In this document: piece after piece, positions 1 through 43,815 of the stretch
Layout of the letters: each line of letters starts with the position of its first letter
Numbering within the stretch: the stretch's first letter is position 1
Source of the DNA: Planctomycetota bacterium
GTDB taxonomy: Bacteria > Planctomycetota > Planctomycetia > Planctomycetales > Planctomycetaceae
Reading direction: 5' to 3'
DNA: 43,815 nucleotides
Assembly: GCA_017859815.1 (NCBI GenBank)
Contig: JAFMMM010000010.1
Coordinates: forward strand, 1 to 43,815
Translations under genes and position numbers: made by a program
The notes under the pieces: generated by a model
Told to the model about the DNA's origin: nothing
The model's database searches: none
Seen by the model: only the letters and a program-made list of their open reading frames with translations

Positions 1-83
1 TTCAGGATCCGCATGCGGTGGCCTCGGAGCGACTGTACGACCTGCTGGTTACGGCCGTTGCCTGCTGCCGGGACATCTGCTGA
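1..83 (+). CDS. C-terminal fragment of an unidentified protein
   Basis: The third frame is open from the window edge to a TGA at 81-83. It encodes about 26 residues (QDPHAVASERLYDLLVTAVA, then CCRDIC). The segment looks helical and uses G or C at many third positions, like the real genes nearby. It would end 9 bp before the stop of the convergent SRPBCC gene, which is the tight packing seen elsewhere in this window. The body of the gene lies outside the window and too little remains to assign a family. It could also be a chance open frame. Confidence 0.4.
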   Translation, partial: QDPHAVASERLYDLLVTAVACCRDIC

Positions 84-92
84 GGCGGCTGT

Positions 93-557
93 TTATGTCT
101 GCTGTTCTTTCTGCATTGCTGCTGTGTAACGGCGCGTTGCAAAAGCACGCCAGCAGAACAGCATGAACAATGCCGGTTTGGGGAACAGCAGGCGGGACCA
201 CAGGCCCCGTAAGCCACCGTGATGTTCGAACTCGATATGTTCGTGGACTTCGGTCGTCGAGTCATCCAACGCGCGAAATGTGTGGCAATGAGCCCACTCT
301 TTCATCGGACCTTTGATCTGCACGTCCGTGAAAGTCTCTAGCGAAACATCCTGATGCCTGGCTGTCCAGCGAACCGGAATTGGGCCCATCCACATGGTGA
401 AGTCGCCGATGGACCCGTCTGCAAGCGGATCGAACCGATGCACCTGCATGATCATCAGGGGAGGAGTCAGTTTTCGGAGAATTCCCTGCTGGAAGTGGAA
501 GTCCGAAACAACTTTTAACGGTGCACTAACTTTGAATCGGAACTCAAAGACTGCCAT
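93..557 (-). CDS. SRPBCC-family (START/Bet v 1-like) ligand-binding protein
   Basis: This is a 154-residue protein without a signal peptide. It opens with a strand-rich stretch (AVFEFRFKVSAPLKVVSDFH) followed by the small helix and curved-sheet pattern typical of SRPBCC domains. Near residues 100-118 comes the late strand EVHEHIEFEH, and then a long C-terminal helix that ends in basic residues. Similar stand-alone proteins are annotated as polyketide cyclase/dehydrase-like or cell-division-inhibitor-like, and most have no known ligand. Translation starts at an ATG (complement of 555-557) with only a weak upstream purine run. It lies downstream of nothing obvious and converges with the gene fragment at the window edge. 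The fold assignment is fairly good, but the function is unknown. Confidence 0.7.
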   Translation of the reverse strand: MAVFEFRFKVSAPLKVVSDFHFQQGILRKLTPPLMIMQVHRFDPLADGSIGDFTMWMGPIPVRWTARHQDVSLETFTDVQIKGPMKEWAHCHTFRALDDSTTEVHEHIEFEHHGGLRGLWSRLLFPKPALFMLFCWRAFATRRYTAAMQKEQQT

Positions 558-609
558 GAGGATGACTTCTGCGGAATGTGCGGAATCTCTGCCGTGGTGC
601 CGCAGAGAG

Positions 610-1785
610 TCAGAAGGACGGTACGACCGGTAAAGCCGCTTCAGCAGCGTCGGTGCTTGTTTCGCTGCTGCCCAACGTCGTCAGGGTTGCGGGCGGAATG
701 TCTCCTGTCTGCGCGGACGAAACAGGGGCGGCCGAAAAGGCCGGATCCGGCGATGGCGGAGCTGCCTGCCCGGAGGAAACCGGGGCAAACTCTGCCGGGC
801 CTGGCTGGGTGACGGTCGGTTCTGAAAACTGGATCTGCCGGGCCGGGGGAGCGGACTGAATTTCCGGAGTCGTCTCTGAGACGATTCGCCATGGACCGGG
901 AGGCGGTGTCGTAAATCCGGGGGATCCGGGGAATGGTGAGCCTGCTCCCGGTATCTGCTGAAATGCCCCGGCGGTTTGCACCGGGAAATTCATGCCCGGC
1001 GGCATTGTCGCGTTCGGCGTCGGCCAGTTCTGCATGGCTGGATTCTGCTGCATCGCCGGGGTCTGAGGAAATGCCGGTCCATTCATGGCCGTCGTTGCCT
1101 GTGCAGAGGGATTGTATCCGGCGGGTGTGACTCCTGGGGGCAACGAAGCTGCTCGGGTTGCAGCGGCAAGCCGCGAATGAACCTCCGTCTGATTCCAGTC
1201 GCTTCGCAGCGACTGCTGGTACATCCCAGTCGCAAGATCGGAACGTCCGGTGGCTTCGTAGAGAGAGCCCATTTCCGCCAGTGCGATTGGATCGCCGGGG
1301 TTGACCTGCAGAGCCTTCTCAAGAGATCCCTGGGCCTGTTGAATCCGCCCCGACTGTCGATGGAGACGAGCAATTTCAATCTGGGGCTCGGAGTTGTAGG
1401 GCTGAGAATCGGCCCAAGTGGACAGCATCGCCTGCGCTTCGTCACCGCGTCCCTGGGCCTGCATTAATTCTGCGAGTCCACGATAGGACGGCTGGTGTGA
1501 CGGTGCGGCTGTCAGTGCCTGGCGGAAGAGTGACTCTGCAGCATGGTCATTGCCCATTTTCAGCTGCACACGTGCGTAATTCGCCATGTAATCCGGGTTG
1601 CCGGGATCACTGCTGAGAGCACGCTGAAATTCATCGGCCGCCGCGTGGTAATTCCCACGTTCGTAGTAGCCCATACCGGACCGATTGGAGACGTTCCCAA
1701 GCATTGTATTACACCCGCTGAACATGCAGGTTCCTGCCAGAAGCACAGCGCTGCAGGAGATCAGATTCAGGTGGTTCGTAACCAT
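610..1785 (-). CDS. TPR-repeat lipoprotein (TadD-like candidate)
   Basis: This is a 391-residue predicted lipoprotein. The N-terminus has a hydrophobic stretch ending in a lipobox-like MFSGC, so Cys25 would be the lipidated residue. Residues of about 35-205 form roughly five tetratricopeptide repeats (for example YYERGNYHAAADEFQRAL and LAEMGSLYEATGRSDLATG). The remainder is low-complexity and rich in Pro, Ala, Gln and Ser, with several Met-Pro and Asn-Pro pairs, and is probably disordered. TadD of Tad pilus systems is a TPR lipoprotein. This gene is divergent from a small gene and the cpaF-tadB-tadC set, so a TadD-like scaffolding role is reasonable but inferred from context. The TPR and lipobox calls are solid. 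The partner is unknown. Confidence 0.75.
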   Translation of the reverse strand: MVTNHLNLISCSAVLLAGTCMFSGCNTMLGNVSNRSGMGYYERGNYHAAADEFQRALSSDPGNPDYMANYARVQLKMGNDHAAESLFRQALTAAPSHQPSYRGLAELMQAQGRGDEAQAMLSTWADSQPYNSEPQIEIARLHRQSGRIQQAQGSLEKALQVNPGDPIALAEMGSLYEATGRSDLATGMYQQSLRSDWNQTEVHSRLAAATRAASLPPGVTPAGYNPSAQATTAMNGPAFPQTPAMQQNPAMQNWPTPNATMPPGMNFPVQTAGAFQQIPGAGSPFPGSPGFTTPPPGPWRIVSETTPEIQSAPPARQIQFSEPTVTQPGPAEFAPVSSGQAAPPSPDPAFSAAPVSSAQTGDIPPATLTTLGSSETSTDAAEAALPVVPSF

Positions 1786-2233
1786 GACAGGAGACCCTGA
1801 TGAGAGGAGCGTTGAGAGTCAGGATGCAGAGTCGTTTTCAAAGCGTTGAGTGGAAGACAGACGCTGCGGGAGGTGAGAAAGGAGGTCGGAGGAGAAGTCC
1901 AACCTGAAGAAAGGATTGCCGGTTTGCTGAAGCCACCGGACTTAAGAAGAGTCATGAAGAATAAGCGGGTTTTGTCTTCTTAGGCAATGGCGGTTTGGGG
2001 ATTTCCGGAGTGTCATCGCCGGTCGGATCCGGCGATCGGCAGTTTTTGCCGCACGGTGGGGGAGAGGGGAAATGCCGCTCCGGACGGGGAAGGTAAATCA
2101 GCGTTGGAATGATCGACGGCAATCGGAAAAACAATGGTTTAGGCAGTCCTCGCAGCTTTCTCCGGTTCTGCGGTTTATTCCGTTACCATCGTCTGCACTG
2201 GATCGGCGAGTGACGAATGACGATATCCCACAT
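1786..2233. other. Divergent intergenic region with a GC-rich hairpin
   Basis: About 450 bp separate the TPR lipoprotein start (minus) from the small winged-helix-like gene (plus), so promoters for both should lie here. I see no convincing -35/-10 pair. The clearest structure is the perfect hairpin at 2015-2036 listed separately. Short open frames here have proline-rich or arginine-rich translations and no supporting start signal. Confidence 0.5.
2015..2036. other. Perfect 8-bp inverted repeat (hairpin)
   Basis: ATCGCCGG at 2015-2022 pairs exactly with CCGGCGAT at 2029-2036 around a 6-base loop. A second small stem, CGGCA/TGCCG around GTTTT, follows immediately at about 2037-2051 on the plus strand. 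Five Ts lie inside that second loop rather than directly after the first stem, so it is not a textbook terminator. It could be an operator or an RNA structure upstream of the plus-strand gene. Confidence 0.4.
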
Positions 2234-2587
2234 ATGGAACAGGACTCCGGATCATCGCAGGCTCTTCAGGAACAGTGTCTGGCACTGCTCACGGCCTATT
2301 CAGTCAGGGACGTCGCGTTGCGGGCGAACAAAGACGAATACGATGGCTGGCTTGATCGGGTCTGCGAGCTTGAATCAATCAATACTGAACAGATTTCCAC
2401 TCTGCACGGCTTGCTGATTGCCGAGGGGTGTTTGAAATTTGAGTTCCGCGGACGGAGTCGCGGCCTGCAGTATCAGCTGGCAAATGCGGGTCGACAAGTG
2501 GTTGCTCGCGGACGATTTGAGCCCCTTGACGCGGCTGATCGTGCGGAGTCCAGCGACGCGGGCGAATCACAGCGGCTTTCCGCCTGA
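2234..2587 (+). CDS. Small winged-helix-like protein of unknown function
   Basis: From the ATG at 2234 this encodes 117 residues. An upstream in-frame ATG at 2072 would add 54 residues of Arg/Ser/Gln-rich sequence unlike a folded domain, so I prefer 2234, although no clear Shine-Dalgarno precedes either start. The first half is helical (QALQEQCLALLTAYSVRDVA). It is followed by a helix-loop-strand pattern, TEQISTLHGLLIAEGCLKFE and then GLQYQLANAGRQVV, which resembles the wing of MarR/PadR-type winged-helix domains. The tail is acidic and probably disordered. It sits about 190 bp upstream of the cpaF start and may be co-transcribed with the Tad set. A regulatory role is only inferred. Confidence 0.55.
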   Translation: MEQDSGSSQALQEQCLALLTAYSVRDVALRANKDEYDGWLDRVCELESINTEQISTLHGLLIAEGCLKFEFRGRSRGLQYQLANAGRQVVARGRFEPLDAADRAESSDAGESQRLSA

Positions 2588-2779
2588 GCGGACCATTTGC
2601 AGTCGTTCTGCGGGTTATTTCGTCTCTGCCGATGAGTGCGATCAGGGGGCTGAAATCGGCCGCGCTTTGCCGACTCAACCATTTACTTTCACGGTTCGAT
2701 AACGATTCTGTTGGAGGGCGCGAAGTTTTTTCTGCGCCCCCAGTCTGCAGCAGGTGTTTTCAGCCGGAGTATCGAGAGT

Positions 2780-4096
2780 ATGGTGGAAGTCACACAGAAG
2801 CAACCGCCTGAACTTAGCAGACTGAAACTTCAACTCCATCGGCAAATGGTGGATTTGGTGGACTTCAGTCGGGCTGAAACGCTGACAGAGGATGATCTTC
2901 GCAGTCAGTTGCGATCTCTTGCGGACTACCTTTGTACGAAGAACGCGGGATCGATTCCGGCGACTCAGCGCGAGACGCTGATTGCCGAGTTGATGGACGA
3001 AATCTACGGATTCGGTCCCATCGAATCCCTGATGGTGGATCCGGAAGTCACAGACATTCTGATCAACGGTAGTGACCGGATTCTGGTGGAGCGACGCGGT
3101 CGGCTGCACGAAACTGACTTCACCTTTGCCGACGATTCTCACCTGCTGCAGTTCATTCACCGTCTGGTTGGGCGAGCGGGCCGGCGAATCGACGAAGCCA
3201 ATCCGATGGTTGACGCTCGTCTGCCGGACGGATCGCGATTCAATGCGGTGATTCCGCCGCTTGCAGTTGGGGGACCAACGGTTTCCATTCGTCGGTTTGG
3301 CAACAAGCGTCTGGAGATCGAGAACCTGATTCAGAGTGGATCACTCGCACCCGAAATGGCGGACTTTCTGGTGCTGGCGGTTCAGGGCCGTATGAATGTT
3401 GTGGTCAGCGGCGGAACCGGTGCGGGTAAGACGACATTGCTCAACTGTGTCAGCCGTTACATTCCTGATTCTGAACGTGTTGTGACAATCGAAGAGACCG
3501 CAGAATTGAAGTTGCAGCAGCGCGACGTGGTGTCTTTGGAGACGCGGCTTCCGAACCTGGAGGGGCGCGGTGCGGTAACTCAGCGTGACCTGTTGCGAAA
3601 TGCACTGCGAATGCGACCTGACCGCATCATCGTTGGGGAAGCGCGTGGTGCAGAAGTGTTGGAAATGCTGCAGGCGATGAACACCGGTCACGATGGTTCC
3701 ATGAGTACTCTGCATGCGAATGATGCCCGAGAGACACTGGACCGTCTGGAGTTGATGATTGCATTGTCTGGTGCCGAACTGCCGTCAAACATCGCTCGTC
3801 AGTACATCTGCAATGCGGTTGATCTGGTGATTCACGTGACACGGCAGCAGTCCGGTCATCGTGTGGTCACACGAATCTCTGAGGTGACCGGGCTGAAGGA
3901 TGGTGAATGGTGCATCGATGACGTTTTCGTCTATCGCATGACAGGCGAAGTTCAGGACGGACGTCCTGCGGGATCCTTCTTTGCGACCGGCTACCAGCCG
4001 GTCGCTTTGCGCCGCCTCGCCATGGGGGGGATGAATACTGATCAGTTCCGATCATTGTTCGAGGCCCGCGAACTCAGCAGCGTCAATCCGGGGTGA
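2780..4096 (+). CDS. cpaF: CpaF/TadA-family secretion ATPase
   Basis: This is a 438-residue type II/IV secretion ATPase, the motor of Tad (tight adherence) pilus systems. An N-terminal helical region precedes the conserved [15 protein letters not shown] segment and the substrate-gripping [16 protein letters not shown] segment. Walker A is GTGAGKT at residues 212-218 and Walker B-like RIIVGEARG lies at 282-290, with Glu287 the likely catalytic residue. His-box sequence STLHAND follows, as in PilT/VirB11-type ATPases. The ATG at 2780 gives the usual CpaF length. A TTG at 2711 would add 23 unsupported residues. TadB and TadC follow at 4192 and 5106, forming one transcription unit by orientation. 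No Flp pilin, secretin, CpaB or TadE gene lies beside it. Confidence 0.93.
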
Positions 4097-4191
4097 GAGC
4101 GGGAAACTGCCGCGGAGTTTTCGTCACGGGACACTTTGCCGATCAGTTCTGATCCGGCAGGAAATGTTACAGAAGAAACTGGACCAGATTC

Positions 4192-5055
4192 ATGAGTGTT
4201 CCTGCCAAAGTCCTGCAGTCAATTGAGCGTCGACCGGAGTTTGCCGACATTCTTCGGGAAGATGAAGGATTCAGCACTGGCGAGCAGGGCACGGCCGAGA
4301 GTGCGGTGAACAACTGGTTTGACAAGCTTGTGCAGCAGTCGGGGCTGGACATCACCGGTCCGGTCCTGCTGGGGTTGTGCATGTTCATGGCCATCTTTTT
4401 TGGCGGTCCGGTGTTTCTGCTGCTCGACATGCCTCTGCCTGCCCTGGTTTTTGCGATGGTTGGTGCCATCGTGCCACTGGTTGTTGTGTCCTTCTTCCGA
4501 AGTCGTCGACAAAGCCAGATTATGGAGCAGCTTCCTCTGGTTGCGGAAGAGATGGCGCGTTTCGCAAGGACAGGCCGGAACCTCGAAGACGCATTTACAG
4601 CTGTGGCACTTGACACTCCTGCTCCGCTGGGAAAAGAGCTGTTGACCTGTGTTCGGCGTACGGAAATGGGTCTTGATATCGCCTCTGCGGTGAAAGACCT
4701 GCCGGAAACGACGGGTGTTTCCACGCTGGCAATGCTGACCTCCGCGATCGGTGTGAATCAGGAGACAGGTGGTGACCTGATTCAGGTCCTGGAACGACTG
4801 TCGACGGCTGTTCGAGACCGCCTGCATTTTGTTTCCCGCCAGCGTTCGGCGACGATTTCCAGCCGCCTTGTCGCAGGAATGATGTTGTTGATTCCATTTT
4901 TCGTGATTGGGTTTTTCATGTCACGAGATGTCAATTATATGAATCAGCTGCTGTCATCAGAGTCCGGACGGTATTCGTTCTGGACCGGAGTGGTTCTGCA
5001 GGTCCTGGGGGCACTGATTGTGGTACGAATTCTCAGACGGACCAGTCGGTTCTGA
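4192..5055 (+). CDS. tadB: TadB-like type II secretion system F-domain membrane protein
   Basis: This is a 287-residue integral inner-membrane protein. A soluble N-terminus of about 55 residues is followed by two hydrophobic segments (about 56-78 and 83-102). A cytoplasmic T2SF domain comes next, with the family-typical LPLVAEEMARFARTGRNLED and AIGVNQETGGDLIQVLERLS stretches, and then two C-terminal membrane segments (about 225-242 and 264-282). TadB and TadC form the membrane platform on which the CpaF ATPase acts. The gene lies 95 bp after cpaF and 50 bp before tadC, all on the plus strand. The ATG at 4192 has a weak upstream purine stretch. The family call is strong. Assignment to TadB rather than TadC rests on order and length. 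Confidence 0.88.
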   Translation: MSVPAKVLQSIERRPEFADILREDEGFSTGEQGTAESAVNNWFDKLVQQSGLDITGPVLLGLCMFMAIFFGGPVFLLLDMPLPALVFAMVGAIVPLVVVSFFRSRRQSQIMEQLPLVAEEMARFARTGRNLEDAFTAVALDTPAPLGKELLTCVRRTEMGLDIASAVKDLPETTGVSTLAMLTSAIGVNQETGGDLIQVLERLSTAVRDRLHFVSRQRSATISSRLVAGMMLLIPFFVIGFFMSRDVNYMNQLLSSESGRYSFWTGVVLQVLGALIVVRILRRTSRF

Positions 5056-5105
5056 TCAGGCCACGCTGCGGTTGATTCATTTGGCGTTTGGAGTGGAGAG
5101 AACAG

Positions 5106-6053
5106 ATGAGTGCAGGTGACGGCAGCAGAGCGGCAACAAGCTGGGAAGAACGAAAGCTCTTCCGGGATCTGAGTGCGATCCTGCCTGACGAAATGAGCAA
5201 GCGTGCTGCCGAAATCCCGGAAGACCTCCCCATCCCGCCGGACCAGTTCGTCTTTGGGCCACTGACAACGGCGATGTCGCAGATGATCCCGGAAAGTGCG
5301 TCGCGTAAGCAGGAACAGATCGAGCTGCTTTCGGCTGCCGGCTATCTGTCGCGCGCTGCCTGGCAAAATCTGGCTGCGATTCGCTTTATGTGTACGTTTC
5401 TGTCCCTGATGCTGACGGGAGCGTTACTGATCCTGTCGCCACCGGCGCTCGAACCTTATTTCATGGGGGCATTGCTGATCGTACCCGTGGTCGTGTGGGC
5501 AATTCCGCCGCTGCTTGTCAGTTCATGGGCCAATGAGCGACGAGCTCTGATCGAGACGGGTGTGCCCGATGTTCTCGACATGCTGAACATGTGCATCAGT
5601 CAGGGGCTGACGCTGCAACAGGCACTGCGAAGAATCACTCCGGAAGTTAAGGCGATCCATCCGCAGCTGCACTCAGAACTGACAATTGTGCAACGGCAGG
5701 CTGAACTGGGTGATATACAACGGGCACTGCACGCGTTCAGTATGCGCGTTGGGTCTCAGGAGGTGACGTCGTTCACATCGCTGCTGATTCAGGCGGAATC
5801 GACGGGCACGTCTCTGGCTCATGCACTTCGCGAATACAGCGACAGTATTCGTTCAACGCTCCGGGAACGTGCGGACGCTCGGGCCAATTCAGCCTCATTC
5901 CAGTTGCTGTTCCCGGTCACTCTGCTGTTGATGCCGTCCATCTTTATGTTCCTGCTGGGGCCTGCAATCATCCGAATCTCTGACTTCTACGGGGAAGATG
6001 GCACCGGACTGCAGCAGGGGCGACAGCAATCTCTGCAGGCTCTGGAACGATAA
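5106..6053 (+). CDS. tadC: TadC-like type II secretion system F-domain membrane protein
   Basis: This is a 315-residue membrane protein. A hydrophilic N-terminal region of about 95 residues leads to paired hydrophobic segments around residues 103-148. The cytoplasmic T2SF helices follow (PDVLDMLNMCISQGLTLQQA and LLIQAESTGTSLAHALREYS), and then a final membrane segment (LLFPVTLLLMPSIFMFLLGP). The ATG at 5106 is preceded by GGAGAG at good spacing. The TTG at 5088 upstream is less likely. It is the second platform protein beside TadB and the last gene of the cpaF-tadB-tadC unit. No pilin or peptidase gene follows, so the rest of any Tad apparatus must be encoded elsewhere. Confidence 0.88.
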   Translation: MSAGDGSRAATSWEERKLFRDLSAILPDEMSKRAAEIPEDLPIPPDQFVFGPLTTAMSQMIPESASRKQEQIELLSAAGYLSRAAWQNLAAIRFMCTFLSLMLTGALLILSPPALEPYFMGALLIVPVVVWAIPPLLVSSWANERRALIETGVPDVLDMLNMCISQGLTLQQALRRITPEVKAIHPQLHSELTIVQRQAELGDIQRALHAFSMRVGSQEVTSFTSLLIQAESTGTSLAHALREYSDSIRSTLRERADARANSASFQLLFPVTLLLMPSIFMFLLGPAIIRISDFYGEDGTGLQQGRQQSLQALER

Positions 6054-6617
6054 TCGGTCGCTGACTGACTGGTGTCCACGAATCACTGCCAGCCGCGGTT
6101 GCTGACTGCCGGCTGGTGGTGAGAAACGCGAGCAGCATCTGCAGCCGGACAAACTCTTTCTGCGAATGGTCTCGTTCACGCGCAAGCCTGCTGGGGTTGT
6201 TCACTGGTCGTGCCTTATTTCGATGATGCCGGACGGATCAGAGTCCGCTGTTGCCGAAACACATCACAAGGTGCCAAATCACAACATCCCCCCGCGACGT
6301 GCGGATGTCGAGCCGTCGGGCTTTGTCTGTTCAATGCGGTTACGACGGGAAGTTGAACACGCTCGAATGAGCCGCTGAACAGCCTGGGCGTGTTGCCCGA
6401 AATCAACACATCATGAGGACCGCAACAGCAGGCTGCCGTCTTCACTGCGGCCTTGAAAACTCAGCACCCCAGGGCTTCGGCGAGCATGAAGATTGCTTCC
6501 TGTCCGTTCGCCGCGCCGCGTTCTGTCTCTGAATCGCATGGGACAGAGATTCCAACGGATTCCAAACTGAATCCCGGGAGCATCTTTGCAGACGGTAGGG
6601 TTTGGAAAGGTGATGGG
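6054..6617. other. Intergenic region after the Tad set
   Basis: About 560 bp lie between tadC and the ABC exporter ATPase. A hairpin spans about 6086-6119 (CCAGCCG at 6089-6095 with CGGCTGG at 6110-6116). It lies roughly 35 bp past the tadC stop and could slow transcription, but it has no T-tract. The promoter of the exporter operon should lie in the second half. Open frames here have Arg/Pro/Cys-rich translations without family resemblance, and I do not call them genes. Confidence 0.5.
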
Positions 6618-7655
6618 ATGAATCAGTACGCTGTCGAACTGAATCAGGTTCGTCGTACTTATGGAAGCCGCACTGCGGTGGACTCACTGAATCTGCAGAT
6701 CCCCAGGGGCACCGTTTGCGGGTTCATTGGTCCTAATGGCTCAGGGAAAACAACCACCATTCGGATGATTCTGAGGATCATTCGACCGGATTCCGGACGG
6801 ATCTGTGTACTGGGTGATGATCATGGAGTCGCTGCAAATGATAAGGTCGGATATCTGCCGGAAGAACGCGGTTTGTATCGCCGCATGAAGGTGCGCACGT
6901 TGCTGCGATATTTCGCGCAACTGAAGCATGTCCGCCAGTATGACCGAGAGATTGACTACTGGTTAAATCGTCTTGGTGCAGCGGATTGGGGCGATCGTCG
7001 AATCGACTCGCTTTCGAAGGGGATGTGCCAGAAAGTGCAGTTCATCGCTGCCGTCATTTCGCGGCCGCAACTGCTGATTCTGGATGAGCCATTCAGTGGA
7101 CTCGACCCCGTCAGTACACAGCTGCTGACGGAGGCGATCGGGGAAATTCGGGATCGGGGCACATCGATCATCTTCTCGACTCACGATATGAACACGGCGG
7201 AACGTTTGTGCGAACGAATCGTGATGATCTTTCGCGGCAAAAAAGTGCTTGATGGTACTCCGGATGAAATTCGCAGGCTGCACCCATCCCACGAAATACG
7301 TGTCCGTACCACTCTCACCGGAACACTCCCGGATCGTCTGGAAGGGGTCAGCGCAATTCGACAGGATGGCGAATTCAGTCATCTTGATCTGGAGTCAGGG
7401 GTCAGGCCCGGTGATGTTCTAAGACAGATTTCTGAGCAGACCGAACTGGAGCACTTTGAGCTGCTGCACCCGTCACTGAACCGGATCTTTCTGCGCATTG
7501 CCGGGAACGACTGTGGTGGAGAATTCGTTGGTGATCAATTGTCGGATGCTGACAGGATGCTTGTTGAAGTGAAACCCGCGGGGGTCCCGGTGCATGCTGC
7601 AGTGAATCGGCGGCCGCAAAAAGAGCAGCCAGCGTTATCTCAAAGGGTGAAATGA
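6618..7655 (+). CDS. ABC exporter ATP-binding protein (NatA-like)
   Basis: This is a 345-residue single-domain ABC ATPase. Walker A GPNGSGKT is at residues 38-45, followed by the Q-loop region. The signature is LSKGMCQKV, in which the usual Gln before Gln-Lys-Val is Cys. Walker B is LLILDEPFSGLDP and the switch His lies in STHDMNTAERL. A C-terminal region of about 120 residues is present, as in NatA/CcmA-type exporters. The ATG at 6618 follows GGAAAGG. A longer frame from 6453 adds 55 residues with no domain character, so I reject it. The stop overlaps the start of the permease gene (ATGA at 7652-7655), a strong sign of translational coupling. The substrate is unknown; NatAB relatives move sodium, drugs or lipid-like molecules. 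Confidence 0.92.
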   Translation: MNQYAVELNQVRRTYGSRTAVDSLNLQIPRGTVCGFIGPNGSGKTTTIRMILRIIRPDSGRICVLGDDHGVAANDKVGYLPEERGLYRRMKVRTLLRYFAQLKHVRQYDREIDYWLNRLGAADWGDRRIDSLSKGMCQKVQFIAAVISRPQLLILDEPFSGLDPVSTQLLTEAIGEIRDRGTSIIFSTHDMNTAERLCERIVMIFRGKKVLDGTPDEIRRLHPSHEIRVRTTLTGTLPDRLEGVSAIRQDGEFSHLDLESGVRPGDVLRQISEQTELEHFELLHPSLNRIFLRIAGNDCGGEFVGDQLSDADRMLVEVKPAGVPVHAAVNRRPQKEQPALSQRVK

Positions 7656-8995
7656 TGCGGCGAATTCTGACTATTGCACGGCGAGAGTACTCAGCGCTGG
7701 TAGCTACAAGAGCATTTGTGATTGGGCTTTGTGTGACACCTGTCCTGGTGCTCGGCGGGATTCTGATTCCGGCGATCAGCCGGGCTGCATCGCAGCAGGT
7801 CTGCCAGGTGGCTGTCGTGGACCATACCGGAAAACTTGTGACCGCACTTCAGCGCGAGTTGGTGGCAGATGAGCAGACCAGCTCAGCAGACTGGGGGCCC
7901 AATAAAGTCCGTGTCGATCAGTCAGAGCCTCTGTTTGAGCTGGAAGTCGTTGACTCAGAGACATTCAACGATGAACAGCGACTTGCCCTGTCTGATCGAA
8001 TTCGCTGCGGAGACCTCTACGGTTTTCTGGAAATCCCGGCCGCTGTCCTGAACAACGATCCTGCGCAAAGTTCTGTGCAGCCATTGTGGATTTCTGACGT
8101 CACGATGCTGTCCCGATATGGTCGGCGGCTGTCGGCTGTCCTGTCTGACGCAATCGGAATGGAAATGCTTGCGAGGGAGCTGGACACGGCGGAACTGGCC
8201 TTCGTGCGAGACCACAGCGCAGCGGAGACCAGTCTTGAAATTCGTTCGCCTTACATCCGGGATGCAGCGGGGGAAATCAGAGCGGGAGATCGGAAGAACG
8301 CATTTTCGTCGGTGATTGTTCCGCTGGTTCTGCTGCTGGTGATGTTTCTTGTTGTGATGCTTTCGGCACAGCCAATGGTGGACAGTGTGCTGGAGGAAAA
8401 GACGCTGCGAATTTCCGAATTACTGCTCGGCTCAGCCACTGCCCGACAACTGATGATCGGCAAACTTCTCGGGAATGTTGCCGGGTCTCTGACAATCCTG
8501 TTGGTTTATCTGGTGAGCGGATATCTGGTTGCCCTGGCTGCTCATCCGGCAGCAATTCCGGATGCCGGAATTCTGGCGTGGTATCTGTTCTTCCAGATCC
8601 TCGCAGTTCTGCTGTTCAGTGCCGTTTTCATGTGTGTTGCCGCATCCGTGACACAGATGCGAGAAGCCCAGTGTTTACTGATGCCGGTCTGGGGGTTGAT
8701 CATGTTGCCGATGTTTTTATTGCTGCCGATTCTGGAAGAACCCAACAGCATGCTGGCAACTACGTTGAGTTACCTGCCTCCCGCCGCTCCGATGGTGATG
8801 ACCATCAGGATGACATCGGGCACACCAATTTCGCCTTACGCTTTGTCCGGCAGCGTGGTTGCAATGGTTGCCGGGACTGTCCTGTGTGTCGTTGCCGCGG
8901 CACGGATTTATCGCGGCGGGTTGCTGCATCAGGGGCAGGCTGTCATGGCCGGAGATGTGCTGCGATGGCTGCTGCAAACCGATGACACGCAGTGA
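7652..8995 (+). CDS. ABC-2 type exporter permease (NatB-like)
   Basis: This is a 447-residue membrane permease of the ABC-2 family. The N-terminus MMRRILTIARREYSALVATR is the typical cytoplasmic amphipathic start, followed by a first membrane helix at about 22-45. A large extracytoplasmic region of about 170 residues comes next, then five hydrophobic helices from about residue 215 to 425. The conserved PMVDSVLEEKTLRISELLLG segment marks the ABC-2 coupling region. It overlaps its ATPase by 4 bp, so the two form one exporter. It ends 7 bp before the convergent sugar permease stop. The large loop suggests interaction with an extracytoplasmic substrate. No accessory protein is seen. Confidence 0.9.
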   Translation: MMRRILTIARREYSALVATRAFVIGLCVTPVLVLGGILIPAISRAASQQVCQVAVVDHTGKLVTALQRELVADEQTSSADWGPNKVRVDQSEPLFELEVVDSETFNDEQRLALSDRIRCGDLYGFLEIPAAVLNNDPAQSSVQPLWISDVTMLSRYGRRLSAVLSDAIGMEMLARELDTAELAFVRDHSAAETSLEIRSPYIRDAAGEIRAGDRKNAFSSVIVPLVLLLVMFLVVMLSAQPMVDSVLEEKTLRISELLLGSATARQLMIGKLLGNVAGSLTILLVYLVSGYLVALAAHPAAIPDAGILAWYLFFQILAVLLFSAVFMCVAASVTQMREAQCLLMPVWGLIMLPMFLLLPILEEPNSMLATTLSYLPPAAPMVMTIRMTSGTPISPYALSGSVVAMVAGTVLCVVAAARIYRGGLLHQGQAVMAGDVLRWLLQTDDTQ

Positions 8996-9002
8996 TACGC
9001 AA

Positions 9003-10478
9003 TCAGTTCCTGTTTCGGTCCTGGCGCAGCCTCTGCCCGGCTGCTGCACGTCGCACCAGTTCATCGCCAAGAACGCCCAGCAGGATCACTGCGCCGATGA
9101 TGGTATATTCCAGTGACTGTGGAATCCGCAACAGCATGATCAGGTTGTAAAGCACCATCATGACGGCCGTGCCGATTACGACTCCCGGTATGGACCCTTC
9201 TCCGCCACGAAGGCTGCAGCCTCCCAAAACTGCCGCAGCAATCGCGTAGAGCTCAAAAGAGTTTCCGAAACTTGACGGTGAGATGGAGCTGAATTCAATG
9301 GCAAACAGCATTCCCGAGATTCCTGCCATCACGGAGCAGATCACGTAGGCAAGAATTGTGACACGCTGTGTATTGATCCCACTGAAGCGAGCGGCTTCTT
9401 CGCTGCGCCCGAGAGCCAGCAGATAGCGTCCCCAGATCGTGCGGGTCAGGAATACCGAAGCCACAGTGGCCAGACCGAGCAGAAGGAAGAAGGGGATCGG
9501 GATCCCGAACAGAACTTCATCCCCACGCAGCAACACTGGCAATCGCCCGGATGCAACAGGTCCGAGTACTTCTTGCAGTTCTCCAAAGCCGGCAGGATTG
9601 TCACCGGTCAGCCAGCGCGAAATTCCTCGATACATCAGCAGCCCGCAAAGCGTCACAACGAATGGCTGCAGTTTCAGTCGAGTGATCAGCAGCCCATGAG
9701 TCAGACCAACAGCCGCGGTAATTGCAATGACACAGAGGACAGCGAGCGGAATGGGCATGAACTGATCACGTCGTAATACGGCAGCATAGCTGCCGGTGTG
9801 GTACTTCTTGCCGGGATCTCGTTCCAGCTGGAGTCGGAGCGAACCGCTGTCAGCAGAAACGCTTACGATTGTCTGCACGCTGACTGCGCCGTTGGGAAGA
9901 AAAATCTGTAGCTGATCACCAGCCTTCGCGGCTGTCTCGGAGATCTCTGCCGTCAAAGTTTCCACGTCGAATGAGCGAACGGGCACGGCGAGCGTCAGCT
10001 CGCCCTCAGGTTCATCACGGGGCGGGAGTTCTTCAACCCGCAGAACTCCGGGACTGACCTCTTCTGCAATGGTAAACACGACGCCGGATCCGATTCCCCC
10101 GGTGAATCGTACGATACTGTCGGAGGGAATCTCACCGGCCGCTGCTGTGGTTTCAATCAGCTGCTGTGTCGCGGTGATCTGTTTCACTGCAAAAGTGGAT
10201 TCAGCTTCGTAATTGACATTCAGGAGAATCGACAGCAGAACGCCGGAGAGACAGACCAGGGAACCGATCGAAAGATCGATTCCGCCTGTAATGATGACAA
10301 ACGCGACGCCGATCCCAAGAATTCCGTAAAGCGACAGCCGGCTCAGCAGGTTCATGATGTTGTCGAGCTTCAGGAACTTACTCGAAAGCGGCTCGTACCA
10401 GTGTTCTGCCGTCGCCATGGAGAGAAACAGGCAGAGCAGGATCAGGACGCTCAGAATCCCCAGTATCTTTCCTCGCAT
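9003..10478 (-). CDS. CUT2-type sugar ABC importer permease (RbsC-like) with a large insert
   Basis: This 491-residue permease belongs to the ribose/xylose/galactose importer family. The conserved FVIITGGIDLSIGS motif is at about 60-73. Further family sequence resumes with LTHGLLITRLKLQPFVVTLC from about residue 259, then SGINTQRVTILAYVICSVMA and AAAVLGGCSLRGGEGS. RbsC proteins are usually about 320 residues. The extra length here is a hydrophilic, strand-rich insert at about 90-240, containing DEPEGELTLAVPVRS and GDQLQIFLPNGAVSV, between two membrane segments. The insert continues in frame without stop codons and uses ordinary codons, so it is not a frameshift artefact. The gene is the third of a minus-strand operon after the binding protein and double ATPase. 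The sugar is not identifiable. Confidence 0.9.
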   Translation of the reverse strand: MRGKILGILSVLILLCLFLSMATAEHWYEPLSSKFLKLDNIMNLLSRLSLYGILGIGVAFVIITGGIDLSIGSLVCLSGVLLSILLNVNYEAESTFAVKQITATQQLIETTAAAGEIPSDSIVRFTGGIGSGVVFTIAEEVSPGVLRVEELPPRDEPEGELTLAVPVRSFDVETLTAEISETAAKAGDQLQIFLPNGAVSVQTIVSVSADSGSLRLQLERDPGKKYHTGSYAAVLRRDQFMPIPLAVLCVIAITAAVGLTHGLLITRLKLQPFVVTLCGLLMYRGISRWLTGDNPAGFGELQEVLGPVASGRLPVLLRGDEVLFGIPIPFFLLLGLATVASVFLTRTIWGRYLLALGRSEEAARFSGINTQRVTILAYVICSVMAGISGMLFAIEFSSISPSSFGNSFELYAIAAAVLGGCSLRGGEGSIPGVVIGTAVMMVLYNLIMLLRIPQSLEYTIIGAVILLGVLGDELVRRAAAGQRLRQDRNRN

Positions 10479-10540
10479 GATTCGCCTGTCTGCAGTGTGG
10501 TTTGAATTCGAGTGTTGGTGGATGAAGCAGCAGCGGAGTG

Positions 10541-12067
10541 TCAGTTCTGCACGTTTGCAGCGGACGCCTGTCGTGTGGCCAGGGTCATGATGGCCTGCTC
10601 GGTCAGCTGATCTCTGGAGAGTTCCCCTGTGATACAGCCTTCATGCATGATAATAACGCGATCACTCAGCCCCATGATCTCTTCCAGTTCGCTGCTGACG
10701 AAGAGGATTGCGATTCCTTCTGCCGCCAGTCGATCCATGAGCTGGTAGATTTCCTGCTTGGCACCAATGTCGATTCCTCGTGTTGGTTCATCCAGCAGCA
10801 GCAGATGAGGTTTCATGGACAGCCACTTGCCAAGGACAACCTTCTGCTGGTTTCCCCCGGACAGATTTCCGGTGCGGATGGTATCGGCCGGTGCTTTGAC
10901 TCGCAGCTGTTCACACATATCGGCCGACTGGCGGCGTTCGGCCGCAAAGTTCATAAAGCCGGATCGGGCGGTTCGATGGATTGACGCCAGACTGATGTTC
11001 TCGCGTATTGTCATGTCCAGCACGACGCCCTGTTGTTTGCGATCCTCCGGGACAAGTGCAATTCCGGATTCAATGGCGTCCACCGGGCTGGTGACGGTAA
11101 GCTTCTGACCACGGATTCGAATTTCGCCGCTGAGCGGGGCGTCTGCACCAAAGAGGGTACGGAGGACTTCAGTACGGCCAGCTCCGACAAGTCCGGCGAT
11201 TCCTACGATCTCGCCACTGTGCACAGCAAAGTTCAGTTCATGAGCCGGCCATGTTGACGTGCGCAGGCCGCGGACTTCCACGGCAACCTTTCCGGCGGGG
11301 AAGGGTGTGCGTGAAAAAACGCGAGACACATCACGCCCGACCATCAGTCGGACGAGATTACCATGCGTGATCTGATCTTCTGCCAGATGTCCGGCAAGTT
11401 CGCCGTCGCGAAGAACCGTAACACGGTCCGACAGTTCCTGAACTTCCGCAAGTCGGTGAGAGATGTAAACGATACTGACACCCTGACTTCGCAAGTCTCG
11501 GATGACATCAAACAGCCGTTCAGATTCTGCAGCGGACAGACTGGATGTGGGTTCATCCATGATAAGGACACGGGCATCAATGGAAAGTGCCTTGGCAATC
11601 TCCACCATTTGCTGCTGGCCGGTTGTCAGATCCTGAACCAGTGTTCCAGGATCAAGACTCAGTCCGATTCGCTTCAGGAATCGGGCGGATTCACGATGAA
11701 TTGCTCGCTCGTCGATCAGTCCCAATCGTCGCGGCTCCCGGCCAAGAAAGATATTTGCTCCGATGGTGAGGTTGTCGGCCAGATTCAATTCCTGATGAAT
11801 CAGAGCAATCCCTGCATCCATGGCGTCACTGACCGAGGCAAACGAGACCGTTTTTCCGTCGACCCGGACGCTGCCGGAGTCCTGCCGCTGAACCCCGGCA
11901 AGAATCTTCATGAGCGTGCTTTTGCCGGCGCCGTTCTCGCCGACGACCGACAGGACTTCTCCCTGCTGCAGGTGCATTTCCACATTCTGCAGCGCGCGAA
12001 CTCCTGGAAAGGACTTGCTGATCCCTTCAACCTGAAGTCTTGGTTGTGATTGCGGAGCTGCGGGCAT
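10541..12067 (-). CDS. CUT2-type sugar ABC importer double ATPase (RbsA/MglA-like)
   Basis: This is a 508-residue protein with two fused ATP-binding domains. Domain 1 has Walker A GENGAGKS at residues 43-50, the signature-region LTTGQQQMVEIAKAL, and Walker B LIMDEPTSSL. Domain 2 has the degenerate Walker A GLVGAGRTE normal for this family (no Lys), then LSGGNQQKVVLGKWL and LLLDEPTRGIDIGAK. It energises import of a monosaccharide or similar ligand with the permease 62 bp downstream and the binding lipoprotein 88 bp upstream, all in one minus-strand operon. The ATG (complement of 12065-12067) gives the family length. The ligand cannot be told from sequence; ribose is a default annotation only. 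Confidence 0.94.
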   Translation of the reverse strand: MPAAPQSQPRLQVEGISKSFPGVRALQNVEMHLQQGEVLSVVGENGAGKSTLMKILAGVQRQDSGSVRVDGKTVSFASVSDAMDAGIALIHQELNLADNLTIGANIFLGREPRRLGLIDERAIHRESARFLKRIGLSLDPGTLVQDLTTGQQQMVEIAKALSIDARVLIMDEPTSSLSAAESERLFDVIRDLRSQGVSIVYISHRLAEVQELSDRVTVLRDGELAGHLAEDQITHGNLVRLMVGRDVSRVFSRTPFPAGKVAVEVRGLRTSTWPAHELNFAVHSGEIVGIAGLVGAGRTEVLRTLFGADAPLSGEIRIRGQKLTVTSPVDAIESGIALVPEDRKQQGVVLDMTIRENISLASIHRTARSGFMNFAAERRQSADMCEQLRVKAPADTIRTGNLSGGNQQKVVLGKWLSMKPHLLLLDEPTRGIDIGAKQEIYQLMDRLAAEGIAILFVSSELEEIMGLSDRVIIMHEGCITGELSRDQLTEQAIMTLATRQASAANVQN

Positions 12068-12155
12068 GGGATGTCGAGCGTTGAGTCGATTGCATGGGGC
12101 TCTGACAGCGAGAATCAGGCCGATCAGTTTCTGTGACCGGCCTGACTTGATTGCA

Positions 12156-13220
12156 TCACTGTCCCTTCAATCGCTTGAGTTCTTCCCAGAATGTGTCGAC
12201 ATTTTCGGCTGTGATGGAACGTGGCGGAATATCCACGTATTTGGATTCAGGAATCACGGACTCATTTCCGCTGAGGATCTCATTCAGCACTCGAACAGAT
12301 TCGTAGCCGTACTGATACGGGTTTTGGACAACCGTTCCCGCACATTCTCCGTCCTTGATTGCCTGCAGCGTCACGTCATTTTCATCGAATCCGGCAATAG
12401 CCACTTTGCCGATTTTGCCGGCTTTCTTAAGTGCCTGATAAATGGCTGGCGGATTGTATTCGAACAGACCAGCGATGCCCTTCAATTCCGGCCAGGTCAC
12501 CAGCGCGTCCTCTGCTTTCTGCAGAGCGACTTCCGGTTTTCCCTGGTCGGTAATCGTGGCGACGATGGTATAGCCATTGCCTTCGAGTTCACCTTCTTCA
12601 GGGTCGAATGCGTCAGGCTGGGACTGATAGTACTCAATGGTTCGATCACGGCCGAGCAGGACGTCGATTACACCCTGGCGGCGATACTTGCTGTTGTTCT
12701 GCTCCAGACGGCCGATTGTGAGCAGGATCTGCCCGCCGTCCGGGACTGCCTTTCGCAGAATCTCGCCGCACTGGCGGCCACCGGCGTAGTTATCCATACC
12801 GATGTAGAGCAGACGATCAGAGCCCGGGGCATCTGAGTCATGCGTGATCATCGGAACTTTTTCTGCAACCTCATTCAGCCACTGAATCTGGTTTTCTGCA
12901 TCCAGCGGGCTGATGGCGATTCCCTGGACACCCGTGGTGAGCAGGTCGTCGACCTTTTGCTTCTGCACGACCGAAGTTGCCTCCGAGGGCATGATCACGG
13001 TGACGTCAATGTCAAATTCTTTTGCTGCAGCAACGCAGCCAGCTTCGGCAATTTTCCAGAAGTCCGCAATCTGATTGGTGACAAAAGCTACGGAACGCCG
13101 TCCAGAGGTTTCCTCTGGTCCGGCTGTTGAAGCCGGGGGGGCATCTTCAACCTGACAGCCGGCGGTTAGCCCGATGAGCATCGAGAAGAGCAGAAGAAAC
13201 GATGCGGATCTGCAATTCAT
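12156..13220 (-). CDS. Sugar ABC importer substrate-binding lipoprotein (RbsB-like)
   Basis: This is a 354-residue periplasmic-binding-protein type 1 family lipoprotein. The ATG at the complement of 13218-13220 follows AAGGAAG. It starts a signal peptide ending in the lipobox LTAGC, so Cys22 is lipidated. An upstream in-frame Met at 13268 would bury the signal, so I do not use it. The mature domain begins RRSVAFVTNQIADFWKIAEA and continues with the typical VDDLLTTGVQGIAISPLDAE segment. Later come YIGMDNYAGGRQCGEILRKA and AIAGFDENDVTLQAIKDGEC, as in ribose, galactose and xylose binding proteins. It is the first gene of the importer operon and has a candidate promoter at 13265-13293. Confidence 0.92.
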   Translation of the reverse strand: MNCRSASFLLLFSMLIGLTAGCQVEDAPPASTAGPEETSGRRSVAFVTNQIADFWKIAEAGCVAAAKEFDIDVTVIMPSEATSVVQKQKVDDLLTTGVQGIAISPLDAENQIQWLNEVAEKVPMITHDSDAPGSDRLLYIGMDNYAGGRQCGEILRKAVPDGGQILLTIGRLEQNNSKYRRQGVIDVLLGRDRTIEYYQSQPDAFDPEEGELEGNGYTIVATITDQGKPEVALQKAEDALVTWPELKGIAGLFEYNPPAIYQALKKAGKIGKVAIAGFDENDVTLQAIKDGECAGTVVQNPYQYGYESVRVLNEILSGNESVIPESKYVDIPPRSITAENVDTFWEELKRLKGQ

Positions 13221-13264
13221 GAGCAGTCTTCCTTGTGGAAAAAGTAAACCGAAACAGGTCCTGC

Positions 13265-13293
13265 ACAATATGTCCGGAGCAAGCGCTGGTCAA
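13265..13293 (-). promoter_or_regulatory. Candidate sigma70-like promoter of the sugar importer operon
   Basis: On the minus strand TTGACC (complement of 13288-13293) is followed after 17 bp by TATTGT (complement of 13265-13270). These match the -35 consensus at five of six bases and the -10 consensus at four of six. Transcription would start near 13258, leaving a leader of about 40 bases before the binding-protein ATG. Planctomycete promoters are poorly characterised, so this is a pattern match only. Confidence 0.4.
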
Positions 13294-13917
13294 ACCTGAC
13301 TCCTGGTTTTCAAGGGTGATTGGAAGATCTGTGAGTTCCGGCGTGCCATGAATGGGGATTCGCGAGGAAGGCAGAAGAGCAGCGGTTTGCCCGGTGGCGA
13401 TTTCGGGAGTGGATTCCTGGTTCGTGGATGATTGCCGAAAGCGGTCCCGTTCCTGTTTGCTGTGTGGGCCCTCATTGGATTTCAAAGCGACCGTTTGTTA
13501 ACCTAAGGGAGTCCTCTCGACACCTGTATTTTCCCAATTTGGGGCGATCGTTGTCGCGAGGGCATCTTACCGAGTTGGTTTTCCGGACCTGCCCGGGTTG
13601 TGCAGATGGTTACTCGTCGTGCTTGGATTCCGTCGGCGACACGTGATGTGTTGTCAGGTGGTCCGGCACGATGGTGATTTGGGTTCCTGCGTTTTGCTGA
13701 TGCTGTTTTCAGCAGTCAGTCAAGGGCGACGTATTTCAGCACCGAGACCGGCCTGTGTTTTCCAAAATCCTGCTGTTTCTGTTCAGACTGCTGATCCAGG
13801 GCAGGCGTTGTCATCGCACTTTCGTGCGGAGCTTCGCTGGCTGTCCTGATGCTGTCGGCCAGGCAGTGGAGCGGGCAGCCAGGTTCCGTTGGTTATTCGG
13901 CGCGAAGCATTGTTGCG

Positions 13918-13942
13918 AACCGGCTGGGAAACACAGCCGGTT
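13918..13942. other. Perfect 9-bp inverted repeat upstream of rny
   Basis: AACCGGCTG at 13918-13926 pairs with CAGCCGGTT at 13934-13942 around the loop GGAAACA. No T-tract follows on either strand, so it is not a standard terminator. It lies about 155 bp upstream of the rny start codon and could be a leader hairpin or a protein-binding palindrome. Confidence 0.45.
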
Positions 13943-14096
13943 GTCGGAACAGCCGCAGACAAAAACCTGCGACACCGCAGTATTCGTCGTGCTTACGCTG
14001 TCGGAGATGTCACTCCTGCGGCGATATGTCGACGCTAAGACTGAACCATTTGCAGTGATCCAGGCCAGGGCCGTTCATATTTGAAGGACGCGTCCA

Positions 14097-15638
14097 GTGC
14101 AGGAATTTTTCCCCTATTTCTTTGCCGGGGTCGTTGGGCTGATCATCGGATACGCGATCGATCGCGTCATCAAGGGACGAGCTCACAAAACACGCGATGA
14201 GATCCTCCGTGATGCCGAACGTGATGCAGACGTGCTGCGGAGTGAACTGGAACTGAAGCTCAAGGATGAGGAGCTGGAGAAACGCTCCCAGTTGGAAGCG
14301 AAGATGGAAAAATCGCGTGACCAGCTGCGGGAGCGGGAGCGGGAGATTGATCGCAGTCAGTCACAGCTGGAGGAACAGCTGGACTCATTCCGCAAGAAGG
14401 AAAAGATGCTGCAGGGGACTCAGCAGAAGCTGGCAGATCGGGCTCGTTCAATGGAAGCCCGCGAAGCCGAGCTGGAGCGCCTGCTGAAAGACGAACAGGA
14501 GCAGCTGTATCGCATCAGCGAGCTGTCTCGTGAACAGGCTGTGAACCAGCTGCTGAAGAGTCTGGAGCGAGAACTCTCGGATGAGACGGGTGCTTTGATT
14601 ATGAAGCACGAAGCGGAAATCAATGCCACATGTGAGGAAAAGGCTCGCGAGATTATCGGGATGGCGGTGCAGCGATATGCTTCCGAGCACACTTCAGAGA
14701 CCACCGTTTCCACCGTCGACATTCCCAGCGATGAAGTCAAAGGACGCATTATCGGTCGCGAGGGACGAAACATCCGCACCTTCGAAAAGGTGACCGGCGT
14801 GGATGTGATTGTGGACGATACCCCGGGGGTCGTCATCATCTCAGCATTCGATGCCGTTCGCCGCGAGATTGGTCGTCGTTCGTTGAATAAACTGATTCAG
14901 GATGGCCGGATTCATCCATCGCGAATTGAAGAAGTCGTGGCAGAGACCGGCAAGGAGATGGATGAGAATATCCGCCGGCTGGGGCTGCAGGCCTGTGAAG
15001 AAGCCGGCGTTCGTGGACTTCACCCTCGGCTGGTGGAACTGATGGGCCGTCTTCATTTTCGAGTCAGTTACAGTCAGAACGTGCGACAGCACTCCATCGA
15101 AGTGGCACACCTGACAGGGTTGATGGCAGAACAACTTGGCCTCGATGGAACACTTGGCCGACGCTGCGGTTTCCTGCATGACCTTGGGAAGGCGGCCGAT
15201 CACGAAATGGAAGGCGGCCATCCTGCAGTTGGAGCTGAGTTGCTGAAACGATACGGTGAGAATGCCGAGGTGGTGCATGCGGCCGCCGGCCACCACGACG
15301 ATATCCGACCTGAATACATCTATACCGTGCTGGTTGCTGCCGCTGACGCTGTTTCAGCGGCCCGCCCGGGTGCTCGTCGGGAAACTCTGGAAAAATACGT
15401 TCGGCGTCTGGAGGAACTGGAGGCCCTGGCGTGTGGATTCCCTGGCGTGGAACAGGCCTTTGCTGTACAGGCCGGGCGTGAAATTCGAGTCATTGTGGAC
15501 TCCTCAAGAGTGACGGATCGGCAGGCAGCCCGACTTTCGAGAGATATGGCGAATGCAATCGAGGAATCGCTGACTTACCCCGGCGAGATCAAGGTTACGA
15601 TTTTGCGTGAAACCCGAAATGTGGAGTTTGCACGCTGA
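14097..15638 (+). CDS. rny: Ribonuclease Y
   Basis: This is a 513-residue membrane-anchored endoribonuclease that initiates mRNA decay. Residues of about 4-20 form the N-terminal membrane anchor ([18 protein letters not shown]). A long charged coiled coil follows at about 30-170. The KH RNA-binding domain lies at about 200-260, with the GxxG-type GREGRN loop in [20 protein letters not shown]. The metal-dependent HD domain contains [10 protein letters not shown] and the later AAGHHDD. The length matches the family (about 510-520). The GTG start at 14097 has AAGGA about 8 bases upstream and puts the anchor at the extreme N-terminus. It is followed after 167 bp by the 1323-residue unknown gene on the same strand, which may share its transcript. 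Confidence 0.96.
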
Positions 15639-15772
15639 GTCGTCCCTGGGATGTAAAGCGATTGTTCTTCAGCGGTTTACCGGCGTTGCAAACAGGTGCC
15701 CTGTCGTCCCGGTCAGCCGGATCATTAATAGTTTTGCTGAGTCGTGTCGTGCGAGAAATTGGCAGTGGAAAT

Positions 15773-15789
15773 GCTCGCCGGCGGCGAGC
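15773..15789 (+). other. GC-rich hairpin just upstream of the 1323-residue gene
   Basis: GCTCGCC at 15773-15779 pairs with GGCGAGC at 15783-15789 around a 3-base loop. It ends 16 bases before the GTG start at 15806 and next to the purine-rich GGAA at about 15793. In mRNA this stem would sit at the edge of the ribosome-binding region and could affect initiation. The effect is inferred. Confidence 0.4.
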
Positions 15790-15805
15790 AACGGAATGAA
15801 TTGTT

Positions 15806-18800
15806 GTGGCAGCTGACCAGAGAACGTTATTTGAAGACTCGGATGAATCCGGCGACTCAAAGGAGCTCGCACGGGATTTGCTGGGTTATCTGAATTTCTC
15901 TGACGGCACACCCGGCGCTCGCTTTCGTTCTTGTTTGAATCAATTGTGGCTGGATGGGACAGTGTCTTCCGGTCCTCAGGAACTGCGCGACACTCTGCTG
16001 ACGATGTTGCAGGGGTTGCGTCGGGCTGGCGATGCGGCATTCGTCAGTGCAGAATCGGCAGAGCAGGCTGTCCGCATCACGCTGGACGGGATTTTTCCGG
16101 CCTATCGCGAATGGCATTCAGACTTGCTGGGACATCTGAGCGACGCTGAACTGTTCAGCCCGTTTTTGGTCGCAAAGATGTTTGAGGCTGTTTTGGCCGA
16201 GCGTGCCACCGCCGGGGACGGGACAGATTCCTCTCAGCTGACAGCAGGCGTGTTGCTGCGACTGAATCAGTTTGTTGGATATCGCCCGGTCGCTGTCCTG
16301 GAGAATGGTCGGCAGTCTGAGGTGTACGCTCACGAACGATTCTGTGCCCTGCCGGTCTATCTCGCAGGTGTGGGGGTGGCGTCCGGCCCCTGGCATGAAC
16401 TCATTTCATTGACCATCGGTTTTCTCGAGCGCCTGCCGGAAGAGCTGCTGCTCGGCTCTTCGTTTGAATTTGAGCGGATGCAGGAACTGGTTGTGGATTC
16501 TCGCGCCCACGATCATGTGCATCCGGTTTATAAACGGACCAACTATATCTTTGGTGAGTGGGACCCGGATGAGATCAGCAGCAAAGGTTACTACAGTCGG
16601 TTTGTAATCCGGCGGTTGATTCTTGACGCCCTGCTGGACTGGGTTCGAAAGGGCGGTTCACGGGGGCGTGAGGAGCGTTTGCACGACGCTTCCGCTGTGC
16701 TTTCCGGAACAATTCTGATGGCGTCTGCGATCAGCGGTTCGGGGCCTGACACCCACGCTTCCGGTGTGACTTTGACAACATTGCTGCCGCAGGTCGCGCG
16801 CCAGCGTGACCATTTCTACAGCCGGATACTGGAGCAGACTGCGGGGGACCGTCGGCGGCGTTTGCAGCGACAGGCGTCTCGAACGAGGCAGCCGTTTGGT
16901 CATGTCCGTCATGAATTGAATATGTTTCTGGCACGGTTCGGCGCGGAGCAGGTGCAGCATCGCCACCTGTCGTGGATGTATGCTCGCATGGGCTACGATG
17001 ACGCGAGCCGCGAAGAGGCCTCTACGATTCCGTGTCTGGCGGCTCGGATCGAGTCCGAGATCTTCGCTCGGCTGGTGATTTGCCGCAGGGAGATCCGCGA
17101 GGGAAACCCGGAACACGCTGCTGATCTGATTGATGAAGTCATGGGGTTGCTGGACCGCGGTATCGAGACCGGTGGACTTGTCGACCCGTGGAACATTCTT
17201 GGGTTTCAGGGAATGTTTCCGCTGTTTACGTCCAGAGAAGACGCGATCCCCGATGCTCGCGCTGAGTTGCTGATCGAGATTGTTGGGCAGGTCTTTGATA
17301 TCTGTTCGTTGACAATGTCGGAAGCAGCCGTGCAGGGTAAGTTGCAACTCCAGAAACGGGTCTGTCAGGCTTACAGCAGGCTTGCTGAACGCTGGGACGC
17401 ATACGCCACCACGACCGTCAACGATTTGACGCCTGTCGAGGGAGTGAAGTCTGTAGAGGCGGCAGGGCTGGTTGCCCGCATGTTGTCACTCTGGCGAGAA
17501 GCGGGAGAGTCTGCCGGAGATATTTCTTTCTGGCGTGAACATGTCACCGATCTGCATGCGGTCAACAGCTTTTCGCAGGTGGTCTCAGCGCTACTGGATC
17601 GGAACGACCTTGTGGCTGCGATGGGACTGCTGATGCAGTGGCTCAGTCAGGCCGAAGTTGTTCCGCTTGAAAGTGGTTCGCATTCGATTCATCGGCAGCT
17701 GCATCGTCTGATGGCGGGGCTGTGTGAGCAGTCGGATGTGCAAACAGCGTGGACCGGTCTGCGGCGATTATTTGCGTTCGCGGAGGCGAATGCGGGTTCG
17801 TACTGGGAAGTGCCGCCACTGACTGAATCGAGCGCGGAATCGGGCGACGCGAACGGCCGGCGTGGCGAGAATGATGTTGATCTTGAACACCTGTTTGATG
17901 ACCAGCAGGATGGTCAGGATTCGCTGTATGAGGCCGCGTGGGACGATGTGACTTATCGTGATTCCACAGACGACGGAAACGCTTCCGATACGCTTGACGA
18001 AGGGACAACTCCCGGCAATACGGAATTCGAGATCCTGTACCGTCGCATCGAGCCGCGACTGAAATTCCTGCATACGCTCGGTTCATTGTGGGGAATTGCT
18101 GCATTGTGGGTCTCGCGGCAGCAAAGTCTGGACACATCGGATGACGGTTGCGGGGCAGTTCTGAAGGAGTGGCTGGCTTCTATTCGCGGCCGCCTGCAGG
18201 GGCTGGCGGAGCTTGTTCGTGAGGTTCGGGACCATCAAATTGATGTGACGGCTTCCGGCGTGGAAGGGAATATTGAGTATGACGTTCAGCTTCAGTTCCG
18301 CTTCCTGTTGATGCAGAACGCACTTTCCACGACTGTGGAATTCCTCATGGCGGAGCGATTAATTGCGGCGGTCATTGCTGAGCCTCCCTCAACTGTCAAG
18401 CCGGCAGAGACACTTGATAGCCACATTTCCAGCATGCTGACATCGTTATTCGCTCGCGATTCTGCCGTGGCCCGGCGATGTTTCCCGGATTTCTGCAAAG
18501 AGCTGCGCAAGAGACCGTTGCTGTACATTCCGTTTGAGAACGGGGGACAGCCGGTTTCCATTCTGCAGGCACGAACAATTCAGGCTGTGCTCAGGGTGCT
18601 GCTTAGCCAGTTTCCGCGGCAGGGCATGCTGCTTGAAACGCATCAGCTGCTGCAGCTGACCCTTGTGGTTGAACGAACGATGCGCCCGGCGGGGCAGGCA
18701 GTCACGGAGTTTGACCGTCTGTTCCGAATTGGCCTCAGCAATTCGGTTGAAGCTGTTGTCCACTCAGGAGGCAGTGACGATGTGATTTTTGAACAGCTTC

Positions 18801-19777
18801 GCATACTGACTCAGGAGTGCAGCTTCCTGTGGCGTCAGCACAGCAATTCCATGCGTCTCTCCATTGTGGAGGATCTGCATGATGTTCGTTTTGCTGAAGA
18901 TGTGAAGATGTTCATCGAGAAGTATGGCGAGGAACTGTTTCATGCCCGCATGCTGACTCTCGGAAACGCTCGCGCGATTCTGCATCACGGGGTTGAGGCG
19001 TTGTTTCGCGAGCTGGATGAAACCGTACGTCCAATTCAGCAGGTTCGAATTCTGGACGATATCGAAGACGAACTGCTGGATGTGGAAGTTGCCGCGGAGT
19101 TGATTGAATTTGTGCTGGAATGTGTTGTTGACAATTTCGATCGATTTTTGGAGTACAACACAACGACGACTTATTCAGACTACGGAAGTCGTCTGTACTG
19201 CCTGCTGGACTTCCTGCGTGTCGAGTCGCTTTATGATCGCTTCGAGTGGACCTGGATTCCGTGGCAGGTGACTCAGGATACTCTGGAACAGTCGGGACGT
19301 TCTGAACTTGCGGTTCAAATTACCGAATACGTGCGGGATCAGACGTGCGACCGTGCTCAGGATCTGGTTGACGAATTGACGCAGCTGGAAAAGAAGTATG
19401 GTGTGCAGTTACCGGCACTGCATGATCGTGTGCATGAACGCGTTTTGGGGGCGATGACGCAGAACCGACTTGCATCGCTGGTCTACCGCTCCTGTCCGGA
19501 AGCCGACGGCCAGACAAAAGAGGGGGCGGCTGCCAGTTTCAACGCCCTGCGGCAGGAGCTCAGGGAGTTTATGCAGCAGCGCAACGGATCCGGGATCGAG
19601 CCCCCCGACTGGATGCAGCGGCTGGCTGCAGAAGTCGAACGGGCCCGGGAGGTCCGACTTGCCGGCCTGACAGAATCGCTTTCCGAGGGCGAATTCACGC
19701 AACTCACCGGCGAGGAGATCGATAATCAGCTGGAACAGATTCAGGACGACAACGGCGATCTTCGCCGCCCCATTTAA
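15806..19777 (+). CDS. Very large uncharacterised, mostly helical protein
   Basis: This is a 1323-residue soluble protein that I do not recognise. There is no signal peptide or clear membrane segment. The N-terminal 660 residues are helix-rich, with conserved-looking stretches such as RTNYIFGEWDPDEISSKGYY. Residues of about 665-742 are strongly acidic and probably disordered (for example DVDLEHLFDDQQDGQDSLYE). The C-terminal half is again helical, with LEYNTTTTYSDYGSRLYCLL and a charged tail. No Walker, zinc-finger, HD or protease motif is evident. The GTG at 15806 has GGAA upstream. A frame nearly 4 kb long with codon use like its neighbours means it is a real gene. It lies 167 bp downstream of rny on the same strand, so a link to RNA turnover is possible but untested. 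A scaffold or HEAT-like solenoid is my best structural guess. Confidence 0.85.
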   Translation: MAADQRTLFEDSDESGDSKELARDLLGYLNFSDGTPGARFRSCLNQLWLDGTVSSGPQELRDTLLTMLQGLRRAGDAAFVSAESAEQAVRITLDGIFPAYREWHSDLLGHLSDAELFSPFLVAKMFEAVLAERATAGDGTDSSQLTAGVLLRLNQFVGYRPVAVLENGRQSEVYAHERFCALPVYLAGVGVASGPWHELISLTIGFLERLPEELLLGSSFEFERMQELVVDSRAHDHVHPVYKRTNYIFGEWDPDEISSKGYYSRFVIRRLILDALLDWVRKGGSRGREERLHDASAVLSGTILMASAISGSGPDTHASGVTLTTLLPQVARQRDHFYSRILEQTAGDRRRRLQRQASRTRQPFGHVRHELNMFLARFGAEQVQHRHLSWMYARMGYDDASREEASTIPCLAARIESEIFARLVICRREIREGNPEHAADLIDEVMGLLDRGIETGGLVDPWNILGFQGMFPLFTSREDAIPDARAELLIEIVGQVFDICSLTMSEAAVQGKLQLQKRVCQAYSRLAERWDAYATTTVNDLTPVEGVKSVEAAGLVARMLSLWREAGESAGDISFWREHVTDLHAVNSFSQVVSALLDRNDLVAAMGLLMQWLSQAEVVPLESGSHSIHRQLHRLMAGLCEQSDVQTAWTGLRRLFAFAEANAGSYWEVPPLTESSAESGDANGRRGENDVDLEHLFDDQQDGQDSLYEAAWDDVTYRDSTDDGNASDTLDEGTTPGNTEFEILYRRIEPRLKFLHTLGSLWGIAALWVSRQQSLDTSDDGCGAVLKEWLASIRGRLQGLAELVREVRDHQIDVTASGVEGNIEYDVQLQFRFLLMQNALSTTVEFLMAERLIAAVIAEPPSTVKPAETLDSHISSMLTSLFARDSAVARRCFPDFCKELRKRPLLYIPFENGGQPVSILQARTIQAVLRVLLSQFPRQGMLLETHQLLQLTLVVERTMRPAGQAVTEFDRLFRIGLSNSVEAVVHSGGSDDVIFEQLRILTQECSFLWRQHSNSMRLSIVEDLHDVRFAEDVKMFIEKYGEELFHARMLTLGNARAILHHGVEALFRELDETVRPIQQVRILDDIEDELLDVEVAAELIEFVLECVVDNFDRFLEYNTTTTYSDYGSRLYCLLDFLRVESLYDRFEWTWIPWQVTQDTLEQSGRSELAVQITEYVRDQTCDRAQDLVDELTQLEKKYGVQLPALHDRVHERVLGAMTQNRLASLVYRSCPEADGQTKEGAAASFNALRQELREFMQQRNGSGIEPPDWMQRLAAEVERAREVRLAGLTESLSEGEFTQLTGEEIDNQLEQIQDDNGDLRRPI

Positions 19778-19795
19778 GCGACAACGGCATCACGC

Positions 19796-22732
19796 TCAGG
19801 GGCCCAGCATCATCCAGTGCATCAAGTCACGGACTTCTTCGCGAGACAGTTTATCCAGCAGCCCCTCCGGCATCAGGGACAGGCCGGTATCGCGGCTGTC
19901 TTCGATATTCTCCCGCGCGATCGTGACGACATCGCGATCCGTCTGCACGACCACAGACTGATCGGTCGAACTGACAACAGCTCCGGTGACAATTCTTCCG
20001 TCGGTCAGAGCAATCACCGAAGTTGTGTATTGCCGCGGCACGACAGCACTCGGGTCGACAATATTGATCAGCAGATAATCGAGGTTTGTCCTGTTTGCTC
20101 CTGTCAGGTCAGGCGCAATCTGTTTGCCGTCGCCAAAGAGTCGATGGCAGGAAGCACATGACTTGCGAAATATCTCTGCACCGTGCTGTGGATCACCGGC
20201 GGCTACCGTTTCCGGAGTCAGGAATTCCTTCCATTGCTCAATAGCTGCAACACGCGCTTCCGGCGTGGCTTTGATAATTCCCCAGTGCTGTTCAATGATC
20301 TGACGAAAGGAATCTTCTTCAAATGCCAGTAATTGACGGACTTGTCCTGCGGTCAGTTCTGCCGCGTTCAGCCGTCCCTCCGCAACAGCTTTGAGGAGCT
20401 GCTCGGCCCATTCCCGGCGACTGGAAAGTGTGTCGATGGCCAGTCCCCGATTTCCGTAGCGGAATCCGCCCAACCTGCCCAGCAGTGCCGGCGCGATGGA
20501 CTTATCATCGAATGCTGACAGAGCGATGATGGCTGTGTCGGTGGTGATTTTGTCAGAAAGCAGTCGAATCAGCAGTTCGACCGATTCGGTGTCGCGTGAC
20601 TGTGCCAGAGTACGAACAGCCTGCTGGCGTGACAGCGGATCCGCTGCTGCATCGGCCGCCAGAAGTCTTACATCTGCCAGAGCAGCACCGCTGCCGAAGA
20701 GAACCGCGAGCGCGTCGGTTTCCACCTGCAGCGAACGATCAGCGGACTTCCGCAGTGCTGTTTCGGCGGTTTTCCATTCCGCCGGCGGATCCAGCCGAGC
20801 AAAGCCGGCCAGTCCGCTGCGAAATGCCTGCAGAAGTCTGGTGGATGCCTTCGGATCTGCAGCAGCAAGGCTGCCAATCCAGGCAAGAGCCTGTCCGGCC
20901 AGTTGCGGATCTGCAGTGACTTCATGCGCCATCCGTCTGGCAGCAAATCCCTGCAGTGTTTCACTGTCACCCAGCAGCGGCAGCAGATTCTGAGAGATTG
21001 TGACGGGTTCAATTCCGTACCAGGTCATCAGCGTCAGTTGCTTTTCAGCAGTGATTGTGTGCAGGTTTCCGGTGTGGCTGAGAATGGCGTGGGTAAGTTC
21101 GGCCCGATGAGGTGGTTCCATTTTTTGCAGGACAGACACTAATGCCAGCAGGACGCTGCCTGGTTGATCCTGCTGCGCGAGTTTGATGAGTCGGTCCACG
21201 TGCTGTGTGCGCAGGTCTGCTTCAGCTGCCGCAAGGTGGATGGCTGCAGCCAGAGTGAGGGGATTTGCTGAATCGAGACCCGCCGTCAGGACTGCATTCG
21301 ACAGACCGCCTGCCGCTTCAATCCGTCCCAGATCGTGCACGGTCAATTGTGCCGCATCGACGGCTGCAGAAGCGGCCTCACCGGCCTCCTGTTGCCAGCG
21401 AATGGATCGTCGTGAAAACCAGCCGTTGTCGCCAAAGTCACCCGACCTGCGGATGGCAGCGATATCCGGCTGAACGGGCTGCCCATACGTAATTCTGTAA
21501 ATCCTGCCGCTGGTCCGATGGATCCCATCGTGATCGTGGCATTCTCCATTGTCGCTCCAGTCGGAAACATAGATGGCACCTTCCGGACCCTGTTTCAGGT
21601 CGACGCCTCGAAACCAGGGTGTTCGAACCAGCATGAAGTCCGGTTCCCGTTTGCCGACGTATCCACTGCCACTGCGATCGAGTCGGTTCACGTTCACGCG
21701 ACGACCGTGAGTGTTGCACATGAAAATCATGTCCCGATATGCAGACGGGAAATTATCGCCGTGATAGATCAGTCCACCAACGTGCGAGTGGCCTCCGCCC
21801 AGATCATTGGCTTTCCCGTCGCGACTGTCAGTCCAGCGCAGGTTGTTATCCCAGTGGTAATGATCTGCGGTCATTTCCATCAGTTCGTACGCGTGCGGAT
21901 TGAAGTCGCGACCGTACATTCGCTGGTAGTGAGCTCCTGGAATGACATGCCAGAGATGTCCCTGAACATTGTTGGTCATGAAGAATTGATTGTCCCTGTT
22001 GTAATCCAGTCCCCACGGATTCGTGGTGCCATTGCAGACGACCTCAACGACGTGTCGAGTGGGGTGGAATCGCCAGATCCCGCAATTCATAAACACTCGC
22101 TCTTCACGTGGTGTGCCAGGCCGTCCGGGATACGAGGTGTCGACGATGCCGTGGCGACCGTACAGCCAGCCGTCGGGTCCCCACATCAAGCCGCTCACAA
22201 AGTTGTGGCCACAATTCTTGCTCCAGCCATCCAGCATGACGACCGGTTCGCTGTCGGGCACATCATCTCCATTGCGGTCGGGGATAAATGACAGAGTTCC
22301 ATCGTTCAGAATCCAAACGCCGCCAAATCCCCACGTCAGGCTGGTGAGCATGAATCCCTGATCCCAGAAGACCTTGCGGGTGTCATGCCGGCCGTCACCA
22401 TCCGTATCTGCGAGAATGACAATTCGGTCACGCAGTTTTGTCTCATACGGGCCGCCACTGTAGGTGTAGTTTTCAGCAACCCACAGGCGTCCGCGATCAT
22501 CGAACTCCATGTTGATGGGCTGCCGGACTTCCGGTTCTGAGGCAAACAGTGTGACCTGAAAACCATCAGGCACATCGATCAGGTCCACCATTTCTTCCGG
22601 TGCGGGTGGATGCGAGTCGGGCGGGTCCGTGTTAAATGCTGCGGGGAATTCGTCTGCAGACAGCGAACTCAGGGGCAGGGGCACTGCAAGCAGCAGAGCG
22701 AACAGCAGTCGAGTGCGGAGCGATGTGAGCAT
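19796..22732 (-). CDS. PVC-type haem-binding CxxCH protein with propeller dehydrogenase-like domain
   Basis: This 978-residue exported protein is typical of planctomycetes and Verrucomicrobia. The ATG at the complement of 22730-22732 has AGGA upstream and starts a Sec signal (RTRLLFALLLAVPLPLSSLS). A sugar-dehydrogenase-like beta-propeller follows (LIDVPDGFQVTLFASEPEVR, MEFDDRGRLWVAENYTYSGG), matching the membrane-bound dehydrogenase domain family TIGR02604. Residues of about 480-830 are helical repeats of HEAT type. The C-terminal cytochrome c-like domain (TIGR02603 type) has CASCH at 859-863 for covalent haem binding, with a later Met (SLMPEGL) as a possible axial ligand. The frame extends 34 residues upstream to 22834, but that part would hide the signal. 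Such proteins are thought to oxidise carbohydrates or alcohols; the substrate is unknown. Confidence 0.92.
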   Translation of the reverse strand: MLTSLRTRLLFALLLAVPLPLSSLSADEFPAAFNTDPPDSHPPAPEEMVDLIDVPDGFQVTLFASEPEVRQPINMEFDDRGRLWVAENYTYSGGPYETKLRDRIVILADTDGDGRHDTRKVFWDQGFMLTSLTWGFGGVWILNDGTLSFIPDRNGDDVPDSEPVVMLDGWSKNCGHNFVSGLMWGPDGWLYGRHGIVDTSYPGRPGTPREERVFMNCGIWRFHPTRHVVEVVCNGTTNPWGLDYNRDNQFFMTNNVQGHLWHVIPGAHYQRMYGRDFNPHAYELMEMTADHYHWDNNLRWTDSRDGKANDLGGGHSHVGGLIYHGDNFPSAYRDMIFMCNTHGRRVNVNRLDRSGSGYVGKREPDFMLVRTPWFRGVDLKQGPEGAIYVSDWSDNGECHDHDGIHRTSGRIYRITYGQPVQPDIAAIRRSGDFGDNGWFSRRSIRWQQEAGEAASAAVDAAQLTVHDLGRIEAAGGLSNAVLTAGLDSANPLTLAAAIHLAAAEADLRTQHVDRLIKLAQQDQPGSVLLALVSVLQKMEPPHRAELTHAILSHTGNLHTITAEKQLTLMTWYGIEPVTISQNLLPLLGDSETLQGFAARRMAHEVTADPQLAGQALAWIGSLAAADPKASTRLLQAFRSGLAGFARLDPPAEWKTAETALRKSADRSLQVETDALAVLFGSGAALADVRLLAADAAADPLSRQQAVRTLAQSRDTESVELLIRLLSDKITTDTAIIALSAFDDKSIAPALLGRLGGFRYGNRGLAIDTLSSRREWAEQLLKAVAEGRLNAAELTAGQVRQLLAFEEDSFRQIIEQHWGIIKATPEARVAAIEQWKEFLTPETVAAGDPQHGAEIFRKSCASCHRLFGDGKQIAPDLTGANRTNLDYLLINIVDPSAVVPRQYTTSVIALTDGRIVTGAVVSSTDQSVVVQTDRDVVTIARENIEDSRDTGLSLMPEGLLDKLSREEVRDLMHWMMLGP

Positions 22733-22927
22733 GGAACGAAATCCTGAAAGACTGTGAACGAATCTGCAAAAGTTTGACGCGGGCAGCCGCAGTCGACAAG
22801 TCTGGCGGAAGTTTCGAACGCAGGCAGTGCACACAAGTGCAGGCCTGGTTGCGCAGCCGTCATGACGCAGCGTGTCAGCAGGAGGCGGGTCGCTGGTGCT
22901 CCGGAGTATGTCAGTGGTGACGGGCTC

Positions 22928-24115
22928 CTATGGCCTGATAGCGGCGGTGGCGATTGTTCCCGTCCGTCCAATCAGTGCATTGACGGAGCCTTTGCCGTCG
23001 GGGTGTACTCGATTGCTGAGGAAGATCACATACAGATTGTCTGCGGGATCAATCCAGATCCCTGTACCGGTGAATCCCCCGTGTCCAAAGGCCTGTTCAG
23101 ACATCAGGTCTCCGCGATTTGAGGAATATGGGGACAGCGAGTCCCAGCCGGGAGTGCGACGACCGCGGGGAATTTCGAGTCCGGTGGTGAAGACCCTGAA
23201 TGAATCCGGCGACAGAATTCTCTGCCCGTCAAGCGCTCCGTGATTCAGCATCATCGTGGCATACGCCGCGAGGTCGTCAGCCGTGGAAAACAAACCAGCG
23301 TGCCCGGCGATTCCCTCCAGGGCCCAGGCTCTGGGGTCATGAACCTGTCCCTGCATCCACTGACCGTCGCGTTGCTGTGTGACCGCTGCCCGAGCAGCAA
23401 GTTCCGGGGACGGCTGATAACCAGTTTCCTGCAGGTTAAGCGGGTGACAGATGTTCTGCGTCACAAACACGCTCAGGGTGTCCCCGGTGATACGTTCCAC
23501 AATCCGACCGAGAACCAGAAAACCGACATCGCTGTACATGAATTTCTCCCCCGGCGGGGCAGACAATTTCAGTTCGGCAATTTTTCGGAAGCTGTCATCC
23601 CGCGAACCTGTGTAGTCCTTGAGTGAATTGTCCGGAATCAGACCGGAAGTGTGGGTCAGCAGTTGTCTGATGGTGATGCGTTCTTTCCCGTTCACGCCAA
23701 ATTCCGGCCAGTATTCGGCCGCCTTGGCATCGAGAGAGATCAGTCCGCGATCCCGGAGAATCATAACGCTGGTGCCGGTCGCAATTGGTTTTGTGAGAGA
23801 TGCCAGGTCGAACAGTGTGTCCGGTGTCATTGGAACGTTCGCAGGCACTTTCTGTTTCAGGCCGAAAGCTCTGCGATAGACAATCCCTTCCCGTCGCCCG
23901 ATCAGCACGACGCACCCGGGCATTTTTTCCTGTCGAATCCCGTCTTCGATGATGCGATCAATCTGCTGCAGTCGAGACAGATCCATTCCCGCCTGAGCTG
24001 CGCTGATCAGGGGTGTCTTCCGTGACTGCAACGGAGGCTGAGCCTGACAGAATATGGCCGCGCAGTGGAACAGAATCAGAACGAACAGAACTGTGCGATT
24101 GCGGAGCAGTGTCAT
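22928..24115 (-). CDS. Class C beta-lactamase-like serine hydrolase
   Basis: This is a 395-residue exported serine hydrolase. The ATG at the complement of 24113-24115 starts a Sec signal peptide (LLRNRTVLFVLILFHCAAIF). The SxxK catalytic motif is at Ser106-Lys109 in LFDLASLTKP. A Tyr-Ser pair in KFMYSDVGFLVLGRI provides the YxN-like element, with Asp in place of Asn. The third motif is HGGFTGTGIWID near the C-terminus. These are hallmarks of the beta-lactamase/DD-peptidase/EstB family (PF00144). Members hydrolyse esters, D-amino peptides or cell-wall-derived substrates, so real beta-lactam resistance should not be assumed. It sits between the PVC cytochrome and DUF1501 genes on the same strand. 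Confidence 0.92.
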   Translation of the reverse strand: MTLLRNRTVLFVLILFHCAAIFCQAQPPLQSRKTPLISAAQAGMDLSRLQQIDRIIEDGIRQEKMPGCVVLIGRREGIVYRRAFGLKQKVPANVPMTPDTLFDLASLTKPIATGTSVMILRDRGLISLDAKAAEYWPEFGVNGKERITIRQLLTHTSGLIPDNSLKDYTGSRDDSFRKIAELKLSAPPGEKFMYSDVGFLVLGRIVERITGDTLSVFVTQNICHPLNLQETGYQPSPELAARAAVTQQRDGQWMQGQVHDPRAWALEGIAGHAGLFSTADDLAAYATMMLNHGALDGQRILSPDSFRVFTTGLEIPRGRRTPGWDSLSPYSSNRGDLMSEQAFGHGGFTGTGIWIDPADNLYVIFLSNRVHPDGKGSVNALIGRTGTIATAAIRP

Positions 24116-24215
24116 GTGGCTTGACCGAGGCGTGGGAAGAGGAGGAATTCTGAGAGGCAGACAATTGGCCTTCGGACTGTCTGTGCAGCCCTGGCCGACG
24201 CCGGCGATCGCCGGA

Positions 24216-25592
24216 TCAGGTTTGCTGTCCCGTGAACAGGGGTTCGATGACCTCACCGTTGATCAGATGATTCGGTCGCTGCAGTGGATCCGTAACGACG
24301 GCATCTGAGGGAATTCCAAGGGCGTGGAAAATCGTGCTGCCAACATCTGCAGGACTCCAGGAGCGAGTGGTTGGCCACGCGGCCGTAGCATCCGTTGCAC
24401 CGATGACCTGCCCACCACGGACACCCGCGCCTGCGAACAGCCCGGAGTAAGCATGGGCCCAGTGATCCCGCCCTGGAACAGTCTGTCCGGGCAGGGTGGA
24501 AACCCGAGGCGTCCGCCCGAATTCTCCCATGACGATGACAAGGGTCTGGTCCAGCAGTCCGCTTGCCTTCAGGTCCCGCATGAGTGCATCAAGACCGGTG
24601 TCCAGCCACGGCAGCAGAGTGTTCTTCAGACGTCCCCAGTTATCCACATGGGTGTCCCATGTCTGTACAATTCCCATGGTGGCCTGCACCACCGGTACAC
24701 CGGATTCAATCAGTCGCCGAGCCAGCAGCAGGGACTGTCCAAACTTGTTACGACCGTAACGATCCCGGTCCTCGGGTGACTCCTGATCAATTTGGAATGC
24801 ATCGGCAACACGAGCAGATGTGAGCAGGGAGAAGGCCACATCCTGGTGATCACTGAATGCCTGAAACTCGGCAGAGTTCTGCGCACGACGTTGTCTGCCT
24901 TCCAGGGCATCCAGCAGCGTGCGTCGACCAACCAGACGATGCCCCGACACGTCTCCCGGAAGAGTCAGTGAGTCCACCTGAAAGCCCGGATCATTGGGGT
25001 CATGATTGATCTGCCACGGATCGTGCTTCGCCCCAAGAAATCCCGCATGCTGCCCCGGCCATGTCAGTGGGCCTTCGATCATGTAGTTTGGCAGCGAAAC
25101 TCCGGTTGGGATGCCGGTCTCACCGGGTCTCACAAAATCCACGGCAGATGCGAAGTTGGGGAAATCGTTGCGAGACTCAACACGGTCGAGATCGCTGCCT
25201 CCTCGCGGAATGGGAGTTGGGCGACCAGTCAGTGCGATATGAGTTGCCAGCAGGTGATTGTGTTCGCGGTGTGCCATTGACCGCAGGATTGTCCACTGAT
25301 CCAGACCGGCGGCCAGGCGTGGAAGATGTTCCGTGACCGATACCGACGGGACTGTGGTTGAGACGGCTTGAAACTCTCCACGGACCTCAGCCGGTGCTGC
25401 AGGTTTCGGGTCCAGCATATCCAACTGACTTGGACCACCGCTGAGCATCACAATCAGCACAGATTTCGCACGTGCATTGGTTGCAGTTTCGGTGCTGCCT
25501 GTCCCTGTTCCAGGCAGGGCCATTCCGGTCACGCCGGCGGCTCCCACCTGCAGGAGTTGACGTCGACTGGTCAGGAACTGAGGTTCCAGCAT
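24216..25592 (-). CDS. DUF1501 protein with twin-arginine signal
   Basis: This is a 458-residue protein of the DUF1501 family, which is abundant in planctomycetes and related to the alkaline phosphatase/sulfatase superfamily. The N-terminus MLEPQFLTSRRQLLQVGAAG carries an Arg-Arg pair at 10-11 followed by a hydrophobic stretch, which points to Tat export. Family landmarks include SVLIVMLSGGPSQLDMLDPK, IVMGEFGRTPRVS and GRDHWAHAYSGLFAGAGVRG. The ATG at the complement of 25590-25592 follows CGGAG. A longer frame to 25829 would bury the Tat signal. DUF1501 genes commonly partner with DUF1553/PVC cytochrome genes, and here a PVC cytochrome gene lies about 1.5 kb downstream. The biochemical activity is unknown. 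Confidence 0.93.
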   Translation of the reverse strand: MLEPQFLTSRRQLLQVGAAGVTGMALPGTGTGSTETATNARAKSVLIVMLSGGPSQLDMLDPKPAAPAEVRGEFQAVSTTVPSVSVTEHLPRLAAGLDQWTILRSMAHREHNHLLATHIALTGRPTPIPRGGSDLDRVESRNDFPNFASAVDFVRPGETGIPTGVSLPNYMIEGPLTWPGQHAGFLGAKHDPWQINHDPNDPGFQVDSLTLPGDVSGHRLVGRRTLLDALEGRQRRAQNSAEFQAFSDHQDVAFSLLTSARVADAFQIDQESPEDRDRYGRNKFGQSLLLARRLIESGVPVVQATMGIVQTWDTHVDNWGRLKNTLLPWLDTGLDALMRDLKASGLLDQTLVIVMGEFGRTPRVSTLPGQTVPGRDHWAHAYSGLFAGAGVRGGQVIGATDATAAWPTTRSWSPADVGSTIFHALGIPSDAVVTDPLQRPNHLINGEVIEPLFTGQQT

Positions 25593-25661
25593 CGCAATGC
25601 TCCGGAGTTGTTCAGTGAGAGATGATTGGCAACACCGTTTTCTACTGCGGTGGTGGATTGA

Positions 25662-25691
25662 ATTATGTCCGTGAATGCCCACGATTCGCAA
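25662..25691 (-). promoter_or_regulatory. Candidate sigma70-like promoter of the DUF1501 gene
   Basis: On the minus strand TTGCGA (complement of 25686-25691) is followed after 18 bp by CATAAT (complement of 25662-25667). The -10 matches five of six consensus bases and the -35 four of six. It lies about 70 bp before the DUF1501 start, inside the 208-bp region divergent from the FG-GAP gene. Pattern match only. Confidence 0.33.
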
Positions 25692-25800
25692 CTGCAAACG
25701 ATCAGGTTGAGTTGTGCCGGAACGGTCGAGCGTCGAGAATTCCACGTGTCGACCCGGAAATAGTCCGGTAGCAGGAACGACTTCCACGGGGAATCCGCAA

Positions 25801-27018
25801 ATGAAAACACCAACAGTGATCCAACTCATGGCCTGCCAGGTCTTCTTCGGCAGCTTGTCTGTTCAACCACCGACAGCGTGTGGCGGTGAAAAGATCGCGT
25901 GGAAAAAACATGACATTAATGCCGATTCGCCCTACGAAGGTGGCGGAGCAGCTGACTTCAATAATGACGGGCGAATCGACATTTTCAGTGGCGATTCGTG
26001 GTACGAAGCCCCTGACTGGACAAGGCATCGGGTTCGGGATGTTCCTGCCAGCCGCAACCCGCATTATCACGAGGATTTTGCTGACAGTCCGCTGGATGTC
26101 AACGGCGACGGATTCACTGATATTGTGACGTGTAACTACTTCGGCCGCCGTATCGGCTGGGTCGAGAACCCAGGAGGAGATGCCACTCAGCCGTGGGTTG
26201 AACATGAGGTTGACCTGCCGGGAAGTATGGAAACCGGAGTGCTGGTGGATTTGACCGGTGACGGCGTGCCCGAATTTCTCCCCAACACTCCCGGCGTGGT
26301 GCTGTGGTACTCACTTGAAACTCAACAGCCTGTGACATGGAAGCGACATGAATGCGGGTCACAGGGAGCCGGTCACGGCGTCGGCAGCGGCGACATCAAC
26401 AGCGATGGCAGGCTGGATATTCTGACACCGAATGGGTGGTATGAGCAGCCGGCAGACAGCGATGCACCCTGGGTTTTTCATGGAGAATTCTCACTTGGGT
26501 CCGCTGGAATTCAGATCCTTGGTCATGACGTGGATGGTGATCAGCTGACAGATGTGATTTGGGGGTCCGGACATGGGTTTGGTTTGTTCTGGCTGCAGCA
26601 GGGCAGAGCTGCCGATGGCAGCCGCACGTGGAAGAAACACTTAATCGACGACACGTTCTCTCAGGTACACACACTGTTGCTCGCGGGATTAAGCGGACGT
26701 CAACAGCCGGAATTGGTGACAGGAAAACGGGTGTACGCGCATGAAAGTGAACCCGGAGCAACTGACGCTCCCGTCGTCTACAGCTACCGCTGGAACCCGG
26801 GGGTTGGAAACTGGGTGAGAGAGACCGTATTTCGCGGAGATCCGGCGGTGAACGCACCAGCAACAGCGGCGGATCGTGCTGCTCTGAAGGATTTTCCGCG
26901 GGGTTCCGCGGGCACAGGGCTGCAGATGTCAGCCATTGATATTGATGGCGATGGTGATCTCGATCTCGTCTGTCCAGGCAAGTCAGGCCTGTATCTGTTC
27001 GAAAACCTCAGACTGTGA
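25801..27018 (+). CDS. Exported FG-GAP/VCBS-repeat protein
   Basis: This is a 405-residue protein with several calcium-binding-like repeats of FG-GAP/VCBS type (PF13517). Examples are ADFNNDGRIDIFSGDSWYEA, DVNGDGFTDIVTCNYFG, DINSDGRLDILTPNGWYE, DVDGDQLTDVIWGSGHG and DIDGDGDLDLVCPGKSG. Together they predict a beta-propeller. The short N-terminus MKTPTVIQLMACQVFFGSLS is a likely signal sequence. The ATG at 25801 follows GGGGAA; an upstream frame to 25714 adds 29 unsupported residues. It is divergent from the DUF1501 gene across 208 bp and ends 1 bp before the convergent flavoprotein stop. Proteins of this kind are usually exported and bind surfaces or carbohydrates. No catalytic motif is seen. 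Confidence 0.9.
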   Translation: MKTPTVIQLMACQVFFGSLSVQPPTACGGEKIAWKKHDINADSPYEGGGAADFNNDGRIDIFSGDSWYEAPDWTRHRVRDVPASRNPHYHEDFADSPLDVNGDGFTDIVTCNYFGRRIGWVENPGGDATQPWVEHEVDLPGSMETGVLVDLTGDGVPEFLPNTPGVVLWYSLETQQPVTWKRHECGSQGAGHGVGSGDINSDGRLDILTPNGWYEQPADSDAPWVFHGEFSLGSAGIQILGHDVDGDQLTDVIWGSGHGFGLFWLQQGRAADGSRTWKKHLIDDTFSQVHTLLLAGLSGRQQPELVTGKRVYAHESEPGATDAPVVYSYRWNPGVGNWVRETVFRGDPAVNAPATAADRAALKDFPRGSAGTGLQMSAIDIDGDGDLDLVCPGKSGLYLFENLRL

Positions 27019-27019
27019 A

Positions 27020-28564
27020 TTACTTCTTCATCGGCAGAGGAAATCGCCAGTTGAGCCAGCGCTGCAGCAGTCTGGCATTGAACGGGGTGAGTCGCGTCCG
27101 CATGTACTGATCACCGATGCGCCTCACGGCATCTGCGTGAGTGGGGTAAGGGTGCACCACATCGGCCAGCTTCTTCAGCCCGACGTTTCCGGCCATGGCG
27201 ACAGAGATTTCCGATATCAAATTTCCGGCATGTTCTCCGACAATCGTCGCTCCCAGAATTCGATCGCTGCCCCGGCGAACATGGATTCGCACAAAACCCA
27301 GGGTGTCGCCATCGAGGATGGAACGGTCATTACCGGAAAAGTATTCGGTAAACGTGTCGATTGTCACGCCGGATGATTTTGCCAGCTGCGAATCGATTCC
27401 CACATGAGCAACTTCGGGGGATGTGTAGGTACAGCGTGGAATTTCTGTTGGCTGAAAGCGAGCTCTCCCGGCGAACAGAGCATTCCGCAGGGCGATTCTG
27501 GACATCCGGTCGGCAGCGTGGGTGAATCGTGCCGTCGTGCAGACATCGCCGGCCGCATAGACCATGGGATTGCTGGTCTGCAGAAACTCGTTGACCTGAA
27601 TCAGTCCATCTGCTGTCAGGTCAACGCCGGCGTGATTCAGCTGCAGACTGCGGACTCTGGCTTCACGCCCCGCCGCAACCAGCAGCCTGTCACATTTGAT
27701 CTGCCGGCTTTCTCCATGCTTGTGAGAAACGCTGATGCTGGTAGTTCCTGATGCTTCAGAGATCTCGACAACATGTGTTTGCGTGAGCAGGTTGATGCCG
27801 TCCTGCTGGAGCAGTTGCTGCTGGAGCAGTTCCGAAGCATCCGGATCCTCACGATGCAGAATTCGCGGGCCGGTTTCAATCAGCGTGACCGCTGACCCCA
27901 GCCGAGCGAACGTCTGCGCCATTTCGACACCGATTGGACCACCGCCAAGAACAACCAGTCTCGCGGGAAGTGATTCCAGCTCAAACAGGTTTTCAGTGGT
28001 CAGAAAGTTGCAGTTGGCGAGGCCTGGAACTGGAGGAAGCAGTGGCTGACTTCCGGTGGCAATCATCGCGCGAGAGAACCGCAGAGGACAGTCATCAACG
28101 GTGATGGAACTGGTGCCCGTGAACTGTGCGGATCCGAAGAACACATCCACACCGAGTTCCCGAAATCGTTGCGCAGAATCATGCGGCGCAATCCCCGCAC
28201 GCAGCGTTCGCATCCGCTGCATCACCGTTGGGAAATCCGGTGCGGTGAACTCCGTCGCCGGGATTCCAAATTGAGAGTTCTGTCGGTTGGCTGCCACCGC
28301 CCGCGCGGCGCGGATTAAAGCCTTGGATGGGACACATCCGGTATTCAGGCAATCCCCGCCAAGCAGGTTACGTTCAATCAGAGCAACCCGTGTCCCAAGC
28401 CCGGCCGCACCAGCAGCGGCCACCAGTCCTGCGGTACCACCGCCAATCACGACCAGTTGATACTCACTGCCAGCCTGCGGAGCTGGCCAGTTTTCCGGAT
28501 GAAGTAATTCCCGACGCTGGATTTCTTCAGGCGTCTGGTCAGGGGGCATCTGAGCGTCAGTCAT
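27020..28564 (-). CDS. MerA/lipoamide-dehydrogenase-like FAD disulfide oxidoreductase
   Basis: This is a 514-residue class I pyridine-nucleotide disulfide oxidoreductase. The FAD-binding GGGTAG is at 41-46. The redox-active pair is Cys72 and Cys77 in GGDCLNTGCVPSKALI. A second Rossmann motif for NAD(P)H is in LVVLGGGPIGVEMAQTFARL, and the FAD-binding MVYAAGDVCTTARFTHAADR follows. The C-terminal dimer interface carries HPYPTHADAVRR, where His acts as the base. A hydrophilic N-terminal extension of about 33 residues precedes the FAD domain. It lacks the N-terminal metal-binding domain and the C-terminal vicinal Cys pair of genuine mercuric reductases, so mercury reduction is unlikely. No mer genes or 2-oxoacid dehydrogenase subunits are nearby. 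The natural disulfide substrate is unknown. Confidence 0.92.
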   Translation of the reverse strand: MTDAQMPPDQTPEEIQRRELLHPENWPAPQAGSEYQLVVIGGGTAGLVAAAGAAGLGTRVALIERNLLGGDCLNTGCVPSKALIRAARAVAANRQNSQFGIPATEFTAPDFPTVMQRMRTLRAGIAPHDSAQRFRELGVDVFFGSAQFTGTSSITVDDCPLRFSRAMIATGSQPLLPPVPGLANCNFLTTENLFELESLPARLVVLGGGPIGVEMAQTFARLGSAVTLIETGPRILHREDPDASELLQQQLLQQDGINLLTQTHVVEISEASGTTSISVSHKHGESRQIKCDRLLVAAGREARVRSLQLNHAGVDLTADGLIQVNEFLQTSNPMVYAAGDVCTTARFTHAADRMSRIALRNALFAGRARFQPTEIPRCTYTSPEVAHVGIDSQLAKSSGVTIDTFTEYFSGNDRSILDGDTLGFVRIHVRRGSDRILGATIVGEHAGNLISEISVAMAGNVGLKKLADVVHPYPTHADAVRRIGDQYMRTRLTPFNARLLQRWLNWRFPLPMKK

Positions 28565-28632
28565 AAAAGGATTCCATCAGCCCGAATCTGCCAGTCACCA
28601 GGGACTGCTGGTGGGCGGAGGACTGTTTTCGA

Positions 28633-29478
28633 TTACCTGCCGGGCTTCTCTTTGGCGGTGGACACGGCAGCAATGACACAGCGGAATCCCACGGCGTCAT
28701 CTTTGGTGGCCGCAGGAACGAGGGTTCTGGCGCTGCTGGTCAGCCGGGAATAGTGATCCTTCCATGAGCCGCTGCGAAGGATCACTCGGTCTTGTTCCTG
28801 CTCCACATCAAGGACCCGGCTGAGTATGGGGTCGTGTGTCACAAATTCCGACAGGTAACCATGCATGTCGTAAAGTCCCCATGGATTTGGTTTCAACGCA
28901 CCAACCGGAGGATCATTTCCCGCAGCGTTGCCGGTGTGCCAGGCGTATGGGTCAAGGAGCGAAGCCTGTTTCCCTTCGTCGTCGTCACTGGTTGCGGAAT
29001 CACCGAAGCTGTAACGACTTCTGGTGCCGGCACGGCAGCAAAACTCCCACTCGGATTCCGTTGGCAGACGGACGTTGTGGTCAGTTGCCAGGAGATCCTT
29101 CTGACGCAACAGGACAGTCAACTTTGCACAAAACTCCTGTGCCTCCGCCAGCGTCATCATTTCGACGGAATTCCGCGGGCCCTTCCAGCGACTGGGGTTT
29201 TCGCCCATCACCAGTTCGTACAGTTCCTGAGTCACCTCATATCTGGACATGCGGAACGAGTGCCGAAACTCCACTGTGATTTTCGGCAATTCCTGTTTGG
29301 GGTCAGCGGTTCCGAGGACGATGCCCCGAGCCGGAAAGCCATTGCCGGGGGTAATTGCGACAAATTCTTCAGTGAACCGCTTCAGAATGCCCAGGCCTGC
29401 TGCTTCATCGGCAGCTTTGCATTGGGTCACGGGCAGCAACAGCAGGAATGTTGCGAGCAGTGATTCTGTGACTCTCAT
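28633..29478 (-). CDS. Exported SUMF1-domain protein, not a true formylglycine generator
   Basis: This is a 281-residue protein. The ATG at the complement of 29476-29478 follows GGAG and starts a Sec signal (RVTESLLATFLLLLPVTQCK). The SUMF1/FGE-sulfatase fold (PF03781) is clear: FRMSRYEVTQELYELVMGEN, VRLPTESEWEFCCRAGTRSR, NPWGLYDMHGYLSEFV, ILRSGSWKDHYSRLTSSART and AVGFRCV. Active formylglycine-generating enzymes have a catalytic Cys pair in the last part of the domain. Here only the structural Cys of GFRC is present in that segment, so catalysis is not expected. Such proteins often act as binding modules in planctomycetes. It follows the large esterase gene after about 50 bp on the same strand, so they probably form one operon. 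Confidence 0.9.
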   Translation of the reverse strand: MRVTESLLATFLLLLPVTQCKAADEAAGLGILKRFTEEFVAITPGNGFPARGIVLGTADPKQELPKITVEFRHSFRMSRYEVTQELYELVMGENPSRWKGPRNSVEMMTLAEAQEFCAKLTVLLRQKDLLATDHNVRLPTESEWEFCCRAGTRSRYSFGDSATSDDDEGKQASLLDPYAWHTGNAAGNDPPVGALKPNPWGLYDMHGYLSEFVTHDPILSRVLDVEQEQDRVILRSGSWKDHYSRLTSSARTLVPAATKDDAVGFRCVIAAVSTAKEKPGR

Positions 29479-29528
29479 CAGATTCTCCGGGGGGCAGGGT
29501 GGTGAGGATCTGTCAATCCTTGCGGTGA

Positions 29529-31610
29529 TCAGGGGTTTGTGGTGGTCTTGAGCTGCCATTCTTCATTGAAGAAATCTGCGGCTGCGACTTTTCCGGGCCA
29601 GACATTTCCCGGTGCGGTGCTGAGATCAATGACGGCCCAGTCAGGAAGCATCGGTACCTGTCTGGCATTATTCAGATATGCGTAATCCCGAAATGTAAAG
29701 CTGCTGTTCAGGACAACATAACGGTCCGGGTTCAGTGGGTTGGGAGCAATCATGATCAACGCGTGTCCAGATGCATCCCACGATTGAGCGCCCGCAGAGA
29801 CGGCCGTGTCGTCCCACTGGATCGGCAATCTGGCACCGATTTTTCCAAGCACGGAGTTTGAGTACGGATCCCCCCAGAGCACAAGGTTGCAGTCGGAAAT
29901 CATCTCCGGGGTGACATCCGTATCATCCACGACACGTGCGTCGCCTCGGAAATGTCGTCGCCAGTGTTCAACTGCGCGCTCAAGTTCAGCGTTTGCCCAC
30001 TTCCCAACGGCGTCATGAGCTGCCTTTCCGGTGGGACGAACAAACACAAAGGAGTCCATGAAGGCGTCGTCGATGGGTCCCTGTAGCCCATGGGTTTTGC
30101 GAAGCCCCGCTGGTTTCGGGCCCGCATGCCACTGACCGTTTTCTCGCTGGTGGACCTGAAGTTCAAAGCCTCCATCTGAGAATGGACCCTGCAGTGGCAG
30201 CCACTGTGGAGCTCGGTCAGAGTCGGGAGATGCAATTGAGACCTGGATCGGGCGAGGCTTGTTGCCGAGCAGGTTTTGCAGGACTGCTGCAGAGAGCGGA
30301 AGTTCACCGGACTTAAAGTTCAGTCGGAAGGCGTTGATATTGCGTGCGGAGACACGCAGTACAGGACCGCGATCGCTTGTCTGCAGTTCGCAACTGACAC
30401 GCAGTTCTGCCGGTTTCCAGTGCTCCGTCAGCCCGTCAATGGTCGCGGACCTCATGCGGTTATAACGCAGCGAATAGGTGGTCAGGTGGATCAGCGGAAC
30501 GGAGCGTGGGCGGCCGGTGATGGCGAGATCTGCCAGGGCAGCGTCCACTGCTGCTGCTGATACCGGGTCGTAGGTGTGACCCATTCCGGGGCCAATCAAA
30601 TGTCGCAGCCGCATGCCGCGTTCGGCCAGTGCTTCCTCCATCACATCTGCCGCCTGCTTTTGAGGATCATTCTCGCCGCTGTAGGCAACGGTTGGACAAT
30701 GCAGAAGATTGCCGGACCATTTGTCACAGTCGTAGAGATTCCAGAGCGTCTTTTCCCATGGCTGGGGGTTCAGTGTTTCCTTCTGGAAGACGTCAAGGAA
30801 TCTGGGAGTCTCTGAAAACCCTGCCCCCGGGTTGGCGGCAAACCAGCGATCGGCGTAGTGCGTGGCAAACTGCCAGCATGCGGCGCCGCCCATCGAAAAC
30901 CCTCGCACACTGGTTCGCTCATCGTCGATGCGATATCGCGATCGGACGTCATCCAGTGCTTCCAGAACATCAATCTCGCCGGCAAACTTGAATGCGTTGG
31001 AGTAGCGTCCATAGGGATGCAGCACGATGGTGTGATCCGGAGCGAAGCGTCCGCGGTTCTTCATGCGATCCCAGAGGAAATTGACCTCACTCAGTTTTTC
31101 GCCGCGTCCGTGAAACCACAGGTCGCAGCGAGAAGGCACGGTGTGATGCGTGTCGTAGTCATCCGGAATTACCACGCCATATGGCTGTACTGTCCGGTCA
31201 ATACGGCTGATGTACCCACGGACGATCAGTCCTGTTTGCCTGGTCCACTGCGGGTCGCCCGCCAGCAGTTGAGCACATCGAGCAAGGCCTTCGTCAAGCA
31301 GCCCGTCAGCTTTGCCGAATTCGTTTTCTGCAAAAAACTCGTTGTAGTCCAGAGCACAGCGGACAGCTCGCTCAAAGATCATGACATCCGGAAGCAAAGC
31401 CCGGTCGGCCTGCTTGTGCTGTTGGACGGACGCAATCTGAGTCTGCAGTTGATTGAGCTTGCTGCGAAGTTCCTGTTCCTTTTCAGCGGGAACGGTGATG
31501 CCCTGGGCAGGGATTCGCCGGACCTTGTCCGGGATATTGTCCTGTGGTCCATCGGCAAAGACCGGACTTAAAAGAAACAGACTGATAGTGAGGCAGCGTA
31601 GTGACAGCAT
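29529..31610 (-). CDS. Exported alpha/beta-hydrolase (prolyl-oligopeptidase-like esterase), 693 residues
   Basis: The ATG at the complement of 31608-31610 starts a short Sec signal (MLSLRCLTISLFLLSPVFAD). The central region has the serine-hydrolase nucleophile elbow RGFSMGGAACW with Ser239, and a downstream His in LIGPGMGHTYDPVSAAAVDA fits the catalytic triad. The DVLEALDDVRSRYRIDDERT segment before the elbow is typical of the family. After residue 390 comes a beta-rich region, then a C-terminal domain (ISDCNLVLWGDPYSNSVLGK, LIMIAPNPLNPDRYVVLNSS). That tail recurs in planctomycete hydrolases of this type as far as I recall. A substrate such as an esterified polysaccharide is plausible but inferred. 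An in-frame extension to 31676 looks non-coding. Confidence 0.85.
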   Translation of the reverse strand: MLSLRCLTISLFLLSPVFADGPQDNIPDKVRRIPAQGITVPAEKEQELRSKLNQLQTQIASVQQHKQADRALLPDVMIFERAVRCALDYNEFFAENEFGKADGLLDEGLARCAQLLAGDPQWTRQTGLIVRGYISRIDRTVQPYGVVIPDDYDTHHTVPSRCDLWFHGRGEKLSEVNFLWDRMKNRGRFAPDHTIVLHPYGRYSNAFKFAGEIDVLEALDDVRSRYRIDDERTSVRGFSMGGAACWQFATHYADRWFAANPGAGFSETPRFLDVFQKETLNPQPWEKTLWNLYDCDKWSGNLLHCPTVAYSGENDPQKQAADVMEEALAERGMRLRHLIGPGMGHTYDPVSAAAVDAALADLAITGRPRSVPLIHLTTYSLRYNRMRSATIDGLTEHWKPAELRVSCELQTSDRGPVLRVSARNINAFRLNFKSGELPLSAAVLQNLLGNKPRPIQVSIASPDSDRAPQWLPLQGPFSDGGFELQVHQRENGQWHAGPKPAGLRKTHGLQGPIDDAFMDSFVFVRPTGKAAHDAVGKWANAELERAVEHWRRHFRGDARVVDDTDVTPEMISDCNLVLWGDPYSNSVLGKIGARLPIQWDDTAVSAGAQSWDASGHALIMIAPNPLNPDRYVVLNSSFTFRDYAYLNNARQVPMLPDWAVIDLSTAPGNVWPGKVAAADFFNEEWQLKTTTNP

Positions 31611-31902
31611 TGTGGCGAGCGTCCATCCAAATGGGGTTGGGGATTCTGGAACAGAACCGCAGCCGTATTCTGGCAATTTTTGTCAGGATTGGAACACGCA
31701 CAGCCCGAATTCAGCTTTCTGACTGTGTGATGATCCGGGGGCTTCGCATTTCCTGTGAGTGGTGGCGTTTGCTACATTAGATGAGGATGCGGGAGCGATC
31801 CCACTTTTCGGCAACGGCCGCATTGATGCTTCTGCTTCAGGACACACTTCCGCCTGCCGGCGATTCCGGCTGTGCGGGCCACAGCACTGTTTGAGATTTT
31901 CT

Positions 31903-32958
31903 ATGTCTGAAAACAACGAGGATGCACTGTCCTCTGATGCCGTCGAGTTGCTGCATCAGGCGTGGGGCAAACTGCAGGATCAAATTCGTAAAGTCATTGT
32001 GGGGCAGGATGATGTGATTGAACAGATGCTGATTGCTCTGTTCAGTCGTGGTCATGTCCTGCTGGAAGGCGTTCCGGGGCTTGCCAAGACACTGATGGTC
32101 AGCACGGTTGCCCGCAGCCTGTCGATGAGCTTCTCTCGAATTCAGTTCACACCTGACCTGATGCCTGCGGACATCACAGGGACCGATATTCTGCAGGAGA
32201 ATCGATCAACCGGAGAACGCGAGTTTCGGTTTATTCCCGGCCCGCTGTTCCACAATGTTGTGCTGGCTGATGAGATCAACCGAACGCCGCCAAAGACTCA
32301 GGCCGCGTTGCTGGAGGCAATGCAGGAACGTCAGGTCACGGTGGGGCAAACCATTCATCAGCTCAGTTCACCTTTCTTCGTGCTGGCCACGCAGAATCCG
32401 ATTGAACAGGAGGGAACCTATACCCTGCCGGAAGCACAACAGGACCGCTTCATGTTCAAGGTATTTGTGCGTTACCCGACGTTCGAAGAAGAGCGACAGA
32501 TCGCAAGACAGACCACTGCTGATTCTTCCTCAGAGGTTGCGGAGGTCCTTTCAGGCGAAGAAGTGCTCCGGATTCAGGAGACCGTACGACAGGTTGAAGT
32601 CAGCGATCACATCATCAATTACTGTCTCGCCATTGTCAGGCAGACACGGGTTGGTGAACCTGGAGTTCCGGAGTGGGTCGGCGAAATGCTGGGTTGGGGC
32701 GCCGGTCCGCGAGCTGTGCAGAACCTGCTGGTTGGTGGCAAGACACGAGCGTTGCTGAACGGCCGCACCAATGTTTCTCTGGAAGATATCCAAAAGCTGG
32801 CGGCTCCGGTTCTGCGGCACCGCATCGTTCCCAACTTCACCGCCGAAAGTGAAGGGGTCACGTCCGACGACATCATCGAGCGTCTGATTCAGGAAACAAC
32901 CACTGACGAGAGCGAGCTGACTCGTGACCCGGCACTTGGAAAAATCTTTGCGGCCTGA
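31903..32958 (+). CDS. MoxR-family AAA ATPase
   Basis: This is a 351-residue MoxR AAA+ ATPase with chaperone-like or metal-insertion roles. After a short acidic N-terminus, Walker A is GVPGLAKT at residues 56-63. Walker B is [20 protein letters not shown], sensor 1 lies in [20 protein letters not shown], and the arginine-finger/lid region includes QQDRFMFK. The ATG at 31903 gives the family length; an earlier frame from 31759 adds 48 residues of no domain character. It overlaps the DUF58 gene by 35 bp, the usual MoxR-DUF58 pairing. In many bacteria further vWA/Bat-type genes follow, but here the operon stops after DUF58. Confidence 0.95.
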
Positions 32959-33814
32959 AGAACTGGCTCGCATTTCCCGACTGGAACTGCGAGCAGGTCA
33001 GGTGGTTGAGGGGTTCGTCTCCGGGATGCATCGCAGCCCGTGGTTCGGGCAATCTCTCGAATTTGCACAGCATCGCGAATATGTGGCCGGGGATGATCTG
33101 CGCCGCATCGACTGGAAACTCTGGTCACGTTCGGATCGCTACTACCTCAAACAGTATGAAGAGGACACCAATGTCCGTGTCATGCTGGCGGTGGACGGCA
33201 GTGAATCGATGCAGTTTGGTTCCGGCGAATTGAATAAGTTTGAGTACGCTCAGACCGTGGCTGCAGCGCTCAGCATGCTGGCGCTCCGACAGCACGATTC
33301 GGCGGGAGTCAGCGTCTTCGATACCAATGTACGCAGTCAGGTTCCCGCCAGCAGTCGCCATAATCAGCTGCAGGCCATCATGGCAGCCCTGCAGACCGAG
33401 GTCAGCAGCGGTAAGACCGAGATTCTGAGTGTGTTGAAGCAGACAGCAGAAACTCTGACACGCCGCAGCATTGTGGTGCTCCTTTCAGATCTGTTTTGCT
33501 CCCGTGATGATCTTTTTCGCGGGCTCCAACTGTTGCGGCAACGCAGGCACGAAGTGATCGTGCTGCAGATCCTCGATGATCAGGAAATGGAGTTCGGATT
33601 CAGCGGAACCATGCGATTTGAGGGGCTGGAGTCCAGCGGACGGCTCACCTGCGATCCGGCGGCCCTGCGTGAAGGGTATCTGCGGGCTTTGCAGTCGTTT
33701 CTGGAAACCATCCGGCGGCGTTGTGCAGGCAGTGGAATTGACTACCGACTCATCAGAACTTCCGAGAACCTTGACGCAGCACTGGCGCAGGTACTGATTC
33801 GCCGAATGAAGTGA
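32924..33814 (+). CDS. DUF58 vWA-like domain protein
   Basis: This is a 296-residue DUF58 protein. The conserved block [20 protein letters not shown] is at about 50-69. A metal-ion-dependent adhesion-like motif DGSES is at 91-95 in [14 protein letters not shown], and a second acidic site is in [16 protein letters not shown]. It starts with GTG at 32924 inside the end of moxR, a 35-bp overlap that implies translational coupling. DUF58 proteins are adaptor partners of MoxR ATPases and often act with membrane or periplasmic vWA proteins. None of those genes follows in this window. Downstream it converges on the fbaA terminator. Confidence 0.93.
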
Positions 33815-33996
33815 GTGCTGTCCGGCATTTCTGCGGTGCGGAACGATCGCCGCGTCAGGCCAGCCCCAAATGTCTGCGACCCAGAAAATCGCGCAGTCTT
33901 GCGATTCTGCTTTGGGCGGTAATTCTGCCGTCGGCCACAGTGGGGCAGGTCACTGTCGGTCGGGTTTTCTGCAGCAAAAAAAACGTTCCCCGCAGC

Positions 33997-34026
33997 AAAA
34001 AGGGCGACTGTCGGAAACAGTCGCCC
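33997..34026 (-). terminator. Strong intrinsic terminator of fbaA
   Basis: A perfect 10-bp stem, GGGCGACTGT at 34002-34011 with ACAGTCGCCC at 34017-34026, closes a 5-base loop. On the minus strand it is followed directly by TTTTT (complement of 33997-34001), and a longer run of eight Ts lies a little farther on. It begins about 30 bp after the fbaA stop. This is the clearest intrinsic terminator in the window. Convergent transcription from DUF58 would meet the same hairpin without a T-tract on that side. Confidence 0.85.
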
Positions 34027-34057
34027 AATATCTTCACTGGCCTGCCGAGCGTCAGAA

Positions 34058-35089
34058 TCAGACTTTGCCGAAGACGGTTTTTCCGGAGCTCTGCAATTCA
34101 TCGCAGGCTCGTTGCAGTCGTGTTGCCACGCCTGTCTCTGCCAGCTTCAGATAGGTTCGTGGATCGTATTTCTTCTTGTTTCCGATCTCGCCGTCCACCA
34201 TCAGAACTTCGTCGTAGTTCTTCAGCATGAAGTCAGCGACGGGGCGCGTGAACGCGTACTGAGTGTCGGTGTCGATGTTCATCTTCATGACCCCGTAGTT
34301 CAGCGTTTCCTGCAGCTGTGCAGCGGGAGTTCCTGAGCCGCCGTGGAATACGAGATCAAATTCAGCCTCGGCCCCGTACTTGTCCGTCACAGCCTTCTGA
34401 CCATCTCGCAGAATTTCGGGCTTCAGTTTGACAGCACCCGGCTTGTAGTGCCCGTGCACATTTCCGAATGTGGCTGCGAACATGAAGCGGCCGAGACCGT
34501 TCAGTGCCTCGTAGACCGCGACCATGTCTTCTGGAGTGGTGTAAAGTTTTTCGTTGGCCACATTGGAATGGTCAATCCCATCTTCTTCCCCCCCGACAAC
34601 TCCGGCTTCCACTTCCAGGATGATTTCGTTCTCTGCACACAGCTTCAGCAGTTCCCTGCTGATTTCCATGTTCTGATCGAGCGGCAGTTCGGAGCCATCA
34701 AACATGTGGGAATTGAAGAGATTCCCCAGGCCGGCAGCACGTCGAGCTGCTGTCGCGGCGATCAGCGGCTTCAGGAAGCTGTCGACTTTCTTTGCCTGGC
34801 AGTGATCGGTGTGTAAACCGACCAGAATGTCATACTTTTCTGCAAGTCTGTGGACCGCCTCGGCCAGCACAATGACGCCGTGCACGGAGTCCTTCACGTT
34901 CAGCCCCGAAGCAAATTCACCGGCACCGGTTGAGAACTGAATGATTCCGTCCGAGCCAGCGTCTGCGAACGCTTTCAACGCTGCATTGATCGTGACAATG
35001 GAAGTCACATTAATTGCGGGATAGGCGTAGCTGCCCTGCTGAGCGGCGTCGAGCATCTGAGCATACTGTTGAGGTGTAGCGACAGGCAT
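34058..35089 (-). CDS. fbaA: Class II fructose-bisphosphate aldolase (FbaA type)
   Basis: This is a 343-residue zinc-dependent aldolase that interconverts fructose 1,6-bisphosphate with glyceraldehyde 3-phosphate and dihydroxyacetone phosphate. The HTDHCQ block at 93-98 contains the likely catalytic Asp95 and zinc ligand His96. EVEAGVVGGEEDG carries the acidic zinc-site residue, FGNVHGHYKPGAVKLKPEIL holds a further zinc His, and FHGGSGTP binds phosphate and a metal ion. The Gly/Glu-rich loop and the TTPEDMVAVYEALNGLG segment mark the FbaA (class IIA) branch. The ATG at the complement of 35087-35089 has only a weak upstream ribosome-binding site. A clean intrinsic terminator follows at 33997-34026, so the gene is monocistronic. 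Confidence 0.96.
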   Translation of the reverse strand: MPVATPQQYAQMLDAAQQGSYAYPAINVTSIVTINAALKAFADAGSDGIIQFSTGAGEFASGLNVKDSVHGVIVLAEAVHRLAEKYDILVGLHTDHCQAKKVDSFLKPLIAATAARRAAGLGNLFNSHMFDGSELPLDQNMEISRELLKLCAENEIILEVEAGVVGGEEDGIDHSNVANEKLYTTPEDMVAVYEALNGLGRFMFAATFGNVHGHYKPGAVKLKPEILRDGQKAVTDKYGAEAEFDLVFHGGSGTPAAQLQETLNYGVMKMNIDTDTQYAFTRPVADFMLKNYDEVLMVDGEIGNKKKYDPRTYLKLAETGVATRLQRACDELQSSGKTVFGKV

Positions 35090-35687
35090 TCTTACGGTGC
35101 TTTCAAAAAGACAACACTGGTAATACTGAGAATCAGCGCAGTGAACATTGAACGGAAGACACAGGCCGTTGCAGGGCGACAGTGTACAGGAAAAATCGAC
35201 GGTGGAAGTTTCAGCCCTCCCCCACTTCTGCAGGAATTCCCTACATCAGTGAGGATTTCCGGTTGCATCCGGTGATTGCACGCTGGAATCCCAATCAGCG
35301 GAATAGAGCGGCGGAATCCCGGACACTGCTCCGGGGCCGGCAGTGCAGCCCCGATTGAGATCAACAGTTCTGCCTGCAGATCGCTGTCAACCAACACCCG
35401 GCAGCATGCCGGGCAATCAGTCGTACTGCAAAGACACAGCCGAAGAACAGCCGAAGAACACGGTGCTGTGGTGCCTCCCGTGACCAATGGGCAATGGAGC
35501 GTTTCCCATCATAGCCGCCGGTGTGTTTTTTTTCGCAACCTATTGCAATGAGACAGGTGGGTTATGCCTGGTGAGAATTCGGCAGCCGGCGGCGTAAGTG
35601 GACACAGTGTCCGGTGCGGAAGTCGTCCGCTTCCTCTGTCGCCGGGATGCCCAGCCTGCTTCCGGTGAGACAGATTGTTCAGTGTTT
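35090..35687. other. Intergenic region upstream of fbaA with small palindromes and a short repeat
   Basis: About 600 bp separate the fbaA start from the stop of the STN-like gene; both are on the minus strand, so the fbaA promoter should be here. I see a hairpin CCCGGCA/TGCCGGG at 35397-35413, an 11-base direct repeat (CAGCCGAAGAA twice, about 35437-35458), and a 13-base palindrome GGACACAGTGTCC at 35600-35612. None is long enough for a confident functional call. Short open frames here look non-coding. Confidence 0.45.
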
Positions 35688-36863
35688 TCAGGGGACGAGA
35701 AGCACGCGATCAGGGCGGACATCGACTGTGCGAAAGTGGTCGCCGAAAATCTTCGGGAAGAATTGAGACCCTGGCTGACGAGTGCTGACGGCCTTGAGTG
35801 AAATGATGGTCTGCAGAACGCGATTCACTGCCGGAGTTTGTTCTCCTGTAATCTGAATCGGAATCCCGTTGCTGCGGAGCGTGGCCACGACATCACCCAG
35901 CCTCGCCCGATCTGCCTGCAGCTGAAACAACCGAGTTTGTAATGAGTCGGGGGAAACGGCTGGGTTGCCGGCAGCTTTATTCGGTCCTGCTGACAAGGCT
36001 GCGAAATCGGCGTGCTGATCGATGGTTGCAGTGAGGATCGCGTCGCTTCCCGACCACCGTGGCTGCGGACCCTGCTTCCACTGCTGCTGAATCGCGTCCC
36101 GCTGGTCCCGCTGCGATGGATGCCGGAGTGTGAACTCTTCGTCCACGGCGATGGGGCGGATTGTGACGGCCGGCTGCTGTGCGTCGGCGTCGGCATACAG
36201 ATCAAACTGTGAGAGTACCAGACTGGCCAGTTCAAGAAACGTGAGTGGCGGAAGTTGCTGCTCTGCCCAAATGTCATGGGGTATCTGCGGCAGGTTGCGG
36301 ATTTGAATCCCACTGCGATCGGCAGCCTGCCGAAGAATTTCAGCCGGCGTTGCCGGTGTTTGCCAGCTCTGTGGGAAGGAAGTTGTTGCCTGCCGTGGAA
36401 TCGGTCTCCCCGGCAATTGTTTCCATTCGAGTTCCTGCTGGGCGGAATGCAGCAGCAGGACCGGAAGCCGCCGTGTCTGTAGTTGCGGGCCGATCAGCAC
36501 ATATTTGTCCGTCTGAACCACGACGGCTCCCGGTATCACCTCAGCCGTCTGCTGCAGGATTCGAATTCGTGGGACAAAGCCCGAGTCAATACTCACTGGC
36601 TGTCGGGGGTTCAGCAATCGATGACGAAGTACAGCGGCACCGGACTGGCTGCTGAAGTCATTCAGCATTTGGCCAAGCGAAACGTCACGAACCGACCAAC
36701 TGACAGACGTATCAAGGATTTTGCGCAACTGCTTTCCAGCTGCTGGAGGCGCGGAATGAAGAGGGGCACCGGAAACGGCGAACAGGACCGTCAGCAGTGC
36801 CGCTCTGATGAACGCTCGCCGAACAGGGTGTTCGGGTACGAAGATGTCATGTCTGCGGCACAT
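35688..36863 (-). CDS. Exported protein with secretin/TonB-short-N-terminal (STN)-like segments
   Basis: This is a 391-residue protein with a Sec-type signal (RRAFIRAALLTVLFAVSGAP). Residues of about 50-125 resemble the STN fold of secretins and TonB receptors: VSWSVRDVSLGQMLNDFSSQ, then PVSIDSGFV, then a helix and a strand pair ending VVVQTDKYVLIGP. A similar pattern recurs in the middle (TPAEILRQAADRSGIQIRNL) and near the C-terminus (LGDVVATLRSNGIPIQITGE, ending FRTVDVRPDRVLLVP). There is no secretin pore domain and no TonB barrel. The ATG at the complement of 36861-36863 follows GAGG. It is divergent from the Hsp70 gene across 274 bp. The fold call is moderate and the function is unknown; related planctomycete proteins are generally hypothetical. 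Confidence 0.65.
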   Translation of the reverse strand: MCRRHDIFVPEHPVRRAFIRAALLTVLFAVSGAPLHSAPPAAGKQLRKILDTSVSWSVRDVSLGQMLNDFSSQSGAAVLRHRLLNPRQPVSIDSGFVPRIRILQQTAEVIPGAVVVQTDKYVLIGPQLQTRRLPVLLLHSAQQELEWKQLPGRPIPRQATTSFPQSWQTPATPAEILRQAADRSGIQIRNLPQIPHDIWAEQQLPPLTFLELASLVLSQFDLYADADAQQPAVTIRPIAVDEEFTLRHPSQRDQRDAIQQQWKQGPQPRWSGSDAILTATIDQHADFAALSAGPNKAAGNPAVSPDSLQTRLFQLQADRARLGDVVATLRSNGIPIQITGEQTPAVNRVLQTIISLKAVSTRQPGSQFFPKIFGDHFRTVDVRPDRVLLVP

Positions 36864-37137
36864 TCAAATCCTCGCTGAGAAAAGGGTACATTGATGAAGC
36901 AACGTCGCAGATCGCGAACGCAGAATCCGGCGACAAAACCTGGCGATAGAATGCGGTTGCAGTCCACCGACAGACTGCGTTGTCGCTTACCGGCAGATGC
37001 AGGCCTGGGGACGTCCCCGGAATTGGCAGGTAAAGATCCTGGCTGGAAGCCGTGGTGTTTGAGAAATCCCGCTGGGTCCGCCCCCGCCTGGCCAGTAGAA
37101 TATTAGCGTCGCAGTGCCGCTACAGAAGGGTTTAGGG
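36864..37137. other. Divergent promoter region between the STN-like gene and the Hsp70 gene
   Basis: These 274 bp must hold promoters for both divergent genes. A TAGAAT at about 37095-37100 resembles a -10 element for the Hsp70 gene, but no good -35 lies at the right distance. I see no CIRCE-type inverted repeat (the usual HrcA operator of heat-shock genes). A short plus-strand frame from 36891 looks non-coding. Confidence 0.4.
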
Positions 37138-39045
37138 ATGAAAAAAACGCAGGCCGTCGGGATCGATCTTGGAACGACTTATTCCAGTCTCGCCGTACTG
37201 AACAAGCACGGCCAGCCGGTCACCATTCCGAATCAGGATGGTGAACTGTCTACGCCTTCCGTGGTCTATTTTGATGGGGCCAACGTGGTCGTCGGTACCG
37301 AAGCGCTGCGAAATGCGGTTTCATCTCCCGACCGCGTTGTCCAGCACGTCAAACGCTGGATGGGAGATCCGCAAAAGCTCTGGGAGGTTGATGGCCGCGG
37401 TTATACACCAACGGATATCTCTGCGTTAATCCTGAAGAAACTCCTTCGCGATGCAGAAACGCAGCTTGGGAAAATTCGCGAAGCTGTGATCACGGTGCCG
37501 GCGCTGTTCAGCGAAACACAGCGTCAGGAAACGCTGAACGCCGGGCACGCGGCGGGTCTGGAAAAAATCCAGATGATCAACGAGCCGGTCGCCGCTGCGC
37601 TCTGCCATGTTCTGGGTGACGAGGGACTGGCCTTTGCCGAACTGGCTGTCGACCAGAAAATCCTGGTCTTTGACCTCGGTGGCGGTACGCTGGATCTTGC
37701 TGTCGTTGATTATCGTTCTGAACACGTGCGGGTTATCGCATCCGGCGGAGATCCTGAACTTGGCGGACTCGACTGGACGCGGGTTCTGGTGGATCTGGCA
37801 GCCGGGCGCTTTCTTGAAGAAACCGGGATCGATCCAAGAGATCATCTCCGCAGCCTGCAGTATCTCAGTCTTGAATCAGAGCAGGCAAAGCGAAGTCTGT
37901 CCGCAAGAGATCGCGCTGCGGTTTCTGTGCAGCATGAGAACCAACTGAAGACTTACCAGATTGGAAAGAACGGGTTTGAACTTTCCAGTGCGAAGTTGCT
38001 GGAGAAGTGCCGACAGGTGACGAACGGTCTGTTGGCGGATAACAGCCTTGGCTGGGCTCGCATCGGCACTGTGCTGGTCACCGGTGGGGCTTCCCGAATG
38101 CCAATGATCCGTGATCTGTTACAGAAAATGTCCGGCCGGACATTGAATCGTACGTTGTCTCCGGATCAGTCGATCGCTCATGGTGCCGCCAGCTATGCGG
38201 GGATGTTGCTGTCCGGAGATGGCAGAGCTCAGGACCTGTTCAGCGGCAAAGTTTCGGAACGACTCGGCCGGATCCAGCAGCAAAGTGTGAACGCCAGACC
38301 ACTCGGCATCATGGTTCGGGATCAGCAGGCGGGGCGTCGCGTTCCGTGCTGGCTGATTCGGGCGAACACTGTATTGCCTGCGGCAGTGACCCATATTTTT
38401 GGGACAGCAGGCCCCAACCAAAGACGAGTGCGAGTGCGTCTTGTGGAAGGTGGGCTGGGGAAGCAGCCTGCGGTCGAAGTTGGTGAATGTGTGATTACTG
38501 ATCTTCCACAAAATCTCCCGGAGGGCTCCAAAGTTGAAATCACAATTGCATACGATCAGCAGGCGAGAATTCAGGTGACGGCTCAGGAGCTCCAAAGTCG
38601 TTGTCAGGCCACGGCGAATCTGACACGTCCGGGGAATGTGCTGCAGACGCAGTCGCCGGGCCGCGGCGAGTCAAAGAACGCAAAGACGCCACAAGCCAGG
38701 AAACAAGCCGCCGGAAAATCTGCCAGACCCGGTGCGAAAGCAAAGCAAAAGCGGCCCGCGCGCAAGCCCCCGCGGCCAAAACCTCGCCCCCCCGCCGCAG
38801 CAGTGACAGACTTTGGGGCAGAGTGTTTTGACGATGACTTGTTGCGAGCGATGTCGGATGCTGCAGATGAGAGCCCAGTCTTCTTGTGTCATCGGTGCGG
38901 AGTGGAGCTCAACTCCGCTGGCTACTGCGACGACTGCGATGGCGATCAGGCCCAAAGCAACCCTTCAGACAGCCTGAAGCAGCGCGATGAATCCGTCGAA
39001 ATCTCAGAAGAAGAGTTCTGGGATTACGAACTCGATCAGGAATGA
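37138..39045 (+). CDS. Hsp70-family protein with basic linker and C-terminal zinc ribbon
   Basis: This is a 635-residue Hsp70 relative. The nucleotide-binding domain is intact. It has phosphate-1 GIDLGTTYSS from residue 8, phosphate-2 DLGGGTLDLA from Asp179, and adenosine-binding VLVTGGASRMP near 312-322. A substrate-binding beta domain follows (about 375-500) with VTHIFGTAGPNQRRVRVRLV and EGSKVEITIAYDQQARIQVT. The usual helical lid is missing. Instead there is a Lys/Arg/Pro/Ala-rich stretch at about 510-556, then an acidic region with a four-Cys motif C-X2-C-X9-C-X2-C at 584-600 (CHRCGVELNSAGYCDDC), and an acidic tail. The ATG at 37138 follows a purine-rich site. No dnaJ or grpE lies nearby, so this is not the housekeeping dnaK. 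Partners are unknown. Confidence 0.93.
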   Translation: MKKTQAVGIDLGTTYSSLAVLNKHGQPVTIPNQDGELSTPSVVYFDGANVVVGTEALRNAVSSPDRVVQHVKRWMGDPQKLWEVDGRGYTPTDISALILKKLLRDAETQLGKIREAVITVPALFSETQRQETLNAGHAAGLEKIQMINEPVAAALCHVLGDEGLAFAELAVDQKILVFDLGGGTLDLAVVDYRSEHVRVIASGGDPELGGLDWTRVLVDLAAGRFLEETGIDPRDHLRSLQYLSLESEQAKRSLSARDRAAVSVQHENQLKTYQIGKNGFELSSAKLLEKCRQVTNGLLADNSLGWARIGTVLVTGGASRMPMIRDLLQKMSGRTLNRTLSPDQSIAHGAASYAGMLLSGDGRAQDLFSGKVSERLGRIQQQSVNARPLGIMVRDQQAGRRVPCWLIRANTVLPAAVTHIFGTAGPNQRRVRVRLVEGGLGKQPAVEVGECVITDLPQNLPEGSKVEITIAYDQQARIQVTAQELQSRCQATANLTRPGNVLQTQSPGRGESKNAKTPQARKQAAGKSARPGAKAKQKRPARKPPRPKPRPPAAAVTDFGAECFDDDLLRAMSDAADESPVFLCHRCGVELNSAGYCDDCDGDQAQSNPSDSLKQRDESVEISEEEFWDYELDQE

Positions 39046-39602
39046 AGGGAATCCCGTACTTCGTGAGTCAATTTCGGCGATCCTGCATTGGGAGAAAGCC
39101 GGTCGGAGATGTGGGGACGAAAAAAGTTGTCTCGGGGCTGACTCGCGGTGTCTGCTCGTGGATTTCTCAGCGCAGCGTCAGGGCCCGTGTTGATATGTCC
39201 ATGTGTTCATATGTGGATATGTTCATGTGTTCATTGCCAGCTGGCGTCCCCCGCTAATTCGAGGATTTGAATGTGGCCGGCCAGCCTGCGTAGATTCCCG
39301 GCATTGAGCAAAGCCCCGTTGAATTCGGTGATCGCTGCGAATTTCAGCTCGGGAAACGGCGATGAGCAGTGCATATCCTTGAGATTTGGCTGTTCAGTCC
39401 GTAGCATCTGTCGCAATCGAACGCTGTTCCGCGGGGCAGTTTTCGAGGATCTGTTCGGTGCCCGGCTCGGTTCAGTGTTTTTGACCGGTACCATGTGATC
39501 GCAAGCGGTTTGTTACGAGGTTTTGGAGTTGCGGAGCGTGGCTTTCTGCGTTGATCAGGCACCTTTGCCTGTCTGTTGTCTGCAGAGGCTTCGGAGAATG
39601 GT
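39046..39602. other. Intergenic region between the Hsp70 and phosphatase genes
   Basis: About 560 bp with no supportable gene. A 24-bp imperfect tandem repeat lies at 39192-39236 and is listed separately. A minus-strand frame at 39231-39494 gives an 87-residue translation with no family resemblance, and its plus-strand counterpart is no better. I see no T-tract terminator after the Hsp70 stop. Confidence 0.5.
39192..39236. repeat. Imperfect 24-bp tandem duplication
   Basis: GATATGTCCATGTGTTCAT at 39192-39210 plus ATGTG forms the first unit. GATATGTTCATGTGTTCAT at 39216-39234 repeats it with one mismatch. The sequence is AT-richer than its surroundings and made of ATGT/TTCAT words. Two units only; function unknown. 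Confidence 0.7.
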
Positions 39603-40115
39603 GTGATCTTGGACGAGCCGAAAGAGGAGCAAGTCACCCGCATCTTGTTTGTGTGTACAGGGAATACGTGTCGCAGTCCGATGGCGGAGGCCTTGTTTCG
39701 CTCGGCCGCGGCGGAGTTTCTAAAGTGTTCCGTCTGGCAATTGCGGGAACATGGGGTTGATGTGTTTTCGGCGGGCGTGGCTGCATGGGAGAATTCCCCC
39801 GCATCGCCTCAGTCTGTCGAAGTGATGAAGGATCGTGGGCTGGATCTGACTCAGCATCTATCGCGGCAGGTTACTGCGCAGATGATTGCACAGTCAGATG
39901 CTGTGCTGGCAATGACCCCGCGACATCAGGCTGTTCTGCAGCAACTGAGTCCGGCTGATTCCGAACGGATTTGGTTACTGGGTGGAAGCGGTGTGGACAT
40001 TGCCGATCCATTTGGCGGAAGTGTTGAAGAGTACAGGCAGTGTGCCGGCGAGATCGCGGAATACACCGACCGGTGGGTCCGCAGGTTGTTGTCGAAGAAG
40101 GTTGATGAACTCTGA
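39603..40115 (+). CDS. Low-molecular-weight protein-tyrosine phosphatase
   Basis: This is a 170-residue phosphatase of the LMW-PTP/arsenate-reductase fold. The P-loop is at the N-terminus: Cys18 and Arg24 in FVCTGNTCRSPMAEALF, the C-X5-R signature. The Asp general acid lies in DIADPFGGSVEEYRQCAGEI, as in YwlE-type phosphatases. I place the start at the GTG at 39603, which has GGAG six bases upstream. A TTG at 39576 would add nine residues with poorer spacing. The gene overlaps rpiB by one base (TGATG at 40113-40117), so the two are translationally coupled. The same ywlE-rpiB order is found in Gram-positive bacteria, where YwlE dephosphorylates protein arginine. The substrate here is not known. 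Confidence 0.92.
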   Translation: MILDEPKEEQVTRILFVCTGNTCRSPMAEALFRSAAAEFLKCSVWQLREHGVDVFSAGVAAWENSPASPQSVEVMKDRGLDLTQHLSRQVTAQMIAQSDAVLAMTPRHQAVLQQLSPADSERIWLLGGSGVDIADPFGGSVEEYRQCAGEIAEYTDRWVRRLLSKKVDEL

Positions 40116-40597
40116 TGAAGATCGGTATTGCCAGTGATCATCGTGGCGTAGCCATGAAGACCCGACTGACACAACTCCTTGAGAGCCTGGAGTGTGATGT
40201 GGTGGACTTCGGTCCGCATGACTCCCAGAGCGTGGATTATCCTGACTACGCTGCCGAGGTGTCCCGAGAGGTTTCATCCGGCAGGCTGAATCGGGGGATT
40301 CTGATCTGCGGAACCGGAATTGGTATGTGCATCGCCGCCAACAAGTTTGCCGGCGTTCGCGCCGCTCCGTGTCACGACAGTGTGACTGCCGAATACAGTC
40401 GCATGCACAACGACGCGAATATCATCTGCCTTTCAGCTGATCAGTTGAGCGAGCAGGTCGCTGATCAGGTGATTCGAATCTGGCTGCGGACCGAGTTCGA
40501 ACAGGGTCGGCACGGGCGGCGACTGGAGAAGATTTCGCGTTTGGAACATGAGGTTGCCGTGGATTTAATGGATCGCGAGCGCCAGCAACGCGAATAG
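40115..40597 (+). CDS. rpiB: Ribose-5-phosphate isomerase B
   Basis: This is a 160-residue enzyme that interconverts ribose 5-phosphate and ribulose 5-phosphate in the pentose phosphate pathway. The N-terminal ASDHRG motif is present (Asp8, His9). Cys65 in GILICGTGIGMCIAANK is the active-site base, and His98 in RMHNDANIICLSADQ helps ring opening. All match RpiB of other bacteria, and the length is typical. The start overlaps the stop of the phosphatase by one base. It could also act on allose 6-phosphate or related sugars, as some RpiB proteins do. An imperfect palindrome lies just after the stop (about 40607-40625). Confidence 0.96.
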   Translation: MKIGIASDHRGVAMKTRLTQLLESLECDVVDFGPHDSQSVDYPDYAAEVSREVSSGRLNRGILICGTGIGMCIAANKFAGVRAAPCHDSVTAEYSRMHNDANIICLSADQLSEQVADQVIRIWLRTEFEQGRHGRRLEKISRLEHEVAVDLMDRERQQRE

Positions 40598-40700
40598 TTG
40601 TTTTCCGCAGAGCAGCCTGCTCCGCAACCGGAGAACTCCCAGTGCGGATTCGTGCTCACGCGAATTGTCTTCCAGTCGGGGAACAGAAGGGAAGCTTGCA

Positions 40701-41081
40701 ATGAATGCCCAGAGTTTAAGATTTGCCAGGACTCACGAGTGGGTCTTTGTTGAGGGGGACACAGCTACACTGGGGATCTCTGAATTTGCGGTTGGGCAGT
40801 TGACAGACATCGTGCACATTGAGTTGCCGCAGCCGGGAGACACAGTCAGTCCGGGCAGTCCATTGGGGGAGGTGGAGAGTGTCAAAGCGGTCAGCGACAT
40901 CTACTCCCCGTTGACGGGAGAGGTGGTCGAGGTCAATGACGCGCTCCCTGGTGATCTGAACCTGCTCACCGAAAGTGCTTACTCCGACGGCTGGATCGCC
41001 AGGATTCGGCTTCGGAATGCTGATGAGCTGGATGCGCTGATGAGCTTCGAAGAATATCAGAAGCATTGCGAATCGGCCTGA
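40701..41081 (+). CDS. gcvH: Glycine cleavage system H protein
   Basis: This is a 126-residue lipoyl carrier protein. It shuttles the aminomethyl group of glycine between the P, T and L proteins. The family opening THEWVFVEGDTATLGISEFA is at 11-30. The lipoylated Lys62 lies in GEVESVKAVSDIYSPLTGEV, followed by NLLTESAYSDGWIARIRL. The ATG at 40701 follows GAAGGGAAG; an in-frame codon at 40665 adds 12 residues without support. The gene is about 100 bp after rpiB on the same strand. The partner genes gcvT and gcvP are not in the window. No glycine-riboswitch-like core is visible in the leader. Confidence 0.96.
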   Translation: MNAQSLRFARTHEWVFVEGDTATLGISEFAVGQLTDIVHIELPQPGDTVSPGSPLGEVESVKAVSDIYSPLTGEVVEVNDALPGDLNLLTESAYSDGWIARIRLRNADELDALMSFEEYQKHCESA

Positions 41082-41142
41082 TACCGGAACCGGTTCCAGT
41101 CCACCAGACTTGCAGCGATCAGCCGAAAGTTGAGGTTTGCCT

Positions 41143-42723
41143 GTGACTGATGCACCAGCGAAAAGCGGCAGCCGGAACGAGCAGACAGCGGCAGTAAGTG
41201 TGCGGCGTGTTGGAAAGGCCTTTGCTGCAGTACAGGCACTGCACGATGTCAGTTTCGAGATTCATCGCGGCGAACTCCATGCCGTGATGGGGGAAAATGG
41301 CGCTGGCAAAAGCACCCTCATGAAAATCCTTGCCGGGGTCATTTCCGACTTCACCGGGGAATTGGAGGTCAACGGTGAGCTGCGTTCCTTCCAAAATCCG
41401 TCTGACGCCGAAGCTGCCGGAATTGGGATGATTCACCAGGAACTGAATCTGGTGGAGCAGCTGAGTGTTTCCGCGAACGTATTCCTTGGCCGCGAGATTT
41501 GTTATCGCGGCGGACTGCTGAATTCGGCAGAGATGAATCGCCGTGCTGCGGACCTGCTGACTGAACTGCAGGCTGAGTTTGATGCTTCAGCGCTGGTTCG
41601 CGATCTGCGTATCGGAGACCAGCAACTCGTCGAGATTGCTCGAGCACTGTCCCTGGCGACCGAAATTCTGATCATGGATGAGCCCACGAGTGCGCTCACG
41701 GAGTCGGAAGTCGAGCGACTTTACCAGGTCATCGAGCAGTTGCGGCAGCGTGGGGTGACGATCATTTACATCTCCCACAAGATGGATGAAGTCTTTCATC
41801 TGGCCGACCGAATTACTGTACTTCGCGATGGCTGCTTTGTCAGGACGCTGCGAAGAACTGAAACCGATCCTCGAGAGGTCGCCCACCTGATGGTGGGTCG
41901 AGAACTTCCTGAACGCTCTCGACATGCTGCCTTCGACGCGGCATCATCGGAGGTGGCATTGGAGGTCAGGAACCTGTCTCTCACCCGGTCCGGTCAGGGG
42001 ATTTCTCAGCGACTGCGGGATATTTCTCTGCGTCTGCACAAAGGAGAGATCCTTGGAATCGCCGGCCTGATGGGAGCTGGTCGCACAGAACTTCTGGAGA
42101 GTTTGTTTGGGGTGGCTTCTGGCATTGTCAGTGGAGAGATCATTGTTGGTGGAGAGAGCTGCCAATTCCGGCATCCGGCGGAAGCAATGCAGGCAGGACT
42201 GATGATGGTTTCAGAAGATCGCAAGCGGCTGGGGCTCTTTCGCCAGCTGACGGTGCGGGAGAATATCAGCATCAGTGCACTGCGTGAAATTGCATCCGCA
42301 GGAATTGTCGGTGTCGGTGCGGAGCAGACTGCGGTCGGTGAGGTCATGTCACAACTTGCAGTGAAAGCTGATTCGCCCGAAAGTCGAATGACATCGCTCA
42401 GTGGAGGCAACCAGCAGAAATGCATCCTCGCCAGATGTTTGATGACAAATCCTCGCGTTCTGTTGTTGGATGATCCCACACGCGGTGTGGATATTGGCGC
42501 AAAGACAGAGCTCTATGCGCTGATGCAAAAGTTGGCTCAGGAGGGCATGTCGATCCTGGTGACATCCAGTGAATTGCCCGAATTACTTGCGGTTTGCGAC
42601 CGCATTCTGGTGCTGAGTGAGGGGATTCTGACGGCAGAGTTTCCCGTTGAAAAAGCGACTGAACAGGCGATCATGGAAGCCGCGACTCAGAGTAGACGGA
42701 CTGCATCAGCGTCCGATCACTAA
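41143..42723 (+). CDS. Second CUT2-type sugar ABC importer double ATPase
   Basis: This is a 526-residue fused double ATPase of the RbsA/MglA/XylG family. Domain 1 has GENGAGKST, the signature-like LRIGDQQLVEIARAL and Walker B ILIMDEPTSALTESE. Domain 2 has the degenerate GLMGAGRTE, then LSGGNQQKCILARCL and LLLDDPTRGVDIGAK. The last motif has Asp where most relatives, including the other copy in this window, have Glu. I place the start at the GTG at 41143, seven bases after GAGG; a TTG at 41137 is too close to that site. No permease or binding-protein gene sits beside it here; the next gene is a SirB1-like protein. Its membrane partner must lie elsewhere. Confidence 0.92.
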   Translation: MTDAPAKSGSRNEQTAAVSVRRVGKAFAAVQALHDVSFEIHRGELHAVMGENGAGKSTLMKILAGVISDFTGELEVNGELRSFQNPSDAEAAGIGMIHQELNLVEQLSVSANVFLGREICYRGGLLNSAEMNRRAADLLTELQAEFDASALVRDLRIGDQQLVEIARALSLATEILIMDEPTSALTESEVERLYQVIEQLRQRGVTIIYISHKMDEVFHLADRITVLRDGCFVRTLRRTETDPREVAHLMVGRELPERSRHAAFDAASSEVALEVRNLSLTRSGQGISQRLRDISLRLHKGEILGIAGLMGAGRTELLESLFGVASGIVSGEIIVGGESCQFRHPAEAMQAGLMMVSEDRKRLGLFRQLTVRENISISALREIASAGIVGVGAEQTAVGEVMSQLAVKADSPESRMTSLSGGNQQKCILARCLMTNPRVLLLDDPTRGVDIGAKTELYALMQKLAQEGMSILVTSSELPELLAVCDRILVLSEGILTAEFPVEKATEQAIMEAATQSRRTASASDH

Positions 42724-42929
42724 GGCTGCAGTCGCCTGGCAGCGGCTTTCTGCCCGCGATTTGCGCGATGGTGGCAGAATTTGCAGGTGCACGTGAGTTG
42801 TGCGAACTCAGTGGAGCAAACCCGTGCACCTTCTCTGTCTTCAGACGGGAGTGCATATTGAGGGGACCTGCGCGGGCGGGTATATTGGCTGGCAAAGATG
42901 CACACTCTTCACGGTCGGGTCAGGTTTTG
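42724..42929. other. Intergenic region with a nested inverted repeat
   Basis: About 200 bp separate the ABC ATPase stop from the preferred SirB1-like start. The striking element is the nested inverted repeat at 42785-42831. An in-frame extension of the next gene runs back to 42768, but its translation is Arg/Cys/Gly-rich and unlike the family, so I treat the region as non-coding. Confidence 0.5.
42785..42831. other. Nested inverted repeat (structured leader or operator candidate)
   Basis: AGGTGCACG at 42785-42793 pairs exactly with CGTGCACCT at 42823-42831. Directly inside it, TGAGTT at 42794-42799 pairs with AACTCA at 42805-42810 around a 5-base loop, so the two stems stack on the left arm. 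The 12 bases at 42811-42822 (GTGGAGCAAACC) form a one-sided bulge. A short pyrimidine run follows (TTCTCTGTCTTC), but it is not a proper T-tract. It could be a weak terminator of the ABC gene, a leader structure of the next gene, or part of a small RNA. Confidence 0.5.
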
Positions 42930-43769
42930 ATGCTTCGCTTTGAGCAATTCTCCCAGGACACACAATTTCTCAGGCTGGTTCATCGCGAACCGGACGTGGA
43001 TCTTGTTGCTGCCGGACTCGAGATCGCTCGCGATGTTCATCCAAACCTGGACTTTTCTCGAACCCGCGCGGCTTTGCAGCAAGCCGTTGCCAGACTGACT
43101 CACCCCATCACTCGGGCTGGTTCCGACTTTGATGAGTTGAAGCTTCTGGTCTGCTACATGACAGAAGAGATGGGGCTTTACGGCCGGCCTGATTGTCTCG
43201 ACGATGTAGACGCACATTATCTGCACAAAGTCCTCGAGACGGGACGAGGAATTCCGATTTCACTCTCCCTGTTGTATCTGCATGTGGCGAATGAACTCGG
43301 TATTCCTCTGGAGCCGATTGCAACACCGGGCAGATTCCTCACCCGTCTGCAGACCGAGGCGGGTGTGCTTTACGTGGACGCGTTTGACCAGGGACGCATT
43401 CTGGATGAGGTGGAGTGTGTGGAACTGATTTGTTCAACAACTCAGTTTTCGCCTCAGGAAGTCTACCGCTTTTTGCGACCGGCCGATGAGCGTTCGATTG
43501 CAATTCGGATGCTGCAGAATCTGAAAAATCTGTTTGGGCGTCAGGAACGCTGGACAGACGCATGGCGCGTTCAGAGCCGTCTTAGTATGTTAATGCCCGG
43601 TTCGTGGCGTGAACGTCGGGATCATGCAGTGCTGACTCTTCGTGCCGGTCGATACGGAGAGGCCGTCGAACTGCTGAAAAAAAGTCTGAGTGTTTGTCCG
43701 GATGAGGACCGACAGTTCCTGCAGGGACATCTCAGTCAAGCATTGCGGCTGTTGCCCGAAAGCAACTAA
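42930..43769 (+). CDS. SirB1/transglutaminase-like protein with TPR-like tail
   Basis: This is a 279-residue protein of the SirB1 family, with a transglutaminase-like N-terminal domain (PF13369 type). The core is DDVDAHYLHKVLETGRGIPI, SLSLLYLHVANELGIPLEPI and FLTRLQTEAGVLYVDAFDQG. The second half has TPR-like helices (IRMLQNLKNLFGRQERWTDA, HAVLTLRAGRYGEAVELLKK). The catalytic Cys of true transglutaminases is replaced by Ser or other residues in the GIPISLSLLY segment, as is usual for this family. I choose the ATG at 42930, with AGG a few bases upstream, because the earlier frame looks non-coding. The function of SirB1-type proteins is unsettled. The gene ends 46 bp before the window edge. Confidence 0.85.
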   Translation: MLRFEQFSQDTQFLRLVHREPDVDLVAAGLEIARDVHPNLDFSRTRAALQQAVARLTHPITRAGSDFDELKLLVCYMTEEMGLYGRPDCLDDVDAHYLHKVLETGRGIPISLSLLYLHVANELGIPLEPIATPGRFLTRLQTEAGVLYVDAFDQGRILDEVECVELICSTTQFSPQEVYRFLRPADERSIAIRMLQNLKNLFGRQERWTDAWRVQSRLSMLMPGSWRERRDHAVLTLRAGRYGEAVELLKKSLSVCPDEDRQFLQGHLSQALRLLPESN

Positions 43770-43815
43770 GACCTGCGTCCCTGCTGCTTGACGCCACGTG
43801 CACGATCTCGGCGTT

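Follow-up and report, generated by a model that had tools for sequence, protein, structure and literature searches.

The question raised by this locus is what an Hsp70 might do when it has no helical lid over its substrate-binding domain and ends in a largely disordered arm. The gene is an uninterrupted ORF of 635 aa at 37138-39045 (+), with an ATG at 37138 and a stop codon at 39043-39045, in a 43,815-nt stretch of planctomycete DNA (contig JAFMMM010000010.1; "the window" below means this whole stretch); its frame stays open in the 5' direction as far as a GTG at 37114. A scan for sigma-70 sites upstream of the gene returned nothing promoter-like, and no CIRCE element was found anywhere in the window. 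The reading we favor, with a probability of roughly 0.42, is that of a lidless, fast-exchange Hsp70 that is probably independent of DnaJ and GrpE and is tethered by its arm to a fixed protein partner. Feature coordinates are collected in Table 1.

Table 1. Features of the Hsp70 gene and of its divergent neighbor, in window positions; residue numbers (aa) refer to the Hsp70 unless otherwise stated.
Feature	Position	Strand	Basis
Divergent neighbor, 391 aa, signal-like N-terminus, no Pfam match	35688..36863	-	Conserved synteny
Nucleotide-binding domain (NBD), aa 1-365	37138..38232	+	Pfam; alignment to E. coli DnaK; AlphaFold2 (AF2)
Interdomain linker, aa 366-385	38233..38292	+	Alignment to DnaK
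Beta substrate-binding domain (SBD-beta), aa 386-497	38293..38628	+	Alignment; AF2 strands 389-495
Disordered linker 1, aa 498-562, K/R/P/A-rich	38629..38823	+	pLDDT below 50
Short predicted helix before ribbon, aa 566-577, low confidence	38833..38868	+	AF2
Single zinc-ribbon-like knuckle, aa 580-602, Cys 584/587/597/600	38875..38943	+	Ortholog conservation; weak Pfam matches; AF2
Disordered linker 2, aa 603-620	38944..38997	+	AF2; shorter here than in most orthologs, where it is basic
C-terminal tip, aa 621-635, EISEEEFWDYELDQE, predicted amphipathic helix	38998..39042	+	Ortholog conservation; AF2

An actin-like NBD with Hsp70 signatures, followed by an SBD-beta (PF00012), places the protein in the Hsp70 superfamily. 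The Pfam match covers residues 6-503 only (E = 5.6e-87), stopping short of the lid part of the profile. The AF2 model, from a 47-sequence alignment (mean pLDDT 82.6), consists of the NBD and all of the SBD-beta strands up to residues 490-495, with disorder beyond and no lid helices; a second ortholog (L036) has the identical plan, again without a lid. The SBD-alpha lid expected of a DnaK is thus missing from both models, and from the alignment to E. coli DnaK. The best 50 Foldseek matches are all Hsp70s, and include DnaK and BiP structures with the lid deleted, as well as the Ssz1 complex. A preliminary description of this DNA had recognized the NBD and SBD-beta and the absence of a C-terminal helical lid, and the structure prediction it proposed as a check bears this out: there is no normal lid in the model.

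The residues at the core of the Hsp70 cycle are retained. By alignment, the catalytic K70, E171, T199, and D201 of DnaK and the P143/R151 relay are all kept, as are I401, F426, T428, Q433, and V436 of the peptide groove, with conservative I438V and I472V replacements; catalytic and groove residues are kept throughout the orthologs compared. The surfaces through which DnaK is coupled to its cochaperones are a different matter. The interdomain linker is some 15 residues longer than that of DnaK, and its hydrophobic VLLLD has become IQQQS. Across the aligned orthologs the DVLLLD linker of DnaK is nowhere intact: L391, L392, and D393 are replaced in every one, with D393 a serine in all those compared. 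The GrpE-facing NBD hairpin is shorter by six residues; replacements are also found at R34, K55, and L257, which together with the hairpin we take to be GrpE positions. The J-domain contacts R167, D393, K414, and Q378 read Q, S, A, and Y in the window protein and D/E, S, A, and Y/F in the other aligned orthologs, and the acidic cluster E206/D211/E217 is mostly lost; PMC8215388 counts R167, Q378, L390-D393, K414, and E206/D211/E217 as J-domain, linker, or clamp contacts of DnaK. The canonical DnaK encoded in the same genome (C334) keeps nearly all of these contact residues. The alignments therefore suggest that the DnaJ and GrpE contacts have been lost from the window Hsp70.

Gene content can be set beside this. 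A search of the genome's contigs located neither dnaJ nor grpE on the contig of the window, in keeping with the preliminary observation that neither lies beside the gene; the only two J-domain genes are on contigs C463 and C112, and the sole grpE is on C463. These two J-domain genes compare with four full-length Hsp70 genes in the genome, a ratio that also speaks for the favored reading. Besides the window gene, the four comprise two lidless paralogs (C164, C214) and the one canonical, lidded DnaK (C334).

The paralogs lead to a larger group. L003/L002 (C164, C214) and L071-L115 make up a large lidless clade, apparently separate from DnaK, HscA, and HscC. In a conserved-domain tree, the subfamily of the window gene's order (SH-aLRT 100) is nested within a larger planctomycete Hsp70 group, which is itself split (SH-aLRT 100) from E. 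coli DnaK, HscA, and HscC and from the genome's own canonical DnaK; this is a quick tree, rooted by four outgroup rows that include DnaK, HscA, and HscC. The window Hsp70 is placed within the lidless clade (SH-aLRT 100) and apparently apart from HscC, the latter being a preset outgroup with a very long branch (2.24). Scores against NCBIfam equivalogs are well below the cut-offs: 294 and 286 bits for the DnaK models (cut-offs 648 and 822) and 225 bits for the HscA model (cut-off 709). Similar changes in the interdomain linker and J-domain site are seen in alignment across the lidless planctomycete clade, where the GrpE contacts too are altered or lost. Most of its other sampled members end soon after SBD-beta, a common 523-aa type with a conserved E-Y-x-[VI]-E end, another possible docking tip; others have helical, acidic, or different zinc-type C-termini. 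L091 (7905-10166) encodes a lidless Hsp70 with a different paired-CxxC arrangement close to the C-terminal end, which may have arisen by a separate fusion to a zinc ribbon. Because the lid is absent clade-wide and most sampled members do not have the arm seen here, lid loss probably came before the arm, which would have been added to an already lidless Hsp70. To describe the lid as replaced by the tail, as was done initially, is therefore misleading.

Within the order the gene is universal in our sample. Every one of 61 genomes carries an ortholog, with an identity of about 43% or higher (in one genome it is split over two contigs). The family sample has one in 34 of 37 genomes, the three exceptions being MAGs of 79-90% completeness; relatives that carry it include MAGs labelled Fuerstiella, Gimesia, Planctomicrobium, Schlesneria, and other Planctomycetaceae. 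Elsewhere in the class, 22 genomes drawn from six further families yielded no ortholog: no match there exceeded about 350 bits, and the orthologs score 427 bits or more. Since the only absentees are incomplete MAGs, this appears to be an old, retained gene. The arm recurs across the order's orthologs, so that it is not a peculiarity of one genome; confinement to a single genome would have counted against the preliminary description. Literature searches, which left most subscription journals outside their scope, returned no account of this Hsp70 subfamily. Taken together, this suggests an order-wide Hsp70 subfamily that is undescribed within the literature searched.

The arm was compared in 51 distinct complete orthologs. 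Its linkers diverge fast: between the window protein and its nearest relative, 14 of 65 linker 1 residues are identical, whereas the NBD has 306 identities in 365 residues. Residues 503-556 of the window protein include 16 K/R and 21 P/A, with one acidic residue, so that the Lys/Arg/Pro/Ala-rich linker first reported is certainly present here. It had been proposed that this linker and the zinc ribbon direct the chaperone to nucleic acid or to the ribosome, and a segment with this composition, together with a linker 2 that is basic in most orthologs, might seem to invite such a reading. However, charge is not conserved. In the 37 ribbon-bearing orthologs the mean net charge of linker 1 is -1.5, compared to +8 in the window protein, and that of linker 2 is +9.8, compared to -4; the whole tail has a charge of -5 in the window protein and is positive in 37 of the 51 orthologs, although with a mean of only +3.6. 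With a mean of -1.5 in its orthologs, the basic linker 1 is a trait of the window protein and not of its subfamily, and was rejected as a conserved nucleic-acid-binding tail. The most conserved element of the tail is moreover acidic (see below). Targeting by the tail remains plausible as a general idea, but its nucleic-acid version is weak, and we consider it quite unlikely.

Between the linkers lies the four-Cys motif, which the preliminary description had correctly placed at residues 584-600. All four cysteines are kept in 37 of the 51 complete orthologs, whereas the ortholog tails, about 9,500 residues in all, have just 21 Cys outside it; the motif is therefore more than a chance arrangement, and the suspicion that it might not be conserved among close relatives can be set aside, most of them having kept it. 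Its consensus is P-[VI]-x-L-C-N-x-C-G-x2-L-x3-G-x-C-x2-C. Some of the orthologs without the four Cys retain a decayed knuckle, L035 for example having three. No Pfam model scores above its cut-off for the ribbon in the window protein or in six ortholog segments: the paired CxxC is present, but DZR and Zn_ribbon_3 match weakly (the best of the six segments reaching 21.4 bits against a cut-off of 27.3) and Zn_ribbon_8 hardly at all. AF2 is semi-confident of the ribbon (pLDDT about 78 at 581-600), with the predicted helices at 566-577 and 624-632 doubtful. The knuckle is a probable zinc binder.

A zinc knuckle in a disordered arm recalls Ruc (Rv0991c), which has a zinc domain and a disordered tail, becomes a chaperone upon oxidation, and binds DnaK (PMC7448276); in 32% of PVC cases, ruc is found with dnaK and other chaperone genes (PMC7448276). 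The arm could conceivably be a fused version of Ruc or Hsp33, with the ribbon as a redox switch: oxidation of the cysteines would free the zinc and turn the arm into a holdase passing clients to the groove. Here the knuckle and disordered arm are indeed fused to an Hsp70. The near absence of Zn_ribbon_8 matches, with those to DZR and Zn_ribbon_3 weak, does not favor this, however, and 12 orthologs have the C-terminal tip without the four Cys, where the arm must work switchless; a redox switch seems distinctly improbable.

Judged by conservation in the orthologs, the acidic-aromatic tip at the extreme C-terminus is the most conserved element of the tail. The preliminary description had noted an acidic tail, and the last 33 residues of the window protein are acidic, but it missed the tip, [DE]xEFWDL, which is kept in 41 of the 51 complete orthologs with the consensus D-P-[GN]-E-[DAE]-E-F-W-D-L-V-D. 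The window protein's own version reads EFWDY. In ortholog tails FW is found solely at the tip, and the 41 tips share its flanks: E at -3 in 36, E/D at -1 in 40, L at +3 in 30, V/L at +4 in 27, and an acidic residue at +5 in 33. By sequence, these flanks form an acidic amphipathic segment, and AF2 predicts a helix here in both proteins modeled (624-632 in the window protein, 664-674 in L036). Neither tip nor ribbon is placed confidently on the body of the window protein or of L036 (pLDDT about 50 and 70-78, respectively). Both elements occur together in 29 of the 51 orthologs, the tip alone in 12, the ribbon alone in 8, and neither in 2; on the ortholog tree, the ribbon needs about 9 changes and the tip about 7. 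From these numbers both appear to be modular, and each to be dispensable in some lineages, which counts against the favored reading.

Linkers as disordered and fast-diverging as these would also be expected if this were an ordinary DnaK paralog whose low-complexity tail is drifting neutrally. The conservation of ribbon and tip inside the drifting linkers contradicts this, as does the retention of catalytic and groove residues in all orthologs compared, and we give such drift very little credence.

Several searches were made for related motifs. The tip is not a widespread one: a strict DNA pattern for it had just five hits in 61 genomes, of which four were assigned: three to the Hsp70s described here and one to a TolC-like protein. 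The EFW[DEQH]L pattern, which excludes the window protein's EFWDY, had none in the genome of the window. The TolC-like protein (L066, L126; minus-strand or reverse ORFs, 769 and 604 aa) has DPSEQEYWDLDLDE near its N-terminus, a striking likeness to the Hsp70 tip, which is taken as a coincidence or a separate motif. A short acidic-hydrophobic motif resembling DDEI[LM]EL is found in linker 2 of orthologs L023-L028, L031, and L032; none was seen in orthologs from the window's genus.

A protein bound by the tip could be either a client or a partner. For the disordered end of DnaK (DDVVDAEFEEVKD), a role as an auxiliary binding site has been proposed, and in P. putida this end influences how DnaK functions (PMC7918210). 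By analogy, the arm could bind clients, as a second site whose tip holds unfolded chains near the groove and so offsets the missing lid. Like the end of DnaK, the tip follows a disordered linker and closes the protein, and it has an acidic-F core. Nevertheless, the consensus tip aligns with the DnaK tail no better than shuffled sequences do (12% reach its score), and descent from the DnaK motif was rejected on this basis; an FW pair with conserved flanks also seems too specific for a generic binder, and the DnaK motif has no W. A client-binding arm is conceivable but unlikely. Conservation of the FW pair and its flanks is why we prefer an arm that binds a partner.

A partner does not seem to be encoded alongside. 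Of the 30 ortholog loci whose upstream sequence exceeds 1.3 kb, 20 have a gene related to the divergent neighbor there, but its product looks, from its N-terminus, like an exported protein, which makes it an unlikely direct partner for a cytosolic Hsp70. By eye, it also contains repeats resembling secretin/TonB short (STN) domains (35688-36863, -). Among the ortholog loci, no conserved neighbor suited as a partner was found.

If the preferred reading of a partner-tethered chaperone is correct, the Hsp70 would bind ATP and probably hydrolyze it, with an ATPase that the general DnaJ and GrpE would not drive; having no lid, it would both take up and release exposed peptides quickly. Lidless DnaK has a lower affinity and exchanges peptide 10-100 times faster, and the lidless Ssz1 has been described as optimized for transient binding (PMC7083937); it is from this shared lack of a lid that we infer quick exchange. 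The arm would serve as a tether, its acidic-aromatic tip, plus the zinc knuckle where this is kept, docking on a fixed protein partner and so confining the action of a weak groove to one place.

A 2021 review recognizes three prokaryotic Hsp70 types, DnaK, HscA, and HscC, each drawn with a lid (PMC8215388). We tentatively raise the possibility, which we hold to be somewhat doubtful, of a fourth bacterial kind in planctomycetes: lidless, free of DnaJ and GrpE, and with docking tips specific to each subfamily, here an EFWDL on a zinc-knuckle arm directed to a dedicated partner. A lidless lineage without a J-domain site would, if real, reveal what the Hsp70 cycle can do without and by what means a tether makes a weak groove useful. 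The FW tip also offers a handle for a partner search, by peptide pull-down (DPNEAEFWDLVDGDE) in cultured planctomycetes.

Among known systems, DnaK shares with the window Hsp70 its NBD, ATPase residues, SBD-beta groove, and disordered acidic C-terminal end, but the latter protein is without the lid, the VLLLD linker, and the DnaJ/GrpE contacts, and has a zinc knuckle and an FW tip. The other lidless planctomycete Hsp70s belong to the same clade and have similar linker and J-site changes; they are about 36-40% identical to it, and have no such knuckle or EFW tip. Ssz1, of the yeast ribosome-associated complex, likewise combines a complete SBD-beta with an unusual interdomain linker and no lid, but it does not hydrolyze ATP and is completed by Zuo1 (PMC7083937), whereas the window Hsp70 keeps its catalytic residues as far as the alignment can tell. 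Ruc (Rv0991c) resembles the knuckle arm as a small four-Cys zinc domain with a disordered tail that works with an Hsp70 (PMC7448276); Ruc, however, stands alone and its zinc domain is of another type, while the knuckle described here is fused to the Hsp70 itself.
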